Assembly (NCBI RefSeq): GCF_002214505.1
Contig: NZ_CP015103.1
Location: 496,001 to 560,000 of the forward strand
Length of the DNA: 64,000 nt
Reading direction: 5' to 3'
Source of the DNA: Thermococcus siculi
Lineage (GTDB): Archaea > Methanobacteriota_B > Thermococci > Thermococcales > Thermococcaceae
Below the pieces are notes generated by a model. The model was not told the origin of the DNA. It saw nothing but the letters and a program-made list of their open reading frames with translations, and made no database searches. Shown piece by piece: positions 1 through 64,000 of the stretch (positions within the stretch are counted from its first letter, which is position 1; every line of letters starts with the position of its first letter). Made by a program: the position numbers and the translations under genes.

Positions 1-1694
1 AAACCTACCGCGAAATAACTCCCGCGGCGGTAATCCTCGGTGTTATCTGGGGCGCCTTCATGGCGGCCAGCTTCACCTACGCGGGAATGATAATGGGCTT
101 CACCTCCGGCGGTTCGGCCATAGCGGCCATAGTCGGATGGGGAGTCCTCAGGGGAATCCTCAAGAAGGGAACCGTCGTCGAGAACAACATAGTCCAAACG
201 ATCGCTTCGGCGGTCAACATCTCGGTCTCGGGAGTCATCTTCACCATCCCTGCCCTCTACATCATGGGCCTGCACCAGGAGATAAACACCACCTACTTCT
301 TCCTCGCGACCGCTGCCGGAGCCATACTCGGAATCACCTTCATCATCCCGCTGAGGAAGCAGATGATTGAGATAGACCGCCTCCGCTTCCCGACCGGAAC
401 CGCGGTTGCCACCGTCCTCAAGACCCCGGGAAGCGGAATCGAGAAGGCAAGGCTGCTCTTCCTCGGCATGGGAATCAGCGCTGCTGTCTACCTCGTCCAG
501 CAGTTCCCGGTGCTCGGCCTCCCCGAGATAATCCCCGAGTACATTGACATCGGCGCCATCCTTCACCTTCCCGAGTGGGTGAGCCTCGCCATGGCCCTCT
601 CGCTCATGGTCTTCGGTATGGGACTCATCACCGGAAGGAACGGCCTCATAGTCCTCGCCGGTGGAGTGCTCTCCTACTACATCATAACCCCAATCGTCAA
701 GAGCCTCGGCTGGCTTCCGAGCGACGTCACCGGCGGTGCCATCAGCGGCTTCGTCTACGCCAACATGACCAGGCCTCTCGGTATCGGCATGCTCCTCGGC
801 GGTTCGATAGCCGGTCTTATCCTCTCAATGCCGGTCATCGTAGTCGCCCTCAGGAGCATATCCAACGCGAGCAAGCTCGACTCGAGCAGGAACGAGGAAC
901 TTCCGATCAAGTACCTCTACGCCGGAATAACCCTCGCCTTCCTGCTGCTCCTGGTCACGACCTACAGGCTCGGCAACCTCGGCATCGGCAGGAGCCTCCT
1001 GACTGCCGTCGTCGGCGTCGCCTGGATATTCGTCGCCTCGCTGCTCGTGGCAATGTCCACCGGAATGACCGACTGGAGCCCGGTCTCGGGCCTCTCGCTC
1101 GTGTCGGTCATGATACTCCTCTACCTCACCGGCAAGCAGGTGCCGCTCACCATCCTCCTCGGCGCCACCGTCGGCGTTGCCATCTCCGGTGCCGCAGACA
1201 TGATGCAGGACCTCAAGACCGGCCACCTCGTCGGCGGCATACCCTCCAGGCAGCAGAAGGTCGAGCTTCTCACAGCGTGGCTCGGCCCGATAATAGCCCT
1301 CACCGTCGTCGGCCTCATCTGGAAGGCCTACGGCATAGGAAACGAGACCGTCCCAGCCCCGCAGGCCATGGCCCTCAAATCCATGGTCGACGCCATCCTC
1401 GGTGGAAACGTTCCGATCGACAAGTTCATCGCCGGCGGAATCCTCGGCTTTGTCCTCTCGCTCAGCGGAATACCGGGACTCGGCGTCCTCGTCGGACTCT
1501 CGATGTACCTGCCGATGCTCTACATCCTGCCCTACGGACTCGGCTGCATAGTCAACGAGGTCGTCAGGAGGAAGAAGGGCAGCGAGTTCATAACCGAGAA
1601 GGTCCTTCCGGTTGCGGCGGGGCTTATGGTCGGTGAGGCCGCCATGACCCTCCTCTTCGCGGTGCTCACCGTCGCAGGAGTCATCCACCCGTGA
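1..1694 (+). CDS. OPT family oligopeptide transporter (5' end outside window)
   Basis: This is a polytopic membrane protein of the oligopeptide transporter (OPT) superfamily, expected to import peptides or metal chelates. The reading frame is open from base 3, upstream of the first ATG at base 60. The residues before that ATG (TYREITPAAVILGVIWGAF) are the typical OPT N-terminal motif, so the true start lies left of the window and the ATG at 60 is internal. About 545 residues are visible, with many hydrophobic segments and Gly-rich loops such as GIPGLGVLVGLSMYLP near the C-terminus. The stop overlaps the ribosome binding site of the next gene, so the two are co-transcribed. The family call is firm; the substrate is unknown. 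Confidence 0.9.
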   Translation, partial: TYREITPAAVILGVIWGAFMAASFTYAGMIMGFTSGGSAIAAIVGWGVLRGILKKGTVVENNIVQTIASAVNISVSGVIFTIPALYIMGLHQEINTTYFFLATAAGAILGITFIIPLRKQMIEIDRLRFPTGTAVATVLKTPGSGIEKARLLFLGMGISAAVYLVQQFPVLGLPEIIPEYIDIGAILHLPEWVSLAMALSLMVFGMGLITGRNGLIVLAGGVLSYYIITPIVKSLGWLPSDVTGGAISGFVYANMTRPLGIGMLLGGSIAGLILSMPVIVVALRSISNASKLDSSRNEELPIKYLYAGITLAFLLLLVTTYRLGNLGIGRSLLTAVVGVAWIFVASLLVAMSTGMTDWSPVSGLSLVSVMILLYLTGKQVPLTILLGATVGVAISGAADMMQDLKTGHLVGGIPSRQQKVELLTAWLGPIIALTVVGLIWKAYGIGNETVPAPQAMALKSMVDAILGGNVPIDKFIAGGILGFVLSLSGIPGLGVLVGLSMYLPMLYILPYGLGCIVNEVVRRKKGSEFITEKVLPVAAGLMVGEAAMTLLFAVLTVAGVIHP

Positions 1695-1704
1695 GGTGAT
1701 GGAG

Positions 1705-2217
1705 ATGAAGAAGCTCATCGGAAACGTACTCCTAACAGTCGGCCTCGTCGGGGGCGCGATAACCGCCGCCAGGATACCGCCCATGTGGGGCGGTCTGGCC
1801 GCTTCCCTTGCCGTTATGGGGGCTGGAATATTCCTCAGGCGCCAGGGAGCCAGGGAGGAACTCCACAGGGCGGCAGAGAGCGGAACCGGTGGGGTTAAGG
1901 AGCTTGAGAGGCTCCTCACCGACGCCCTTGCCAGGATAGAGGGCCTCATGGAGGCCCCCGGTGAGAAGGTCGTCGCCGAACTCACCAAGATCCTCGAGGA
2001 GCTGGACGAGTTCGCCGAGAAGGCCCAGCCGCTTCGCATTGAGGGCCTCATGGCCTACGGAAAGGTCATGAGCGTCTTCAGCAGGGGCGAGAGGGCACTC
2101 AACAGGGCATGGAGCGCCTTCGCCGACGGCTATGAGAAGGAGGGAAGGAGGTACCTCCGCTACGGTTACGAGGACCTCAAGGAGACCCTCATGGCGGTTA
2201 AGGCCCTGAAGGCCTGA
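1705..2217 (+). CDS. hypothetical membrane protein downstream of OPT transporter
   Basis: A protein of 170 residues that I do not recognise. Two hydrophobic segments near the N-terminus (about residues 5-20 and 28-45) are followed by a charged helical region with heptad-like Leu/Ile spacing, so it looks membrane-anchored with a cytoplasmic coiled-coil tail. I chose the ATG at 1705 because GAGGTGAT lies 5 bases upstream; GTG 1696 and ATG 1699 in the same frame sit inside that ribosome binding site. The gene begins 10 bases after the OPT stop, which suggests an accessory subunit or stability partner of the transporter, but this is inference from position only. Confidence 0.7.
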   Translation: MKKLIGNVLLTVGLVGGAITAARIPPMWGGLAASLAVMGAGIFLRRQGAREELHRAAESGTGGVKELERLLTDALARIEGLMEAPGEKVVAELTKILEELDEFAEKAQPLRIEGLMAYGKVMSVFSRGERALNRAWSAFADGYEKEGRRYLRYGYEDLKETLMAVKALKA

Positions 2218-2251
2218 CCTCACTTTCTTTATATTTGATGCCACTTTGCTC

Positions 2252-4428
<2,177 letters not shown>

Positions 4429-4781
4429 CTCGCACCACCGTTATCTCAAAGATCACAGTCCCGCCGTCGGTGTATGGCGGCCCGGGATCGAGGCACTGGA
4501 TATAAGCCTTCTCCCCCCTGCCAAGGCCTAGTTCGCTCGGCTTAATACCCTTTCGCAGCGCAACTATGTACGGCAGCAGCGATGCAAAGGCATGGGTGCA
4601 CACCGCGTCGGTCTCCCGAAGGTTTATTTCGGGTCCTTCAATCACTATTCTGTCCCCCACCCGAAAGACTGGACATTTTCCCCGGATTTCTATCACGCGG
4701 ACTTCAAGTTTCTCCATCCCCCTCACCGAAATCTAAATAAAGATTGAAGTTCAAAAAACTATTCGGCATGAGAAATAGTTT

Positions 4782-6254
4782 ATGATAACGTTGATGGTGG
4801 TGCTCAACGTGTCCGAGGATATTGAGGCGAAAATTCGCCGTCTGAGGGAGCTGGGTAAAGCCAGCGCAGAACCCGAAGTTCCCAAAACCGCTGCCCCTCC
4901 GGTCAAAAAACCTCCCAAAAAACCCCGTACCGTCGGGAGCATTAGGAGGCGTGAGCGGAGGAAGAGGATTCTCACCGGTGCCGCGATAGTCCTTGTCGTT
5001 ATCCTAATAATCTCCGTCGGTGCTTACGTCTATATGGAGAACCGCGCCGCCCAGCAGCTCGCCGATCAAAAGAACCAGAAACTCAGGGAGGTGTACACCT
5101 ACTTCAAGGGTGACATAGTTAACGCGTCCAAGAACTGTACCGCCAAGCCCATAGAGATCAGAAAAGAGCTTGTGAACAGGATAAAAGCTGCGCAGTCGCT
5201 TGACGAGCTTGAGGCCATAGACGTTAAGGCCGCCTACGATCAGGCTGTTGGTGAGTACAAGGAGTGCCTTGCCAAGATCGAGCGCCTTAAGTACGAGAAG
5301 GTTCTGAACCAGACCAAGGCCGAGAAGATAAGGGAGATAGAGACCGACTTCCAGGCCCTTCTGGCGATGCCGCTACCCGACGATATAAGGGCTGATGTTG
5401 TGGATTCCATGAAGAGCCTCGAGGAGCAGGTCACGAGCGCGAAGACGATAGAGCAGGTTAACTCCGTGAATCCGGATCCGTATCTCCTCGAACTCTGGCG
5501 CGACTATTACTACTACAGAATCGACATCATCCCCGGCCAGGAGGTAATCCTTGAGAAGGGCAACGTGAAGAGGATAGTCAGCAAGGCCGATGCAAAGGCC
5601 ATCCTCGGCGGAATACTAGACTACAGGGAACTCATGGAGTACAACGTCTACAAGGTCGAGTACGTTGACATAGCCCTTGTCCTCACGAGGGACAGGATAA
5701 ACGGAGCGTTCCTGGCTCCAGGGGACAAGGTCATGGTCTTTGCCAAGAACGCCACCAACTCACCGTTTATCGAGATAGCCAACGAGGGCTACGTCCAGCT
5801 CGTGCTCCTGCCGACCGACGCGGGCCTCATCTCCGTCGACGAGGCCCAGAGCCAGAGCAGCTCTTCGAGCACTTCGTCAAGCACCCAGTACAGCGAGGAT
5901 CACTCGACCACGTACAGCCCGGGAGACTCGACCATAAGCGACGGCCAGAGCACGAGCGACACCTACACCAACACCCAGAGCAGCAGCCAGAGCGCCTCCG
6001 CCAGCTACAGCTACTCGGTTGACCTCACCGAGATACTCAAGGCAATAGCCGCAGGAAAGATACAGGCCAGCGACGAGGTCAGGGAGCAGCTCAGGGCCTA
6101 CGGCTGGGAGATAGTGGATCTCGAGAAGGAGTCCGGCATGCTCGTGCTCAAGCCGGATGCCCAGTTCCTCGTGGTCATCAGGGTGCCCTCGATCTTCGTA
6201 CCCGACATACTGTCCAACCAGCAGTACCTCTACATAGCCAAGATTGCGACCTGA
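4782..6254 (+). CDS. DUF515-type membrane protein, first gene of type IV pilus-like operon
   Basis: A 490-residue bitopic protein resembling the euryarchaeal DUF515 family that accompanies type IV pilus genes. It has a Lys/Pro-rich cytoplasmic N-terminus, one membrane segment (about residues 65-83, ILTGAAIVLVVILIISVGAY), a Lys/Glu-rich coiled coil (about 90-230), a beta-rich domain, and a Ser/Thr/Gln/Tyr low-complexity stretch (about 355-410) that may be an extracytoplasmic linker or glycosylation zone. Start is uncertain: ATG 4782, ATG 4794 and GTG 4800 are all in frame and none has an ideal ribosome binding site. It is followed 10 bases later by a secreted protein and then the pilus ATPase. 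A platform or scaffold role is inferred. Confidence 0.7.
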   Translation: MITLMVVLNVSEDIEAKIRRLRELGKASAEPEVPKTAAPPVKKPPKKPRTVGSIRRRERRKRILTGAAIVLVVILIISVGAYVYMENRAAQQLADQKNQKLREVYTYFKGDIVNASKNCTAKPIEIRKELVNRIKAAQSLDELEAIDVKAAYDQAVGEYKECLAKIERLKYEKVLNQTKAEKIREIETDFQALLAMPLPDDIRADVVDSMKSLEEQVTSAKTIEQVNSVNPDPYLLELWRDYYYYRIDIIPGQEVILEKGNVKRIVSKADAKAILGGILDYRELMEYNVYKVEYVDIALVLTRDRINGAFLAPGDKVMVFAKNATNSPFIEIANEGYVQLVLLPTDAGLISVDEAQSQSSSSSTSSSTQYSEDHSTTYSPGDSTISDGQSTSDTYTNTQSSSQSASASYSYSVDLTEILKAIAAGKIQASDEVREQLRAYGWEIVDLEKESGMLVLKPDAQFLVVIRVPSIFVPDILSNQQYLYIAKIAT

Positions 6255-6264
6255 GGTGGTAGGC

Positions 6265-7272
6265 ATGAAACGCCTCGTAGCGACCCTCTTTATTCTTTTG
6301 TTAGCCTCTTCTCTGGTTAGTGCCGAGACCTACACCCTCCCCGGCGAGACCCCAGATAAGAAACCCTACAACAACATAGGAATTCTGGGGGAGGTCATGG
6401 TTGATCTCAACGTTACGATAGTCAACACTGCCCCATTCCCCAAGTTCGTTATAGTTAATCCGAGGTACGATTTTCACGTTCTCAGGCTCAGCGGCGATGA
6501 GGGAATGAGCACATTCCGCATCAATGGTACCACCTACCACGTTCCCTCACGTCTCGACAGAACTTCCCTGAACTACTACCTCGGTTTCTGGGTTATGCCC
6601 TACGAGACCGTCGTGGTGAACTTCCGCATCCCCTACAACAACTCCTACCTGCTTCAAACCACCGACTACAAGTCGGTCTGCGGCGATACCGGTAAAATAA
6701 CCAACGTGACCTATCAGGTCGTTAATGGAACCCTCCAGTATGGGGGTAAGATCGAGGAGCCGGAGGACATTTCCATCCTGAGCTGCGGCGTCATGTATCC
6801 CCAGCTCATCAACACTCCCATGATGATCTCCATGAGATCCATGTTCCCGATGAACGACGGCCATATAAAAGTCCTCAAGTATGAGGGAACGGTTACGTTC
6901 CGCCTCACAAACGCTCCGAACAGGGCTGGTGTATTCAACACGTTCTTCGCGGCGTCGATACCAGTTATCTTCAAAGAGGCCAGGATTTACAACTTCACCC
7001 CCAACTACACCATGACATACAGGGAATACATGGACGAGTTCGTGTGGAGATACAAGGGGCTTGAACCGCCTAAGAAGAACGAACCCCAGCCACTCCCCGG
7101 ATTCTCAAATATGTTCCAGCTTTCAGACACCCTCCTAAGCGGGGTTAGCGTTGGAACCCCTGAGATAAAGCCTCCCAGGGAGGCGGGACTTGACTTCCCA
7201 GTCTGGATAGTATTCATGGGGAAGAGCGTCGAAATCAAATACAACGTCGAATGGACGGCTCAGGGGCGGTGA
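6265..7272 (+). CDS. secreted hypothetical protein of the pilus-like operon
   Basis: A 335-residue protein with a clear signal peptide (MKRLVATLFILLLASSLVSA, cleavage after Ala20 likely) and a beta-rich, Tyr/Asn/Pro-rich mature part with several NxT/S sites. No class III (pilin) signal motif is visible, so it is unlikely to be a pilin. The start ATG 6265 is preceded by GAGGTGGTAGGC; the upstream in-frame start at 6244 overlaps the previous gene and lacks a ribosome binding site. Position between the DUF515 protein and the ATPase suggests a periplasm-like or surface component of the same apparatus. I do not recognise its family. Confidence 0.72.
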   Translation: MKRLVATLFILLLASSLVSAETYTLPGETPDKKPYNNIGILGEVMVDLNVTIVNTAPFPKFVIVNPRYDFHVLRLSGDEGMSTFRINGTTYHVPSRLDRTSLNYYLGFWVMPYETVVVNFRIPYNNSYLLQTTDYKSVCGDTGKITNVTYQVVNGTLQYGGKIEEPEDISILSCGVMYPQLINTPMMISMRSMFPMNDGHIKVLKYEGTVTFRLTNAPNRAGVFNTFFAASIPVIFKEARIYNFTPNYTMTYREYMDEFVWRYKGLEPPKKNEPQPLPGFSNMFQLSDTLLSGVSVGTPEIKPPREAGLDFPVWIVFMGKSVEIKYNVEWTAQGR

Positions 7273-7278
7273 GAGTCT

Positions 7279-9138
7279 GTGTTCGACGAGAAGAAAAAGA
7301 AGAGAGAGGTCTCGTGGATTGATGAGATACTGAGCGGTGAGGATGACCTCCTTGAGAATATGCTGAACGGGAAGAAAAAGAAAGAAGAGAAAGCGGAGGA
7401 GGCCATACCCTTTGCCGGAGGGGGTGGTGGCGTTAACCTCGAGGATATTCTGAATACTCCAACGACGCCCGAGGAGGCCGCCAAAACCAGGCCCACCGGG
7501 GCGGACATTCTGGGAGAGATTCTGACCAAGGAGGAACCGGTGGAGAAACCAAAGCCCCGTCCCAAGCCCAAGCCTCCCTCCACCCTTCAGGATATACTCG
7601 GCTCCTCGGCGACGGTTGAGGAGACGGCCTACGCCGGCAAGGCTGAGGTTCTCGACGCCTATGGCAACGTCCGCATCGTTAAACTAAAGGGTGAACCAGT
7701 CCCAATATACGAAATAAGGCTGCCCAAACTCAGCAAAGAGGAGGAAGAGCTTTTCCTCAGGATAAAGGACAGGGCCATAACCGAGCTTCAGATAGACCCG
7801 ACCGCGTTCCCCACCTTCGAGGAGCGTAGACGGGTTTTCATGAACGCCATCAGGCGGATGATAAAAGACGAGGCCCCCCATTTCTCCGAGGGGAGGATAG
7901 AGGTTCTGGCCGATATGATAGTCCAAGCCATGGTCGGCTACGGCAAGCTCGACCCCCTCGTTCGCGACGACAACCTCGAGGAGATTATGGTCATAGGAAC
8001 CAACAGGCCCGTCTACGTATGGCACAGGCGCTTCAACATGTGCAAGACGAACATAGTGTTCCCTGAAGAGAAGGAGATACTCAACATCATCGAGCGCATA
8101 GCGAGGGAAGTGGGAAGGAGGATAGACCAGCAGAGTCCGCTCTTGGATGCCCGTCTCCCCGACGGAAGCCGTGTTAACGCGACGATACCGCCGATAAGTC
8201 TCGATGGCCCCACAATAACCATCCGTAAGTTCAAGAAGGACCCGCTGACCATCATAGACCTCATCAAGTACGGCACCATGAACACAGACATAGCGGCGCT
8301 TCTGTGGATATTCGTTGATGGACTTGGCGTCAAGCCCGCCAACGTTCTCGTCGCGGGCGGAACGGGTTCCGGTAAGACCACCACCCTGAACTCGCTGGGA
8401 ATGTTTATTCCACCGAGCGAGCGCGTCATCACCATCGAGGACACCGCGGAGCTACAACTTCCGGTCGAGCACTGGGTTAGGCTCGAGACCAGACCGCCCA
8501 ACGTCGAGGGCAAGGGTGAAATCACTATGGACGACCTGGTCAAGAACACACTCCGTATGCGTCCGGATAGAATCATAGTCGGTGAGGTTCGTGGTCCGGA
8601 AGCGAGAACGATGTTCACCGCAATGAATACTGGTCACGATGGCTGTATGGGAACAATCCACTCAAACAGTGCCCGTGAGACAATAGTCCGTCTCGAGAGT
8701 CCCCCAATGAGCGTCCCGAGGGTTATGATTCCGGCACTGGATATAATCATCATGCAGGTGAGGTTCCACAGCAGGAAGAAGGGAACCATAAGGAGGATCA
8801 CCGAGATAGCCGAGATATCCGGCATAGAGGCTGAGAGCGTCCAGCTTAACAAGCTCTACAAGTACGATCCGGCCAAGGATGAACTCGTTCCGACAGGGGT
8901 TCCCAGCAGGACGCTCAACGCACTCGCTCACCACACGGGTATGAGCATGTCCGAGCTGGAGCTTGAGAGGGAGAAGAGGAAGATAATCTTGGAGTGGATG
9001 GTGGAGCAGGGCATCAGGAGCATCGAGAAGGTCGGGCATTATATAAGGCAGTTCTACATAGACGAGGAAGGCCTCCTCAAGAAGATAGCCGCGGAAGGAA
9101 GCGCTGAAACTAGCAGGAAGGTTAAGAGCATGCTGTGA
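7279..9138 (+). CDS. type II/IV secretion system (TadA/GspE-like) ATPase
   Basis: The motor ATPase of an archaeal type IV pilus or archaellum-like assembly system, 619 residues. Walker A GGTGSGKTT lies near residue 360, the Asp box around ITIEDTAEL follows, and the Walker B region reads RIIVGEVRG (about 432). The N-terminal 130 residues are charged and Pro-rich, longer than the usual core, ending in the PKPRPKPKPP linker. The GTG start at 7279 has GGTGAG five bases upstream. The downstream GspF-like gene starts across the stop codon region, so stoichiometric co-expression is likely. The ATPase identity is firm; whether the machine makes adhesive pili or another filament is open. Confidence 0.93.
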   Translation: MFDEKKKKREVSWIDEILSGEDDLLENMLNGKKKKEEKAEEAIPFAGGGGGVNLEDILNTPTTPEEAAKTRPTGADILGEILTKEEPVEKPKPRPKPKPPSTLQDILGSSATVEETAYAGKAEVLDAYGNVRIVKLKGEPVPIYEIRLPKLSKEEEELFLRIKDRAITELQIDPTAFPTFEERRRVFMNAIRRMIKDEAPHFSEGRIEVLADMIVQAMVGYGKLDPLVRDDNLEEIMVIGTNRPVYVWHRRFNMCKTNIVFPEEKEILNIIERIAREVGRRIDQQSPLLDARLPDGSRVNATIPPISLDGPTITIRKFKKDPLTIIDLIKYGTMNTDIAALLWIFVDGLGVKPANVLVAGGTGSGKTTTLNSLGMFIPPSERVITIEDTAELQLPVEHWVRLETRPPNVEGKGEITMDDLVKNTLRMRPDRIIVGEVRGPEARTMFTAMNTGHDGCMGTIHSNSARETIVRLESPPMSVPRVMIPALDIIIMQVRFHSRKKGTIRRITEIAEISGIEAESVQLNKLYKYDPAKDELVPTGVPSRTLNALAHHTGMSMSELELEREKRKIILEWMVEQGIRSIEKVGHYIRQFYIDEEGLLKKIAAEGSAETSRKVKSML

Positions 9139-9149
9139 GGGTGGTACGG

Positions 9150-10214
9150 GTGGGCGTCGTTAAAGCGATTACGGACTTTCTGGAGCGCTTGGGTGGGAAG
9201 ACCATAGAGGTCGCCGAAATACCTACCCGAAAGATACCCAAAGGCAAAACAGTACAGGAGAGGCTTAGGGCCCTCAAGGAGCTTCAGAAAGAGATCGAAG
9301 CCGAGAAAGCCGAGGCCGAGAAGGAGACGGAGATCGAGGAAATAATCGAGTGGAGGAAGAAGGAGATCCAGAAGCCCTTCTCAGACAGATTCGCGGAGGC
9401 CATGCTGCGCTATTTCAGGGGGCCAGTAGAATCATTGACGGCCTCGTTCAAGGGCCTCGATCAGGATCTCTACAGGGCCAGCATACTCACTCCCCCCGAC
9501 AGGTACGTTGCCCTCATGCTCGGCGTTGCCATCTTCGCTGGAATATTCGGCTTCATTTTTGCGTACCTCCTGTACGTCCCCATCGACATGTCCGTCTTGG
9601 TCGGCCTGCTGGGTTTCATTGGTGGCTTCGTATACATGAGGCACTACCCTAAGATGGTGTGGAAGCGAAGGGTGGCCGAAGTGGAGAGGGCCATGCCCTA
9701 TGCCCTGAGGCACATGGCGTCGCTCCTCAGCGCGGGAGTTGGTATATCCGAGGCGATGCTGTCCGTTGCCCGCGCCGACTACGGTGTCATCTCCGAGGAG
9801 TTCGAGCTTATGCTCAGGGACATGAGGACCGGCTCATCATTCGAGGACGCGCTCACGAAGTTCGACGAGAAGATGGGGTCCGAGAACGTCAGCAGGGTCG
9901 TCAAGCAAATACTGAGGGCCGTCAAGTTCGGTGGAAACCTCTCGGAGATACTCTACAAACTCGCAGAGGACTTTGCCTTTGAATACAGAATGAAGCTCGT
10001 GGAGTACGTCCAGAGGGTTAACGGTATAGCCTTCATCTACATGTTCCTGACCATAGTCATGCCCACGATGTTCGTCGTCGGAATCCTCGCCGGTTCGGTC
10101 ATGGCCAGGCAGCTCATAATGCCCCCAGAGACGCTTGCGATAATACTGCTATTCGCGTTTCCGGCGATATCCCTGATAATCGTTAACATGATCAAGAAGG
10201 GAGAGCCGAGGTGA
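9150..10214 (+). CDS. type II secretion system F/TadC-like membrane platform protein 1
   Basis: A polytopic inner platform protein of the GspF/TadC family, 354 residues. It opens with a charged helical cytoplasmic arm (about residues 1-110), followed by a hydrophobic pair (YVALMLGVAIFAGIFGF onward), a cytoplasmic T2SF helical domain containing the typical RAMPYALRHMASLLSAGVGI segment, and two C-terminal membrane helices. GTG 9150 is chosen because GGTGGT lies four bases upstream; the earlier GTG at 9135 would overlap the ATPase stop. A second paralogue follows directly, as is usual for archaeal pilus operons that use two F-type proteins. Confidence 0.88.
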   Translation: MGVVKAITDFLERLGGKTIEVAEIPTRKIPKGKTVQERLRALKELQKEIEAEKAEAEKETEIEEIIEWRKKEIQKPFSDRFAEAMLRYFRGPVESLTASFKGLDQDLYRASILTPPDRYVALMLGVAIFAGIFGFIFAYLLYVPIDMSVLVGLLGFIGGFVYMRHYPKMVWKRRVAEVERAMPYALRHMASLLSAGVGISEAMLSVARADYGVISEEFELMLRDMRTGSSFEDALTKFDEKMGSENVSRVVKQILRAVKFGGNLSEILYKLAEDFAFEYRMKLVEYVQRVNGIAFIYMFLTIVMPTMFVVGILAGSVMARQLIMPPETLAIILLFAFPAISLIIVNMIKKGEPR

Positions 10215-10219
10215 CCCCG

Positions 10220-11119
10220 ATGCCCAGTCTATCGTCCGCGCTGATATCTATAATCGAAAAGATCGTTCCCGAGAAGTGGATGAAACGCTACGAGATTTTC
10301 ATCTACTCCGCCAACATAGGCTTCCTCGCCGCTGAGTATCTTGTTGTATCGCTCCTCATGGGGGTCATCGGCGGGCTCCCTGCGTACATAGCATCGAACT
10401 GGATGTACGCCCTGGTGGCTTTTCTTGCCCTCTTCCTCGGAATGGCCTTTGGATACCCCTACTGGAGGATATCGAAGCGCACTGAGGAAATGGAAAAGAT
10501 GCTCCCGGATGCCTTCTTCTACCTCGCCAGTTCCCTCAGGGCGGGTATATCCTTCTCAGAGGCCCTTGAAGAGCTTACCACCGCCAAGTTTGGCCCTCTC
10601 ACGGACGAGTTCAGGAAGACCGTCGCCGAGATAAAGAAGGGTCGTCCGACCACGGACGCCCTCAGGGCCTTTGCGATAAGGAACAAGCGCTCATCGGTTC
10701 TCTACCGCTCCATGATGATCATCATTGAGGCCCTCGAGAGGGGTGCCCCGATGAGCGACGTCCTGGTCTTCGTCGGAAACGACGTCAGGGAGATTCTCAG
10801 GATAAAGCAGGAGAGGAAGGCCTCGACGGGAATGCAGGTGATGTTCTTCATAATAACCAGCGGTGTCATAGGCCCCCTGATACTCGGCGTCGTCGCCCAG
10901 ATAATGGTCTCGATGAACGTTGGCGACATCAACCTCCCCGTTGAGACCGTCAAGAACATACTCCTCGGCTTCGTCGTGCTTCAGGCCATAGTGTCTGGCC
11001 TTGGAATAGGGGTCATAAGAGAAGGGAAATACTCAGCAGGCCTCAAGTACAGCCTGCTGCTTGCCATAATGGGAGTTATCGTCTACCAGGGAGCCTCAGG
11101 CGTCGCCTTCGCCGCCTGA
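10220..11119 (+). CDS. type II secretion system F/TadC-like membrane platform protein 2
   Basis: Second GspF/TadC-like protein, 299 residues, shorter at the N-terminus than its neighbour. The T2SF signature DAFFYLASSLRAGISFSEAL is at about residues 97-117; hydrophobic segments flank it (about 40-80 and 205-295). ATG 10220 sits four bases after GAGGTGAC. It is the last gene of the operon: its 3' end overlaps the convergent FKBP gene by 24 bases. No pilin, prepilin peptidase or minor pilin gene is encoded next to it, so subunits must be supplied from elsewhere in the genome. Confidence 0.88.
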   Translation: MPSLSSALISIIEKIVPEKWMKRYEIFIYSANIGFLAAEYLVVSLLMGVIGGLPAYIASNWMYALVAFLALFLGMAFGYPYWRISKRTEEMEKMLPDAFFYLASSLRAGISFSEALEELTTAKFGPLTDEFRKTVAEIKKGRPTTDALRAFAIRNKRSSVLYRSMMIIIEALERGAPMSDVLVFVGNDVREILRIKQERKASTGMQVMFFIITSGVIGPLILGVVAQIMVSMNVGDINLPVETVKNILLGFVVLQAIVSGLGIGVIREGKYSAGLKYSLLLAIMGVIVYQGASGVAFAA

Positions 11120-11590
11120 TTCCTCTTCTCCACCTTTCTGTATGTCGACTATCTCGACCTCAAAGATCAGTGTCTTTCCGGCGAGCGGGTGGTTGAAGTC
11201 GAGGCTTACCGTTTCGCCCTCTATCTTGGCTATCTTCGCTATCCCCGAGTCTGTCATGACGTACATCCCCTCGACCGGCTCCATTCCGAGCTGGGTAAAC
11301 TCAGAGATCGGGACGTCTATGACCAGCTCCGGGTTCGGCATGCCGTAGGCCTTCTCCGGCGGAACAGTCACGGTCTTCCTCTCGCCTATCTCCATGCCGA
11401 TGAGGGCCTCGTCAAGACCCTGGATTATCTCGCCAACCCCGATGTTGACGCCGAGGGGCCCGTACTCGCGCTCCTCCACGTATATGTCGTTCTCCCTGGC
11501 TATGTCCTCGTAACTCGTGTCAAAAACCTCACCGTTCTCGAACCTGCCCACGTAGTGGAACACCACAAAATCTCCAGCTTCAATCTTCAT
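11096..11590 (-). CDS. FKBP-type peptidyl-prolyl cis-trans isomerase (short archaeal type)
   Basis: Peptidyl-prolyl isomerase and probable chaperone of the SlyD-like short FKBP group, 164 residues, close to the known 17-18 kDa Thermococcus FKBP. Seen in sequence: GDFVVFHYVGRFENGEVFDT, the GVGEIIQGLDEALIGMEIGE core, and an insert-in-flap domain (about residues 80-135) ahead of the closing VSLDFNHPLAGKTLIFEVEI. The start is placed at ATG 11590; an upstream in-frame TTG (11605) has no better ribosome binding site. The C-terminal tail is Glu/Gly-rich and overlaps the convergent pilus gene by 24 bases. Confidence 0.92.
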   Translation of the reverse strand: MKIEAGDFVVFHYVGRFENGEVFDTSYEDIARENDIYVEEREYGPLGVNIGVGEIIQGLDEALIGMEIGERKTVTVPPEKAYGMPNPELVIDVPISEFTQLGMEPVEGMYVMTDSGIAKIAKIEGETVSLDFNHPLAGKTLIFEVEIVDIQKGGEEESGGEGDA

Positions 11591-11679
11591 TTCCTTCAAC
11601 TCCAAAACTGTCTTCAGTGGGGACTCGGCCGACCGCCTTATAACGCTTTTGGTTCCGAATTTTCAAAACGCTCGACAGG

Positions 11680-11687
11680 TATATAAG
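11680..11687 (+). promoter_or_regulatory. TATA box for the 11720 gene
   Basis: TATATAAG preceded by a purine-rich BRE-like stretch, about 40 bases before the ATG at 11720. A start of transcription near 11708 would leave a short leader holding the GGTGAT ribosome binding site. Confidence 0.6.
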
Positions 11688-11719
11688 GAAGTTTGCACTA
11701 TGTACGATTGGTGATGGAC

Positions 11720-12016
11720 ATGGGATACCTTTTTGACATGCTCAGAGGGGAGTATGAAAACCTTGACGTGAAAGAGGTCTATTCGGCCAAGCTGGGTGAT
11801 ACAGACGTGGAGATACTGGAGGTCTCCTCGGGGGATGAGAAGTTCGTGGCGATGTTCCAGAGTGTCCCTGTCAAGGAGGATCTCTACAAGTGGTCGATAA
11901 TCATAACGAGCGCCCACAACACCAGAACCATAAAGGGAATGGACAGCCTGGACGGCATAAAGCTGGCCCTGAAGTCGAGCATAGACGCCATGGTGGCAGG
12001 AATGAGGGGGGAGTGA
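11720..12016 (+). CDS. small hypothetical protein
   Basis: A 98-residue soluble, acidic protein that I do not recognise. It is predicted to be alpha/beta (DVEILEVSSGDEKFVAMFQSVPV, then KWSIIITSAHNTRTIKG and a terminal helix). The start ATG 11720 follows GGTGATGGAC; the upstream frame to 11693 lies between TATA box and ribosome binding site and is not coding. It has its own promoter and is convergent with the DUF2118 gene (3-base gap). Confidence 0.65.
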   Translation: MGYLFDMLRGEYENLDVKEVYSAKLGDTDVEILEVSSGDEKFVAMFQSVPVKEDLYKWSIIITSAHNTRTIKGMDSLDGIKLALKSSIDAMVAGMRGE

Positions 12017-12019
12017 GGC

Positions 12020-12514
12020 TCACTCCTCGGGCAGGATGTAGTAGACGTAGTGGGGCCTGTTGGTTATCTCGTCGATGAAGACCACCGTTCCGGTCTTCGG
12101 GGGCTTTAGGTAGTGCACCTCCCCCTTCTTTGTGGTCACCGCAGCAAAGGCGTCTCCCCTTCTAACCCTGTTCCCGACGTTGGCTATTATCGTCTTGGTG
12201 TAGCCCTCCACCGGAAGGATTAACAGCTCGTCGCCCTTGCGGAGGTATATCCTGGTTCTCCCGTCGGGGAGGATCAGTATGGCATCCGTCAGCATCTTGC
12301 CCTCCATTCTGTCCACGTAGAGGTAGAAGCGGTCGTAGACTTCCTTGGCCAGAAACTCTGCCCTTTCCTTGTCCAGGAACTCGGGGAGTTCTTCCCCTTT
12401 TTTCAGCCACACTTCAACGTTACCTTGAATTACAACGCAGTCTCTGGTGACCGTTCTCCCCTCTAGGCACTCCCCGGCGTCGACTTCAACGTACAGCTTT
12501 GGCATCCTCTCCAT
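12020..12514 (-). CDS. DUF2118 family protein with biotinyl/lipoyl-like domain
   Basis: An archaeal DUF2118-type protein, 164 residues. The C-terminal half (VRRGDAFAAVTTKKGEV ... PKTGTVVFI) has the beta-hammerhead pattern of biotinyl/lipoyl domains, but the expected lysine hairpin (E-A/S-M-K-M) is absent, so post-translational attachment of a cofactor is not supported. The start ATG 12514 is preceded by GGTGGTGAAG; upstream residues to 12631 are not coding. It is divergent from the DUF4129/MoxR operon and shares the intergenic region with its promoter. Function unknown. Confidence 0.75.
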   Translation of the reverse strand: MERMPKLYVEVDAGECLEGRTVTRDCVVIQGNVEVWLKKGEELPEFLDKERAEFLAKEVYDRFYLYVDRMEGKMLTDAILILPDGRTRIYLRKGDELLILPVEGYTKTIIANVGNRVRRGDAFAAVTTKKGEVHYLKPPKTGTVVFIDEITNRPHYVYYILPEE

Positions 12515-12545
12515 CTTCACCACCACCTTTACCTCCGGGTAAACG

Positions 12546-12554
12546 CTTTTAAAC
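12546..12554 (+). promoter_or_regulatory. TATA box of the MoxR/DUF58 operon
   Basis: CTTTTAAAC lies 29 bases before the ATG at 12583, with no GGTG motif in between. The expected transcription start is only a few bases upstream of the ATG, so the first gene of this operon is probably translated from a very short or absent leader. Confidence 0.55.
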
Positions 12555-12582
12555 CTGCCCTCATTATTGTGTTCGATAAGAG

Positions 12583-13431
12583 ATGTCCACCAGGGTAAAA
12601 TTCGCGGCACTGTACGGACTGCTGTTTGCACTGATGACTCTTATGATGGGCTACAGCGTTAAGACCGGTGGGGTTAAGAAGAGTGCCGCCGAGTTCTCAG
12701 GGTTTCTCGTGATGGCGGTTGCCATCCTTTCAGCGATAATCCTCGTCCTGCTCTTCCTCAGCTGGAAGGATCCAACTGCCCGGGAAAAGTATGAGAGCAG
12801 CAAGCTCAGCTACCTCTTTGCCTGGCTCCTCGTGGGTATTGGTGTGAGGGGAATAATCCGGGTCATAAGACACTCCAGTATCGGAAAGCCCACCAATCTA
12901 ACTTTCAACTCCACCAACGCCTCCGTTAACGGGGGCGTGGTTCCCCCATCACCGGTTTACCACAACGACACCATTACCAACGCCACGTCCACCAACGTCC
13001 CATCGAACTACATCCTCTACGCCTCTCTTCTCCTCATCATTGCGGGCCTCTCATACTTCGCGATAGTTTACTACCGCGAGGCCCTCAAAAAGCGGGAGAG
13101 GAAGAGGATGCGCAAGAAGGCCCTGGACTTCGACAGAAAGGTGGAGGAACTCGGCCTTGAAATGTTCTCCGATCCGAGGGAGGCGGTCGTCGGCATCTAC
13201 AAGAACGCCGTCCTCTGGCTTAAGGTTCTTGGGATACCCTACAGGAAGAGCTGGACCCATTGGGAGCATGTGAGGAACGTCAACGTCTCCCTTCTCCGTG
13301 AGCCGTTCAAAGGCCTTACCCGGCTCTTCGAGAAGGCCAAGTACGCCCCAGAGAAGGTCACCTGGGAAGATGCCAAAACTGCCCTTGAGTTATACAGGAA
13401 GATGAGGGGTGCCCTGAATGAAGCTGCATAA
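12583..13431 (+). CDS. DUF4129-type membrane protein, first gene of MoxR operon
   Basis: A 282-residue membrane protein with four hydrophobic segments (about residues 5-25, 38-62, 75-98, 145-165). A Thr/Asn-rich loop (about 105-143) with several NxT/S sequons is probably extracellular. The cytoplasmic C-terminal helical domain carries the DUF4129-like pattern (VVGIYKNAVLWLKVLGIPYRKS and later helices ending YRKMRGALNEAA). In bacteria and archaea DUF4129 domains accompany transglutaminase-like proteins and MoxR/DUF58 genes; no transglutaminase is present here. It overlaps the next gene by 14 bases. Confidence 0.72.
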   Translation: MSTRVKFAALYGLLFALMTLMMGYSVKTGGVKKSAAEFSGFLVMAVAILSAIILVLLFLSWKDPTAREKYESSKLSYLFAWLLVGIGVRGIIRVIRHSSIGKPTNLTFNSTNASVNGGVVPPSPVYHNDTITNATSTNVPSNYILYASLLLIIAGLSYFAIVYYREALKKRERKRMRKKALDFDRKVEELGLEMFSDPREAVVGIYKNAVLWLKVLGIPYRKSWTHWEHVRNVNVSLLREPFKGLTRLFEKAKYAPEKVTWEDAKTALELYRKMRGALNEAA

Positions 13432-13849
13432 AGCGGTGGTTGTTATAGGCTCCGTCCTCCTGCTGGCAGCTGTGATGGCCGGTTCCTACATGGTCAGGTG
13501 GCTCGCCGTCCTTTTCCTCGGTGTATTCCTGGCATTCTTCCTCTTTGGGGTCGAGATAAAGGTCTCAATCCCCGTTCCAGAACTTAGAGCCAACGTTGAG
13601 AGGAAAACCGACGTCGATAGAACCGTGACCCTCATCCAGGAGGCCAAGACCGGGAAGGTGGCCCGTTCCCTCCTTGGGGAGAAGATAATCGACATCTACG
13701 CCACCATCTCTGACGATTACAACTCAACCCTTCACTCCCTCCGTTCCGAGCCGAACGAGGCTCTCAGGGTTTTGAACTCGGAGGGAGACTTCCTCGACAA
13801 CCTTGAGAAGGCCCTTAACATAGTGGAGGCTGATCTGAATGAAGATTGA
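13418..13849 (+). CDS. hypothetical membrane protein of the MoxR operon
   Basis: A 143-residue protein with two adjacent N-terminal hydrophobic segments (about 7-24 and 27-45) and a soluble, helical C-terminal domain of about 95 residues. Family not recognised. It overlaps the genes on both sides (14 bases upstream, 11 bases downstream), so translation is coupled within the operon. It may be a small subunit linking the MoxR ATPase to the membrane, which is inference from position. Confidence 0.7.
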   Translation: MKLHKAVVVIGSVLLLAAVMAGSYMVRWLAVLFLGVFLAFFLFGVEIKVSIPVPELRANVERKTDVDRTVTLIQEAKTGKVARSLLGEKIIDIYATISDDYNSTLHSLRSEPNEALRVLNSEGDFLDNLEKALNIVEADLNED

Positions 13850-14792
13850 GGAGATACACGAGAAGGGAAACGCCGTCCTGGCTGAGGTCGGCAAGGCCAT
13901 AGTCGGAAAGGAAGAGGTGTTGAAGCTTATCCTGACGACCATTCTGGCGGACGGCCACGTCCTGCTGGAGGACCTGCCAGGACTGGCGAAGACCCTCATG
14001 GCCAAGAGCTTCGCAAAGGCCCTGGGAGTCCAGTTCACCAGAGTTCAGTTCACGCCCGACCTGCTTCCCAGCGACATACTCGGCGTCAGCGTCTTCAACC
14101 AGAAAACCCTCGAGTTCGAGTTCAGGAAGGGCCCCGTCTTCACCAACGTCCTCCTCGCGGACGAGATAAACCGCGCCCCCCCGAAGACCCAGAGCGCCCT
14201 TTTGGAGGCCATGCAGGAGAGGCAGGTGACGGTTGAGGGGAACACGTACTCCCTTCCGAAGCCGTTCATAGTCATCGCCACGCAGAACCCCATAGAGCAG
14301 GAGGGAACCTACCCCCTCCCAGAGGCCCAGCTCGATCGCTTCCTCGTCAGACTCCGCGTCGGCTACCCCACCAAGGGTGAGGAGATAGAGATCCTCCGGA
14401 GGAGAATGGCCAGGAAGAAGGAGGAGGTTGACATACGGACCATACTGAACGCGGAGGAAGTCGTTGAGATGCAGAGAGCCATAGAGGACGTTTACGTCAG
14501 CGACGCCATACTGGAGTACATAACAGACATCGTCACCGCGACCAGGGAGGACAAGAGGGAGATAGACATAGGAGCCTCCCCGAGGGGTTCGCTTGCTCTG
14601 CTGAAGCTGTCGAGGGCCTACGCCGCTCTGGAAGGCAGGGACTACGTGATTCCTGACGACGTTAAGGCCGTCGCCGTTCCGGCTCTGAGCCACAGGCTCA
14701 TCCTCAAGCGCGAGCTGTGGTACACAAAGGTCAGCCAGGAGAGCATAATGGAGAAGCTCCTCGAGAGGGTTCCGGTTCCTAAATTCGAGTGA
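13839..14792 (+). CDS. MoxR family AAA+ ATPase
   Basis: A MoxR-type AAA+ chaperone ATPase, 317 residues. Walker A variant LPGLAKT (about 46-52), Walker B LLADEINRAPPKTQSALLEA (about 105-124), sensor 1 ATQNPIEQEGTYPLPEAQLD and a lid domain ending in PRGSLALLKLSRAYA are all readable. MoxR proteins typically fold or insert metal cofactors into von Willebrand-type partners; the DUF58 protein directly downstream is the usual partner. The gene overlaps its predecessor by 11 bases and is followed by the DUF58 gene nine bases later. Confidence 0.94.
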   Translation: MKIEEIHEKGNAVLAEVGKAIVGKEEVLKLILTTILADGHVLLEDLPGLAKTLMAKSFAKALGVQFTRVQFTPDLLPSDILGVSVFNQKTLEFEFRKGPVFTNVLLADEINRAPPKTQSALLEAMQERQVTVEGNTYSLPKPFIVIATQNPIEQEGTYPLPEAQLDRFLVRLRVGYPTKGEEIEILRRRMARKKEEVDIRTILNAEEVVEMQRAIEDVYVSDAILEYITDIVTATREDKREIDIGASPRGSLALLKLSRAYAALEGRDYVIPDDVKAVAVPALSHRLILKRELWYTKVSQESIMEKLLERVPVPKFE

Positions 14793-14801
14793 GGTGGAAA
14801 G

Positions 14802-16103
14802 GTGCAGGCAGCTCCCCCAATTCCGCCGGAGGGAACGGCGGCCTCGCAGGAGGAAAAGGCACCCGTAGAGGGCAAGATGCTGCCCACCGAGAAGACGGAG
14901 GAGCTGTTACTGGCCCTCTGGCTCCTCGTGCTGATAACCTTCCTTCTCCTCCGCTGGGAGCTGGTGTATCTCCTTCTTCCGGCCCTCTGGCTGCTCTTCG
15001 TAGCGGTTTTCTTCTTCAAGCCCAGGATGGACGTCCAGCTGGAGCGCGTCATTCCCCACAACCGCTTCCTTGAGGGGACGGAGCTGGAGATAGTTCTGAG
15101 GGTGAAGTCTAACGAGAGGATTCCGAGCCTGAAGATCAGAGAGGACCTCCCAGAGGGCCTTGAGCTTGTTGAAGGGCAGAGAGAATGGGTGGTCTCCCTC
15201 TCGAAGGGGCAAACCAGGGAGTTCCGCTACAAAGTCAGGGTGAAGCGTGGGATACACGAGTTCAACTGGGTCGAGCTAAGCTACCGCGACCCCTTCGGCT
15301 TCTTCCACTTCACTAAGAAGTTCGACCTCTACACCGAGCTGATAGGCGTTCCCATAATCGAGGACGTCCCAACGCCCTACTCGACGAAGGGAACCAAGAT
15401 AACCGTCGGCGCTCTCCCATCACCGAGGGTCGGAGAGGGTGTCGAGTTCCACGCCATAAGGGAGTACCAGCCAGGTGATCCTCTCAAGATAATCAACTGG
15501 AAGGCCACTGCTAGAACCGGCAGGATAATGGCCAACGAGTACGAGAGTGAGAGGAAGGTTGATGTGATATTCATCGTTGACGCCTCCTACACCGGCGAAC
15601 TCGTCTTCGACGACCTCGTCAGGGCCGCGGCTTCGCTCATGCTCAACGCCCTCAACAGCGGGACGAGCTTCGGCCTTCTTTTGGCGGAGGACGTTCCCCT
15701 CTGGGTCCGTCCGGACTACGGGAAGAGGCACTTCTTCAAGTGCATAGACTTCCTCAGCACGGCGAAACCTGACAAGAACAACATGATAGTCTATCAGGTC
15801 GAACACCTCATCCGCTCCCGCTTCCCGCCGAGGGCGCAGCTGGTCTACTTCTCACCGCTCCTAACCGAGGAAAGCAGGGAGGCCCTCAGGATAATGTCCG
15901 AGTTCGGCTACCGCGTTGCGGTGATAAGCCCCAACCCCTACACTGCGGTCGAGCCGAAGAGCCGCGAGGAGGAGTTAGCATTGAGGCTTCTCAACCTCCA
16001 GAGAAAGGCCGTTCTCAGGAAGATGGCGGGCTACGGCATCATAATAGACTGGGACGTCAGGAAGCCGCTGAAGGCAGCCATAGCCGAGGTGGTGAAGTTA
16101 TGA
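14802..16103 (+). CDS. DUF58 domain protein (MoxR partner)
   Basis: A 433-residue membrane-anchored DUF58 protein. After a Pro/Glu-rich N-terminus come two hydrophobic segments (about 45-80), a beta-rich domain, and the DUF58 core YQPGDPLKIINWKATAR (about 224-240). Downstream the sequence DVIFIVDASYTGELVFDDL fits a vWA-like fold, with Asp residues for a MIDAS-like site. GTG 14802 is used, with GAGGTGG at the correct spacing. The stop overlaps the ATG of the next gene. Partnering with the MoxR ATPase is well supported by general family context. Confidence 0.92.
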   Translation: MQAAPPIPPEGTAASQEEKAPVEGKMLPTEKTEELLLALWLLVLITFLLLRWELVYLLLPALWLLFVAVFFFKPRMDVQLERVIPHNRFLEGTELEIVLRVKSNERIPSLKIREDLPEGLELVEGQREWVVSLSKGQTREFRYKVRVKRGIHEFNWVELSYRDPFGFFHFTKKFDLYTELIGVPIIEDVPTPYSTKGTKITVGALPSPRVGEGVEFHAIREYQPGDPLKIINWKATARTGRIMANEYESERKVDVIFIVDASYTGELVFDDLVRAAASLMLNALNSGTSFGLLLAEDVPLWVRPDYGKRHFFKCIDFLSTAKPDKNNMIVYQVEHLIRSRFPPRAQLVYFSPLLTEESREALRIMSEFGYRVAVISPNPYTAVEPKSREEELALRLLNLQRKAVLRKMAGYGIIIDWDVRKPLKAAIAEVVKL

Positions 16104-16522
16104 GGATACGGCGCCGTCTCTACTCCCTAGTTGCTTTAGTTCTCCTCTTCGTCCTCCTTGCCAGGATGGACTACAGGACGCTCCTCCTTCTTCCGCTTGG
16201 ACTGATGGCCATTCAGTGGTACTTCATAGGGACGCTCTTTCTCGTTTCCGTTGGCGCTTTCCTTGTCTACACCCGCACAGGCGGACTCTACGGCCTCTCG
16301 GTCATGACCCTAACCGTCCTCGCCATCGAGATGGGTTACCTTGACAGGGAGAGGGCGCCGAGGGAGCACTACGCGATACTCATCGCGGCCGTTCTACTGG
16401 CATACCCCACCTACCTGCTGATGGCCTCGCTTTCTCCCCTCCTGCCGAGGCTCGAGGTTACCGCCCTCGCGGCACTCCTGCTCGTGGTGCTCTACCTCTT
16501 CGCGAGGCTGGCGACGGATTAG
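16100..16522 (+). CDS. small polytopic membrane protein closing the MoxR operon
   Basis: A 140-residue, very hydrophobic protein with five probable membrane segments and few charged residues; I do not recognise a family. It starts within the DUF58 stop (ATGA overlap), so it belongs to the operon. Its last four bases overlap the convergent PfkB kinase gene. Confidence 0.7.
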   Translation: MRIRRRLYSLVALVLLFVLLARMDYRTLLLLPLGLMAIQWYFIGTLFLVSVGAFLVYTRTGGLYGLSVMTLTVLAIEMGYLDRERAPREHYAILIAAVLLAYPTYLLMASLSPLLPRLEVTALAALLLVVLYLFARLATD

Positions 16523-17352
16523 ATGCTCCAGCTCCCCCATTTCTTTAGAACTTCCCTCGCCCTCTCGAGGCCGAGCCTGACGCACTCCTCTATGGGCCTG
16601 CCCCTCGAATAGCCTGCGAGAAAGCCGCCGGCGAACGCGTCCCCTGCGCCGGTTGGGTCGACTATCTCCTCAGGACTTATCGGAAGGGCGGGGAACTCCT
16701 TAAAGGAACCGTCGTAGAGCAGAACACCTCTCTCGCCGCGCGTTATCACGACGAGTTTCGCACCCCACCCGTGGAGAACCTCTGCCGCTTCCTCAACTGT
16801 TTTTGCCTTTGTTATCGTGAGGGCTTCCCTCTCGTTCGGGAAGAGCACCTCGACGCGGGATACTATCTCCCTCATGAGACCGGTTCTGTTCCTGTAGTCC
16901 TCCATGTAGGTCGGGTTGAAGTCGAGGCTTACCCTCTTTCCCTCGAGCCTTTTTAGAGCTTTCAACTGCTCCTCCGGGGGAATCGGGGCTATGTGGAAGA
17001 TTTCGGCGTCAAAGTACTCCTCCGGAATCGGGGTCTCGCCCATCTCTTGAGCGACGCCCATGTCAACGGGCGCATCGACGCTCCCGTCCTCGTGGTATAT
17101 CATGTAGATGTGTATCGTCTTGCCCGGGAGGATGTGAACCCCCCTCACGTCAAGAACCGAGGACAGCTTCTGAAGCCACTCCTCCGGAAAGTCTTCCCCT
17201 ACTTTCGTGACCAGACCCACCCTTGCACCCGCTAAAGCGGCGGAGGTTGCAACGGCGGCCGCCGCGCCACCGGGGAGGAGGGTCTCCTCTTTTCCGGGAA
17301 ACCTTATGTGATCGATTGAAACGTGGCCAAGGACTGCAAGGTCAAACATCAT
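16519..17352 (-). CDS. PfkB/ribokinase family carbohydrate or nucleoside kinase
   Basis: A sugar or nucleoside kinase of the PfkB family, 277 residues. The N-terminal substrate-side motif LLPGGAAAAVATSAALAGA and the C-terminal signature DPTGAGDAFAGGFLAGY, with the catalytic Asp of GAGD, are intact. Length is slightly shorter than bacterial ribokinases and typical of archaeal members. ATG 17352 is chosen, four bases after GGTGAT. The substrate cannot be assigned; neighbours give no clue. It is divergent from the M32 carboxypeptidase. Confidence 0.9.
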   Translation of the reverse strand: MMFDLAVLGHVSIDHIRFPGKEETLLPGGAAAAVATSAALAGARVGLVTKVGEDFPEEWLQKLSSVLDVRGVHILPGKTIHIYMIYHEDGSVDAPVDMGVAQEMGETPIPEEYFDAEIFHIAPIPPEEQLKALKRLEGKRVSLDFNPTYMEDYRNRTGLMREIVSRVEVLFPNEREALTITKAKTVEEAAEVLHGWGAKLVVITRGERGVLLYDGSFKEFPALPISPEEIVDPTGAGDAFAGGFLAGYSRGRPIEECVRLGLERAREVLKKWGSWSI

Positions 17353-17507
17353 CTTCATCACCGCGATAGTTTTAATGGAGTTTGCGCGGCCCTTTAAGCC
17401 GTTTCCGGTTGGAGTAATCGGTTTCTACCCTCACGTTTAGATGCCCATCGAAAAGATTAAAAGAGCCGGGCGAGAAATTTTATCCAAAAGAAAAAGGGGT
17501 GGTTTCC

Positions 17508-19004
17508 ATGGAGAGTGTCTTCCAGAACGAGACGATAAAGGCCATTCTTGAGAAGTACCGCAGGATATGGGCAATTGGCCACGCCCAGAGCGTCCTTGGC
17601 TGGGATATGGAGGTCAACATGCCGAGGGAGGGAATCCTTGAGAGGAGCGTCGCCCAGGGCGAGCTTTCTGTTCTCTCCCAGGAGTTCCTCCTCAAGCCCG
17701 ACTTCATAGAGCTGGTCGAGAAGGCCAAGGGCATCGAAGACCTCAATGAGTACGAGAGGGGAGTAGTTAGGGTTCTCGACCGCTCGATAAGGATAAGCAG
17801 GTCCTTCCCGCCGGAGTTCCTCAGGGAGATGAGCGAGGTAACGAGTCAGGCAACCAAGGCCTGGGAGGAGGCCAAGAGGAGCGACGACTACTCCAAGTTC
17901 GAACCCTGGCTCGACAAAATCATTGACCTTGCCAAGCGCGCGGCCGACTACCTCGGTTACGAGGACGAACCCTACGATGCACTCCTCGACCTCTTTGAGG
18001 AGGGTCTCACCACCAGAGAAGTCGAGGGGATGTTCGACAAGCTCGAAAAGGAGCTGAAGCCCCTCGTTGAGAAGATAATGGAGGAGGGCAAGGTTCCCAG
18101 CGAGCACCCGCTCGAGAAGGAGAGCTATGAGAAAGAGCAGATGGAGAGGGTCAACCTCTGGATCCTCGAAAAGTTCGGCTACCCGCTCGGCACCCGCGCG
18201 AGGCTCGACGTCTCGGCCCATCCCTTCACGACCGAGTTCGGCATAAGGGACGTCAGGATAACCACCAGGTACGAGGGCTACGACTTCAGAAGGACCATCC
18301 TCAGCACCGTCCACGAGTTCGGGCATGCCCTCTACGAGCTTCAGCAGGACGAGCGCTTCATGTTTAGCCCGATAGCCGGCGGCGTTTCCCTCGGAATCCA
18401 CGAGAGCCAGAGCCGCTTCTGGGAGAACATCGTTGGAAGGAGTATGGAGTTCGCCGGGTTGATACACCCCGTCCTCAGGGAGAACCTGCCCTTCATGGCG
18501 AACTACACGCCGGAGGATGTTTACCTCTACTTCAACATGGTCCGCCCGGACTTCATCAGGACTGAATCCGACGTGGTCACCTACAACTTCCACATACTCC
18601 TGCGCTTCAAGCTGGAGAGGATGATGCTCAACGAAGGAGTTAAGGCCAGGGATTTACCGGAGCTCTGGAACGACGAGATGGAGAGCCTCCTCGGCATAAG
18701 GCCGAAGAGCTACGCCGAGGGAATACTCCAGGACATCCACTGGGCGCATGGAACAATCGGCTACTTCCCGACCTACAGCATAGGAACGCTCCTCGCGGCC
18801 CAGTTCTACTACCACATGAAGAAGGACCTGAACGTCGAGGAGCACATAGCTAAAGCTGACTTCGAGCCGATAAAGGCCTGGCTCCGCGAGAGGGTGCACC
18901 GCTACGGAAGCATCTACCCGCCGAAGGAGCTCCTCAAGAAGTCAATAGGCGAGGAGCTGAACCCGGACTACTTCATAAAGTGGGTGAAGGAGAGGTATCT
19001 GTGA
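17508..19004 (+). CDS. M32 family metallocarboxypeptidase (carboxypeptidase Taq type)
   Basis: A zinc carboxypeptidase removing C-terminal residues from peptides, 498 residues, the normal length for this family. The metal motif HEFGH is at about 269-273, and the downstream ESQSRFWENIVG segment supplies the third ligand region. The family motif for substrate positioning (HPFTTEFGIRDVRITTRY) lies just upstream. ATG 17508 follows GGTGGTTTCC. A TATA-like AATTTTATCC around 17476 provides its promoter. Likely role is cytosolic peptide turnover in a peptide-fermenting hyperthermophile. Confidence 0.95.
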   Translation: MESVFQNETIKAILEKYRRIWAIGHAQSVLGWDMEVNMPREGILERSVAQGELSVLSQEFLLKPDFIELVEKAKGIEDLNEYERGVVRVLDRSIRISRSFPPEFLREMSEVTSQATKAWEEAKRSDDYSKFEPWLDKIIDLAKRAADYLGYEDEPYDALLDLFEEGLTTREVEGMFDKLEKELKPLVEKIMEEGKVPSEHPLEKESYEKEQMERVNLWILEKFGYPLGTRARLDVSAHPFTTEFGIRDVRITTRYEGYDFRRTILSTVHEFGHALYELQQDERFMFSPIAGGVSLGIHESQSRFWENIVGRSMEFAGLIHPVLRENLPFMANYTPEDVYLYFNMVRPDFIRTESDVVTYNFHILLRFKLERMMLNEGVKARDLPELWNDEMESLLGIRPKSYAEGILQDIHWAHGTIGYFPTYSIGTLLAAQFYYHMKKDLNVEEHIAKADFEPIKAWLRERVHRYGSIYPPKELLKKSIGEELNPDYFIKWVKERYL

Positions 19005-19057
19005 TTTCTTTTTCTCCTCAGTTTCCTTTCCAGAATGTTTTTAGTTGCAGAATAATG

Positions 19058-19080
19058 CTTAAATATGATGCATGCATTCA
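19058..19080 (+). promoter_or_regulatory. TATA box and overlapping palindrome before vapBC
   Basis: CTTAAATAT (19058-19066) is the TATA box. The perfect 10-base palindrome ATGCATGCAT (19068-19077), set in TGATGCATGCATTCA, lies just downstream and ahead of the antitoxin start, a natural place for autorepression by the VapBC complex. Binding is inferred. Confidence 0.45.
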
Positions 19081-19097
19081 ATGTATTGGTGATGTCA

Positions 19098-19334
19098 ATG
19101 GTTAAGACCATCACGATATCCGATGACGTTTACAAAGAACTGCTTCGCATCAAGGGCGATAAATCCTTCAGCGAGCTGTTCCGAGAACTCCTAAGGGAAA
19201 GAAAGGGTAACGCCGATGCCCTGAGGCACATAGCTGGAATCCTCGATGAGGAAGAGTATAAAGAGTCTAAAAAGCGCATCAAGGAACTTGAGGAGGCGTT
19301 CGAGGAATGGGGGCAGTCCTTGATACAAATGTGA
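19098..19334 (+). CDS. vapB: VapB-type antitoxin (DUF217 family)
   Basis: A 78-residue antitoxin with the archaeal VapB/DUF217 N-terminus VKTITISDDVYKELLRIKG and a following SFSELFRELLRER helix; the C-terminal acidic helix (EEYKESKKRIKELEEAFEEW) would wrap the toxin. ATG 19098 is four bases after GGTGAT; the upstream in-frame ATGs at 19065 and 19068 lie in the promoter palindrome. The gene overlaps the toxin by 28 bases, typical of coupled toxin-antitoxin pairs. Confidence 0.9.
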   Translation: MVKTITISDDVYKELLRIKGDKSFSELFRELLRERKGNADALRHIAGILDEEEYKESKKRIKELEEAFEEWGQSLIQM

Positions 19335-19675
19335 TTATCGAGATTGCCAGAAACGAAGAACTGCTCGATGCAGTCCTTAAACTGGACAACACATTCTACG
19401 TAACTTCAATAACTCGCTTTGAACTCCTTGTAGGTCTCCCGAGGAAGGAGGAGCTTATATGGCTGGATTCTCTTATCGAACTTCCATTTGACAGGAAATC
19501 CGCGGAAGTTGCCGCGTACCTCCACAAAAAGCTGAGGGAAAAGGGGAAGCCAATGGCTTTACGGGATCTCTTCATAGGCGCCGTCTCCCTGGCTAATGAT
19601 CTGCCTTTAATAACCCTCGACGGGGATTTTGAGGCGTTGCGGGACTTCGGGCTCAGGGTGGAGCTGATCAGGTGA
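19307..19675 (+). CDS. vapC: VapC-type PIN domain ribonuclease toxin
   Basis: A 122-residue PIN domain toxin. The acidic catalytic residues are visible: Asp6 in AVLDTNV, Glu38 in TRFELLVG, Asp of ALRDLFIG and Asp in TLDGDF, so the nuclease site appears intact. VapC proteins cleave tRNA or rRNA when freed from VapB. The gene starts inside vapB and its end overlaps the convergent ASCH gene by eight bases. Confidence 0.9.
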   Translation: MGAVLDTNVIIEIARNEELLDAVLKLDNTFYVTSITRFELLVGLPRKEELIWLDSLIELPFDRKSAEVAAYLHKKLREKGKPMALRDLFIGAVSLANDLPLITLDGDFEALRDFGLRVELIR

Positions 19676-20018
19676 GCGGCTCCCCGACCCATCCAACCGG
19701 CTCGACCTCTATGGCGGCGACGCCGTACTTCCTCTCCTTCTCCTCGGAATAGAAGCGCCTGTAAACCTCAACCCCCTCATCGATGCTCCCAACTCCCGGC
19801 AGAACGTTCTCAAGTCCCTCCTTCTCCAGCATCTCCCTGAAGGAGGAGTAGACCCTGACGTCCTTCACCACACACATAAGCTTGTTCTCAAAGATTATGG
19901 TGTCCCCGGGCCTTATCCCCTGCCTCTTCTCGTCGTAGAGTCTACCCTCAATCCTCTTTCTCCCCTCGGCTATCGCCCTCAGGTACTCCTCCTGGAGGCC
20001 CATTCTCCACGTCGCCAT
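19668..20018 (-). CDS. ASCH domain protein
   Basis: A 116-residue protein with the ASCH fold, a PUA-like RNA-binding module. The N-terminal IAEGRKRIEGRLYDEKR, the central GDTIIFE and KDVRVYSSFREMLEKEGLENVLPG segments are the recurring family elements. Proposed roles for the family include RNA binding in translation regulation; some members hydrolyse acetylated nucleosides. ATG 20018 follows GGTGATCGA. It is downstream of nothing on this strand except the gap to the reductase gene, so it may have its own promoter. Confidence 0.85.
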   Translation of the reverse strand: MATWRMGLQEEYLRAIAEGRKRIEGRLYDEKRQGIRPGDTIIFENKLMCVVKDVRVYSSFREMLEKEGLENVLPGVGSIDEGVEVYRRFYSEEKERKYGVAAIEVEPVGWVGEPLT

Positions 20019-20037
20019 TCGATCACCCCTGCGGTTT

Positions 20038-21150
20038 TCACACGAGGTAGCGCACTATGGAGGGGCTTATCCTTATGAGCTTTGCGAGTAGTTTGGGTCT
20101 CTTCAGTATCGCCTTCGCGGTCTTCACGTGGTCGTCGAAGTCAGCCTGGCTTTCTATGACCGCCCTGGCCTCGTCGCTTCCGAGGACTTCGAAAACGCGC
20201 TCTATGTCCTCCTGACCCATTCCCCTGAACACCTTCCTGAACCTCAGCCCGAAGCTTATCTGGCTCTTCACGTTCTTGCAGCGCTTCTCGTAGTCCCCGG
20301 GCCTGCCCGAGAGGAGGGCCTCCCTGAGGGCGTGGGCGCAGAGCATGCCGAACACTATTCCCCCAGCGGTTGTCGGCTTTATCTGAAGCGCAGCATCGCC
20401 TATGAGCGCGACGTTCCCCTTCGCCCAGGGCTTCCTCCAGCCGAAACCGACGGAACCTGCCTTGAACTCGACTATTGAGGTTGGTTTGAGCATCCTTACA
20501 CGGAGGAACCTGTTAAGGGCCTCGATGCTTCCGAGCGTTCCCACCCTGGCGAGCCTCTCGTTGACGGGCGCCACCCACATGAAGAAGTCCCCGTTCATAT
20601 CCTTGTTCACCCACACCTCGACGAAGTCCTCCCTGAAATTCCCGACTACCTCGACCTCGTAGCCGCTCAGGAACTCTGCCTGGGTTTTCGCCCCGATGGC
20701 CTTGGCGACGGTGCTCGAAACTCCGTCTGCACCCACGTAGAAGTCCGCCTCGACCTCAAGCCTCTCCCCGAGGTGCTGGAGAACCGCCTTCCCGTCTTTA
20801 AAGCCCAGAAAGGTGGTCGCCATGTAGTAATCGACGCCCCTCCTGACGGCTCTCTCGGCCAGACCCTTCTCGAGGGCCTTCCTGTCCACGAGGTATGCCT
20901 GTGGGGTCTTTCTCTCTATCTCGAAGCTCTGAATCCTTGAGTAGAAAACCGCCCCGCGGAGCTTGTTGAGCACAGCTTCCTCAGGGAGGCCGAGCCTCTC
21001 GTAGTTCGCGGCCCCTATTATTCCCGTGCAGGCTTTTCCACCGAAAGAGCCTTTTCTCTCAACAACGGCCACGCTGAAGTCCCTCGCGAGCAGGTTTGCG
21101 AGGTAGTTGCCAACCGGCCCTCCCCCGATGATAAGAACGTCGTACCTCAT
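20038..21150 (-). CDS. geranylgeranyl reductase family FAD-dependent oxidoreductase
   Basis: A flavoprotein of the geranylgeranyl reductase family, 370 residues, probably saturating isoprenoid chains of archaeal membrane lipids. The Rossmann motif GGGPVGNYLA is at about 9-18, the family KACTGIIG element near 45, and the second FAD contact NVALIGDAALQIKPTTAGG about two-thirds along. This length fits the short archaeal GGR paralogues rather than the dedicated digeranylgeranylglycerophospholipid reductase of about 390-450 residues. ATG 21150 is preferred; GTG 21156 in the same frame is possible. Divergent from pyroglutamyl peptidase. Confidence 0.85.
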   Translation of the reverse strand: MRYDVLIIGGGPVGNYLANLLARDFSVAVVERKGSFGGKACTGIIGAANYERLGLPEEAVLNKLRGAVFYSRIQSFEIERKTPQAYLVDRKALEKGLAERAVRRGVDYYMATTFLGFKDGKAVLQHLGERLEVEADFYVGADGVSSTVAKAIGAKTQAEFLSGYEVEVVGNFREDFVEVWVNKDMNGDFFMWVAPVNERLARVGTLGSIEALNRFLRVRMLKPTSIVEFKAGSVGFGWRKPWAKGNVALIGDAALQIKPTTAGGIVFGMLCAHALREALLSGRPGDYEKRCKNVKSQISFGLRFRKVFRGMGQEDIERVFEVLGSDEARAVIESQADFDDHVKTAKAILKRPKLLAKLIRISPSIVRYLV

Positions 21151-21211
21151 CCTCACCCCTCATCCGGAGTAGCTTTTAAACCCTAAAAACCTAACCTTTC
21201 CGGTGGTTGAG

Positions 21212-21814
21212 ATGAAGGTTTTGGTGACTGGCTTCGAGCCTTTCGGCGGCGAGAGGATGAATCCCTCATGGGAGGCGGTGAAGGCGCTTCCCGATGAGAT
21301 AGCCGGTGTTACCGTGGTGAAGCGCCGGCTTCCCGTCACCTTCAGGGGCGTCAGGGAGATTCTTCCAAAGCTAATCGTCGGGGAGAAACCCGATGTGGTG
21401 ATTCTAACCGGCCAGGCCGGCGGGAGGCCCAACGTAACCGTTGAGCGCGTTGCGATAAACGTAATGGATTCTGCTATGGAGGACAACGAGGGCTACAAAC
21501 CGGAAGACGAACCGGTTTTTGAGGGTGCTCCGGTGGCTTACCTCGCGACCATTCCGATAAAGGCCATCGTTAAATCCTTGAGGGAGGCAAAAATCCCCGC
21601 CGCTGTTTCAAACACCGCGGGGACCTACGTCTGCAACGCCGCGATGTTCACTGCCCTCCACACGATAGCCGTTGCCGGAATGGAAACGAGGGCCGGCTTC
21701 ATACACGTTCCCTTCAGCCACGAGCAGGCCCTCGAAAAACCGAGGCCGTCGATGGCCCTTGAAACCATAAAGAGGGCCATAGAACTCGCGGTTAGAACCT
21801 CCCTCGAGGTCTGA
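21212..21814 (+). CDS. pcp: pyroglutamyl-peptidase I (pyrrolidone carboxylate peptidase)
   Basis: A C15 cysteine peptidase that removes N-terminal pyroglutamate, 200 residues, standard length. The catalytic triad regions are readable: Glu in VTVERVAINVMD, Cys in NTAGTYVCNAAMF and His in AGFIHVPFSHEQ. The opening VTGFEPFGGERMNPSW is diagnostic. ATG 21212 follows GGTGGTTGAG. A TATA box (GCTTTTAAACC) near 21168 drives it. Cytosolic peptide processing is expected. Confidence 0.96.
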   Translation: MKVLVTGFEPFGGERMNPSWEAVKALPDEIAGVTVVKRRLPVTFRGVREILPKLIVGEKPDVVILTGQAGGRPNVTVERVAINVMDSAMEDNEGYKPEDEPVFEGAPVAYLATIPIKAIVKSLREAKIPAAVSNTAGTYVCNAAMFTALHTIAVAGMETRAGFIHVPFSHEQALEKPRPSMALETIKRAIELAVRTSLEV

Positions 21815-21853
21815 AACCTTTTTAAATCCCTTTTCCTACCCCCCTACAAACCC

Positions 21854-23857
21854 ATGAGGGTGAGGCCTATTCTAATCCTCGGAGTTGACATAATAAGCGA
21901 GAACCCGAAGAAGTTCGCCGTCGTGAGCTGGTTCAACGGACGGCTCGAGAGAAAGGGTGAGTTCACACTCTACAGGCTAATCCGCTTCATCCAGAGCAAG
22001 AGGCCTGATATAGTTGCCATCGACAGCGTCACGGAACTCGGCGAAGACCTCAGAAAGTTCCTACGCGCTCTCCCCACCGAGACGAAGCTCGTGCAGGTCA
22101 CCGGCAGGCCGGGCGAGCAGAGGAGCCTTCAGAGCCTCGCAAGGGAGCACGGGATAAGGACAACGGACCGCTTCGACCCCTACGAGGAGGCCAAATTGGC
22201 TGCCCTTCTGGCTTCGAAGGGGGTTGGCTACGAGGTTCTCGCCTTCGAGGACGAGGTTGTAGTCAAGGTTACCAGGGGAAGGAGCCACGGGAAGGGCGGA
22301 TGGAGCCAGGACCGCTACAGGAAGCGCGTTCACAACCTCGTCCGCGACAAGGTGAGGGAGATAGAGGACAGGCTGAGGAGGGCAGATATACCCTTCGACC
22401 TCGAGACCGAGGAGAAGGACTACGGCCTGGCTAAGGGGGAGTTCAGGGTCTACGCCTCCAGGGAGGAGCTTGCCGGCCTGATAAGGCCGATGAGGGGAGG
22501 AGACGTCGAGGTGAGGATTTACCCCGTCGAGAGGGCCGAGCTTGGATTCGCCCCACTGAAGGGCGAGGAGGCGATACGTGAGAGGAAGAGCATAATAGTG
22601 GGTATAGACCCTGGGATAACCGTTGGAATAGCGGCGATAGACCTGAACGGCCGCATCGTTGCGCTCCACAGCGAGAGGAACATGCCGGTTGGTGAGGTCT
22701 TCAGGTTCGTGAGTGAGATCGGTCACCCCGTCATCGTCGCAACCGACGTTTCCCCGGCCCCGGGTTTCGTCGAGAAGATAGCCCGTTCCTTCAAGGCCCA
22801 GCTCTTCGTCCCGAGGGAGAGCCTTCGGATAGAGGAGAAGAACGAACTCCTCCGCGATCTGGGGATAACCGTTGACGACGACCACCAGCGCGACGCCCTG
22901 GCGGCTGCATACAAGGCCTACCTCCGCCTCAAGCCCAAGCTGGAGCACATAGATGCCCGCCTCCGTGAGGCAGGATTAACCAGAAAGTCCGAGGAGGTCA
23001 AGGCCCTCGTCATACAGGGCTACAACCTCGGCGAGGCCATGCAGAGGGTCTCCCTCAGGGAGAGGGCGAAGGCCGAAGAGCCTGAAGAGCCTGTCAGGGA
23101 AGTTCCGGACCTCAGGCCCTATATCAAGCGCATAAGGGAGCTGGAAAAGCGTATCGAGATGCTGGAGAGCGAGAACCGCGAGCTGAGGGAGATAATCAGG
23201 GAGCAGAGGAGGACGATAGGCAGGCTCGAGAGGCGCATAGCCGACTACGACGAAGAGGTGAGGAAAAAGGTTCTCCGCGAGAGGGAGCTTGAGGCCAAGG
23301 TCAAGCGCATTGAAATCCTTGAAAAGCAGCTGAGGGAGGCTAAAGCAGTCATCGAGCGCCTCAGCAGGGACCTCGTGCAGGTCAAGCGGATGAACGTGGT
23401 TGAGGTTCGCGGTTCGGCGGTTCCCCTCAAAGTCCTCCGGGTTCTCAGCTGGCGCGAACTTGAGAGGATTGAGCGCGAGATCGGCTTGAGGAAGGGCGAC
23501 GTCCTCTTCGTGGCCAACCCTGCGGGAGCGGGGAGGGCCATAGCCGAGGAGCTGGTCGAGAAGGGGATAAGGGCCTTGATAACCGAAAGGCCGCTCCCGC
23601 AGGCGGTTAAGGATGTCCTCCGCGAGGCACACGTGCCCTTCTTCCTTTCAGAGGAGCTGGACGTTAAGAGGATCGACGAGTTCGCAGTTGTGGAAAGGGA
23701 AACCCTGGAGGGGGCCATCGAGGAACTCCTTGAGAGGTGGAAGAAGGAGGATGAGAAGAGGGAAGCCGAGAGGCTCCTCCGCCTCGTCGAGGAGTACCGC
23801 ATCGAGAGGAAGAAGGAACTCATGAGGAAAGCTGAAGAGGAGAGGCGCAAGGTTTAA
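21854..23857 (+). CDS. DUF460 protein with RNase H-like domain and coiled coil
   Basis: An archaeal DUF460 protein, 667 residues. The N-terminal module begins LILGVDIISENPKKFAVV, and a second RNase H-like element IIVGIDPGITVGIAAIDL occurs near residue 250, with a distal DDDHQRDALAAAYKAY. A long coiled coil (about 405-520) follows, then a C-terminal alpha/beta region and a charged tail. This resembles a predicted nuclease with a RuvC/Holliday-junction-like fold, but the catalytic set is not proved. CTTTTTAAATC near 21818 is the TATA box, so the ATG at 21854 has a very short leader. Confidence 0.85.
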   Translation: MRVRPILILGVDIISENPKKFAVVSWFNGRLERKGEFTLYRLIRFIQSKRPDIVAIDSVTELGEDLRKFLRALPTETKLVQVTGRPGEQRSLQSLAREHGIRTTDRFDPYEEAKLAALLASKGVGYEVLAFEDEVVVKVTRGRSHGKGGWSQDRYRKRVHNLVRDKVREIEDRLRRADIPFDLETEEKDYGLAKGEFRVYASREELAGLIRPMRGGDVEVRIYPVERAELGFAPLKGEEAIRERKSIIVGIDPGITVGIAAIDLNGRIVALHSERNMPVGEVFRFVSEIGHPVIVATDVSPAPGFVEKIARSFKAQLFVPRESLRIEEKNELLRDLGITVDDDHQRDALAAAYKAYLRLKPKLEHIDARLREAGLTRKSEEVKALVIQGYNLGEAMQRVSLRERAKAEEPEEPVREVPDLRPYIKRIRELEKRIEMLESENRELREIIREQRRTIGRLERRIADYDEEVRKKVLRERELEAKVKRIEILEKQLREAKAVIERLSRDLVQVKRMNVVEVRGSAVPLKVLRVLSWRELERIEREIGLRKGDVLFVANPAGAGRAIAEELVEKGIRALITERPLPQAVKDVLREAHVPFFLSEELDVKRIDEFAVVERETLEGAIEELLERWKKEDEKREAERLLRLVEEYRIERKKELMRKAEEERRKV

Positions 23858-23881
23858 TAAGCCGCTTTCCTTCTGGGGTCG

Positions 23882-24493
23882 ATGCGTATGAAGACCGAGA
23901 GAAAGATAATCCTGGCCGCGATAGGCCTCATATTCCTTGGATTCCTCACTGGGATTTACTACCGAAGGGTCGACCACATACTGAGAACCCTCTGGACGAT
24001 GGCCTTCCTGTCGTTCCTTCTCTGGCTTCCGGGAGGGCATCCAAAACCCGAGGGTAAACTCGGGGCGCTGGTGAGTCCCTTCTACAACGAGGGCATAGTG
24101 GCGGTACTCGCGATATTCCTGGCAACTCACGTCTCCCTCGTCAACGTGCCCTTCACGAACATCGACCTCTTCAACGTCACCTTCAAGGACGTGGACATGA
24201 TAAGCCACTCCCTCGGGGGCCTGACAGTCTGGCTGTTCTTCACCCGCTCCCTAACCGAGCTGTGGCCGGAGCTTCCGAGGCGGAGGGTGATCCTCTATTC
24301 CTTTGCGGCCCTCCTCGTTATGGGTGTGGCCTGGGAGTTGGCGGAGTGGTACGGGGCCCACTACACGGAGACCATACTCAAGGAAACGCCCCTGAACAAG
24401 CTCCGCGACATTATAATGGAGCAGCTTGGGGCGCTCGTTGGCCTCTGGATGGTGACAAAGAAGGGGTATCCTTTCGCTATCAAAGGGGATTAG
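23882..24493 (+). CDS. hypothetical polytopic membrane protein
   Basis: A 203-residue protein with about five membrane segments. A conserved-looking DMISHSLGGLTVWLFF and later VAWELAEWYGAHY recall YjdF/DUF2238-type membrane proteins, which share SH..G and WE..EW patterns, but I hold that assignment loosely. The start may be ATG 23882 or ATG 23888. A TATA-like GTTTAATAAG overlaps the end of the upstream DUF460 gene. The stop overlaps the convergent winged-helix regulator by four bases. Confidence 0.65.
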   Translation: MRMKTERKIILAAIGLIFLGFLTGIYYRRVDHILRTLWTMAFLSFLLWLPGGHPKPEGKLGALVSPFYNEGIVAVLAIFLATHVSLVNVPFTNIDLFNVTFKDVDMISHSLGGLTVWLFFTRSLTELWPELPRRRVILYSFAALLVMGVAWELAEWYGAHYTETILKETPLNKLRDIIMEQLGALVGLWMVTKKGYPFAIKGD

Positions 24494-24786
24494 AGTCCGT
24501 TGAGGACTTCCTTCAGGGCACGGAGGTATTCTGCCGTTTCCCTCGCCCCCATGTCTGTTATCTTTACGGCAGTTCTGGGCCTGTCCGCTATCACCTTATA
24601 AACCTCCACGTAGCCGGCCCTCTCGAGGGCCTTGAGGTGGGAGTCCAGATTCCCGGGGGTTATATCCAGCACACCCAGGATATCCCTGAAGAGTGCCCTC
24701 TCCCTCGGCAGGAGGTAGAGCATTATGGCGAGCCTTATCGGACTGCCGAGCACATGGTTCCTCGTCAGCTCCCTGAGCGGCTCCAT
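24490..24786 (-). CDS. winged-helix transcriptional regulator
   Basis: A 98-residue winged-helix protein of the short HTH_34/ArsR-like kind. Helix-turn-helix: LGSPIRLAIMLYLLPRERAL then FRDILGVLDITPGNLDSHLK as recognition region, followed by a wing RAGYVEVYKVIADRPRTAVK. It is coded directly after a small membrane protein gene on the same strand (four-base gap), the usual two-gene arrangement in which the regulator controls its membrane partner. Confidence 0.85.
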   Translation of the reverse strand: MEPLRELTRNHVLGSPIRLAIMLYLLPRERALFRDILGVLDITPGNLDSHLKALERAGYVEVYKVIADRPRTAVKITDMGARETAEYLRALKEVLNGL

Positions 24787-24790
24787 GCTA

Positions 24791-25405
24791 TCACCGCTCT
24801 ATGGCTCTGAAGGCGGAGTAGAGGTACCAGAGAACGGTGGCTGAGAACCCCAGGGCCACGAGGAAGCTCGCCCATAGCAGGGATCCGTCCACCATCTTCA
24901 TGGCAGCTGGAACTCCGGTTAGGGGCAACAGGAACGCCGGGATCATCTCGCGCTCCATCCCGCCATACCTGGCGAACACGAGCCACATCCCAAGTACGGA
25001 GATGCCAATGAAGGTTAGAAAGCCCATCGCCACGCTCGCCTCGTCCGTGACTCCGAGGCCCATCCTCGGGACGATCACCCAGCCAACGATCATGCCCACC
25101 ATCCATGATAGCCCCACGAGGACTCCACCACCGCTCGAGAGGCCCAGCTCCTCCCCGGTAACCCTTCCCAGTCTCTTGAACATCCGCCATATTCTCCCGG
25201 TGAAAACCATGGCCACTATGAAGGCGAGAGGCCAGTAAACAAGGCCGAACTTCCAGGAGAGGTCGAAGAGTCCCATCAGAACGTAGTAGAAAAGCATTAT
25301 CACCAGCCACACGGCGAAGTTCATGGCCCCGTACATCTTCCCGGCCGCTATCAACTTTCCCTCCACCTTCTCAAGCACATCCTTGAGTTCCATAACCTCT
25401 TCCAT
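24791..25405 (-). CDS. hypothetical membrane protein paired with winged-helix regulator
   Basis: A 204-residue protein with about six membrane segments; the cytoplasmic N-terminus carries an amphipathic helix (LKDVLEKVEGKLIAAGKMYG). No family recognised. ATG 25405 follows GGTGATGGAA; the earlier in-frame GTG at 25414 is inside that ribosome binding site. It is upstream of the winged-helix gene and probably co-transcribed with it, from a promoter in the AT-richer segment near 25435. Confidence 0.7.
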   Translation of the reverse strand: MEEVMELKDVLEKVEGKLIAAGKMYGAMNFAVWLVIMLFYYVLMGLFDLSWKFGLVYWPLAFIVAMVFTGRIWRMFKRLGRVTGEELGLSSGGGVLVGLSWMVGMIVGWVIVPRMGLGVTDEASVAMGFLTFIGISVLGMWLVFARYGGMEREMIPAFLLPLTGVPAAMKMVDGSLLWASFLVALGFSATVLWYLYSAFRAIER

Positions 25406-25440
25406 TTCCATCACCGATTTGGAATAAGTGCCACTCCTAT

Positions 25441-25566
25441 TTATAGCGTGGAGTTTCTCTGAATTTCAGAATCAGTTGCCATCCTCGCTTTCATGAGCAT
25501 CTCAGTGAACTTTCGGATTTCTGGCTCTTCACCCTTTATGGGAATCCTGTTGATGGGATCCTTCAC
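25441..25566 (-). CDS. possible 41-residue ORF, remnant or antitoxin-like
   Basis: A short frame starting at GTG 25566, which overlaps the TGA that closes the preceding fragment (GTGA). The product of 41 residues opens MKDPINRIPIKGEEPEIRKF and continues as an amphipathic helix rich in Met, Lys and Glu. It is too short for certainty. It could be a trimmed toxin-antitoxin partner or part of a decayed gene. No promoter of its own is evident. Confidence 0.3.
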   Translation of the reverse strand: MKDPINRIPIKGEEPEIRKFTEMLMKARMATDSEIQRNSTL

Positions 25567-25637
25567 CTCTCAATCCTTTCGGGCGGAACGAGCCTCACAT
25601 CTGCCCCGCGTTTTCTGTATCTCCTGAGATTGGGGTT
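25563..25637 (-). pseudogene. 24-codon fragment resembling a PIN-toxin C-terminus
   Basis: Directly after the ATPase stop, and in the same frame, 24 codons read NPNLRRYRKRGADVRLVPPE and end at a TGA. The pattern resembles the C-terminal strand of VapC-like PIN proteins (N-L-x-x-Y-x-x-x-G-x-D-V-R). It lacks a start and any catalytic residues. It is either a remnant of a toxin gene disrupted when the ATPase gene arrived, or a read-through tail. Confidence 0.3.
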
Positions 25638-26909
25638 TCAATAATCCTCAAGCAGAAACCTCCATAGGGGTATCAGCCTTATCCCGTCTATTTCCTTCTC
25701 CACGTCCCAGTTTATAATGTATGCCTTCTTCCATCCCGTCTCTCTTCTCGCAGCTTTTATTGCTCTCAGCTCCCTCCTAATGGTCTCCGGGTCGTTTAGG
25801 CTGTAGCTCACCTGAATGAGGGTTTCCTCGTCGGGCAAAGCGAAGTCAACTTCCCACTTCTCCCCAAGGATGTAGTTGACCTCTTTTCCTCTCCTCCTCA
25901 GCTCCAGGAAGAGGGTGTTCTCCATGAGTCTTCCGAGATTCTCGCTGAACTTAACGCTGAGGAAAGTTAGGAAGGAGTTGTCAACGAAGTAGAGCTTTTT
26001 GGGGTGGCCGATTCTGAGGCGGACCTTTGGGGAGTAGACCTCAACGGGGAAGAGGAAGTAGCACTCGTTCAGGTACCTCAGGTAGTTCGAGAGGGTCGCC
26101 CTGCTGATGCGGTAGCCGAGGCTTTTTAGGGTTCTCTCCATCTTGCTCAGGCTGATGTACTCCGAGTTGAGGGCCAGCCTTATGAATGCCCTCAGCTCCT
26201 CCGGATTGCGCAGGGAGTACCTCTCAACCACATCGAGGGCTATTATGGTGTTGAAGTAGTCGGTGACTATGAGCCTCTTCACCCTCGGATCCTCCGCCAG
26301 CACCACCTCTGGAAAACCGCCGTAGAGCACGTACTCTCTGAGGAGGTTCAAAAGTCTGGGCTTCTTTGAGCTGAACTCTACCCTCTCCGGAACTTCGAAA
26401 CCCTTGAACTTCAGGAACTCCCGGAAGCTCAGGGGGAACACCTCGAACGTCAGCGCCCTCCCCCTGAGCGATGTTGGTATCTCCCGGCTAGAGAGCTTTG
26501 AGGACGATCCGCTGAGGAAGAGCCTCGCCTTACCGGAGTCGTGGATTCTCCTGACCCAGGAGTCCCACTCGTCCACGTTCTGTATCTCGTCGAGGAAGAG
26601 GTAAATCTCCCCTGAGCCTCCGAAGAGTTCTTCAATAGTTGGTATCAGCTCTGTGAGAGTTGAAACGTTCTTTTCAAGTCTCTCGTCCTCAAAGTTTACA
26701 TAGAATATCCTATCCCGTGGAACCCTCTTGGCCAGCTCGTTGATCAGCTGGAACATGAGATACGTCTTCCCTGTTCTCCGACAGCCAGCAAAGGTTACGA
26801 CCTTTCTCGGCATTTCGGGGATCAGGGATGGGTCGAAATCCCTCTTTATGAGATCCGGTGTCCACGTTTCCTGCCATTCGGTTAAAACCCTAGCTAGGTT
26901 TTCCTTCAT
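25638..26909 (-). CDS. AAA_14/DUF4143 family ATPase
   Basis: A 423-residue ATP-binding protein of the archaeal AAA_14-DUF4143 kind. Walker A AGCRRTGKTY (41-50), Walker B IYLFLDEIQNVDEW (about 101-114), arginine-rich sensor ARLFLSGSSSKLSSRE, a winged-helix-like middle (YISLSKMERTLKSLGYRISR) and a C-terminal DUF4143 nuclease-like domain with EKWEVDFALPDEETLIQVSY. These genes are often horizontally moved and strain-variable. The TATA GGTTTATAAG on this strand lies about 25 bases before the ATG and no GGTG site is present, so the message is likely leaderless. Confidence 0.9.
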   Translation of the reverse strand: MKENLARVLTEWQETWTPDLIKRDFDPSLIPEMPRKVVTFAGCRRTGKTYLMFQLINELAKRVPRDRIFYVNFEDERLEKNVSTLTELIPTIEELFGGSGEIYLFLDEIQNVDEWDSWVRRIHDSGKARLFLSGSSSKLSSREIPTSLRGRALTFEVFPLSFREFLKFKGFEVPERVEFSSKKPRLLNLLREYVLYGGFPEVVLAEDPRVKRLIVTDYFNTIIALDVVERYSLRNPEELRAFIRLALNSEYISLSKMERTLKSLGYRISRATLSNYLRYLNECYFLFPVEVYSPKVRLRIGHPKKLYFVDNSFLTFLSVKFSENLGRLMENTLFLELRRRGKEVNYILGEKWEVDFALPDEETLIQVSYSLNDPETIRRELRAIKAARRETGWKKAYIINWDVEKEIDGIRLIPLWRFLLEDY

Positions 26910-26981
26910 GATTCTATCTTGACGGTTTCACTTATAAACCTTGCTAAGTATACTTTACAGCCCTTTATAAATCCCTGTTCA

Positions 26982-27959
26982 TTAAATTTGTTCGACCCGG
27001 AAGGTCAGCCCCTTCTCCCTGGCCTTTTTCTCGACCTGGAGCCGGAACTGGCAGGCCTTGCATATCTCTCCCGTTGTCGGTTGCCCGCAGATTTTACACC
27101 TGTTCAGCTCGCTCGTCCTCTTTGTGTAGGTCTTCGCGATGAGCGGGAAGAGTTTGTCGTAGCTCCGGAGTATCTGGTACTTTGTTCCTGGGTGCTTCTC
27201 TTCCATCTCGTTTATCCAGTCCCTTATCTCGGCCCTGAATGCCTCGACGGCATAGGGGCACTCGCTGAAGTCGACCTCAATATCGTTCAGAACCGCGTAG
27301 AGCACTATCTCCTTCTCCGGAATCTCGCGTAGGGGCTTTATCCTCGGAACAAGCTCAGGGTGTATCTCCTCGTAGTAGGGTCCAGTCCTCCCGAGGCGCG
27401 CTATGTCGCCCCTCAAAATGTTCATGACGAACATCTGAACCTCGTCGTCGAGGTTGTGGCCGACTGCCAACTTATCCGCGCCAACGTCCTTCGCCGCGTA
27501 GTTGAGGAGCCAGCGCCTCCAGACGCCACAGTAGGAGCATGCTCCAACGCGCTCCCCCTTCTCGAAGCTCCCCATTATCTCAACGGTCTCGTCGAGGGTA
27601 AATCCGATGTACTCCTTAAAGGAATAGATGCGGTGCTCTATTCCGAGCTTCTCCGCGTTCCTCCTGGCTATCTCGACGCTCGGTGGCCTGTAGCCGGCTA
27701 TCCCCTCGTCTATCGTCACCGCGACCAGCTCGAAGGGGAACCTCTCGCGGAGCTTGGCCAGAAGGTGCATCAGGACAACGCTGTCCTTTCCACCGGAAAC
27801 CCCAACCGCTATCCTCTCCCCCTTTTCAATGAGGCGGTACTTCTTGACGGTCTCCTTGAACTTCTTCTCCACCATCTCGTTGAAGTGCTTTCTACAGTAG
27901 TACCTTCCCGTGTAGCGCGCGTGGTAGACCGCTGGATTGTTGCACTTTGAACACTTCAT
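26982..27959 (-). CDS. TtuA/Ncs6-like tRNA thiolation enzyme (TIGR00269 family), copy 1
   Basis: PP-loop ATPase for sulfur transfer to tRNA, 325 residues. Zinc ligands CSKCNNPAVYH at the N-terminus and CKICGQPTTGEICKAC near the C-terminus frame the SGGKDS motif (about 55-60). The Cys in GACSYCGVWRR and the later VGHNLDDEVQ are the typical catalytic/Fe-S region. It resembles the Pyrococcus TtuA enzyme that makes 2-thioribothymidine at position 54. ATG 27959 follows GGTGAGCGG. A paralogue occurs at 53855-54787. Confidence 0.92.
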   Translation of the reverse strand: MKCSKCNNPAVYHARYTGRYYCRKHFNEMVEKKFKETVKKYRLIEKGERIAVGVSGGKDSVVLMHLLAKLRERFPFELVAVTIDEGIAGYRPPSVEIARRNAEKLGIEHRIYSFKEYIGFTLDETVEIMGSFEKGERVGACSYCGVWRRWLLNYAAKDVGADKLAVGHNLDDEVQMFVMNILRGDIARLGRTGPYYEEIHPELVPRIKPLREIPEKEIVLYAVLNDIEVDFSECPYAVEAFRAEIRDWINEMEEKHPGTKYQILRSYDKLFPLIAKTYTKRTSELNRCKICGQPTTGEICKACQFRLQVEKKAREKGLTFRVEQI

Positions 27960-28005
27960 CCGCTCACCGGATTGGAGTCGGAACCGCTCTTAAAAAAGTT
28001 GGGGG

Positions 28006-29139
28006 CTAACCCGCCAGGTTCAGTATGGCGGGGATTATGTTCAGGGCCAGCAGGAAAAGCCCGACCCCTATGGTGAAGTACCTCACCGGCTTCGCTATGC
28101 CCTCCGGCAAATAGCGCTTGAACACGTCGTCCAGCATCCTCCCGCCGTCCAGGGGAACGAGCGGGAAGAGGTTCATCAGCCCGATGCCTATGTTGAGCAC
28201 GTATATCCAGTAGAACGCGAAGAACAGTGGCAGGATGAGCCAGTCCATCCCAACTTTGGACGTCACGTTCTGTGCGGGGTAGATGCCTATGTAGCCCTTC
28301 TCGGGGTTGTCCGGATGTGCCCCGAGCTTCAGGTTGACGTTCATCTCCTCGCCGTCCCTCAGGACCGTGAGCGTTACTATCTGCCCCGGTTTGGTCGTGT
28401 TCATGAACTTGATGAACTGATCCATCTTCTGAATCTGAACGCCGTCCATGGCGATTATCACGTCCCCCTTCTGAAGGACGCCGTAGGCAGGCCCGTCCTC
28501 CAGAACTCCGGAGACGAGTATTCCGGACGGCTGGAGGAGCGGTGAGATTGCGAGGTTGATTATCAGCACTGCGATAAAGGCGGTAACTATGTTCGCTAGG
28601 GAGCCGGCGCCGTAAACGCGAAGCCTCTTCCTTAGGGGGGCCTTTTCAAGCTCCTCCTCGTCGGGTTCGACGAACGCTCCGGGTATGACAGCCAGAAGCA
28701 CCAGTCCGACCGATTTGAGGGGCAGTTTCTCGGCGCGCGCCACTATTCCGTGGCTCAGCTCGTGGACGACCATGACAACCGCCAGGCCTATGAGGCCGTA
28801 CCAGAGGGGTATGGTCAGGCCGGGGATAACGAGCTGAACCCCTCCCCCCTGTCCTCCGTGCTGGACGGTCTGCATGGCGGTTTTGAGCAGCGCGTAGAAC
28901 ACGTAGGCCATTCCCATAAAGCCGAGAGCGATTCCAACATCGGCGTAGACCTTCCAGAGTTTGCGGTTGACCCTGGCTATCCGGTCTATAAAGCCGAGCA
29001 GCCGTTTGGTGCGCCACATGGCGATGAACATGTCAACTGAGAGACCCTCCTCGCTCTCCTCTCTCCTGCCGAAGAGGGCGTAAATGATGATCCAGAACGC
29101 GATGATGCCGATGATGACTGCCATGAGTGTGGTGTTCAT
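28006..29139 (-). CDS. site-2 protease family zinc metalloprotease (M50) with PDZ domain
   Basis: An intramembrane protease of 377 residues. The zinc motif HELSHGIVARAE lies in a membrane segment about 130 residues in, the third ligand motif LFPLVPLDGGRMLDD is near the C-terminus, and a PDZ domain (ILVSGVLEDGPAYGVLQKGD onward) sits between. This order matches RseP-like S2P proteins that release membrane-tethered regulators. ATG 29139 follows GGTGACCCAA; GTG 29148 is inside the ribosome binding site. The substrate in this organism is unknown. Confidence 0.94.
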   Translation of the reverse strand: MNTTLMAVIIGIIAFWIIIYALFGRREESEEGLSVDMFIAMWRTKRLLGFIDRIARVNRKLWKVYADVGIALGFMGMAYVFYALLKTAMQTVQHGGQGGGVQLVIPGLTIPLWYGLIGLAVVMVVHELSHGIVARAEKLPLKSVGLVLLAVIPGAFVEPDEEELEKAPLRKRLRVYGAGSLANIVTAFIAVLIINLAISPLLQPSGILVSGVLEDGPAYGVLQKGDVIIAMDGVQIQKMDQFIKFMNTTKPGQIVTLTVLRDGEEMNVNLKLGAHPDNPEKGYIGIYPAQNVTSKVGMDWLILPLFFAFYWIYVLNIGIGLMNLFPLVPLDGGRMLDDVFKRYLPEGIAKPVRYFTIGVGLFLLALNIIPAILNLAG

Positions 29140-29187
29140 TTGGGTCACCTAACCGATTTTGGTGGGGCGGTTTAAAAAGTAATCGGG

Positions 29188-30072
29188 CTACAGCCTTCCG
29201 AGGAACTTGAGGATGTATATCTTTGTCCGTACATCGAGGATGGAGCCCAGCACGTCGGCGAGGTTCCCCCTCATCGTGGGGTTGAGCCGAAAGGCCTGGA
29301 GTATATCCCTCGCACCGCTCTTGTCCCCTCCAAATACCTTCAGCAGGCCTATCTGGAGGAGGTGGTAGCTGAGAATCGTCGGGTTGTGCATTATATCCCC
29401 GTGCTCCTCGATCATCCTGTATCTCCCCGCCAGATACTTGGCAAAGGAGAACTGGCCCGAGTGGATGGAGTAATCCACGAGCGGCTCGTCTATCGCTCCG
29501 AAGCGGCATATCTTTGACATCCTCAGCCACATGTCCCAGTCCTCACAGGTTACAAAGCTCTCCCTGAAGATGCCCGCCCTCTTGAAGCAGTTCCTCCTCA
29601 CCATTATTGTTGACGTGCCGGTTATGTTGTCCCGGAGCATGTAGCGGTAAACGTCTCCGCTCGCCTTCGGGTGTTTTATTCCGAGGATTTTATCCCTCTC
29701 AAGGTAGTAGTAGGTAAACGCCGTGTATACCAGGCCGTAGTCACCGGGAAGCTCTCTGAAGAGCTCCAGCTGGCGCTCAAGCTTGTCCTCCTTCCAGCGG
29801 TCGTCGTCATCTATAAACGCTATGAACTCCCCTCTGGCCTTTAAAACCCCGAGGTTGCGGGCGTTCGCTATCCCCTTCCCCTCCTGGGGGATATATCGAA
29901 CCCTCCCGTCTCCGAGGGAGCGGACGAGTTCCTTCGTGGACTCGCTTCGTGCCCCGTCGATCACGAGGACCTCAAAATCATCGAAGGTCTGGTTTAGGAC
30001 GCTCTCTATTGCCCGCTTAAGGAGGGTGTGCCTGTTGTATGTGGGGATTATTACGGAGACCGCTGGTTGCAT
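29188..30072 (-). CDS. GT2 family glycosyltransferase
   Basis: A nucleotide-sugar dependent glycosyltransferase of family 2, 294 residues. The GT-A opening is SVIIPTYNRHTLLKRAIESV; the metal-binding DXD region reads FIAFIDDDDRW (about 90-100), and TCEDWDMWLRM is the acceptor-side ED motif. The C-terminus is helical without a membrane anchor. It marks the left edge of the surface-glycan/sulfation region. Upstream has only weak ribosome-binding potential (AAAGATGT), with a TATA-like TTTTTAAGAA about 30 bases away, so a short leader is possible. Confidence 0.92.
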   Translation of the reverse strand: MQPAVSVIIPTYNRHTLLKRAIESVLNQTFDDFEVLVIDGARSESTKELVRSLGDGRVRYIPQEGKGIANARNLGVLKARGEFIAFIDDDDRWKEDKLERQLELFRELPGDYGLVYTAFTYYYLERDKILGIKHPKASGDVYRYMLRDNITGTSTIMVRRNCFKRAGIFRESFVTCEDWDMWLRMSKICRFGAIDEPLVDYSIHSGQFSFAKYLAGRYRMIEEHGDIMHNPTILSYHLLQIGLLKVFGGDKSGARDILQAFRLNPTMRGNLADVLGSILDVRTKIYILKFLGRL

Positions 30073-30189
30073 ACATCTTTTAACGCTCGGAAATTCTTAA
30101 AAATTGCTGTGTTGCCCCCAGCAATCTGATGTCCCGATTGAACGGCCGCTGCCCTTTAAAAAGTGAAGGAGCGCCTTCTGAACGTGAAA

Positions 30190-30203
30190 AACTATTTAAA
30201 ATC
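30190..30203 (+). promoter_or_regulatory. TATA box region of the glycosyltransferase/sulfotransferase pair
   Basis: AACTATTTAAAATC lies about 55 bases before the TTG start at 30257 and drives the two overlapping plus-strand genes. The rest of the 184-base gap holds no gene that I can see. Confidence 0.5.
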
Positions 30204-30256
30204 TGATGCCCGTCTGAATTTAGCGCTGTGAATCCCTCAATTGGGGGTGCGATTGA

Positions 30257-31366
30257 TTGAAAGATTCCATCGTATGGATTTATCCCACTGGTAACCCTCT
30301 GATGAAAGACAGTGGTGCGAGCACGAGGACTTACGGACTGATACGGGAGCTTTTAGAATCCGCCAACGTTATCCTGCTGATACCCGGCGGGGGACGTGGA
30401 TATCAAGAAACCGGAGTGCACCCCGGGATTGAGGTAAGGACGTTTAACCCGTACAGGATTGGGGGATTGGATGTAGGAGTGTATTTTCTTGGAGTGAATC
30501 CCAGCTACTGGCGTAACCTCATCGGCATCATTAAAAACACCTCTGTGGGGGCCGTCGTTGGATCGCTCATTGTAAGCGCTCTCCCCCTGGCCCTTGCCAA
30601 GATCCTCCTGAAGAAACGCATCGTTTACGACGCTCACAACGTTGAGAAGGAGAGGGTTATTGAGGGCAGTCTGACCGAGACAGAGAACAGATTCAAGTTC
30701 ATCCTCAAGTTTCGGTGGTACCTCCACGAGTATCTGGCCGTTAAGACTGCGGACGAGATAATATCGATAAGCCACGATGATAAGAGGAAGCTCGTTGCAC
30801 TCTACAGGGTTCACCCGGAGAAGATCCGTGTGCGCCCGCCAAGGATAAACCTTCCTCCTGAGGTCGAAAAGAAGTCTCGCATGCATCGGGAGACGTTCAA
30901 GGCGGTTTTCCATGGAACATACTGGTACCTGCCCAACAGGAAGGCACTTCATCTCATAAAAGACTACCTGTCAAAGAATGTTAGACACGTTCAGTTCGTT
31001 GTTTTCGGGAGTCACACCCCCGAGATTTCCGAGAGAAACTTTGAGTCCCTCGGTTTCGTCGATGACGTCTTCGAGTTTCTCTCCTCCTGCGACGTTGCCA
31101 TCGTGCCCCTGAGGAGAGGGGCGGGGGTCAAGCTCAAAGTGCTGGACTATATGGCGGCTGGGCTTCCGATTGTGACGACCAGAAAAGGCGCCGAGGGTCT
31201 GGATTTGGTGGATGGGAAACACGCGATAATAGTCGAGGACGTGGATGAAGAGTTTATAAGTGCCGTTGAGGAACTGGTAGAAAGCCCCAAACTGCGGAGA
31301 AAGATGGGGCACAACGCGAGGAAACTGGCAATGAAAAAGTACGTGGTGAGTAAGGATGGAGGCTAG
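30257..31366 (+). CDS. GT4-like glycosyltransferase (apparently short at the C-terminus)
   Basis: A glycosyltransferase of the GT-B fold, 369 residues. The acceptor half includes IVYDAHNVEKER; the donor half has FHGTYWYLPNRKAL, then VAIVPLRRGAGVKLKVLDYM and AGLPIVTT, the retaining GT4 pattern with Glu-less variant 'GAGVKLKVLDYMAAG'. The sequence stops at YVVSKDGG, about 15-20 residues earlier than most GT4 proteins, where it runs into the sulfotransferase gene (11-base overlap). The TTG start at 30257 has GGGGGTG seven bases upstream. It likely builds a surface glycan modified by the next gene product. Confidence 0.88.
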   Translation: MKDSIVWIYPTGNPLMKDSGASTRTYGLIRELLESANVILLIPGGGRGYQETGVHPGIEVRTFNPYRIGGLDVGVYFLGVNPSYWRNLIGIIKNTSVGAVVGSLIVSALPLALAKILLKKRIVYDAHNVEKERVIEGSLTETENRFKFILKFRWYLHEYLAVKTADEIISISHDDKRKLVALYRVHPEKIRVRPPRINLPPEVEKKSRMHRETFKAVFHGTYWYLPNRKALHLIKDYLSKNVRHVQFVVFGSHTPEISERNFESLGFVDDVFEFLSSCDVAIVPLRRGAGVKLKVLDYMAAGLPIVTTRKGAEGLDLVDGKHAIIVEDVDEEFISAVEELVESPKLRRKMGHNARKLAMKKYVVSKDGG

Positions 31367-32273
31367 GCCCAATTTCATCATCCCCGGGGCGGGTCGTTCG
31401 GGAACCACCGCGTTGGCGAGCTATCTTGACCAGCACCCCGAGGTGTTCATCAGCAAACTCAAGGAACCTAACTTCTTCTCGGAAAACTATTACCTCGGCA
31501 TCGACTGGTACGTCTCGCTGTTTAGGGACAGCGCGGAGTTTGGGAGGTTCGAACTCCTGCGGTACTTTACCAAGCGACTCGCCGGAACGGAGAGGGTCTT
31601 TGGGGAGGCCAGTACCAACTACCTCATCCATCCCGATGCGCCCAAAAGAATACACAATTTCAATCCCGAAATGAAGTTCATATTCATGTTACGGGACCCC
31701 GCTGAGAGGGCGTACTCGAGCTATAAGTACGCCGTCCAGTACGATGGACTCGACAGGCCCTTTGAAGAAATAATCCGCCTAGGTGACATTGACGAGATCC
31801 AGGAGTACTTCGACATAAAGTCCAGCCTGTACCATACGAATATCTCCCGCTTTCTGGATTACTTCCCCCGGGAGCGGATGCTCTTCGTAATATTCGAGGA
31901 GTTCGTCAGGAATCCTGAGGGAGAGCTGAAGCGCATCCTGCGGTTCCTGGGTGTCGACGAGTCCTTCGAGTTCGACCCTTCAAAGGTCAACCAGAACGCC
32001 GCCGTACCTCCCGTAAGCACGAAGCTTCAGAAACTGATCCACAGGATAGACAAGGCGAGGAGACTTGATGACAACATCGTGAAGTTTGCACTTCTGACCG
32101 GACTCAAAGAGGTGGGGAACTGGGTAAACCACTCCCTTGTCCGGAAGAAGTTCCCCCGCCTGAACCCCGAACTCCGCGAATACATGTACAGGGAGTACTT
32201 TGCGGGCGAGGTGGAGGGCCTTGAAAAGATACTGGGGAGAGAACTGAAGATGTGGGGCAAACGCCCGCGGTGA
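31356..32273 (+). CDS. PAPS-dependent sulfotransferase 1
   Basis: Transfers sulfate from PAPS to a hydroxyl or amine acceptor, 305 residues. The 5'-phosphosulfate loop is PGAGRSGTTALASYL (10-24) and the 3'-phosphate motif is MLRDPAERAYSSYKYA (111-126), with the expected Arg113 and Ser121. FGEASTNYL between them is the usual structural element. It matches the NodH/heparan-type soluble sulfotransferases. ATG 31356 follows GGTGAGT, overlapping the glycosyltransferase gene, so the sugar-transfer and sulfation steps are translationally coupled. The acceptor is inferred to be the glycan made by the neighbouring enzymes. Confidence 0.92.
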   Translation: MEARPNFIIPGAGRSGTTALASYLDQHPEVFISKLKEPNFFSENYYLGIDWYVSLFRDSAEFGRFELLRYFTKRLAGTERVFGEASTNYLIHPDAPKRIHNFNPEMKFIFMLRDPAERAYSSYKYAVQYDGLDRPFEEIIRLGDIDEIQEYFDIKSSLYHTNISRFLDYFPRERMLFVIFEEFVRNPEGELKRILRFLGVDESFEFDPSKVNQNAAVPPVSTKLQKLIHRIDKARRLDDNIVKFALLTGLKEVGNWVNHSLVRKKFPRLNPELREYMYREYFAGEVEGLEKILGRELKMWGKRPR

Positions 32274-32285
32274 CCGTCGGGTGCG

Positions 32286-33155
32286 CTACTCTTTGAGCTT
32301 TCTCTTTCTAACGACGATGTCAAACAGCTCTTGGGGCTTCTCTATAACCTCCCCCGTGTTACTGCTAAAGAACCCGTGGTCGGAGTGATCCCCTCCGCGT
32401 GGATCTCCGGGGATTGGCTCCATTCCGTGGTCCGAGATTATGTATAGCACATCGTTTTCCTCGAGCCTATCGGACACCTTCCTCACAAGCTTGTTGATGT
32501 CGAAGTACACGTTCATGAGCTTAAGCTTCTTCCGTATGAGGAAGTGTGATATCTCATCGAGGAACGGTGTGTACCAGAATACCAGCTCGTAATCCCCCTC
32601 CAGAGCCTCAAACAGCGCCTTTCTGTCCCTCTCGTACATCCTGAAGGCGTACTCCAGGAGGGGCCGCAGGTTGCCCTTGACGGCCGCATACATGGCCTCT
32701 TTCACTTCCTGGTTCGAGACGTTCCTCCCGTAGGAGGGGACGCCGTTCGTCCACGTCTTTTCGAAGTAGTCGAACATGGTTCTGTACTTCTTTGTCCGGA
32801 GGAGGTAGTCATAGGTTTCTTTGAATGGATCGGGAGTCATGGCGTCGCCTATCCTCTTTCTGATGGAGAGGGGGAGTACCTTCGCCCCCAGTTTGACGTA
32901 CCACGGGGTCTTGACCTTTGTTATGTTGCCCTTGTTGGCGATGAACTTCTGCCTCTTGATGAATGGTTCCTCTATCTCCGGAATCTTCCGCCCGGTCAGC
33001 ATCGATGCCCATATGGGGGGTGTGACGATGACCTCGAAGTCGGACAGATCCGTTTTGGAGTATGCCTTTTGCTTGATGTACTCGAGGTTCCACTCTTCAA
33101 CCAAGTTGTATTCCAGCCCGTCTATGCCGAGGATTATTATTCTTCCGGTTCCCAT
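32286..33155 (-). CDS. alkaline phosphatase superfamily enzyme (short)
   Basis: A 289-residue member of the alkaline phosphatase/nucleotide pyrophosphatase superfamily. Metal-site motifs are visible: LGIDGLEYNLV at the start, VTPPIWASMLTG (catalytic Thr or Ser region), and ISDHGMEPIPGDPRGGDHSDHG near the end. The protein is shorter than the companion at 37253-38683, with a reduced cap. Substrate could be a phosphodiester, nucleotide or sulfate ester. ATG 33155 follows GAGGTGCACCCG. It is convergent with sulfotransferase 1 (12-base gap). Confidence 0.82.
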   Translation of the reverse strand: MGTGRIIILGIDGLEYNLVEEWNLEYIKQKAYSKTDLSDFEVIVTPPIWASMLTGRKIPEIEEPFIKRQKFIANKGNITKVKTPWYVKLGAKVLPLSIRKRIGDAMTPDPFKETYDYLLRTKKYRTMFDYFEKTWTNGVPSYGRNVSNQEVKEAMYAAVKGNLRPLLEYAFRMYERDRKALFEALEGDYELVFWYTPFLDEISHFLIRKKLKLMNVYFDINKLVRKVSDRLEENDVLYIISDHGMEPIPGDPRGGDHSDHGFFSSNTGEVIEKPQELFDIVVRKRKLKE

Positions 33156-33216
33156 CGGGTGCACCTCGTGTTTAACATCTTTAGGCTCACGTGGTTAATA
33201 CAATTAATCCGGTACG

Positions 33217-33225
33217 CTTTATAAC
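33217..33225 (+). promoter_or_regulatory. TATA box before a 30-codon frame
   Basis: CTTTATAAC is well formed and near-symmetric, so it could serve either strand. On the plus strand it sits about 25 bases before the ATG at 33248; on the minus strand it is about 60 bases before the phosphatase start at 33155. Confidence 0.45.
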
Positions 33226-33247
33226 TTCTATCCACCACGATGGAGCA

Positions 33248-33340
33248 ATGAAGGTATTGCTGCTTAAAACGCTGGCAACGTTCAACATGCTCGCCGAGGC
33301 TATTGCCTCTGAAACCTTGAATCTTTCCAAGTTAGCATAG
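33248..33340 (+). pseudogene. 30-codon leaderless-type frame, probably a gene remnant
   Basis: The only coding-like content in the roughly 310-base gap between 33155 and 33467. From ATG 33248 the product reads MKVLLLKTLATFNMLAEAIA and ends at TAG after 30 codons. It begins at the transcription start expected from the TATA box at 33217, which looks like an intact promoter with the first codons of a lost gene. The surrounding DNA appears more AT-rich than the neighbouring genes. A second TATA-like GCTTTAAAAA (about 33402) lies further on and serves the next sulfotransferase gene. Confidence 0.3.
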
Positions 33341-33466
33341 CGGGAATTGGCGTCGGATTATTAGGAGTACTCTGCTGGAAATGTCAAATCAGGTATGTTA
33401 AGCTTTAAAAATTAATGTGGCATCTTTATGCAGGTATTGTACTTGCTGGGAATTGAGGTGATGCTG

Positions 33467-34402
33467 ATGGGTAACTCACTTCCGAACTTTCTGGTCTGTG
33501 GTACCATGAAAGGAGGAACAACTTCGTTGTACTACTATCTCCGCGAACATCCGGAGATATACCTCCCTACAAAGGAAGAGATACATTTTTTTGATCTTCA
33601 CTTCGGTAGGGGGATTGGCTTCTACAAAAAATATTTTGCTGACGTTAGGAAAGGCCACAAGGCTGTGGGGGAAGTTACTCCAGACTACATGTACCTCGAA
33701 CACATCCCGGAACTCATCCACGAGACTATCCCGGATGTAAAGCTGATCTTCATCCTCAGGAATCCCGTTGACAGGGCGTACTCGCACTACTGGCACGCCG
33801 TTACCAAGTGGGGTGTGGAGTATCTGCCCTTTGAGCGGGCCATCGAGGCCGAACCCGAGCGGATATCCCGGGGGACGGCCCACCACAGGTACTACTCCTA
33901 TCTGGACAGGGGAAAGTACGCCCTCCAGCTCAAGAGGTTCAGAAAGTACTTCGATGATGACCAGATGCTGGTTCTCATAACGGAGGAGTTTAAACGTGAT
34001 CCCGTGGAGAGCCTGAAGAGGGTCTTCGAGTTCTTGGGGGTGGATCCCAACAGGTACAACTTCGAGAATCTGTCCAGAAGGCACAACATAGGGTATTCCC
34101 CCAAGATTCCCAAACTCCACATGACGTTCAACAGGATATTTGGTGCCAGAGTTGGGCCGAAGGAGCTAGTTTTGGGATACTGGTACAGAAAGATGCTGAC
34201 GTTGCTCCGCAGGAACAGAAAACTGTGGGAACTGTTCTTCACTCCAGGATACCCAAAACTCGACCTGGGTACCCGCGATCGACTGATGGAGTACTTCGCC
34301 CCCTATAACAGGGAACTCGAGTCACTCCTCGGGAGGAAAATAGACGCGTGGTTACGGACTAAACAAACTTCTCAAGGAAGTTTATCAGGAAGTCCAGGTT
34401 AA
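33467..34402 (+). CDS. PAPS-dependent sulfotransferase 2
   Basis: A second sulfotransferase, 311 residues. The 5'-phosphosulfate loop is CGTMKGGTTSLYYYL (11-25), a common heparan-type variant of PKSGTT, and the 3'-phosphate motif is LRNPVDRAYSHYWHAV (97-112) with Arg98 and Ser106. It differs clearly from sulfotransferase 1, so the two probably act on different positions or acceptors. ATG 33467 follows GAGGTGATGCTG; the earlier ATG 33428 has no ribosome binding site. Its last 44 bases overlap the convergent flippase gene. Confidence 0.92.
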   Translation: MGNSLPNFLVCGTMKGGTTSLYYYLREHPEIYLPTKEEIHFFDLHFGRGIGFYKKYFADVRKGHKAVGEVTPDYMYLEHIPELIHETIPDVKLIFILRNPVDRAYSHYWHAVTKWGVEYLPFERAIEAEPERISRGTAHHRYYSYLDRGKYALQLKRFRKYFDDDQMLVLITEEFKRDPVESLKRVFEFLGVDPNRYNFENLSRRHNIGYSPKIPKLHMTFNRIFGARVGPKELVLGYWYRKMLTLLRRNRKLWELFFTPGYPKLDLGTRDRLMEYFAPYNRELESLLGRKIDAWLRTKQTSQGSLSGSPG

Positions 34403-35897
34403 GTCCGGTTTTCTTTTCTATCGCCCTCAAGAGTTCGATGTCCTCCGGCTCTATGCTTTTGAGGACAATGACAGCCGAGAAGTATAGCAGGGATAGCACC
34501 GCAAGAATCCCGAAGGTTACCCATATGCTTGAGGGTGTGATGTTCAGGTAGACGAGCACAAGAACCATTGCGATTCCAACTGAGAGCTGCTTGATGTTGT
34601 TGGTTCCAAAGGGATGGATCCTCGTCTTCCTGTACAGCCACCATCCCCTGAAGAGATTGGCCGTTATGTAAGACGTTGCCGTCGCGACAGCTGCCCCTTC
34701 GATGCCGTACACTGGAATGAGGAAAAAGTTAAGCAGTATGTTGGCCGTGGCCGCGAAGACGTTTCCTATCAGATTGGCGTGAGGCTCGCCTATCGCTATG
34801 AGACTCATGCCGTTGAGGCCCATTATAACGCTGAATATGAACCCCGTTGATAGTATCCTCAGGGCAGTGCTCGCCTCCAGGTATTTCGATCCAAAGAACA
34901 GGCCTATCGCGCTCTCGGGGAAGACGAACACGAACATGAACACGGGGAACGTGAGCAGGAACACCCACCTCGCAGTCGTCTTATACAGTTTGTCCATCCC
35001 CTTGATGTCCCCGCTCGTGAAGAATGCCGTCGCTATTGGCATGTAGAGGAAGCCCATGGAGTTGAGGAAGAGCGGTAAAAGCCTGGCTATCGGTGCGGCG
35101 CCGTTGTAGAGACCGACGATGTCCGGGTTGAAGTAATACCCCAGCATGAGGGAATCCGTCCAGCCCATTACGTAGTCGAGTATGCCTGTGAACAGGAGTG
35201 GAAGCGAAAAAAGGAACAGCTCCCTCGCCAGTCTGCCGCTAAAGCGGGGCCTCCTCGGCAGCAGTCCCTGGCGGATCATCCCGATGGTCGCGATTCCGGC
35301 CGAGAGGAGCTGGGCGGTCACGTAGGCTAGAAACACGAACGTGAAGCCGAGTCCGGCCAGAAGGCCCCCAACGAGTATCACTAGGAAGAGGAGCGGCGGC
35401 AGGATGTTGCGGTAGTAGAGGTTCTCGCGCACCCTCCCGTGTCCCCTTGAGACCGCGACAAGTAACATCGTGGTGACCATGAAGGGGAGCGCGGGGGCGG
35501 CCAGGGGGAGTGTCCGGTCGAGGTAGCGGTCGTTGAGGAGGGGGGCGATGTGGGGGGCCAGGTATATCGTTACCCCCGTCATCACAATCGCGGCGGCTAT
35601 GGCTATCGTTAGGCCGGTTGTTACTAATGTGGGGACTTCCTCCCTCCTCTCCTTCAGGTAGCGGGATATCTCCCTTGGGAGACCGCTCTGAAGCCCCATG
35701 AGGGCGACGGTCATCGCAATGCTCAGGATCGTCATCGTCAGCGTGAATGAACCGTACTGGTACCTGTCGAAGTAGCGGGCTATTATCGCCCTGCTCAGAA
35801 ACGTGAGGAACATCGAGATTACAGTGCCCGCGAGAACTATCCCCATGCCCCTGGCGACCTTCTGGAGTGCCTTTCCGGTCTCGTCCAAGCCGCTCAC
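34359..35897 (-). CDS. polysaccharide flippase (MATE/Wzx-like, MOP superfamily)
   Basis: A 512-residue polytopic protein with about 12-14 membrane segments, of the oligosaccharide flippase type that moves lipid-linked glycans across the membrane. Features include an N-terminal SRAIIARYFDRYQYGSFTL and repeated Gly/Pro kinks such as GLYNGAAPIARLLPLFLNSM. The start is either GTG 35897, overlapping the TauE/SafE stop, or TTG 35888, which has the better site (GGTGAG four bases before). It is last in the sulfate operon on this strand and provides the export step for a sulfated glycan. Confidence 0.9.
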   Translation of the reverse strand: MSGLDETGKALQKVARGMGIVLAGTVISMFLTFLSRAIIARYFDRYQYGSFTLTMTILSIAMTVALMGLQSGLPREISRYLKERREEVPTLVTTGLTIAIAAAIVMTGVTIYLAPHIAPLLNDRYLDRTLPLAAPALPFMVTTMLLVAVSRGHGRVRENLYYRNILPPLLFLVILVGGLLAGLGFTFVFLAYVTAQLLSAGIATIGMIRQGLLPRRPRFSGRLARELFLFSLPLLFTGILDYVMGWTDSLMLGYYFNPDIVGLYNGAAPIARLLPLFLNSMGFLYMPIATAFFTSGDIKGMDKLYKTTARWVFLLTFPVFMFVFVFPESAIGLFFGSKYLEASTALRILSTGFIFSVIMGLNGMSLIAIGEPHANLIGNVFAATANILLNFFLIPVYGIEGAAVATATSYITANLFRGWWLYRKTRIHPFGTNNIKQLSVGIAMVLVLVYLNITPSSIWVTFGILAVLSLLYFSAVIVLKSIEPEDIELLRAIEKKTGLNLDFLINFLEKFV

Positions 35898-36634
35898 CCG
35901 CTCATCAGTGTGAAGAGTCCTATCAGCAGGATTATGATGTTTATCGCCTTTTTAAGCTTCCCCCTGTCAGCGCTCCTGTTGACGTGGGTGCCGAGGTAGA
36001 CCCCAGGAATCGCCCCCAGAACGAGGAGAATTGCAAGGCTGTAATCGACGCTCCCGACGCTCGCATAGTTCAGGAAGCTGAGGGCAGAGAGGGCCAGTCC
36101 GTAGAATATGGTCACCCCAACAACGTCCCGGGGATCGATCCTCGCCACGTTCATCAGCGTGAAGCTCACTATAACGCCGGCCCCGACTGAGGTGAACTGA
36201 ACCGTTAGACCAACCACGAAGCCGAGGAGGTAAACGTAGGCCCACCTTGGCTTGATTGGGATGTTGATCTCCCCCTTCAGGAGGCTCAGAACTGCGCTCG
36301 CAACGAGGATAATCCCGAGGAGTACGGTGAGGTAATCGTTGAGAACCTCCCTGTCGATTTCGCGGAGGATTATCCCACCCAAGACTACAGCCGGAACGCT
36401 CCCCGCGAAGAGCCTCAGCGCTATGTCGTACCGTATTTTGCCCTTCCTCTGATGGAAGAAGACGCCGAAAACCCTCGTTATCGTCGCGTAGAGGAGGTCT
36501 GTTCCGACTGCTGTCAGCGGTTCGACGCCGAGGAATATGAGGGAGGGCGTCATTAAAGCGCCGCCGCCGACCCCGGTGAGGCCGACGAGGAAGCCCACCA
36601 AAAGGCCCAGTCCTATGAATACTGGATTCAACAC
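35894..36634 (-). CDS. TauE/SafE family sulfur anion transporter
   Basis: A 246-residue membrane protein with about eight segments and the family repeats GLLVGFLVGLTGVGGGALMT and VVGLTVQFTSVGAGVIVSFT. Family members export or import sulfite, sulfoacetate, taurine or related anions. In this operon the natural substrate would be sulfate or sulfite feeding sulfate adenylyltransferase, but direction and ligand are inferred. ATG 36634 starts 17 bases after the APS kinase stop. Stop overlaps the flippase start region. Confidence 0.9.
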   Translation of the reverse strand: MLNPVFIGLGLLVGFLVGLTGVGGGALMTPSLIFLGVEPLTAVGTDLLYATITRVFGVFFHQRKGKIRYDIALRLFAGSVPAVVLGGIILREIDREVLNDYLTVLLGIILVASAVLSLLKGEINIPIKPRWAYVYLLGFVVGLTVQFTSVGAGVIVSFTLMNVARIDPRDVVGVTIFYGLALSALSFLNYASVGSVDYSLAILLVLGAIPGVYLGTHVNRSADRGKLKKAINIIILLIGLFTLMSG

Positions 36635-36651
36635 CCTCCCTCCATTGGGAA

Positions 36652-37197
36652 TCAGGGCAGGTAGCCCATCCCGCGGGCCTTCTGAATAACTGCCTCGACC
36701 TCTTCCTCCGGCGTCATCTTTGAGGAGTCCACTCTAACCTCCGGGTTTTCAGGCTCTTCGTAGACTCCATCGTAGCCCGTCAATCCTTTTATCTCGCCCC
36801 TGAGGGCCTTTGCGTAGAGACCCTTGGGGTCGCGCTGGATTCTGACGTCGAGTGGAGCGTAGACGTAGACCTCGATGAAGTTCCCTATCTCCTTCCTGGC
36901 GTACTCGCGGACGGCCCTGTATGGTGAGATCAGCGAAACTATCGCTATGACGCCGTTCCTGCTGAGGAGCTTTGCCATGTGGATGACCACGCGATTGTGC
37001 ATCTCCCTCGCTTCCTTCGAGAAGCCCAGCTCCGGATAGAGGGTCTTCCTTATCGTATCGCCGTCGAGTATCTCGACGCGGTAGCCCATCTCCCTGAGCT
37101 TTCTGGCAAGCTTAACGGCCAGAGTCGTCTTTCCGGCCCCGCTCGGCCCGGTGAGCCAGATTGTGAATCCCTTTTCGAGGTTTTGAAGTCCACTCAT
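36652..37197 (-). CDS. cysC: adenylylsulfate (APS) kinase
   Basis: Phosphorylates APS to PAPS, the universal sulfate donor, 181 residues. The P-loop is TGPSGAGKTT (16-25); DGDTIRKTLYPELGFSKEAR (APS contact region), SLISPYRAVREYAR and VYVYAPLDVRIQRDPKGLYA follow in family order. ATG 37197 follows GGAGGG; ATG 37218 in frame lacks a site. The gene lies between the phosphatase-superfamily enzyme and the TauE/SafE carrier, and with sulfate adenylyltransferase at 40309 completes PAPS synthesis within 5 kb. Confidence 0.95.
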   Translation of the reverse strand: MSGLQNLEKGFTIWLTGPSGAGKTTLAVKLARKLREMGYRVEILDGDTIRKTLYPELGFSKEAREMHNRVVIHMAKLLSRNGVIAIVSLISPYRAVREYARKEIGNFIEVYVYAPLDVRIQRDPKGLYAKALRGEIKGLTGYDGVYEEPENPEVRVDSSKMTPEEEVEAVIQKARGMGYLP

Positions 37198-37252
37198 TTC
37201 AGTTCCCTCCGGTTTCATTGGTCTGATTCGGGTGAAAGGAAAAGACGAGAAT

Positions 37253-38683
37253 TCAGAGGATGCTCCTCCCGTGCATCTCCTTCAAAGGTTCCTCTATCCC
37301 AAAGAGCCGCAGTATCGTCGGCGCGAAGTCGTAGATGGTCAGCTGCGTTGCTCTGCTCTCGTCGAAGCCTGGAAGGTACATCGAGAACACTCCGAACTCG
37401 GAGTGGTTGGCATCGTCCGGTCCGGTGTCGTTCTCGGGCAGGTAGTTGCTCGGGTGACCGACGGTTCCCGCTGCCCTCCAGTTGAGGTTGTCGAAGTAGA
37501 CCATTATGTCGGGCTTGCTTCCCCGCGCCACCGGGTAGATGTCCTCCGGGTAGAAGACCTTTGTGTCCCACTTCTCGCCGTTCGGGCCGTGGATCGACTT
37601 TATCTGCTCCGCCACCTCGTCCCTTACTTTCTCGAACTTTGAGAGTGGTATCTTCCCTTCCCTCTCCCTTCCGAGGACGTTCAGGAAGACGCGAGAGTAG
37701 TAGCCGCCCCAGCCCCAGGCGGTGGTTTCTTTCCAGTCGACGTCGAGGCTCTCGAAGCGCTTGGTCTTCCCGTCGTGGAGGACCTCCGGGTTCCTGACCT
37801 TCAGCAGGCCCTCCTCGGCCAGCCACTGGTTGACCGCGAAGTTGCCGTGCATCGCCTTTATGCCGTGGTCAGAAACTATGAAAACGGCCGTCTCGTCGAA
37901 GTCGATCAGTTTGAGGGTCTCCCCGATCTCTTTGTCAAGGAGCTTGTAGTAGTCGGGGATGACGTTCTCGTACTTGTTGCCCTTGCCGGGGTAGAGGTGG
38001 TGGTTTTCATCGAAGTAGCGCCAGAAGGCGTGGTGGAGCCTGTCGAGGCCTATCTCGACGAAGTGGAAGTAGTCCCACTCCTTCTCCTGGAGGAGATACC
38101 TTATCACCTCGAAACGCTTCTCCGTCATCTCCCAGATGCCGTCCCTGACCTCGTCTTTAGCCTCTTTCCTGAAGGGGACGTCGAAGATATACTCCCCAAC
38201 GAGGCGCTCTATCTCGCCCTTCAGCTCCTTGGGATAGGTGTAGTCAACGCTTGCATCGGGCGTTATGAAGCAGCTGACTAAGTGCCCGTTGATAGGCTTC
38301 GGCGGGTAGGGCGGCGGGGCGCCCACTATTATCGACTCCTTGCCGCGTTCACCGAGGTAGTCCCACACCGTTGGTTCCCTCACCTTCCTGCTGTGGGCGA
38401 TCCAGTAGTCCGTGTAGGAGTAACCGGTCCTGTGCCTGAACCCGTAGAGGCCAAGCTCTCCCGGTGTTTTCCCTGTAACCATCACCATCCACATCGGTAT
38501 GGTTATTGCCGGAATCCCCGTCTGCATCGGGCCGTGAACGGACTTCTCCAGGAGTTTCTTGACGTGGGGCATGTCGTCGATGAAGCGGTTGAACAGGAGT
38601 TCTGGTGGAGCCGAATCGAGGCCTATGACGAAGACTTTCTTGGTCTCGGCCATACCTTCCCTAACTTTCTTTTCAAACTCCAT
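37253..38683 (-). CDS. alkaline phosphatase superfamily enzyme (long), sulfate operon
   Basis: A 476-residue enzyme of the alkaline phosphatase/phosphodiesterase superfamily. Metal and nucleophile regions: VFVIGLDSAPPELLF, GIPAITIPMWMVMVTGKTPG (Thr or Ser nucleophile), FIVSDHGIKAMHGNFAVNQW and HSEFGVFSMYLPG. No Cys of a formylglycine sulfatase motif (C/S-x-P-x-R) is seen, so a classic type I sulfatase is unlikely; a phosphodiesterase or phosphoglycan role is better supported. ATG 38683 follows GGGTGAGGTT and begins five bases after the DHH stop. Confidence 0.88.
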   Translation of the reverse strand: MEFEKKVREGMAETKKVFVIGLDSAPPELLFNRFIDDMPHVKKLLEKSVHGPMQTGIPAITIPMWMVMVTGKTPGELGLYGFRHRTGYSYTDYWIAHSRKVREPTVWDYLGERGKESIIVGAPPPYPPKPINGHLVSCFITPDASVDYTYPKELKGEIERLVGEYIFDVPFRKEAKDEVRDGIWEMTEKRFEVIRYLLQEKEWDYFHFVEIGLDRLHHAFWRYFDENHHLYPGKGNKYENVIPDYYKLLDKEIGETLKLIDFDETAVFIVSDHGIKAMHGNFAVNQWLAEEGLLKVRNPEVLHDGKTKRFESLDVDWKETTAWGWGGYYSRVFLNVLGREREGKIPLSKFEKVRDEVAEQIKSIHGPNGEKWDTKVFYPEDIYPVARGSKPDIMVYFDNLNWRAAGTVGHPSNYLPENDTGPDDANHSEFGVFSMYLPGFDESRATQLTIYDFAPTILRLFGIEEPLKEMHGRSIL

Positions 38684-38687
38684 AACC

Positions 38688-39623
38688 TCACCCCAGGTAC
38701 TCGTTGATGATTGTGAGAACGTCTTCGATTTTATCCCTCTCGCATACACAGCCGAGGACCTCCCTCTTGCCGCCGGCGTTCGTGCCGAGGGTGCGAATGC
38801 GGGCTATTACCTCGGTCATGTCTATCCTTTCCGCCGCCTCATGGGAGATGCGGAAGTAGACTTGGGCCTTCCCGTGGAAGTTTCTGTTCAAGACGACGGC
38901 ACCGCGGTAGCCCATCTCCCAGACGAGCCTTCTCGCGACCTTGGAGATTACGTTGAAGGGACTCTCGAACTCGACGAAGGCGAAGCCGTTCCTCTCCTCG
39001 ACGCTCGAAACAGCACTCTCTATCGCTTCCCTTATGGCCTCGGCCTTCTTGACCCACGGTTCGTATTCGAGGAGGTCTCCAACGTCGTTTTCAAGGAGAA
39101 CCTTCACTGCTCTCTCAACGGCCTCCCTCTCCATCGCGATGTAGTTGGAGTCAATTAGCTCAACCAGCCTTAAGGCTTCCGCCCGCGAGAGGTTCGCCTT
39201 CCAGAGAAGCTCGTTGACCCTCTCGATCTCAAATGCCTTCTCTCCGATGTCGCCAACGACCCCAAGGGCGCTCCAGGCGTTCCATATCCCGAAGTGCTCC
39301 GAGACCACGAGGGAATTTGAAGGGTAGTACTCACCGTCCAGCGAGGGATTGACCTGTTCCACGAGCGGGTTTTTAATCTTCGGCTGGGTGTGGTGGTCGA
39401 TGAAGAGCGTCGGAACTTTGACCCTCTCGACCTCCTCAGGAACGTTGAAGTCGAGGACGTAGAGCTTCTCGGCCTTTTCAATAGCGTCCCATATCCTCTC
39501 GTCGAAGCGGAACTCTCCGATTGGAGCGGTTAGATTGGTGAACTCCTCCAGGTTAAGTGCCCTCACTAGAAGGGCTGCAGAGGTCACCCCGTCTGTGTCC
39601 CAGTGGTGGATTATTAGGCGCAT
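38688..39623 (-). CDS. DHH/DHHA1 phosphoesterase, candidate PAP phosphatase
   Basis: A 311-residue DHH-family phosphoesterase. The DHH motifs are IIHHWDTDGVTS (4-15), LYVLDFNVP (about 54-62) and FIDHHTQP (75-82); the C-terminal DHHA1 RNA/nucleotide-binding motif is GTNAGGKREVLGC. NrnA-like members hydrolyse 3'-phosphoadenosine 5'-phosphate or tiny RNAs. Because PAP is the by-product of sulfotransferases, the gene's place between sulfate adenylyltransferase and APS kinase suggests it clears PAP. ATG 39623 is preferred, six bases after GGAGGA. Family firm, substrate inferred. Confidence 0.88.
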   Translation of the reverse strand: MRLIIHHWDTDGVTSAALLVRALNLEEFTNLTAPIGEFRFDERIWDAIEKAEKLYVLDFNVPEEVERVKVPTLFIDHHTQPKIKNPLVEQVNPSLDGEYYPSNSLVVSEHFGIWNAWSALGVVGDIGEKAFEIERVNELLWKANLSRAEALRLVELIDSNYIAMEREAVERAVKVLLENDVGDLLEYEPWVKKAEAIREAIESAVSSVEERNGFAFVEFESPFNVISKVARRLVWEMGYRGAVVLNRNFHGKAQVYFRISHEAAERIDMTEVIARIRTLGTNAGGKREVLGCVCERDKIEDVLTIINEYLG

Positions 39624-39643
39624 GTCCATTCCTCCCTGTAAAA

Positions 39644-40087
39644 TCAGCTTATCTCCCCGAGGAACCTCTCTATTTCTTGGAGCTCCTCGAGAAGATAGAA
39701 GGCATTAATCCCGTACTTTCGGGCACTCTCAACCTGGAACCGGTCGTTTGAAATCAGGACACTTCTCCTGGAGTGAGCCACGCTTATGTAGAGGGAATCT
39801 ATCGCTCTGCACCCTGTTTTGAGGGCGATTTCAAACGAGATTTCTCTGAGCTTGCAGGTGTCTACCGTCTCTATCTTTTCAACAATTAGTTCGTACAAGT
39901 TCATGGCCTCTTCACGAGGCATCCTTCGAACTAACTGACCTATGAGCTCTACTTTGAAAATGTCGGGTTCAACAATGGGAATTCCCCTGTTTTGGACGAG
40001 CCGAAATAGTTTTTTGGCAAGCTCAGTTCTCTTTGTGTCGTATTCGAACAGTGCATCTATGAACACAGAGGTGTCAATCACTATCAT
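39644..40087 (-). CDS. vapC: VapC-like PIN domain toxin inside the sulfate operon
   Basis: A 147-residue PIN domain protein. Acidic residues in order: Asp5 (VIDTSVFID), Glu47 (FKVELIG), Asp in [10 protein letters not shown] and Asp in LISNDRF, so the nuclease site looks complete. The ATG overlaps the antitoxin stop (ATGA). It ends 20 bases before the DHH gene start, and the pair breaks the sulfate adenylyltransferase-DHH neighbourhood. Confidence 0.88.
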
Positions 40088-40263
40088 CGCCGCTCCTCCA
40101 AGAATTCCTTGAGTACGTCCTTTTTCACTTTTCTACTGAAGTTTTCGACGATATCCGCTATCCCCACTTCAATGATTACCTTGGCGTGTGTGCCCTCTTT
40201 GAATCGAACTTTCTTTACGGGCTTAAAGACGCCGTTCTCATAAACTACCTCAATCTCCTCCAT
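40084..40263 (-). CDS. vapB: antitoxin, DUF104/AF2212-like
   Basis: A 59-residue antitoxin. The opening [19 protein letters not shown] followed by [13 protein letters not shown] is the DUF104 (AF2212-like) beta-hairpin signature, and the C-terminal basic/acidic helix ([18 protein letters not shown]) would bind the toxin. ATG 40263 is preceded by GGTGATCCC, and the stop overlaps the toxin start. The pair forms a self-contained toxin-antitoxin module. Confidence 0.85.
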
Positions 40264-40308
40264 GGGATCACCATGGGAAATTAGTAAAGGAAAGATATAA
40301 CCCTTTGC

Positions 40309-41448
40309 TCACTCCACAAACGGGTTCTCAAAGCTCCTGATGACCTCGAAGACCTCGGGCCTCATCATGTACTCCGGCGGCTGCTCCCCGGCCATTATCA
40401 TCTTCCTGAGCTTGGTGCCGCTTATGTGGACGTGGAACTCCTTTGGATGGGGGCATATCTTGGCGTTGACCATGCCGCCGCACTTCCTGCAGTAGAAGGC
40501 CTCCCTGATGAACATCGGGGTTATTCCGAGGTCGGGGAAGTTCTCGAACATCTCCCAGGCCTCGTAGGGGCCGTAGTAGTCGCCGACGCCGGCGTGGTCC
40601 CTGCCCACTATGAAGTGGGTCGCGCCCATGTTTTTTCTCATGATAGCGTGGTGGACGGCTTCCCTGGGGCCAGCGTAGCGCATCTCGTAGCGGACGGTCG
40701 CGAGGGTCGCGGCGTCCTTCGGGTAGTAGTGCTTGAAGAGGGCCTCGTAGGCCTTGATTATGACCTCGTCTTTGTAATCGCCCTTCTTCTTCTTTCCGAG
40801 GACCGGGTTGATGAAGAGGCCGTCGACGAAGGTGAGGGCAGCTTTCTGTACATACTCGTGGCCGACGTGGGGAGCGTTCCTCGTCTGGAAGGCGACTATC
40901 GTCCTCCAGCCAAGCTCCTTGAAGAGAACCCTTGTCTCAACCGGTCTGAGAGTGTACTTTGCAAAGGGGTTAGGCAACTCGTTGAGGAGTTCAATCTCGC
41001 CGCCGACGAGGTAGTTTCCCATGTTCATGACCCTGGCGACGCCGGGATGAGCAGGATCGTCGGTTTTGAAGACCTTGATGGCGAACTCCTTCTTGTCGTA
41101 GGTGTATATCTCCTCGATGTGCATCCTCGCTATTGGAAGGCCGTCGTGGTAGAGGAGCACCGCGTCCCCTTCCTCGAAGTTCGGCTCCTTCACGTCGAGG
41201 ACTATCGGGATGGTCCAGGGGGTGTCGTCGTCGAGGCGCATGTGGTCGAGGACGCTCTGAAAGTCGTTGCTCGTGAGGAAGCCCTTGAGTGGTGAATAAA
41301 CGCCGTGGGCGATGTTCTCAAGGTCTATCGCCCTGCCGTGGTCTATCTCGACGCGCGGGTATTCCTTCTGCTCGCTCAGAATCCTCTCACGGGTTCTATC
41401 GGCGACGATCCTCCTGACGAGCCTGCCGCCGTGGGGCTTTGATACCAT
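40309..41448 (-). CDS. sat: sulfate adenylyltransferase (ATP sulfurylase)
   Basis: Converts ATP and sulfate to APS, 379 residues, the length of archaeal/bacterial monofunctional Sat. Nucleotide motif QTRNAPHVGHEYVQ (188-201), GRDHAGVGDYYGPYEA (about 282-297) and the C-terminal zinc knuckle CRKCGGMVNAKICPH (320-334) are all present. ATG 41448 follows GGTGATAGAG. Thermococcales in general do not use sulfate as electron acceptor, and no APS reductase is in the window, so the enzyme most likely feeds PAPS synthesis. It follows the ribbon-helix-helix gene by 21 bases. Confidence 0.96.
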   Translation of the reverse strand: MVSKPHGGRLVRRIVADRTRERILSEQKEYPRVEIDHGRAIDLENIAHGVYSPLKGFLTSNDFQSVLDHMRLDDDTPWTIPIVLDVKEPNFEEGDAVLLYHDGLPIARMHIEEIYTYDKKEFAIKVFKTDDPAHPGVARVMNMGNYLVGGEIELLNELPNPFAKYTLRPVETRVLFKELGWRTIVAFQTRNAPHVGHEYVQKAALTFVDGLFINPVLGKKKKGDYKDEVIIKAYEALFKHYYPKDAATLATVRYEMRYAGPREAVHHAIMRKNMGATHFIVGRDHAGVGDYYGPYEAWEMFENFPDLGITPMFIREAFYCRKCGGMVNAKICPHPKEFHVHISGTKLRKMIMAGEQPPEYMMRPEVFEVIRSFENPFVE

Positions 41449-41469
41449 CTCTATCACCCAAAAACGAAA

Positions 41470-41697
41470 TCAGTCGAGGTAGCCGAGGGCGCGAAGCCTC
41501 TCCTTGACCTTCTCTTCCTCCTCTTCGCTGAAGACTTCCTCCTTCTCCTCCTCTTCGAGGCTCGCCAGAACCTCGCGGAGGACGTAGGTCACGTAGTCGG
41601 AAACTGAAGTGAAGCCGGTGCCCTCTATCCTGGCCTTTATCTTGTCGTAGAGGGGCTTCGGTATGGAAACGGTCGTGTACTTCTTCTCCTCAGCCAT
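41470..41697 (-). CDS. ribbon-helix-helix regulator at the head of the sulfate operon
   Basis: A 75-residue protein with the ribbon-helix-helix pattern YTTVSIPKPLYDKIKARIEG, a Gly-Phe turn, SVSDYVTYVLREVLASLEEE, and a long acidic C-terminal tail. The first residues of the beta ribbon (TTVSIP) and second helix (SVSDYVTYVLRE) are typical of CopG/MetJ-like DNA-binding dimers. ATG 41697 lies after GGAGGTGTTTGAG. Its upstream region carries three phased repeats (41715-41744), a likely operator, so autoregulation together with control of sat is inferred. Confidence 0.85.
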   Translation of the reverse strand: MAEEKKYTTVSIPKPLYDKIKARIEGTGFTSVSDYVTYVLREVLASLEEEEKEEVFSEEEEEKVKERLRALGYLD

Positions 41698-41714
41698 CTC
41701 AAACACCTCCGAAC

Positions 41715-41744
41715 TTTAATGATATTTAATGACATTTAATTAAG
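41715..41744 (-). promoter_or_regulatory. three 10-bp phased repeats, probable operator overlapping promoter
   Basis: Three tandem units with TTTAAT spaced exactly 10 bases (41715, 41725, 41735): tttaatgata, tttaatgaca, tttaattaag. One repeat per helical turn puts them on one face of the DNA, the geometry used by cooperative ribbon-helix-helix dimers. On the minus strand the AT-rich repeats also supply the TATA-like element of the sulfate operon, so binding would block transcription. Confidence 0.5.
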
Positions 41745-41798
41745 GGGCGGTCTGGATATTTAAGGATTTCCATTCTCCGTGGGAATAACCAATGTTCC

Positions 41799-41812
41799 GG
41801 AATGTGCATTCC
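41799..41812. promoter_or_regulatory. palindrome GGAATGTGCATTCC
   Basis: A 14-base element with perfect six-base arms (GGAATG / CATTCC) and a two-base centre, upstream of the phased repeats and of the first sRNA promoter. A protein-binding site is possible; the regulator is unknown. Confidence 0.4.
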
Positions 41813-41825
41813 ATACCTGGAAACC

Positions 41826-41833
41826 GTTTTAAG
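41826..41833 (+). promoter_or_regulatory. TATA box of C/D sRNA 1
   Basis: GTTTTAAG, 31 bases before the first base of the C box at 41857, which predicts a transcript start near 41854. Confidence 0.45.
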
Positions 41834-41854
41834 TCCCCGCGAGAAGTTTAGAAC

Positions 41855-41910
41855 GCGATGATGAGTGATGGGCGAACCGATGGATGAGGAAGGAAAGGTG
41901 ATCTCTGAGC
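41855..41910 (+). ncRNA. C/D box guide sRNA candidate 1
   Basis: C box GATGATGA (41857-41864) and D box CTGA (41905-41908), 50-odd bases apart as in archaeal C/D sRNAs, with internal C'-like TGGATGA (41881-41887) and a degenerate D'-like CCGA (41877-41880). The D' guide gtgatgggcgaa would pair with TTCGCCCAT(T)..., a sequence I recall from the archaeal 23S A-loop region. It has its own TATA box and lies in an intergenic gap. The degenerate D' box keeps confidence moderate. Confidence 0.55.
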
Positions 41911-41914
41911 AACC

Positions 41915-41923
41915 CTTTTAAAG
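41915..41923 (+). promoter_or_regulatory. TATA box of C/D sRNA 2
   Basis: CTTTTAAAG, 30 bases before the C box at 41945, which predicts a transcript start close to 41943. Confidence 0.55.
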
Positions 41924-41942
41924 CCCATCCCCAACCTTTTCT

Positions 41943-41998
41943 GGGATGATGACTTCAGCCTTGCCTGAGGCTCGTGATGATGGAGTGACGGACTGACC
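41943..41998 (+). ncRNA. C/D box guide sRNA 2, predicted to target 16S rRNA twice
   Basis: All four boxes are canonical: C GATGATGA (41945-41952), D' CTGA (41965-41968), C' GTGATGA (41974-41980), D CTGA (41993-41996). Both guides are exactly 12 bases. The D' guide cttcagccttgc pairs with GCAAGGCTGAA and the D guide tggagtgacgga with CCGTCACTCCA, both recalled from archaeal 16S rRNA. By the box-plus-five rule the predicted 2'-O-methylation sites are G902 and U1406 (E. coli numbering). Own TATA box upstream and T-rich tract (about 42003-42010) downstream. Confidence 0.85.
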
Positions 41999-42092
41999 GC
42001 GTCCTTATTTTTATGTGCCCTAATAGGTGGTTTCAATAAGATCGGAAACGTAGAATCTTTCGAACACCCTCTCGCCGTACAGGGGTGATATA

Positions 42093-42953
42093 TTGGAGGA
42101 AATTTACCGGCCCATCTGGCTCAGCATCATCGGAAACGTTCTCCTCGCGGCCCTTAAGCTGGCTGTTGGCTTCCTCTACTCAAGCATAGCCCTGATTTCC
42201 GACGGTGTCCACTCTCTGAGCGACGTTGTGACCAGCGTCATCGGCTACGCGGGGATAAGGATATCCTCCAAGCCTCCGGATAAGAGCCACCCCTTCGGCC
42301 ACTCACGCTTCGAGCCGCTTGTGGCATTTCTCATCGGCGAGGCTTTGCTCATAGTCGCCTACGAGATAGGCCGCGATGCGGTCTACAGAATACTCCACGG
42401 GGGAGCCATCGAGGTGAACTCCCTGATGCTCGGCGTCACGGTTCTCTCGATACTCGTTAAGGAACTCATGTTTCGCTACTCGGTTCACGTGGGCAGGAAG
42501 CTCAACAGCCAGATTCTAATAGCAGATGCCTACCACCACAGGAGCGACTCCCTGAGCAGCCTGGCGGTTCTGATTGGCCTTGGCGCCCAGAGGATCGGCT
42601 TCGAATACGGCGACGCTCTGGCAGGCCTTGTTGTTGCGCTCTTCCTCCTGAAGGTATCGCTGGATATAATCCTCCAGAACGTTGGCTACCTGACGGGTCA
42701 GGCGCCGTCATTCGAGGTCTGCGAGAAGATAAAGGGGCGGGCGCTGGGCGTCCCCAACGTCCTCGGCGTCCACGATTTGAGGGCCCACTACGTGGGGAAC
42801 AAACTTCACGTCGAGCTTCACATCGAAGTTCCCCCGGGCATCTCGCTCAAGGAGGCCCACGACGCCAGCGAGGAGGTGAAGAAGCGCATAGAAGAGCTAC
42901 CTGAGGTGGAGGTTGCATTCGTCCACGTGGATATAAAGGGGATTACGGATTGA
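42093..42953 (+). CDS. cation diffusion facilitator (CDF) family metal transporter
   Basis: A proton-coupled divalent metal exporter, 286 residues, six membrane segments. Metal-site residues are in LISDGVHSLSDVVTS (His-x3-Asp) and ADAYHHRSDSLSS (His-x3-Asp), and the C-terminal cytoplasmic domain has VHDLRAHYVGNKLHVELHIE. The TTG start at 42093 is supported by GGGGTGAT five bases upstream. Zinc, iron or manganese cannot be told apart here. Its 3' end overlaps the convergent mfnA by 11 bases. Confidence 0.93.
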   Translation: MEEIYRPIWLSIIGNVLLAALKLAVGFLYSSIALISDGVHSLSDVVTSVIGYAGIRISSKPPDKSHPFGHSRFEPLVAFLIGEALLIVAYEIGRDAVYRILHGGAIEVNSLMLGVTVLSILVKELMFRYSVHVGRKLNSQILIADAYHHRSDSLSSLAVLIGLGAQRIGFEYGDALAGLVVALFLLKVSLDIILQNVGYLTGQAPSFEVCEKIKGRALGVPNVLGVHDLRAHYVGNKLHVELHIEVPPGISLKEAHDASEEVKKRIEELPEVEVAFVHVDIKGITD

Positions 42954-44103
42954 GGCCCGCCGCAATTTCCCCCAGATCCCTCAAAAACTCCTCCAGATGC
43001 TCCCTCTTTACGTGGGGCATCATGACTATCCTGACGTAGCCGCGGTGGGCGCTTATGCCCCATCCCCTATTCTTCAGCCTCTCCTCAAGCTCCTCCAGCC
43101 TCTCGGAGCCGAAGGAGACGATGTTGAGCACTGGTTCCCTGATGAGGTAGACGCCGGGTATCTTCTTCAGCTCCCCGGCGAACCATCTGCTCAGCTCCAT
43201 GGCTTCTCTGACGACCTCTTTATACCCCTCGAAGCCGAGGTGCTTTATCATGGCCCAGACTGCCAAAGCGCTAGCCCCCGGTCTCGTCCCCGTTATCGTC
43301 GCCTGCCATATCCTTCCTCCGGCCAGGTAGGGCGCGAGGATGCTTATGGCCTCCAGGTACTTCTTCTCGCGGAAGATTATTCCTCCAGCCGGAATCGGCA
43401 CCATGCCCATCTTGTGGGGGTCTATCGTTATGCTCTTCACTCCCTTGAGCCTGAAGTCGAAGTCGGGTATATCGTAGCCGAGTTCCTTCGCGAAGGGAAT
43501 GACGAAGCCGCCGAAGGCGGCATCCACGTGGAGGGGAAGCCCGTGCTCAATCGCCAGATCGCTGAGCGATGGAATGTCGTCCACCACGCCCAGCCCGGTG
43601 GTTCCGGCTATCCCGACGATGCCTATCGTCCTGTCGGTTATCTTGCTCTCCACGTCCCTCACGTCGACGGAGTAATCTTCCTTCAGCTTCGCCCAAACGA
43701 GCTTTACCCCAAGCATCTCGCTCGCTTTAAGGAATGAGAAGTGGGCACTCTCCGGGAGGATGAGTTCCGGCTTCTCGACGTCGGCCAGGTTTCTAAAGGC
43801 CCTCACCGCGAGTATGTTGGCCTCGGTGCCGCCGGAAACGATGTGGCCGTAGCCCCTCTCAAGCCCGAGGAGGTTCGAGAGCATATCAACGGCTTCCTTT
43901 TCGACCCTTTGACTTCCAACGTGAAGCCCTGGATCGCCGAGGTTTCTGTCTATGTAGCGCCGAACGACCTCCACCGCGAGGGGGTGGGGATAGGTGCACA
44001 TCGATCCGAGTATCCTGCCTGAATCGAAGGTGAGATCCTCCTCCGTCTTCCTCTCCAGCTCCTCAAGAACTTCCTCCCCACTCGCTCCTTTCCTCGGGAA
44101 CAT
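42943..44103 (-). CDS. mfnA: L-tyrosine/L-aspartate decarboxylase MfnA
   Basis: PLP-dependent group II decarboxylase, 386 residues. The Schiff-base lysine lies in ITIDPHKMGMVPIPAGG; the cofactor-binding region IVSGGTEANILAVRAFRNL and HVDAAFGGF are intact. In Thermococcales the homologue supplies beta-alanine from aspartate for coenzyme A; in methanogens it makes tyramine for methanofuran, a pathway absent here. The start at ATG 44103 is the first of the frame. Convergent with the CDF gene. Confidence 0.93.
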   Translation of the reverse strand: MFPRKGASGEEVLEELERKTEEDLTFDSGRILGSMCTYPHPLAVEVVRRYIDRNLGDPGLHVGSQRVEKEAVDMLSNLLGLERGYGHIVSGGTEANILAVRAFRNLADVEKPELILPESAHFSFLKASEMLGVKLVWAKLKEDYSVDVRDVESKITDRTIGIVGIAGTTGLGVVDDIPSLSDLAIEHGLPLHVDAAFGGFVIPFAKELGYDIPDFDFRLKGVKSITIDPHKMGMVPIPAGGIIFREKKYLEAISILAPYLAGGRIWQATITGTRPGASALAVWAMIKHLGFEGYKEVVREAMELSRWFAGELKKIPGVYLIREPVLNIVSFGSERLEELEERLKNRGWGISAHRGYVRIVMMPHVKREHLEEFLRDLGEIAAGLNP

Positions 44104-44140
44104 CTTCTCACCAGCCTGAGCCTACTCATACCCCCGGAAT

Positions 44141-45316
44141 TTAAGCCTTTGCCCTCTTTATGTACTCCTTGAAGAAAATTGGCGTCGTCAGTGCGGTGAG
44201 CATCGAGACCGCTATGACGCTGGCGAAGAGAACCTGGTCTATCAAACCCGCGCTGAGGCCGAAGGTCAGGATGGCCAGCTCGAGGCTTCCCCTTCCCCCC
44301 ATGCCGATTCCTATGAGCGCCGAATCGCTCCAGTTAAGGCCGAAGAGCCTCGCGCCGAGGCCGCAGCCGAAGAACTTTCCGAGAACCGCCGCCAGGTAGA
44401 GCGCTCCTATGAGGGCCAGGCTTATGTCCGCCAGGGGCGGGTTGAACATCAGCCCGACGTAGATAAAGAAGAGGGGTATGAAGAACTCGGTGAGAACCAC
44501 CTGAAGATCCTCTATCAGCTCGTTGAGCTTTATCCTGGTCACGACGAGCGGATCTTTCCTCTCGCGGAGCCTGCTGATGGTCAGACCGGCCAGATAGGCG
44601 CCGATTATCTGGTTGAGACCGACCCACTGGGCTATTATCGCGAGGGTGAAGGTGAGTATCAGCGTGAAGGTGAAGAAGACGTTGAGGTTTCTGACTATCG
44701 GATAGAACCACTTGGCCCTCTTGAAGACGTACTCGGATACGAGAAGCGTCGCGGCTATGAAGGCGAATATCTTGACGGTGAGTATTCCGAAGGATGCGGC
44801 GTTGAGGCCTCCCTCCGCCAGGGCGGTTATTATTCCGATGAGATAGACGGCCATTATGTCGTCGGCGAAGGCCGCTCCCATGAGTATCGACGAGACGACC
44901 CTCTTGACGCGCTCCTTGACGAGGACGCCGCTCGTTACCTCTATGGCGGTGTTTCCGAGGGTTATGCCGACGAATATGGCCGCGGTGGTGCCCTTTCCGA
45001 AGAACTCCACAGTGAGGAAGCCGAGGACGAAGGAAAATGCCACGCCCAGGGCGGCAACAACGACCGCCTTCTTCGTGTTCTGGGCTATCGCGGAGAAGTT
45101 GCTGGTGAGACCCATGTAGAGCATCATCATTATCAGTCCGAACTCTGCGAGAACCTTTAACTCGTCGGTGGGCTCGATTACTCCAAGGACGAACGGCCCC
45201 AGGAGGATTCCTGTCAGGACGTGGGCTATTATGGGGTGTATACCGACCCGTTCGAAGAGCCACTCTATGGTCTTCGCCGTCACGAGCAGAATCGCCAGGG
45301 CCGCGAGGAAGTCCAC
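44141..45316 (-). CDS. CPA2 family cation:proton antiporter
   Basis: A 391-residue Na+ or K+/H+ antiporter of the Kef/Nap type with about 12 membrane segments. The ion-binding pair is the adjacent acidic residues in ILMGAAFADDIMAVYLIG (about 140-157); GIGMGGRGSLELAILTFGL is the conserved C-terminal region. The GTG start at 45316 follows GGGGGGACTGAC and sits one base after the stop of the TIGR00304 gene, so the two are co-expressed. No RCK regulatory domain is attached. Confidence 0.92.
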   Translation of the reverse strand: MDFLAALAILLVTAKTIEWLFERVGIHPIIAHVLTGILLGPFVLGVIEPTDELKVLAEFGLIMMMLYMGLTSNFSAIAQNTKKAVVVAALGVAFSFVLGFLTVEFFGKGTTAAIFVGITLGNTAIEVTSGVLVKERVKRVVSSILMGAAFADDIMAVYLIGIITALAEGGLNAASFGILTVKIFAFIAATLLVSEYVFKRAKWFYPIVRNLNVFFTFTLILTFTLAIIAQWVGLNQIIGAYLAGLTISRLRERKDPLVVTRIKLNELIEDLQVVLTEFFIPLFFIYVGLMFNPPLADISLALIGALYLAAVLGKFFGCGLGARLFGLNWSDSALIGIGMGGRGSLELAILTFGLSAGLIDQVLFASVIAVSMLTALTTPIFFKEYIKRAKA

Positions 45317-45317
45317 G

Positions 45318-45566
45318 TCAGTCCCCCCTTGAGAGAATCGCAGCGATGATCCAGAGGGCCATGAGGATTATCGCCAGCACCATCGCCATTCCGGCCGCTC
45401 CCCTGCTCGTTCCGAAGACTATTGGGATTGGCCCTATCATTATCACCCCGCCGCCCTCAACGTCACCCTCTTCATTGAAGGCCGAGACTATCGTGCCTAT
45501 GAACACCAGCAGGAAGCCTATGAGTATCAGCGCCATTCCGCTCAGTATCAGTGCCTTCCCGTCCAT
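45318..45566 (-). CDS. TIGR00304 family small membrane protein
   Basis: An 82-residue archaeal protein with two membrane segments (about 8-29 and 58-78) joined by a Gly-rich, acidic loop GDVEGGGVIMIGPIPIVFG; this pattern is that of the TIGR00304 (DUF131) family. Function unknown. There is no ribosome binding site; a TATA-like CTTTAAAAG about 28 bases upstream suggests leaderless translation. It is first in an operon with the antiporter, perhaps as a small partner. Confidence 0.82.
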   Translation of the reverse strand: MDGKALILSGMALILIGFLLVFIGTIVSAFNEEGDVEGGGVIMIGPIPIVFGTSRGAAGMAMVLAIILMALWIIAAILSRGD

Positions 45567-45644
45567 ACGTTAGGGGCTTCCCCTTAGTCTTTTAAAGTTT
45601 AGCGCCACCCAAAGGGTTAAAACGCCCGGAGGGGATTTTTCAAC

Positions 45645-46340
45645 ATGCTTGTGCTCGTTGACCTTGACGACACCCTGTGCAATACGTGGGAGGCCGCCAG
45701 ATACAGCGTCCTCAGGCTGGTCCCTCATCTCCTTCGGAGGAGGAAGTTCCGGGCCTTCTTCTACATCCTTACCGCCCGCTACCGCGAGCTGGAACAGTCG
45801 AGGGAGTTCCACACCCTGGACTTCGACAAGCTGGTTGAGAGGGTCATGAAAAAGGTTTACGCTAAAATCCAGCCCGATGAGCTTGAGGAGATAACCCACC
45901 TGGTCGACAGGGTGTTTTTCTCAAACCTGCGGCTTTATCCAGATGCGATCCCATTTCTTAACGGGTTGAAATCCCTGGGGGCTAAAATCGTTCTCGTGAC
46001 GGACTCCTCAACCAAGTGGCAGCGCAAGAAGCTCGAGTACCTCGGTATAAAGGACTACTTCGACGCGCTGATAATAAGCGGTGAAACGGGCCACAGCAAG
46101 CTCGAACCCCATAACTTCCGCCTCGCGAGGCGGCTCTTTCCCGACGATGAGGTCTACATGGTCGGGGACAGGGACGACACCGACATGCGGGGAGGGAAGG
46201 AGATAGGTGCCATAACGATACTCGTCCAGAGGGGCTACTTCAGGGGAAGGCTGGCTAAACACGCGGATTACGTGGTGAAAGACCTCGTTGAGGCCCTGGA
46301 GGTGATAAGGCGTGAGCATGAAGCGCGAGCTAAAGCGTAA
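45645..46340 (+). CDS. HAD family hydrolase
   Basis: A 231-residue haloacid dehalogenase-like phosphatase. Motif I VDLDDTLCNTW (4-14), motif II VLVTDSSTKWQ, and motifs III-IV SKLEPHNF ... MVGDRDDTDMRGG are complete. The helical cap after residue 15 is of the small C1 type. GGAGGGG lies before the start. The gene overlaps the next by 29 bases. Substrate unspecified. Confidence 0.9.
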   Translation: MLVLVDLDDTLCNTWEAARYSVLRLVPHLLRRRKFRAFFYILTARYRELEQSREFHTLDFDKLVERVMKKVYAKIQPDELEEITHLVDRVFFSNLRLYPDAIPFLNGLKSLGAKIVLVTDSSTKWQRKKLEYLGIKDYFDALIISGETGHSKLEPHNFRLARRLFPDDEVYMVGDRDDTDMRGGKEIGAITILVQRGYFRGRLAKHADYVVKDLVEALEVIRREHEARAKA

Positions 46341-46941
46341 GTCCCTCCACCTGACCGGCCTGAGCGTCCCGCTGAGCTACTACCTCTTCGGCAGGGAGCT
46401 TACGCTCACCTTCATAGCCCTCGCCTTCTTCATCTTCGTGATCCTAGAACCCTTCAGGATAATCGAGGAACTGAGGGACAACATAAAGCGGAGGCTCAGG
46501 ATATACGTCGACAACGACGTTTTCGAGCGCGTTGAAGCAATCGAGAAGCACATCAACGAGATAACGAGGGAGCACGAGCGCTACCGCGTCGCGGCCCACG
46601 TATACTTTGCCGCAGCTTCCTTCATAGTCGTGTACTTCTTCCCCATGGAGGTGGCCGTTGGAGCCATAACCGTCGCAACCGTTGGAGACGCCCTGGCCGC
46701 GATAATCGGCAAATCCTTCGGAAGGCACCGTTTCTCCAACGGAAAGAGCCTCGAGGGGAGTCTGGCATACTTCCTCTCCGGCGTTGCAATACTCTGGCCT
46801 CTCGTTGGCCTTCCCCTGGCGATAGTAGGCTCCCTGGCCGGGATGATAGCCGAGTTCTACAACCTTCCCCCGGATGACAACTTCTCGAACCAGCTGGCGA
46901 TAGCGCTGGTCATATACCTCGTTGATGTGCTGGTCCTTTGA
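46312..46941 (+). CDS. dolichol/polyprenol kinase-like membrane protein
   Basis: A 209-residue membrane protein of the dolichol kinase/CDP-archaeol-like (SEC59/DgkA2-type) family. The nucleotide-binding signature VATVGDALAAIIGKSFGRHR (about 122-141) has the conserved Gly-Asp-x-x-Ala-x-x-x-Gly-Lys pattern; five or six hydrophobic segments surround it. The GTG start at 46312 is supported by GGTGAT five bases upstream. It could phosphorylate a polyprenol lipid, perhaps the glycan carrier used by archaeal N-glycosylation. Co-transcribed with the HAD gene. Confidence 0.8.
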   Translation: MSMKRELKRKSLHLTGLSVPLSYYLFGRELTLTFIALAFFIFVILEPFRIIEELRDNIKRRLRIYVDNDVFERVEAIEKHINEITREHERYRVAAHVYFAAASFIVVYFFPMEVAVGAITVATVGDALAAIIGKSFGRHRFSNGKSLEGSLAYFLSGVAILWPLVGLPLAIVGSLAGMIAEFYNLPPDDNFSNQLAIALVIYLVDVLVL

Positions 46942-47004
46942 GCCTTCTGCTCCCTTGACGCCCACATGGTCCGTGTAATAAAGAAGAACGAAGAAGAGGG
47001 GCGG

Positions 47005-50000
47005 TCACTCGATGGTGACCGTCGCGAACTCAGTGAAGGTGTCGACGTCTCCCCACTCCTGTCCCGGATCGGTGTCCTTGACGGCGTCCTGGAGTGGCAG
47101 ACTGTCGACTGCGGAGTCACCGGCGCCCTGTCCGGTTATGTAGGCGATTATGTTTATCTTCTCGGGCTTTCCTCCGAGGGCCTTCCATGGGATGGCTATC
47201 TCGAGGGTCTGCAGTCCGTTCTCGGCACCGCCGGTGTAGTTGTAGAAACCCACCCACTTGAGGTCCTCGTACTTCCAGCTTCCGTTCTCCCAGAGCGTAA
47301 TCTGGGCGCTGGTTATGTTGCTGGTTCCCTGGTCTCCGAAGAACTCCCCGTTCCAGAAGAAGTAGAGCTGCGCGTCGATGCCCTTCTCGAAGTTGACCCT
47401 CCTGGCCCAGCTGTCCTGGCCGGTTGTGTAGCCACCGTCCTTGTAGTCGAGGGATATGCCGTAGGCGATCCTCCAGGAGGCCTTGTTCTCGGTGGTGAGC
47501 GCTATGTAGAGGAACTGGTCGTCGTAGTCGATGTAGAGGGCCTTGAGGTTGGCTCCGTCCTGGCCGTATCCAACGTCATCAACAGCAATCGGCTCAACGT
47601 CCCAGTCGTCGAGGTTTCCGTCGATGGCCTTGGTGAGGTTCTTGGCCAGCTCCTTCATGTACTCCTCGCGCTCGAGTTCGCCGCTCTGGGCCTTCTCCAG
47701 CATCGCCTCCATCTCGCTGACGACCTTCTTGAGGCCGGTGTAGGCGCGGTATATCTTGAGGGACGCTCCGAAGGCGTAGCTTGGGCTGTCTATAAGCTCC
47801 TTGCCCTCGTTGTAGAGCCTCAGGAGGTCCATAACCTCGTTCTCAAGCTCATCGAGCCTCTCCATCATGTCGTCGGTGAGGGGCATGTTCCTGAGCTGCT
47901 GGTCCAGCTCGGTGTAGCGGGCGTAGTCCTTCTCAAAGTGCCGGACTCCGTAGTACCTGTTGTGCATGACGAAGGCGTTCTGGAAGGCCATGAGCCTCTG
48001 GAGCTTAACGGTGGTCATGCTCGCTCCTTCTATGATGTTGTCCATCTTTATCGTGACGTAGTAGTCGGGGATGTTGTCGGCCAGCTCCTTGATGGTGGTC
48101 GACTCCATAGTGAGGGTGTCCACTATGTCGCTTATTCCATCGTTGGCGAAGTCGTTTCCGAAGTTCCAGACGCCCTCGCCGTAGCTGAAGCCGGTGGCGA
48201 CCTGGAACTTAAAGCTCTTGGCGCCCTCAAAGACTCCGACGGGAACCCTGACCTCGATGGTGTTCTTCGAGAGGTCGATGCCCACCATGGCCCCGCTGAC
48301 GGACACTATATTGCCCTCCGGGTCGACGAAGTAGAGGAGCGAGAGTTTGCTGTTCCCGGCGGCGGCAGTCGCCTTGGTCTGACCGGTGTACTGGTTGCCC
48401 GCGAGGTTTATTGCCATCTGTATGTCCCACTTGAGGGGCGTCCTGGTGTCCATCTCGCCCGCGAACCAGTCGGCTCCGCCATCCTTGTAGTCGATCGGAA
48501 CCGCAACGAAGGTAGCTCCGTTGTCGCCTATCTTTATGTTGTTCATGTCGGCGAACTTGAAGAGGAAGTAGACGTAGCGGTCGTCCTTGGTGACGCCGAC
48601 CTCGGTGAGATCAGCGTGGGATGACTTCCCACCCGGGAGGTAGGGGTCCTTCTCGGTTCTCTGGTCTCCAACGGCGTCCCTCCATATGAAGTAGCCGTTC
48701 TGGACGATGTAGGAGTTCGGAGAGATGTCAACCGTTATCCAGTCGTCGGGGTTGCCGTCGACGTCTATGTTCCCCACCCAGACGACCTGGACGTCCATTG
48801 TGTACTCGTTGTTGGTCTCGCTGGCCTCGGGGATGGCGTTCTCCTCATCAACAACGGCCTTTATGGTGTAGGTTCCGGTTGCGTTCGGCTTCCACGTGAA
48901 GGTGAACCACTTCTCCTCGCCCGGTCCCAGGTCGACGGTCCAGTTGGCACTCAGGGTGCCGTTGACGTAGACCTTGACGCTGGCGTTCTGGGCCGGCAGG
49001 GAACCCTCGTTCTTAACGGTGACGTTGTAGACGGCGTTCCTGTTGAGGCCGACCACTCCAGGCCCGGTTATGCCCGTCGTAAGGTCGGCCATGAGGAACC
49101 AGCTCTCAACGCGGAGGGTAGTGAAGACGTCGCTGTCGCCCCACTCGTTGCCTATGTTGGAGTAGTCTATGGCGGGGTCGGCGGGGGCGCTATCAACGGC
49201 GCTGCTTCCGCCACCGCCCGCTATCCAGGATATGACTGCGAAGTTCGGCCTCTTTCCGCCGAGGGCGCTCCACGGAATGGCTATTTCAACGGTTTGGAGA
49301 CCAGTTGAGGCGTCTCCGGTGTAGGCGAACTTGCCCCCAACATCGGCGATTCCCTTGTAGTCCCAGCCACTTCCGGTCCAGGTTATGAAGTTGTCGGCTA
49401 GTATTTTACCGTCTCCACCGCTCCACCAGAAGTAGATCTCGTAGTCGGCCGCGTACTGACCGCCAAAGCCTATCTTCCTGCCCCACGCGTCGGAGGGGTC
49501 GCTTCCACCGGTGTATCCGTTCCCGCTTCCAGGATCAACGTCGATTCCTATTCCGTAGGCTAGGTCCCAGCTCTGGGTGTTGCTGGTTTTTATCGCTAGG
49601 TAGAGGTACTCGTTGTCCCACGAGACGTACATCTTGTCTATCTCAGCTCCGGCAAGCCCGCTGTCACCGGATGAGAACTGCTCGTTGAGGGTCCAGTCGC
49701 TGAGGTCACCGTCTATGGTCTTTGGAACGACAGAAACGACCGCGAGGTTTACGAAGGTGTCATGATCGCCCCACTCCGAGTTTATGTCCGAGTAATCGAT
49801 CGCGGAGTTTATAGGCACGGCGTCAACGGCCGAGCCGCCGCTCCCTGTGACCCACGCGACGACACCAATCTTCTCGGGCCTTCCTCCGAGGGCACTCCAC
49901 GGTATCTTTATCTCAACGGTCTGAAGACCCGTTGAGGTGTCCCCCGTGTATGCGAAGCTTCCCCCAACGCCGCTTATGCTGTTGTAGTTCCAGCCGCTTC

Positions 50001-50430
50001 CGGTCCAGGCGTTGAAGTTGTCGGTGCCCATTCCGCTGTTCCAGCCCCACCAGAAGTAAATCTCGTAATCAACTGCAAAGCCGTTGCTGAAGTTTATCTG
50101 CCTGCCCCACGAGTCGCTGGACCCGGTGTAACCGTTCCCGGTTCCGGGGTCGACGTCTATGCCTATTCCATAGGCGACGTCCCAGCTCTGGGTATTCCTC
50201 GTTGTGATCATGATATACAGGTACTGGTCATCCCATGCGAGGTACAGGTTCTTGAGGTTGGCTCCGGCGAGTCCGTTGTCCGGTGATGTTGAGATGTAGT
50301 CAGAACCGGTCCAGTCACTGAGATCCCCGTCTATTATTTTAGTGCCGTACATTGCGCTGACGAGGCTCGATAGGGGCACTAAACTAAACAGCAAAACCGA
50401 TATCAATACAAGGGTAGCCGTTTTCTTCAC
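47005..50430 (-). CDS. large secreted protein with three DOMON/glucodextranase-like domains and CARDB
   Basis: A 1141-residue exported protein. The signal peptide follows the GTG start (VKKTATLVLISVLLFSLVPL), with GGAGGTGGACAAA as ribosome binding site. Three homologous beta domains, each starting IDGDLSDW or IDGNLDDW and ending in a GDxDTF or GDSDVF segment, occupy about residues 28-228, 233-440 and 932-1141. Between them are a CARDB-like domain (about 450-550), a glucodextranase C-terminal-like region (about 552-793) and a helical stretch. This resembles accessory domains of archaeal amylopullulanases without the catalytic part. It shares a promoter region with 4-alpha-glucanotransferase, so a starch-binding surface role is plausible. 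Confidence 0.82.
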   Translation of the reverse strand: MKKTATLVLISVLLFSLVPLSSLVSAMYGTKIIDGDLSDWTGSDYISTSPDNGLAGANLKNLYLAWDDQYLYIMITTRNTQSWDVAYGIGIDVDPGTGNGYTGSSDSWGRQINFSNGFAVDYEIYFWWGWNSGMGTDNFNAWTGSGWNYNSISGVGGSFAYTGDTSTGLQTVEIKIPWSALGGRPEKIGVVAWVTGSGGSAVDAVPINSAIDYSDINSEWGDHDTFVNLAVVSVVPKTIDGDLSDWTLNEQFSSGDSGLAGAEIDKMYVSWDNEYLYLAIKTSNTQSWDLAYGIGIDVDPGSGNGYTGGSDPSDAWGRKIGFGGQYAADYEIYFWWSGGDGKILADNFITWTGSGWDYKGIADVGGKFAYTGDASTGLQTVEIAIPWSALGGKRPNFAVISWIAGGGGSSAVDSAPADPAIDYSNIGNEWGDSDVFTTLRVESWFLMADLTTGITGPGVVGLNRNAVYNVTVKNEGSLPAQNASVKVYVNGTLSANWTVDLGPGEEKWFTFTWKPNATGTYTIKAVVDEENAIPEASETNNEYTMDVQVVWVGNIDVDGNPDDWITVDISPNSYIVQNGYFIWRDAVGDQRTEKDPYLPGGKSSHADLTEVGVTKDDRYVYFLFKFADMNNIKIGDNGATFVAVPIDYKDGGADWFAGEMDTRTPLKWDIQMAINLAGNQYTGQTKATAAAGNSKLSLLYFVDPEGNIVSVSGAMVGIDLSKNTIEVRVPVGVFEGAKSFKFQVATGFSYGEGVWNFGNDFANDGISDIVDTLTMESTTIKELADNIPDYYVTIKMDNIIEGASMTTVKLQRLMAFQNAFVMHNRYYGVRHFEKDYARYTELDQQLRNMPLTDDMMERLDELENEVMDLLRLYNEGKELIDSPSYAFGASLKIYRAYTGLKKVVSEMEAMLEKAQSGELEREEYMKELAKNLTKAIDGNLDDWDVEPIAVDDVGYGQDGANLKALYIDYDDQFLYIALTTENKASWRIAYGISLDYKDGGYTTGQDSWARRVNFEKGIDAQLYFFWNGEFFGDQGTSNITSAQITLWENGSWKYEDLKWVGFYNYTGGAENGLQTLEIAIPWKALGGKPEKINIIAYITGQGAGDSAVDSLPLQDAVKDTDPGQEWGDVDTFTEFATVTIE

Positions 50431-50472
50431 TTTGTCCACCTCCGAGGGGCTAAGTCCCCAAGGGTGTACGGT

Positions 50473-50489
50473 AATCACCCGTAGTGAGT
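50473..50489 (-). promoter_or_regulatory. degenerate Thermococcales Glycolytic Motif
   Basis: aatcac-N5-gtgagt, matching the consensus TATCAC-N5-GTGATA at 9 of 12 positions. It lies about 25 bases beyond the shared TATA element, over the expected start of the minus-strand secreted protein transcript. Confidence 0.55.
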
Positions 50490-50502
50490 ATTTGGAGAAA
50501 AA

Positions 50503-50514
50503 GGTTTATATGCC
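50503..50514. promoter_or_regulatory. shared bidirectional TATA element
   Basis: GGTTTATATGCC reads as GGCATATAAACC on the other strand, so one AT-rich core can serve both the glucanotransferase and the secreted protein genes. It stands between the two glycolytic motifs. Confidence 0.6.
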
Positions 50515-50524
50515 TTTCTTCCCA

Positions 50525-50541
50525 TATCACTGCTAGTGATA
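50525..50541 (+). promoter_or_regulatory. Thermococcales Glycolytic Motif (TGM), perfect
   Basis: TATCAC-TGCTA-GTGATA, a perfect match to the TGM that the sugar-responsive regulator TrmBL1/Tgr binds. Its place downstream of the TATA element and before the glucanotransferase ATG is the arrangement of glycolytic genes repressed in the absence of sugar. Confidence 0.85.
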
Positions 50542-50564
50542 ACGGCTCTGGTGGGTGGTTGCCA

Positions 50565-52523
50565 ATGGTGAACTTTATCTTCGGTATTCATAACCATCAA
50601 CCCCTGGGGAACTTTGGATGGGTCATGGAGAGCGCCTATGACCGCTCCTACAGGCCTTTCATGGAGATACTTGAGGAGTACCCAAACATGAAGGTCGCGG
50701 TCCATTATTCCGGCCCCCTACTCGAGTGGATAGCCGAGAACAGGCCGGAGCACATCGACCTCCTCCGCTCTCTCGTTAAGAGGGGCCAGCTTGAGATGGT
50801 CGTTGCCGGCTTCTACGAGCCTGTTCTGGCTTCAATCCCCAAGGAGGACAGGATAGTCCAGATAGAGAAGCTCAAGGACTTTGCCAGAAAGCTCGGCTAC
50901 GATGCAAGGGGCGTCTGGCTCACCGAGAGGGTGTGGCAGCCGGAGCTCGTCAAGAGCCTCCGCGCCGCTGGTATAGACTACGTCATCGTCGACGACTACC
51001 ACTTCATGAGCGCCGGCCTCTCGAAGGAGGAACTCTACTGGCCCTACTACACCGAGGACGGCGGAGAGGTCATCACGGTTTTCCCGATCGATGAGAAGCT
51101 CCGCTATCTGATTCCCTTCCGCCCTGTCGAGAAGACCCTCGAGTACCTCCACTCCCTCGACGACGGCGACGAGAGCAAGGTGGCAGTCTTCCACGACGAC
51201 GGCGAGAAGTTCGGCGTCTGGCCCGGAACCCACGAGTGGGTCTACGAAAAGGGCTGGCTCAGGGAGTTTTTCGACGGGGTTTCGAGCGACGAGAGGATAA
51301 ACCTCATGCTCTATTCGGAGTACCTCGCCCGTTTCAGGCCGCGCGGTCTGGTCTACCTCCCGATAGCCTCATACTTCGAGATGAGCGAATGGAGCCTTCC
51401 GGCGAGGCAGGCGAAGCTCTTCGTCGAGTTCGTGGAGAAGCTGAAGGCCCAGAACCAGTTCGACCGCTACCGCGTCTTCGTTAGGGGAGGAATCTGGAAG
51501 AACTTCTTCTTCAAGTATCCCGAGAGCAACTACATGCACAAGAGGATGCTCATGGTGAGCAAAGCCGTCAGGGACAATCCGGAGGCCAGGGAGTTCATCC
51601 TCAAGGCCCAGTGCAACGACGCCTACTGGCACGGCGTCTTCGGCGGCGTTTACCTCCCGCACCTCCGCAGGGCCGTCTGGGAGAACATCATAAAGGCCCA
51701 GAGCCACGTCAAGACCGGAAGCTTCGTGAGGGACATAGACTTCGACGGACGGGACGAGGTTTTCATTGAAAACGAGAACTTCTACGCGGTGTTTAAGCCC
51801 GCCTACGGGGGTGCGCTCTTTGAGCTTTCGTCCAAGGGGAAGGCCATCAACTACAACGATGTGCTCGCGAGGCGCTGGGAGCACTACCACGAGGTTCCGG
51901 AGGCTGCGACTCCTGAGGAAGAGGGAGAAGAAGGAGTTGCCAGCATACACGAGCTTGGAAAGCAGATTCCTGACGAGATAAGGCGCGAGCTGGCCTACGA
52001 TGACCATCTCAGGGCCATCCTCCAGGACCACTTCCTCGATCCCGAGACCACCCTCGACGAGTACAGGCTCGGCAGATATGTCGAGCTAGGCGACTTCGTC
52101 AAGGGTGCCTACGACTTTGGACTCTTTGAGGATGGAATAACCCTCGAGAGGGACGGAACCGTCGGGGGGATGCCTGCCAGGGTCGAGAAGACGTTCCACC
52201 TCACAGAGGACGGCTTCGCCGTCGAGTACACCGTGAGGAGTGGGAGGAAGGCCCTCTTCGGCGTCGAGCTAAACCTCGCCGTCCACAGCGTGATGGAGAA
52301 CCCCGGAGAGTTCGAGGCTAAGACGTTCGAGGTGAACGACCCCTACGGCATCGGAAGGGTTGGGATAGAGCTGGACAGAAAAGTGAAGGTCTGGAAGTAC
52401 CCGATAAAGACCCTCAGCCAGAGCGAATCCGGGTGGGACTTCATCCAGCAGGGCGTCAGCTACACGGTGCTGTTTCCGGTGGACGGTGAGCTTAGGTTCA
52501 GGCTCCTCTTTAGGGAGCTTTGA
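50565..52523 (+). CDS. GH57 4-alpha-glucanotransferase
   Basis: Disproportionates maltooligosaccharides, 652 residues, close in length and sequence pattern to the Thermococcus litoralis enzyme (659). The nucleophile Glu is in WLTERVWQPE (Glu121) and the acid/base Asp in FHDDGEKFGVWPGT (Asp211 or 212). The N-terminal GIHNHQPLGNF is the diagnostic GH57 motif. ATG 50565 follows GGTGGTTGCC; the frame upstream to 50484 lies in the promoter. The gene is regulated by a TGM and divergent from a secreted carbohydrate-binding candidate, so the two belong to the starch/maltodextrin response. Confidence 0.96.
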   Translation: MVNFIFGIHNHQPLGNFGWVMESAYDRSYRPFMEILEEYPNMKVAVHYSGPLLEWIAENRPEHIDLLRSLVKRGQLEMVVAGFYEPVLASIPKEDRIVQIEKLKDFARKLGYDARGVWLTERVWQPELVKSLRAAGIDYVIVDDYHFMSAGLSKEELYWPYYTEDGGEVITVFPIDEKLRYLIPFRPVEKTLEYLHSLDDGDESKVAVFHDDGEKFGVWPGTHEWVYEKGWLREFFDGVSSDERINLMLYSEYLARFRPRGLVYLPIASYFEMSEWSLPARQAKLFVEFVEKLKAQNQFDRYRVFVRGGIWKNFFFKYPESNYMHKRMLMVSKAVRDNPEAREFILKAQCNDAYWHGVFGGVYLPHLRRAVWENIIKAQSHVKTGSFVRDIDFDGRDEVFIENENFYAVFKPAYGGALFELSSKGKAINYNDVLARRWEHYHEVPEAATPEEEGEEGVASIHELGKQIPDEIRRELAYDDHLRAILQDHFLDPETTLDEYRLGRYVELGDFVKGAYDFGLFEDGITLERDGTVGGMPARVEKTFHLTEDGFAVEYTVRSGRKALFGVELNLAVHSVMENPGEFEAKTFEVNDPYGIGRVGIELDRKVKVWKYPIKTLSQSESGWDFIQQGVSYTVLFPVDGELRFRLLFREL

Positions 52524-52525
52524 TT

Positions 52526-53191
52526 TTAAATTTTAATCATCAGCCCCTCTATCTCCTTGTTTACGGATTTCGTCACATGGAACTCCGTTGTCCTGTTTTT
52601 CCTGGAGACCTGAATCACCGTGGTCGCTATGTCCTCGAGAAGGGCTATGACCGGTGGCTGGAGTGTTCCCACAACATCGGTCTTCAGGAACAGCATGGAT
52701 ATGCGCTTTTCGTTCCCCACGTACCTGGCCATCGCACTGATTATAACCCTGATGTTCTGGGGCGAAATCTCCGACGCTATGAAGAGCTTTTCAATGCCCA
52801 CAGTCACGGTCAGCAGGGGACTCATGGACTCGAGGAGCTTTTCGTAGGTTTCTCCGAATTTCTTTGCCATTATAACCGGCTCCGATATGTCTTTGATCCA
52901 TCCGATGACGTTGCCCGTTTCAATGGTTCCGCCCAGCTTGAGGACGTTTAACTCACCGAGGGCGTCGACGTCTAGGCCGGCAAGTTTGCCCTTGGCCATT
53001 AGGATGTGGAGCGAATCGAGGATATCGACGACCACTATGTTGCACCCGTTTTCTTTTGCCCATGAAATGAGCTGATAGAATCCGAAGTACTGATCCCCTC
53101 CATCCGTCCTCTCCACGAGAACTATTTCTCCCATCTTCATGGACTCCCACAGCTTCTGCATTATGGTGTCCCTCATGTTCACTTTCATCAT
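52526..53191 (-). CDS. DUF257 family protein
   Basis: A Thermococcales-specific DUF257 protein, 221 residues or slightly fewer. It has a RecA/KaiC-like outline without an obvious Walker A, e.g. GEIVLVERTDGGDQYFGFYQ and NIVVVDILDSLHILMAKGKL. The start is uncertain: ATG 53191, ATG 53188 and GTG 53182 share the GGGGATGAT region. A minus-strand TATA GATATAAGG at about 53238-53246 provides the promoter. It ends 2 bases after the convergent glucanotransferase stop. Function unknown. Confidence 0.82.
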   Translation of the reverse strand: MMKVNMRDTIMQKLWESMKMGEIVLVERTDGGDQYFGFYQLISWAKENGCNIVVVDILDSLHILMAKGKLAGLDVDALGELNVLKLGGTIETGNVIGWIKDISEPVIMAKKFGETYEKLLESMSPLLTVTVGIEKLFIASEISPQNIRVIISAMARYVGNEKRISMLFLKTDVVGTLQPPVIALLEDIATTVIQVSRKNRTTEFHVTKSVNKEIEGLMIKI

Positions 53192-53274
53192 CCCCTGCTA
53201 ACGTCATGTGGGGCTATCCGTAGTATTAATCTCGTAGGCCCTTATATCCTTTGCTGGGTGCTTCACAATGTTCG

Positions 53275-53309
53275 CGCCGGCCCGTGTGCGGGGTTTAACT
53301 GTGCCGGCG
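53275..53309. repeat. GC-rich inverted repeat between divergent genes
   Basis: CGCCGGC (53275-53281) and GCCGGCG (53303-53309) form 7-base arms around a 21-base loop that itself holds CCCG-TGTG-CGGG. It lies between the DUF257 and downstream membrane protein promoters. It may be a regulatory hairpin or protein site; it is not followed by a T tract in either direction that would make it a standard terminator. Confidence 0.4.
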
Positions 53310-53364
53310 TCATGAATTTTCAAAAGATTTTTATACCTTACTTCCAATTTCGAGTGGTGACACC

Positions 53365-53850
53365 ATGATAGAGGACGCGGCGAAGAACGCGGTCATCGGA
53401 CAGGTTATCCTGATCTTTTCGGGGATAATGGGCAGTTTTTTCGCCTTTTTCCTGTGGATAATTGGCTTTGGGGTCTTTCTGCTGGGAATGAGTGGCTTCT
53501 CCGACGTCTTCGGGGAACCGAGGATATTCCGCTTCACCCTCCTCGCCGGGGGCATTGGCCTCTTCTCCGGGATTCTGCTCCTGGCGGGTCTCCCCAGGAT
53601 GGGGTTTACACTCCTCGCCGTGGCCTACCTGTTTGAGATAGCCGCCAACTATCTCCTCTACGTGGAATCCGGGGTCCCCGCGATAATCTGGGGCTACGTC
53701 CTGATGCTTATCGGGATTCCCCTGCTTGCGGTCGGGATCGGCACCCTGCTGATACTCGCGGGCAGGATAATGGTGATATATGGCTACCACTCAATCCCCG
53801 AGATTTACAGGGTAAAGAGAAGAGCCCGGGAGCATGTGGGGCTGGCCTGA
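53365..53850 (+). CDS. hypothetical polytopic membrane protein
   Basis: A 161-residue hydrophobic protein with four or five membrane segments and Gly-rich helices (LLAGGIGLFSGILLLAGLP). Family not recognised. ATG 53365 follows GGTGACACC and TTTTTATACC at 53327-53336 is the TATA box. Convergent with the TtuA-like gene (4-base gap). Confidence 0.7.
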   Translation: MIEDAAKNAVIGQVILIFSGIMGSFFAFFLWIIGFGVFLLGMSGFSDVFGEPRIFRFTLLAGGIGLFSGILLLAGLPRMGFTLLAVAYLFEIAANYLLYVESGVPAIIWGYVLMLIGIPLLAVGIGTLLILAGRIMVIYGYHSIPEIYRVKRRAREHVGLA

Positions 53851-53854
53851 GGCT

Positions 53855-54787
53855 CTATCCAGTGTCCCCTCCGGTTATTTTGAAATCGACCGGTTCCTCC
53901 AGCCCCCAGAATCTGCAGAAGGAGCATACCTCCCCGCTCGAAGGCATGCCGCATATTTTGCACTCCCTGAGCTCCGTCTCCTCCAGCTCGGCCTCGAAGA
54001 GATGCTTCTTCCTTAGATAACCCTTCACGAAGTTTATCTTCGTTCCGGGCCTCTTTTCCTCCATCTCGTTGAGGATGGCCTTCCACTCCAGCGTCGTCGC
54101 TCCCCTCGCGTGCGGGCACTCGTCTATCTCGTAGTCTATGCCGTTAGCCAGGGCGTATGCTACAACCTCCCTCTCCGTCACCTCGTAGAGCGGCTTGACC
54201 TTCTTGACGAGCTTGCCGTTGAACTGGGAGGGCGTTACAGGCCCCTGCTTTGCCAGGTACTGTGTGTTCCAGTTCATTATGTTGTTGAAGATGAAGCTGG
54301 CCTCGTCGTCGAGGTTGTGGCCGGTGACGACGACGTCGAAGCCGTTGTCGTAGGCGAACTTGTTGAAAATGTAGCGCTTGGTTAAGCCGCAGTATGAGCA
54401 GGTCGGCCTCCTCGTTCTCACTTCCCCGATCCCATGACCTAAAAGCTCCTTTACCCTGACGATGTGGAGTGGAGCGCCTATCTTCTCGCACTGCTTCTTT
54501 GCGTACTCCTCGCCCTTCTCGCTGTATTCGCCTATGCCGAGGTTTATGTGGAGGCACTCTACCCTGTAGCCGAGCTTTTTGAGGACGTAAGCTGTGACGG
54601 CAGAATCCTTGCCGCCGGAGATGACTACGAGAATCTTCTCGTCCGGCCTGAGCATCTTGTAGCGCTCTATCGTCCTCTTCACCTTCCTCTCGAAGTACTT
54701 CGTGAAGTGCTCCGGGCAGAGGTACATCCTCGGGTAGTGGAGCTTGATGAAGGCCGGTTTCTCGCAGAACTTGCACTTCACTGGCAT
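53855..54787 (-). CDS. TtuA/Ncs6-like tRNA thiolation enzyme, copy 2
   Basis: A PP-loop ATPase of the same family as the gene at 26982-27959, 310 residues. N-terminal zinc site CKFCEKPAFIKLHYPRM, SGGKDS (about 57-62), the catalytic-site TCSYCGLTKRY, GHNLDDEASF, and C-terminal CKICGMPSSGEVCSFC are complete. It differs enough in the central region to suggest a different tRNA position or a different thiolation partner. ATG 54787 follows GGTGAGAGAAA. Likely roles: thiolation of U34 (NcsA type) versus U54 (TtuA type); which is which is not decided. Confidence 0.9.
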   Translation of the reverse strand: MPVKCKFCEKPAFIKLHYPRMYLCPEHFTKYFERKVKRTIERYKMLRPDEKILVVISGGKDSAVTAYVLKKLGYRVECLHINLGIGEYSEKGEEYAKKQCEKIGAPLHIVRVKELLGHGIGEVRTRRPTCSYCGLTKRYIFNKFAYDNGFDVVVTGHNLDDEASFIFNNIMNWNTQYLAKQGPVTPSQFNGKLVKKVKPLYEVTEREVVAYALANGIDYEIDECPHARGATTLEWKAILNEMEEKRPGTKINFVKGYLRKKHLFEAELEETELRECKICGMPSSGEVCSFCRFWGLEEPVDFKITGGDTG

Positions 54788-54850
54788 TTTCTCTCACCAA
54801 AAATAGGAGGCGGCGGTGGCTTTTAACGTTAATCGTTCAATCCGAGGTCA

Positions 54851-56314
54851 TTATTCCAGGGCCTCCACGGCTTTCCTCCAATTCCCCTGCTTCCTGAACT
54901 CCCTCTCCGTGTAGAGGCCCTCCTTCTTCAGTATCCCCCTCGCAGCCAGAATTCCGGTGGCGGCGGCGTTAACGATGTCCCTGCTCAGCCCTGCGCCGTC
55001 TCCGGCGGCGAAGATTCCCTCTATGCTCGTCTCAAGGTTCTCATTGACCTCAGCGCGCATGGCGTAGTACTTTATCTCCGGCGCGTAGAGCAGGGTGTGA
55101 TCGCTGGCAACGCCCGGGAGGACCCTGTCGAGCTTCTCAAGGCCCTCTATGATGTTGGTAACGACGCGGTGCGGCAGGGCCATGGCTATGTCTCCCGGAG
55201 TAACGTGCCTGAGCGTCGGCTCGACGTCGCTCCTCCTTATCCTCGTCCACGTGCTCCTCCTTCCGCGCCTCAGATCCCCGAGCCTCTGGATTATCGGCTT
55301 CCCGCCTCCTATCGTCGTCGCCAGCTGGGCTATGCTCCTCCCGTAGGCGGTTGTGTCCTCAACCGGCTCGGGCAGTTCAATTCTGCTCAAAAAGGCGAAG
55401 TTGGTGTTGTTGCTTTTTCTCTCGTGCATCGAGTGGCCGTTAACGCCAACGTAGCCGTCGTAGCGCTCCTCAACGACGAAGCCGTTCGGGTTGGTGCAGA
55501 AGGTTCTCACGAAGTCGTCGTAGGTGTCGGTGTAGATGTGGAACTTGGGGTCGTGGTTTATGCTAGTTATCGGCTCCATAACTATGGCCGGAACCTCAAC
55601 GCGAACGCCCACGTCAATCGGCCCGTGCCTGGCCCTCAGGCCTATTCTCTGGGCCACGTCGTGGAACCAGTCGGCACCTCCGCGGCCGGGCGCGACGACG
55701 ATGTACCTAGCCTCAACCTCAAAAACGCTCGTCCCCTTCCTGACCCTGACCCAGCCCTTCCCGAATTCAAGGGCCTTTGTCCAGAGGAGGAACTCGACGC
55801 CCCTGCTTTCGAGGTGGCGCTTTATGTCTCCAATAACCCCCGGCGTTCTATCGGAGCCTATGTGCCTCTGGATTATCGGGATGAACTTGACGCCGGCCTG
55901 CGCCGCCCTCTGCTCCCAGTACCGAACCTGTTCCGGGTCGCCCCTGAAGAGGTTCCTCGGAGACTTGTGCCTCAGGAAAATCCGGTCAACCTCCCAGACG
56001 AGCTGCCAGGCGTAGTTCTCGTCTCCGGTTAGCTCGCTCAGGTCGCCCCCTATGTCCGGGCGGAGGTTTATCGTGCCGTCGCTCAATCCACCGGCACCGC
56101 CGACGCCGCTCATTATGTGGCAGGGTTGGCAGCCGATGCAGTAGCCGAGTTCGTACATCGGGCAGGTTCTCTGCTCAACGTCTCCCCCTTCGTCGATCAC
56201 CAGAACCCTAAAATCGCTTTTTTCGGCGAGTTCGTAGGCCGCGAAGAGGCCCGCCGGGCCGGCTCCGATAATCACAACGTCGTAGCCCTTTCCGCTTCCT
56301 TCCTCAGAAACCAT
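54851..56314 (-). CDS. COG2509-type FAD-dependent dehydrogenase
   Basis: A 487-residue flavoprotein. The FAD Rossmann motif VVIIGAGPAGLFAAYELAEK (14-33), CPMYELGYCIGCQPCHIMSG with several Cys close to the active site, and the second FAD contact GIFAAGDGAGLSRDIVNAAA near the C-terminus are visible. COG2509 proteins are uncharacterised; the Cys cluster suggests thiol or sulfur redox chemistry. ATG 56314 has AAGGGAAAT upstream. Divergent from the CBS/antiporter operon. Confidence 0.88.
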   Translation of the reverse strand: MVSEEGSGKGYDVVIIGAGPAGLFAAYELAEKSDFRVLVIDEGGDVEQRTCPMYELGYCIGCQPCHIMSGVGGAGGLSDGTINLRPDIGGDLSELTGDENYAWQLVWEVDRIFLRHKSPRNLFRGDPEQVRYWEQRAAQAGVKFIPIIQRHIGSDRTPGVIGDIKRHLESRGVEFLLWTKALEFGKGWVRVRKGTSVFEVEARYIVVAPGRGGADWFHDVAQRIGLRARHGPIDVGVRVEVPAIVMEPITSINHDPKFHIYTDTYDDFVRTFCTNPNGFVVEERYDGYVGVNGHSMHERKSNNTNFAFLSRIELPEPVEDTTAYGRSIAQLATTIGGGKPIIQRLGDLRRGRRSTWTRIRRSDVEPTLRHVTPGDIAMALPHRVVTNIIEGLEKLDRVLPGVASDHTLLYAPEIKYYAMRAEVNENLETSIEGIFAAGDGAGLSRDIVNAAATGILAARGILKKEGLYTEREFRKQGNWRKAVEALE

Positions 56315-56397
56315 ATTTCCCTTGCCAACTTCTATGGCTCCACCCTTAAAAAGTTTTTGGCAAATTTTTGGTTAAATTCCTTGCATTATTGGGGCAA

Positions 56398-56419
56398 TAT
56401 TGACTTAAAAACGTCAATA
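56398..56419. promoter_or_regulatory. inverted repeat TATTGAC-N8-GTCAATA
   Basis: A perfect 7-base inverted repeat in the AT-rich gap between the COG2509 gene and the CBS/antiporter operon, upstream of the TATA-like CCTTTAAAC. It may be an operator for either gene. Confidence 0.5.
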
Positions 56420-56473
56420 ACCTTCCCGAAACCTTTAAACATGTATGCACGTTAGTGTTTATTCGTGGGGTTT

Positions 56474-57028
56474 ATGGAGGAGGCCAAATCTGAGAAGGCC
56501 AAGGCCGCCAAGGCCAAGAAGATACACATAATTCACAGCAAGAGAAAGCTTCTCCAGCTCCAGAGAAAGGAGGAGATGAGCCACAACATCCGCTACATCT
56601 CCAAGGTACCCGTCAGGATAGTCATGGACACGGACTTCCTCACCCTCCACCCGGATGATTCCCTCTCAAAGCTCGTTCAGAATCTCAGGGGTGAGGAGAG
56701 TTCCGCCGTCGTCGTCGACGAGGAGGGAAAACTTCTGGGCTTCATAACGATGAAGGATCTGCTCCACTTCTTCGAACCCCCGAGGAGGTACTCGATAGTC
56801 GGCATAGGTCTCCTGAGGAAGTATTCTGTGAACAGGACGTCCAGGATAGAGGACATAATGGTCAAGAAGCCTGTGACTATAGGCATCGACGACAACCTGG
56901 GAAGGGCCATAAAGATCATGCTCGAAACCGGAAAGCACCACCTTCCGGTCGTCGATGATGAGAACCGGGTTCATGGACTCCTTGAGATTAAGGACATAAT
57001 AAGGCTCATTCGCATAGTCTCCGCTTAG
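56474..57028 (+). CDS. tandem CBS domain protein preceding two antiporters
   Basis: A 184-residue protein with a Lys/Ala-rich N-terminal helix (about 1-40) and two CBS motifs: FLTLHPDDSLSKLVQNLRG ... GFITMKDLLHFF, then KKPVTIGIDDNLGRAIKIML ... LLEIKDIIRLIR. CBS pairs bind adenine nucleotides and gate transporters. ATG 56474 is preferred over GTG 56465. It is immediately followed by two CPA2 antiporter genes, so regulation of cation/proton exchange by nucleotide is a reasonable inference. Confidence 0.9.
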   Translation: MEEAKSEKAKAAKAKKIHIIHSKRKLLQLQRKEEMSHNIRYISKVPVRIVMDTDFLTLHPDDSLSKLVQNLRGEESSAVVVDEEGKLLGFITMKDLLHFFEPPRRYSIVGIGLLRKYSVNRTSRIEDIMVKKPVTIGIDDNLGRAIKIMLETGKHHLPVVDDENRVHGLLEIKDIIRLIRIVSA

Positions 57029-57055
57029 TTGAATAGATTCCCAGGGATGATAATC

Positions 57056-58198
57056 ATGGACGTGTTCCTAGAGCTGGCGCTGATACTCATAGTTGCGAAG
57101 CTGTTCGGGTATCTTGCCGTCAGGCTCGGGTTTCCAGCGGCTCTCGGTCAGCTGATAGGCGGAATAATCATTGGCCCCTCCATTCTGAACTTGGTGGCCT
57201 TCGATGAGAGTGTAAAGCTCCTCGCGGATCTCGGCGTGGTCATGCTTCTCTTTTTGGCTGGCCTTGAGACTGACGTTGAGGAGTTCAAGCACGTTGGGGT
57301 TCAGGCCTTCATCGTTGCATCCCTCGGAGTTCTGGTGCCCTTCATATTGGGCTACCTGGCCGCGGTGGCCTGGGGCTATTCAAGCATAGAGGCGATGTTT
57401 CTCGGTGGAGTTCTCACGGCTACAAGCGTCGGACTCACCACCAGCATCCTCATGGAGATGAAAAAACTCCGCAGCAGGGTTGGAACGACGATTTTAGCGG
57501 CTGCGGTTGTCGACGATGTCCTCGGCATAATAGTCCTGACGATACTCGTGGGAATAAACACCCGCGGAAGCGTCTACTTCAAAGATCTCCTCATAATCCT
57601 CGGCGAGGTGGCTGTTTACTTTTCCCTTGGACTTCTCGTTGGCCATCCTGCTGTAAAGGAGACCCTTAAGCTCTCCGAGAGGATAACCCTTCCCGAGACC
57701 GTTACCGCTTTCGCGATAGCCATAATGCTCGTGTTCGCCTATCTCGCCGAGCAGTTCCAGATAGCGGGCATAACGGGTGCCTACCTGGCTGGACTCCTCG
57801 TTGCCAGCAGCGACGAGGCGAGGGAAGTTGACAGGAAGTTCATGACGATAGGTTACTCCCTCTTCATCCCCATATTCCTCGTCAGCATAGGGATAGAGAG
57901 TGATATCCGCGTTCTGGCCCACGCGGGGACCTTTGCGTTGATCTACGCCTTTCTGGCAATAATCAGCAAGATAATCGGCTGCGGCTTCGGAGCGTTCGTC
58001 TCTAAGTTCAAATCCATAGAATCGCTCCAGATAGGCGTTGGAATGATACCCCGCATGGAGGTCGCCTTGATAATGGCGAACGTGGCCCTGAACGAGGGCG
58101 TCTTCGATAACGGGACCTTCTCGATACCCGTTACGATGGTTCTAATAACAACGATTGTAACGCCGTTCCTCCTGAAATGGGCGTTTTCAAGGGAATAG
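57056..58198 (+). CDS. CPA2 family cation:proton antiporter, first of tandem pair
   Basis: A 380-residue antiporter with about 12 membrane segments. GQLIGGIIIGPSILNLVAF (N-terminal repeat), the acidic pair in LAAAVVDDVLGIIVLTILVG, and IPRMEVALIMANVALNEGVF are the family landmarks. ATG 57056 follows GGGATGAT; the in-frame TTG 57029 is not needed. The next antiporter gene starts 11 bases downstream and the CBS gene is upstream. Confidence 0.93.
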   Translation: MDVFLELALILIVAKLFGYLAVRLGFPAALGQLIGGIIIGPSILNLVAFDESVKLLADLGVVMLLFLAGLETDVEEFKHVGVQAFIVASLGVLVPFILGYLAAVAWGYSSIEAMFLGGVLTATSVGLTTSILMEMKKLRSRVGTTILAAAVVDDVLGIIVLTILVGINTRGSVYFKDLLIILGEVAVYFSLGLLVGHPAVKETLKLSERITLPETVTAFAIAIMLVFAYLAEQFQIAGITGAYLAGLLVASSDEAREVDRKFMTIGYSLFIPIFLVSIGIESDIRVLAHAGTFALIYAFLAIISKIIGCGFGAFVSKFKSIESLQIGVGMIPRMEVALIMANVALNEGVFDNGTFSIPVTMVLITTIVTPFLLKWAFSRE

Positions 58199-58208
58199 GG
58201 GCGATGCT

Positions 58209-59333
58209 ATGGAGATACTCCTCCTCATTGCCGTAATGCTTGCCACCGCGAAGTTAATGGGGTATCTCTTCGAGAGGATAGGCCAGCCCGTTGTTCTGGG
58301 CCAGATATTCGGCGGCCTCCTGATAGGCATCTTCTTTGACACAAACCCCGTAATCAGCCAGTTCGCCAACCTCGGCGTCCTGCTCCTGCTCTTCATAGCC
58401 GGCCTTGAGAGCGAGCTGGAGGAGTTCAGGCGCGTTGGAAAGCAGAGCGTCTTCGTGGCTGGGTTTGGTGTTCTAGTCGCCTTCCTCTTCGGGTTCGGCG
58501 TCGCATACTTCTTCGCCCCGTTCCACGAGGCGGTTCTCTACGGTGCGATGATGACCCCGACGAGCGTGAGCATCACCGTGAAGGTTCTCATGGAGCTGAG
58601 GAAGCTCAATACTCGCGAGGGGACGACCATTCTGGCTGCAGCCGTCGTTGACGACGTCCTCGGAATCCTCGTGCTCACCATCGCCATCTCGATGATCAAG
58701 GGCGGTTCGGTCAACTACTCCAGCCTCGCGGAAGTGATCATCTCGGTCTCCCTCCTCCTGTTCTTCTTCATTTACTTCGGCCCGGGAATGGCCGACAGGG
58801 TCTTCAGGTATGTCTCGAAGATCGACCTCCCGGAGAGCGAGACGGCCTTCGCCCTCGTCTTCCTGATAGTCTTTGCCTTTCTCGCGGAGCATCTCAATCT
58901 GGCCTCGATACTCGGGGCTTACCTCACGGGCCTCGCACTCGGCCAGATTCCGAAGAAGAAGGCCATCATGGATCACATGAACGTTCTCGGCTACTCACTC
59001 TTCATTCCGCTATTCTTCGTTGAAGTCGGCATGAGGATAGAGCTGTCCTACATCCTCCACGCGGGTTCGTTCGCCGTCCTCTACACCCTCGCCGCCATCG
59101 TCAGCAAGGTCATCGGCTGTGGCCTTGGCGCCAGACTGAGCGGCTTCGACTGGCGCTCTTCCCTCAACATAGGGGTCGGTATGATACCTAGGATGGGCGT
59201 CGAGCTGGCCATGCTCGCGGTTGCCATAGCGAGCGGTATAATCGGAAGCGACGCCCTCACCGTGGCCATCCTTATGGTCTTCACGACGACAATAATAACG
59301 CCGCCACTCCTCAAGTGGCTCTACTCCAGATAG
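58209..59333 (+). CDS. CPA2 family cation:proton antiporter, second of tandem pair
   Basis: A 374-residue paralogue of the preceding antiporter, same topology. Landmarks: GQPVVLGQIFGGLLIGIFF, the acidic pair in LAAAVVDDVLGILVLTIAIS, GYSLFIPLFFVEVGMRIEL, and IPRMGVELAMLAVAIASGI. GGGGCGATGCT precedes ATG 58209. The two tandem proteins may form a heterodimer or serve different ions; the arrangement does not decide. Confidence 0.93.
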   Translation: MEILLLIAVMLATAKLMGYLFERIGQPVVLGQIFGGLLIGIFFDTNPVISQFANLGVLLLLFIAGLESELEEFRRVGKQSVFVAGFGVLVAFLFGFGVAYFFAPFHEAVLYGAMMTPTSVSITVKVLMELRKLNTREGTTILAAAVVDDVLGILVLTIAISMIKGGSVNYSSLAEVIISVSLLLFFFIYFGPGMADRVFRYVSKIDLPESETAFALVFLIVFAFLAEHLNLASILGAYLTGLALGQIPKKKAIMDHMNVLGYSLFIPLFFVEVGMRIELSYILHAGSFAVLYTLAAIVSKVIGCGLGARLSGFDWRSSLNIGVGMIPRMGVELAMLAVAIASGIIGSDALTVAILMVFTTTIITPPLLKWLYSR

Positions 59334-59404
59334 CTCAGCCAACCGGGCACTCATCACGGGTCGGCCAGTGCCGGTCTCGTCATCGCGTACATAGTTGGGC
59401 ATAG

Positions 59405-59413
59405 GTTTATAAA
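59405..59413 (+). promoter_or_regulatory. TATA box of the MarC-family gene
   Basis: GTTTATAAA at 22 bases before the ATG, with no GGTG motif between them. The geometry predicts transcription starting at or one to two bases before the ATG, so a leaderless message. Confidence 0.6.
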
Positions 59414-59434
59414 TTCCTCACCCCAGCCGAAAAC

Positions 59435-60049
59435 ATGAACGAGGTGCTCTCGATACTGAGTTCGGCGTTCTTCATGCTCATCATGATAGACCCGAGCGAC
59501 AAGATACTCCTGGTCAGCCTTCTCCGCGAGGACTTCCACATAGAGGACATAAGGACGCTCATCATCAGGGCGAACCTCATAGGATTCCTCCTGCTCTTCC
59601 TGTTCGCCCTGTCCGGCCAGATAATCCTCCAGGAGATATTCCACATCGACATAAACGCCCTCCGCGTGGCTGGAGGCTTCGTTCTCTTCAAGATAGGTCT
59701 CGAGGCCCTTGAGAGCGGCGGAATGCTCACGCTCAAGAGGGAGAAGAACATACTCGCCCTGGCTGCCGTTCCCGTTGCAACGCCCCTCATAGCCGGCCCA
59801 GCGGCGATAACCACCGCGATAACCCTTACCGCCGAAAAGGGCCTCTACCACGCGACGGCCGCTATATTCCTGGCCATCGTCTTAACGGCACTCACCATGT
59901 TCACCACGCTCTACCTCATCAAGAACGTCAGCAAGACCACCCTCGGTGTCTTCATCAGGATAATCGGTATGTTCACGATGGCCATCGGTGCCCAGATGAT
60001 GGTGCAGGGTGTAGTTGGCATCTACCTCCTGATGACCTCGGCGTCTTAG
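59435..60049 (+). CDS. MarC family integral membrane protein
   Basis: A 204-residue MarC/UPF0056-type protein with six membrane segments ([19 protein letters not shown] at the N-terminus, [18 protein letters not shown] in the middle, MTIAIG-like [19 protein letters not shown] at the end). The family was once tied to multiple antibiotic resistance but its function is unsettled. Probably leaderless, as judged from the TATA distance. Confidence 0.9.
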
Positions 60050-60117
60050 CATATCGTCAACTTCCGCCGGGCTAACCTTTTAACCCCTTCCGCTTTTCCC
60101 TGAGAGGAGGGTTCGAA

Positions 60118-61428
60118 ATGAAGAGACTGGAGAAGGTCAAGGGAACGCGAGATTTGCTGCCGGAGGAGATGGCGAAGAGGAGATGGGTCTTCGAGAGAAT
60201 AAGGGATGTATTCGAGAGGTATGACTTTCACGAGGTTTTAACTCCCACCTTCGAGTACACGAGGCTCTTCCAGCTCAGGAGCGGTGAGGAGGTCGTTGAG
60301 CAGCTCTACGCCTTCGAGGACAAGGGCGGAAGAAACCTCTCCCTGAGGCCTGATATGACCTCGAGCGTCGCAAGGCTCTACGTCAACCAGTTCCAGAATG
60401 CTCCGAAGCCGATAAAGTGGTACTACATGGCCAACATGTTCCGCTATGAGGAACCCCAGAGCGGCCGCTACCGCGAGTTCTGGCAGGCCGGAGTCGAACT
60501 CCTGGGAAGCGACAGGATCGAGGCGGACGCCGAGGTCATAGCCCTCTTCGTCGAGAGCTACCTCGCAACCGGCCTGAAGGACTTCACGGTAAACATAGGC
60601 GACAGGGTTCTCCTCGACGAGTTCGCGAAGATGCTCGGCGTTGAGGACGACATCGGTCTTATGAGGCTCATCGACAAGAAGGACAAGCTCTCGAAGGAGG
60701 ACTTCATTGGGGCCCTCAAAGAGTTCGGGCTGGACGATGAGGGCGTTAAAAAGGTTCTCTCGCTCATTGAGATCAAGGGCCTTCCGGAGGAGGTTCTCCC
60801 GAAGGCCGAAGAGCTGTTCACGGGTGAAGAGGCCAAAGCCGAAATAAAGCGCCTCTACGAGCTGGTCGACCTCCTCAGGGCCTACGGCGTCTCGGACTGG
60901 ATAAGGATAGACCTCGGCATCGCCCGCGGTTTTGACTACTACACGAGCATAGTCTTCGAGGCGATAGCCCCGAACGACCTCGGAATAGGCTCGATAGGCG
61001 GCGGCGGTCGTTATGACAACCTCATTGAGGTCTTCGGAGGGAAGCCAACCCCGGCAACCGGCTTCGCCATAGGCATCGAGAGGCTCATACCTATACTGGA
61101 GTGGAAGGGCCTCGTTCCCGGGCCGAAGCTCAGGCCGGAGGTCTACGCGATTCCCATAGGAAAGGACGCCGAGGTCAGAAAAGCAGCGATAGAGATCGTT
61201 TCGGAACTCAGGAGGGCTGGAGTCAAGGCCGACTACGAGCTAACGGGCAGGAAGATAGGGAAGGCCCTCGACTACGCGGGAAGGCTCGGCGTTCCCTTCG
61301 TTGTCCTCGTCGGAAAGAGGGACCTGGCTGAGGGCAGGGTCACGGTAAGGGACATGGAAACCGGCGAGCAGAGAGCTGTGGAGAAGGAAAAGGCCGTCGA
61401 GGAGATACTGGCTCTCCTCGGACTCTGA
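60118..61428 (+). CDS. hisS: histidyl-tRNA synthetase
   Basis: Class II aminoacyl-tRNA synthetase charging tRNA-His, 436 residues, usual archaeal length. Motif 1 is near FHEVLTPTFEYTRLF, motif 2 around NMFRYEEPQSGRYREFWQAG, the histidine-specific ARGFDYYTS and the motif 3 TGFAIGIERLIP are all present. The C-terminal anticodon-binding domain follows. GAGGAGGG precedes the ATG and a TATA-like CCTTTTAACC lies upstream. Confidence 0.97.
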   Translation: MKRLEKVKGTRDLLPEEMAKRRWVFERIRDVFERYDFHEVLTPTFEYTRLFQLRSGEEVVEQLYAFEDKGGRNLSLRPDMTSSVARLYVNQFQNAPKPIKWYYMANMFRYEEPQSGRYREFWQAGVELLGSDRIEADAEVIALFVESYLATGLKDFTVNIGDRVLLDEFAKMLGVEDDIGLMRLIDKKDKLSKEDFIGALKEFGLDDEGVKKVLSLIEIKGLPEEVLPKAEELFTGEEAKAEIKRLYELVDLLRAYGVSDWIRIDLGIARGFDYYTSIVFEAIAPNDLGIGSIGGGGRYDNLIEVFGGKPTPATGFAIGIERLIPILEWKGLVPGPKLRPEVYAIPIGKDAEVRKAAIEIVSELRRAGVKADYELTGRKIGKALDYAGRLGVPFVVLVGKRDLAEGRVTVRDMETGEQRAVEKEKAVEEILALLGL

Positions 61429-61551
61429 TCACTTCTTCACCTCCACCCGGAACTCTCTCGCCTTTCTTTTCATTCTCCACGCCTCAAAGCGCCTCACGAA
61501 GGGGCACTTCGAGCGCCACTTCAGGTAGGCGTTCCTCAGGAAATCGAACAT
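61429..61551 (-). CDS. 40-residue basic protein, coupled to PLD gene
   Basis: A small frame from ATG 61551, preceded by GGTGATACC, to the TGA beside the hisS stop (no base shared). The product (MFDFLRNAYLKWRSKCPFVR onward) is strongly basic with the ending RKAREFRVEVKK. The ribosome binding site overlaps the stop of the PLD gene, so translation follows it. Being too short for standard gene calling, it is easily missed. Function unknown; RNA- or membrane-binding is possible from charge. Confidence 0.6.
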   Translation of the reverse strand: MFDFLRNAYLKWRSKCPFVRRFEAWRMKRKAREFRVEVKK

Positions 61552-61560
61552 GGTATCACC

Positions 61561-62349
61561 TCATCTCCCGCGCACCCTTTTGAAGTAGTCCACCATCTCT
61601 TCGGCAAGCTTCCTGGAGTCTATCCTGACGCTCACCTCGTGGTTCCAGTCCAAAGCCGCTTCGCTCCAGTTGTGGCTCCCTATGAAGACGGTCTTACCGT
61701 CTATCACCACGACCTTCGCATGGAGCGTCGTTGAGGGTGAGTCAAAGGTAACATCAACCCCGTTCGCCCTCAAGTAGTCGTAGGCCTTCCTGTTTTCGTC
61801 TATTCCATCTTCGAGGAGCACGTGGACCCTGACGCCCCTCTGTCTGGCCTTCACCAGCGCCCTTATGAGGTCGTTGGCCGGGTCGTAGCCGTCCCCCGGG
61901 TCGTACTTCATGAGGAACATCATGACGTATATCTCGCTCTTTGAGCTGTCTATGGCTTTGATGAGATTCGTGTAGTACTCCCGCTCCTCCAAAACCGTGA
62001 CGGTGTAGCCCTCTCCCCCCGTAACTGGGGATGAACCGGTTTGAGTTCCTCCCGTCAGGCACTCCCGGTACTTCTCCCGAAGCTCGGCCATGGTCTGCTG
62101 TGTCGCGTTAAGTGCCCTCTCAACGGTCATCAGCCGCTCACTGCACGCGGTTAGATTGCGCTCCAGCACCTCCAGCCGGCTGGTGTTCTCGATGTATCTC
62201 GTCGTTGTCTCGGTTTTCGTCTTCGTCACTGTTATCGTTTCCCCTGGAAGGGTCACGGTCTCCCTGGCCGTCCCCCCGAGGCAACCCGCCGAGATAACCA
62301 AGAAGGCTATGATTAAAACCACGAGCACCCTTGGGACAATCCGTCTCAT
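61561..62349 (-). CDS. lipoprotein phospholipase D-like nuclease
   Basis: A 262-residue secreted lipoprotein with one HKD motif. The signal peptide ends in a lipobox (VISAGC, Cys23). A coiled coil (about 45-95) leads to the PLD domain, whose catalytic region reads LHAKVVVIDGKTVFIGSHNW. It is similar to Nuc-type nucleases that dimerise to make the active site. The start is best at ATG 62349: there is no ribosome binding site, and ACTTTTTATTGG about 25 bases upstream looks like a TATA element, so leaderless. Extracytoplasmic DNA or lipid cleavage is inferred. Confidence 0.85.
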   Translation of the reverse strand: MRRIVPRVLVVLIIAFLVISAGCLGGTARETVTLPGETITVTKTKTETTTRYIENTSRLEVLERNLTACSERLMTVERALNATQQTMAELREKYRECLTGGTQTGSSPVTGGEGYTVTVLEEREYYTNLIKAIDSSKSEIYVMMFLMKYDPGDGYDPANDLIRALVKARQRGVRVHVLLEDGIDENRKAYDYLRANGVDVTFDSPSTTLHAKVVVIDGKTVFIGSHNWSEAALDWNHEVSVRIDSRKLAEEMVDYFKRVRGR

Positions 62350-62476
62350 GGGGAGGGGTAAAGGAAAGCCCAATAAAAAGTTAATGCCCTGCCTGGCGAG
62401 TGGGTTCTCTGAAAGCCTCTACTCTCTAACTCAACCGACGCAAAGGCTTATGAAGTTCCGCTTCTAGGGGCCTTTA

Positions 62477-62530
62477 GGGATGATGAGTCTGGAGCCCCCT
62501 GATCGGTGAAGAGGTTTCGCGGGGCTGACC
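62477..62530 (+). ncRNA. C/D box guide sRNA 3, ending just before a gene
   Basis: C GATGATGA (62479-62486), D' CTGA (62499-62502), C'-like GTGAAGA (62506-62512), D CTGA (62525-62528). Both guides are 12 bases: gtctggagcccc and ggtttcgcgggg. I could not assign targets from memory. A TATA-like GCTTATGAAG lies about 25 bases before the C box. The RNA runs to within 6 bases of the ATG at 62534. Confidence 0.75.
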
Positions 62531-62533
62531 GAA

Positions 62534-62812
62534 ATGATAAGGGATCGCATGTGCCGTGACTACATCGCGGAAATTGAGCGCCTGGAGCGCTCCATGCTGG
62601 AGCTGGAGGATCAGATAAACGAACTCAAGATGCAGCTCCGGCTGAAGGTGGACGAGGCCAACCGCCTCGCCATAGAGAACGCCAGTCTCAGACACAAGCT
62701 TGAACTCACGGAGAGGAGGGAGAGGTACCTTCTCGACCTCCTCCAGAAGCTGAAGGTTCCCCTCGTCATCGTCGATGAGGAGGAGTTCGAGGACGTCGAC
62801 GTCTCTGACTGA
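62534..62812 (+). CDS. small coiled-coil protein
   Basis: A protein of 92 residues with a continuous heptad pattern (IERLERSMLELEDQINELKM then RLKVDEANRLAIENASLRHK) and a short acidic C-terminal strand ending EEFEDVDVSD. Function unknown. The start may instead be ATG 62549 (AGGGATCGC upstream), which would leave it clear of the sRNA by about 18 bases. Convergent with the SNF gene (2-base gap). Confidence 0.7.
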   Translation: MIRDRMCRDYIAEIERLERSMLELEDQINELKMQLRLKVDEANRLAIENASLRHKLELTERRERYLLDLLQKLKVPLVIVDEEEFEDVDVSD

Positions 62813-62814
62813 GC

Positions 62815-64000
62815 TTAGCGGTGGTATTCCCTGGGCAGCCTTTTTCTCCTGAGTTGCAGCTCCCTCTCCAGCCTGCCGTTCAGGGCGAGTGCGGACAGTG
62901 CCACCGCAACGAGGAGTATCGGCGAGATCGGTGAACTCCAGCTCACGAAGGCGTAGAGGCCCAGAATCGCGGCGGTTATTATCCCAACCCATGCCCACGC
63001 CCTGAGCCATCCGGGTATGTAGCTCCTCCCCTTTGCGGCCGCGTAAGCCTCGATTATTCCCCCGAAGAGGATGAACGTTGAGACGGCCCCGTCCAGTATC
63101 TCAATGGGGTTAAAGCCGAGCCACGTGAGGAGGGACACGACCATTCCGATGGAGGCCGCTATGGTTAGCGATATTATCACCCCGTCCCCCCGGTGGATGT
63201 CCAGCAGTTCCGCCGTTATCCTTCCGGTGACCTCCCCTATCGGGAGCATGCTGGTCATCGCGGCCAGGAAGAGCGATACGTTGAAGGCGTAGAGTGCTGG
63301 AAGACCCAGCCTCTCCCTTATGAGCAGAGGGAGATCCTCGAACAGGAGGTCCGAGCTGTTCATCGTGGTTGAGGGTTCCGCCGTTATCAGGGTTGCTATC
63401 AACATTAGCCCTCCGAGTGCCATCAGCGTGTCCAGGACTGCCCCCGCGATAACTATTCCCGTCCCGGAACTCTTCCGTGGTAGTATGGCGCCGAGGAGCA
63501 GGTAAAAGCCCATTCCGACGCCCAGGGAATAGGCCGCCTGGGAGGCCATGTCCAGCGCCATCTTGAGGCTCAACCCCCTCCACGTTAGGATGTCCCGCAT
63601 CGTCTCCGAGAGGGCGGCGTTTCCAACGCTCTGATACATGTACCAGACCAAGACGGATGTGGCTATCACGAACAGCACGAAGGAGACCACCATGAAGTCG
63701 ATGGTTCTCCTCTTTCCCTTGACGAGGATTATGAGGATGATGAATATGAACAGGAACGCCATGCCCATGTTCCACGCCATGTTGTGGGGGATTTCTGGTA
63801 GAATAATCGAGCTGATGGTCCAGCCCCCCACGATGGAGTAGTAGCCGATGAGGAGGACGTCAAACACCAGAAACAGCAGTGCAAAGGCAGGTTTTCCGTA
63901 TTCCCTGGAGAAGTATTCCGTGACCTCGTACCCCTTTTTCTTGGTGGTCTCGACCGCCGCGGCCAGCATCCCGAGGAGAACGACGACCGATGCGATGTAA
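62815..64000 (-). CDS. SNF family sodium-dependent transporter (5' end outside window)
   Basis: A sodium:neurotransmitter symporter family protein that probably imports amino acids. The visible part is about 395 residues with ten or so membrane segments. The frame stays open past the ATG at 63969 to the window edge (residues YIASVVVLLGMLAAAVET are continuous), so the first membrane segment and true start lie outside. Landmarks are QAAYSLGVGMGFYLLLGAI with unwound-helix glycines, and LAAMTSMLPIGEVTGRITAEL. The C-terminus is basic. Confidence 0.88.
   Translation of the reverse strand, partial: YIASVVVLLGMLAAAVETTKKKGYEVTEYFSREYGKPAFALLFLVFDVLLIGYYSIVGGWTISSIILPEIPHNMAWNMGMAFLFIFIILIILVKGKRRTIDFMVVSFVLFVIATSVLVWYMYQSVGNAALSETMRDILTWRGLSLKMALDMASQAAYSLGVGMGFYLLLGAILPRKSSGTGIVIAGAVLDTLMALGGLMLIATLITAEPSTTMNSSDLLFEDLPLLIRERLGLPALYAFNVSLFLAAMTSMLPIGEVTGRITAELLDIHRGDGVIISLTIAASIGMVVSLLTWLGFNPIEILDGAVSTFILFGGIIEAYAAAKGRSYIPGWLRAWAWVGIITAAILGLYAFVSWSSPISPILLVAVALSALALNGRLERELQLRRKRLPREYHR

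Follow-up and report, generated by a model that had tools for sequence, protein, structure and literature searches.

The sR60 gene and its surroundings

The window, by which we mean the whole stretch of 64,000 nucleotides of the Thermococcus siculi genome that was analysed, carries a C/D box sRNA gene at 41942-41998 of the forward strand. In a cmscan search against Rfam this segment matched the family RF01309 (sR60) with 64.8 bits and an E-value of 1.3e-13; the match spans the full model, positions 1-55, and its score exceeds the gathering score of that family, which is 50 bits. The locus is sR60, an archaeal C/D box sRNA of a family that had already been catalogued, and in that respect it is real but ordinary. 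Hyperthermophiles of the Thermococcus/Pyrococcus group would be expected to employ it in the methylation of two particular rRNA bases in the vicinity of the decoding site. The features at the locus are the following.

41854-41910, forward strand: C/D box sRNA sR1 (RF01152), upstream of sR60; cmscan, 54.2 bits
41916-41922, forward strand: TATA-like element TTTTAAA (RNA UUUUAAA), 30 nt upstream of box C
41942-41998, forward strand: C/D box sRNA sR60 (RF01309), located by cmscan
41942-41944, forward strand: 5' arm of the terminal stem, UGG; 3 bp with CCG at 41997-41999
41946-41952, forward strand: box C, AUGAUGA; identical in 56 of 79 copies
41953-41964, forward strand: D' guide CUUCAGCCUUGC; 11 bp (41954-41964) with 16S GCAAGGCUGAA, predicted site G902
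41965-41968, forward strand: box D', CUGA; CUGA in 57 and CCGA in 22 of 79 copies
41969-41973, forward strand: D'-C' spacer GGCUC, 5 nt; 5 nt in 25 copies, 3 nt in 54
41974-41980, forward strand: box C', GUGAUGA; from the sequence and the aligned copies
41981-41992, forward strand: D guide UGGAGUGACGGA; 11 bp (41981-41991) with 16S CCGUCACUCCA, predicted site U1406
41993-41996, forward strand: box D, CUGA; the same in 78 of 79 copies
42005-42012, forward strand: T-rich run, a possible terminator, from the sequence

The original prediction, read from the raw sequence, had placed a C/D box sRNA at 41943-41998 of the same strand and had called its C, D', C' and D boxes all perfect. The Rfam match and the family-wide conservation described below back the former claim, and all four boxes were indeed found intact at 41946-41996 (+). 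They follow each other in the order of an archaeal C/D box sRNA, C (RUGAUGA), D' (CUGA), C' and D (CUGA), with guides in the range of about 9-14 nt, and the layout is AUGAUGA-12 nt-CUGA-5 nt-GUGAUGA-12 nt-CUGA. When both strands of the 64 kb were scanned, the strict C-D'-C'-D pattern occurred only here (41946-41996 +), and it was absent from all 200 random windows generated with an order-1 Markov model. The T. siculi gene shares the boxes, both guides, the terminal stem and the full length with the RF01309 model, but has a D'-C' spacer of 5 nt rather than 3, i.e. two extra nucleotides, as in 25 of the 79 copies that were compared.

Elsewhere in the window a third C/D box sRNA, sR23 (RF01138), lies at 62478-62530 (+) with a cmscan score of 75.2 bits; its D guide pairs best with 16S over 9 bp, which would place the site at G360. 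A 78-aa ORF on the reverse strand (41470-41706), flanked by the ATP sulfurylase gene and sR1, has no Pfam match and by eye resembles a small regulator of the ribbon-helix-helix type.

Guide targets in the 16S rRNA

T. siculi has a genome of 2.03 Mb in a single contig, with one gene each for the 16S and the 23S rRNA. The complementarity of the guides was computed against the strain's own 16S gene (55281-56768 of the genome contig), and sites are numbered according to E. coli K-12 rrnB. The D' guide forms 11 contiguous Watson-Crick pairs with GCAAGGCUGAA, which puts its N+5 position opposite G851 of the strain's own 16S (E. coli G902); the D guide forms 11 contiguous Watson-Crick pairs with CCGUCACUCCA, with N+5 opposite U1357 (E. 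coli U1406). Both guides are thus complementary to rRNA with a paired N+5 position, as expected of a C/D box sRNA. The 11-base duplexes and the sites 902 and 1406 that had been predicted from archaeal 16S sequence hold in the organism itself, and the alignment that had been proposed as a check gave 11 Watson-Crick pairs for each guide.

Two such matches had been considered unlikely to arise by chance, and a shuffling control agrees with this: when the letters of a guide were permuted, keeping its composition, and scored across the N+5 site in 16S and 23S, at least 11 pairs were reached in only 0.6% (D') and 0.2% (D) of the shuffles. The best rRNA match of either guide is its 16S site. The runner-up of the D' guide is a 9-bp match at 16S position 1018, and that of the D guide a match of 10 bp, two of them G-U pairs, in the 23S rRNA. 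The 23S rRNA was rejected as the main target, since its matches are weaker than those to 16S for both guides.

Conservation in the Thermococcaceae

sR60 was present in all 81 Thermococcaceae genomes studied, which cover six genera, scoring above the Rfam cut-off in 80 of them, and in none of the 14 control genomes. Seventy-nine copies could be aligned, and in every one of them the D' core reads UUCAGCC and the D guide GGAGUGACGG. This constancy is partly by construction, since the alignment was itself built with both strings; however, only a single fetched locus failed at this step. The spacers and flanks do vary among the 79 copies while the guide cores stay constant, and in some relatives the D' duplex is down to about 8-9 bp. 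Of the 81 genomes, 60 gave a hit to the exact 16S target string of one guide and 59 to that of the other; those without a hit are all assemblies split into some 20 contigs or more. In other families of the class, 21 genomes were searched for the exact D guide followed by box D and none had it, and therefore the D guide appears to be restricted to the Thermococcaceae.

In C/D box sRNAs a short stem at the ends of the RNA closes the kink-turn of boxes C and D; that of sR60 is 3 bp long and covaries over the 79 copies. Its inner two pairs are canonical in every copy and the third pair in 72. The inner pairs are G-C in 59 copies, C-G in 16 and A-U in 4, the two arms changing together (CGG/CCG, CCC/GGG, AAA/UUU). 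Judged from these alignments, a covarying stem combined with constant guides provides strong evidence of a functional RNA.

It is therefore hardly conceivable that the boxes and the complementarity to rRNA arose by chance in intergenic sequence. The standalone fold of sR60 is no more stable than that of shuffled sequences (z = -0.07), which is normal for C/D sRNAs, and a chance origin is refuted by the family-wide conservation, the shuffled guides, the random windows without a perfect array and the covariation of the stem. We also looked at an ORF of 62 codons on the opposite strand (41848-42036), which covers both sR1 and sR60 and could make the sRNA match a by-product of a protein-coding gene. 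This ORF has no Pfam match, and the conservation tracks boxes and guides, with 2-nt length changes among relatives, rather than codons; the protein-coding reading is thus extremely improbable and was rejected.

Promoter elements and transcription

Of 78 copies of sR60, 71 have a TATA-like match upstream, in most cases between -29 and -34, and the element at 41916-41922 is likely to be the gene's own promoter. Downstream, a run of at least four T residues within 40 nt was seen in 45 of 79 copies. In one genus (g2, probably Pyrococcus) seven of the nine sR60 copies are without a TATA-like element and lie close behind sR1, which suggests that sR1 and sR60 may be co-transcribed there as one transcript. 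Dozens of C/D sRNAs are expressed in T. kodakarensis according to its transcriptomes, and many of these are circular (PMC4247193; PMC9014305).

Tandem arrangement with sR1

sR1 belongs to the same class of RNAs as sR60 and is its upstream tandem neighbour. On the same strand and at a distance of at most 60 nt it precedes sR60 in 59 of 80 genomes, with five more having it within 2 kb; the exceptions to the tandem are two genera (g4 and g6). Its D' guide and the D guide of sR60 share a target region in helix 44 but not the site: that of sR1 forms 12 bp, including one G-U pair, with 16S positions 1400-1411 (E. coli), and addresses C1402 instead of U1406. The two targets share 9 nt (E. coli 1403-1411). 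The G-U pair, opposite G1405, was present in all 66 copies seen, in a search that also allowed the fully paired form. It is the family, RF01309, and this upstream partner aiming at the overlapping site C1402 that go beyond the original prediction.

The D guide of sR1, AGGUGAUC (41896-41903, forward strand), is complementary over 8 Watson-Crick pairs to GAUCACCU at the 3' terminus of the 16S rRNA, overlapping the anti-Shine-Dalgarno sequence. By inspection the candidate site is around C1533 (E. coli numbering); a duplex of 8 bp could by itself be due to chance.

Proposed function of sR60

What was established here by computation is the gene with its boxes and guides, the covarying stem, the conservation, the matches of both guides to this strain's 16S sequence and the presence of the protein genes. 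In the genome the fibrillarin and Nop5 genes are adjacent and two L7Ae-family genes are present as well, so that all three proteins of a C/D RNP (fibrillarin, Nop5 and L7Ae) are encoded. From the established mechanism of the class, we infer that sR60 would be transcribed in this strain, assembled into an RNP and used for methylation at both sites. The RNA would fold into a terminal kink-turn of box C and box D, closed by the 3-bp stem, and an internal C'/D' motif, on which L7Ae, Nop5 and fibrillarin would assemble. Each guide would then pair with the 16S rRNA, and fibrillarin would methylate the ribose opposite the fifth guide nucleotide upstream of box D' or D, at G902 in helix 27 through the D' guide and at U1406 in helix 44 through the D guide. 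We consider it highly probable (about 0.92) that sR60 is a dual-guide C/D box sRNA that directs 2'-O-methylation of G902 and U1406 in the 16S rRNA.

The nearest structural data are from the P. abyssi 30S subunit, solved by cryo-EM at 3.2 Å with nucleoside identities checked by LC-HRMS (PMC7005279). For its 16S rRNA the ribose methylations listed comprise Am373, ac4Cm250 and, at the equivalent of E. coli 1402, Cm1376; position 1380 (E. coli 1406) is not among them, nor is a Gm at any position (PMC7005279). Cm1376 fits the D' site of sR1. Since the model includes only modifications visible in the density (PMC7005279), the lack of the 1406 equivalent and of Gm constitutes weak negative evidence, and in view of this listing the methylation of G902 and U1406 by sR60 stays a prediction, drawn from the guides. 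Papers on the S. solfataricus and S. acidocaldarius ribosomes had nothing on the sites 902 and 1406, and in the open-access literature no paper on sR60 by name was found.

The P. abyssi list could also be read as a sign that sR60 is real but acts mainly as a chaperone of rRNA folding, either by holding the strands of helix 27 and helix 44 together or by keeping the 1400 region open, and that methylation is slight or absent at one of its sites or at both. About 500 nt of sequence separate the targets of the two guides, 9 nt of the D target also belong to the target of the sR1 D' guide, and a possible role in rRNA folding has been put forward for dual guides whose targets lie far apart (Dennis et al. 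2015, PMC4644070). However, the boxes and the N+5 geometry are fully canonical, the N+5 base pair is kept at both guides, and the silence of the P. abyssi structure counts for little; we regard this explanation as improbable. A related idea is that the guides of sR1 and sR60 compete for the overlapping 16S sequence, the two RNPs acting in turn on the decoding-site strand, and that the D guide of sR60 may serve more as an exchange factor or chaperone than as a methylation guide. It would account for the presence of Cm1402 and the lack of Um1406 in the P. abyssi 30S model; we give this idea a small chance of being correct.

Under the preferred reading, in which sR60 guides methylation at both sites, it may be compared with the C/D guides that have been predicted for helix 44 in other archaea and that also address its decoding part (Dennis et al. 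2015, PMC4644070). Their sites differ, being E. coli A1408 in S. acidocaldarius and N. equitans and G1494 in M. maripaludis; the set comprised seven archaea, none of them Thermococcales, and its helix 44 predictions are sparse (PMC4644070).

A reading of the raw sequence made without tools thus picked out a true guide RNA together with the right targets. Scientifically, the T. siculi gene adds another member to a family already catalogued. U1406 is a base of the decoding site, and the constant D guide of sR60 predicts that its ribose is methylated in the Thermococcales.
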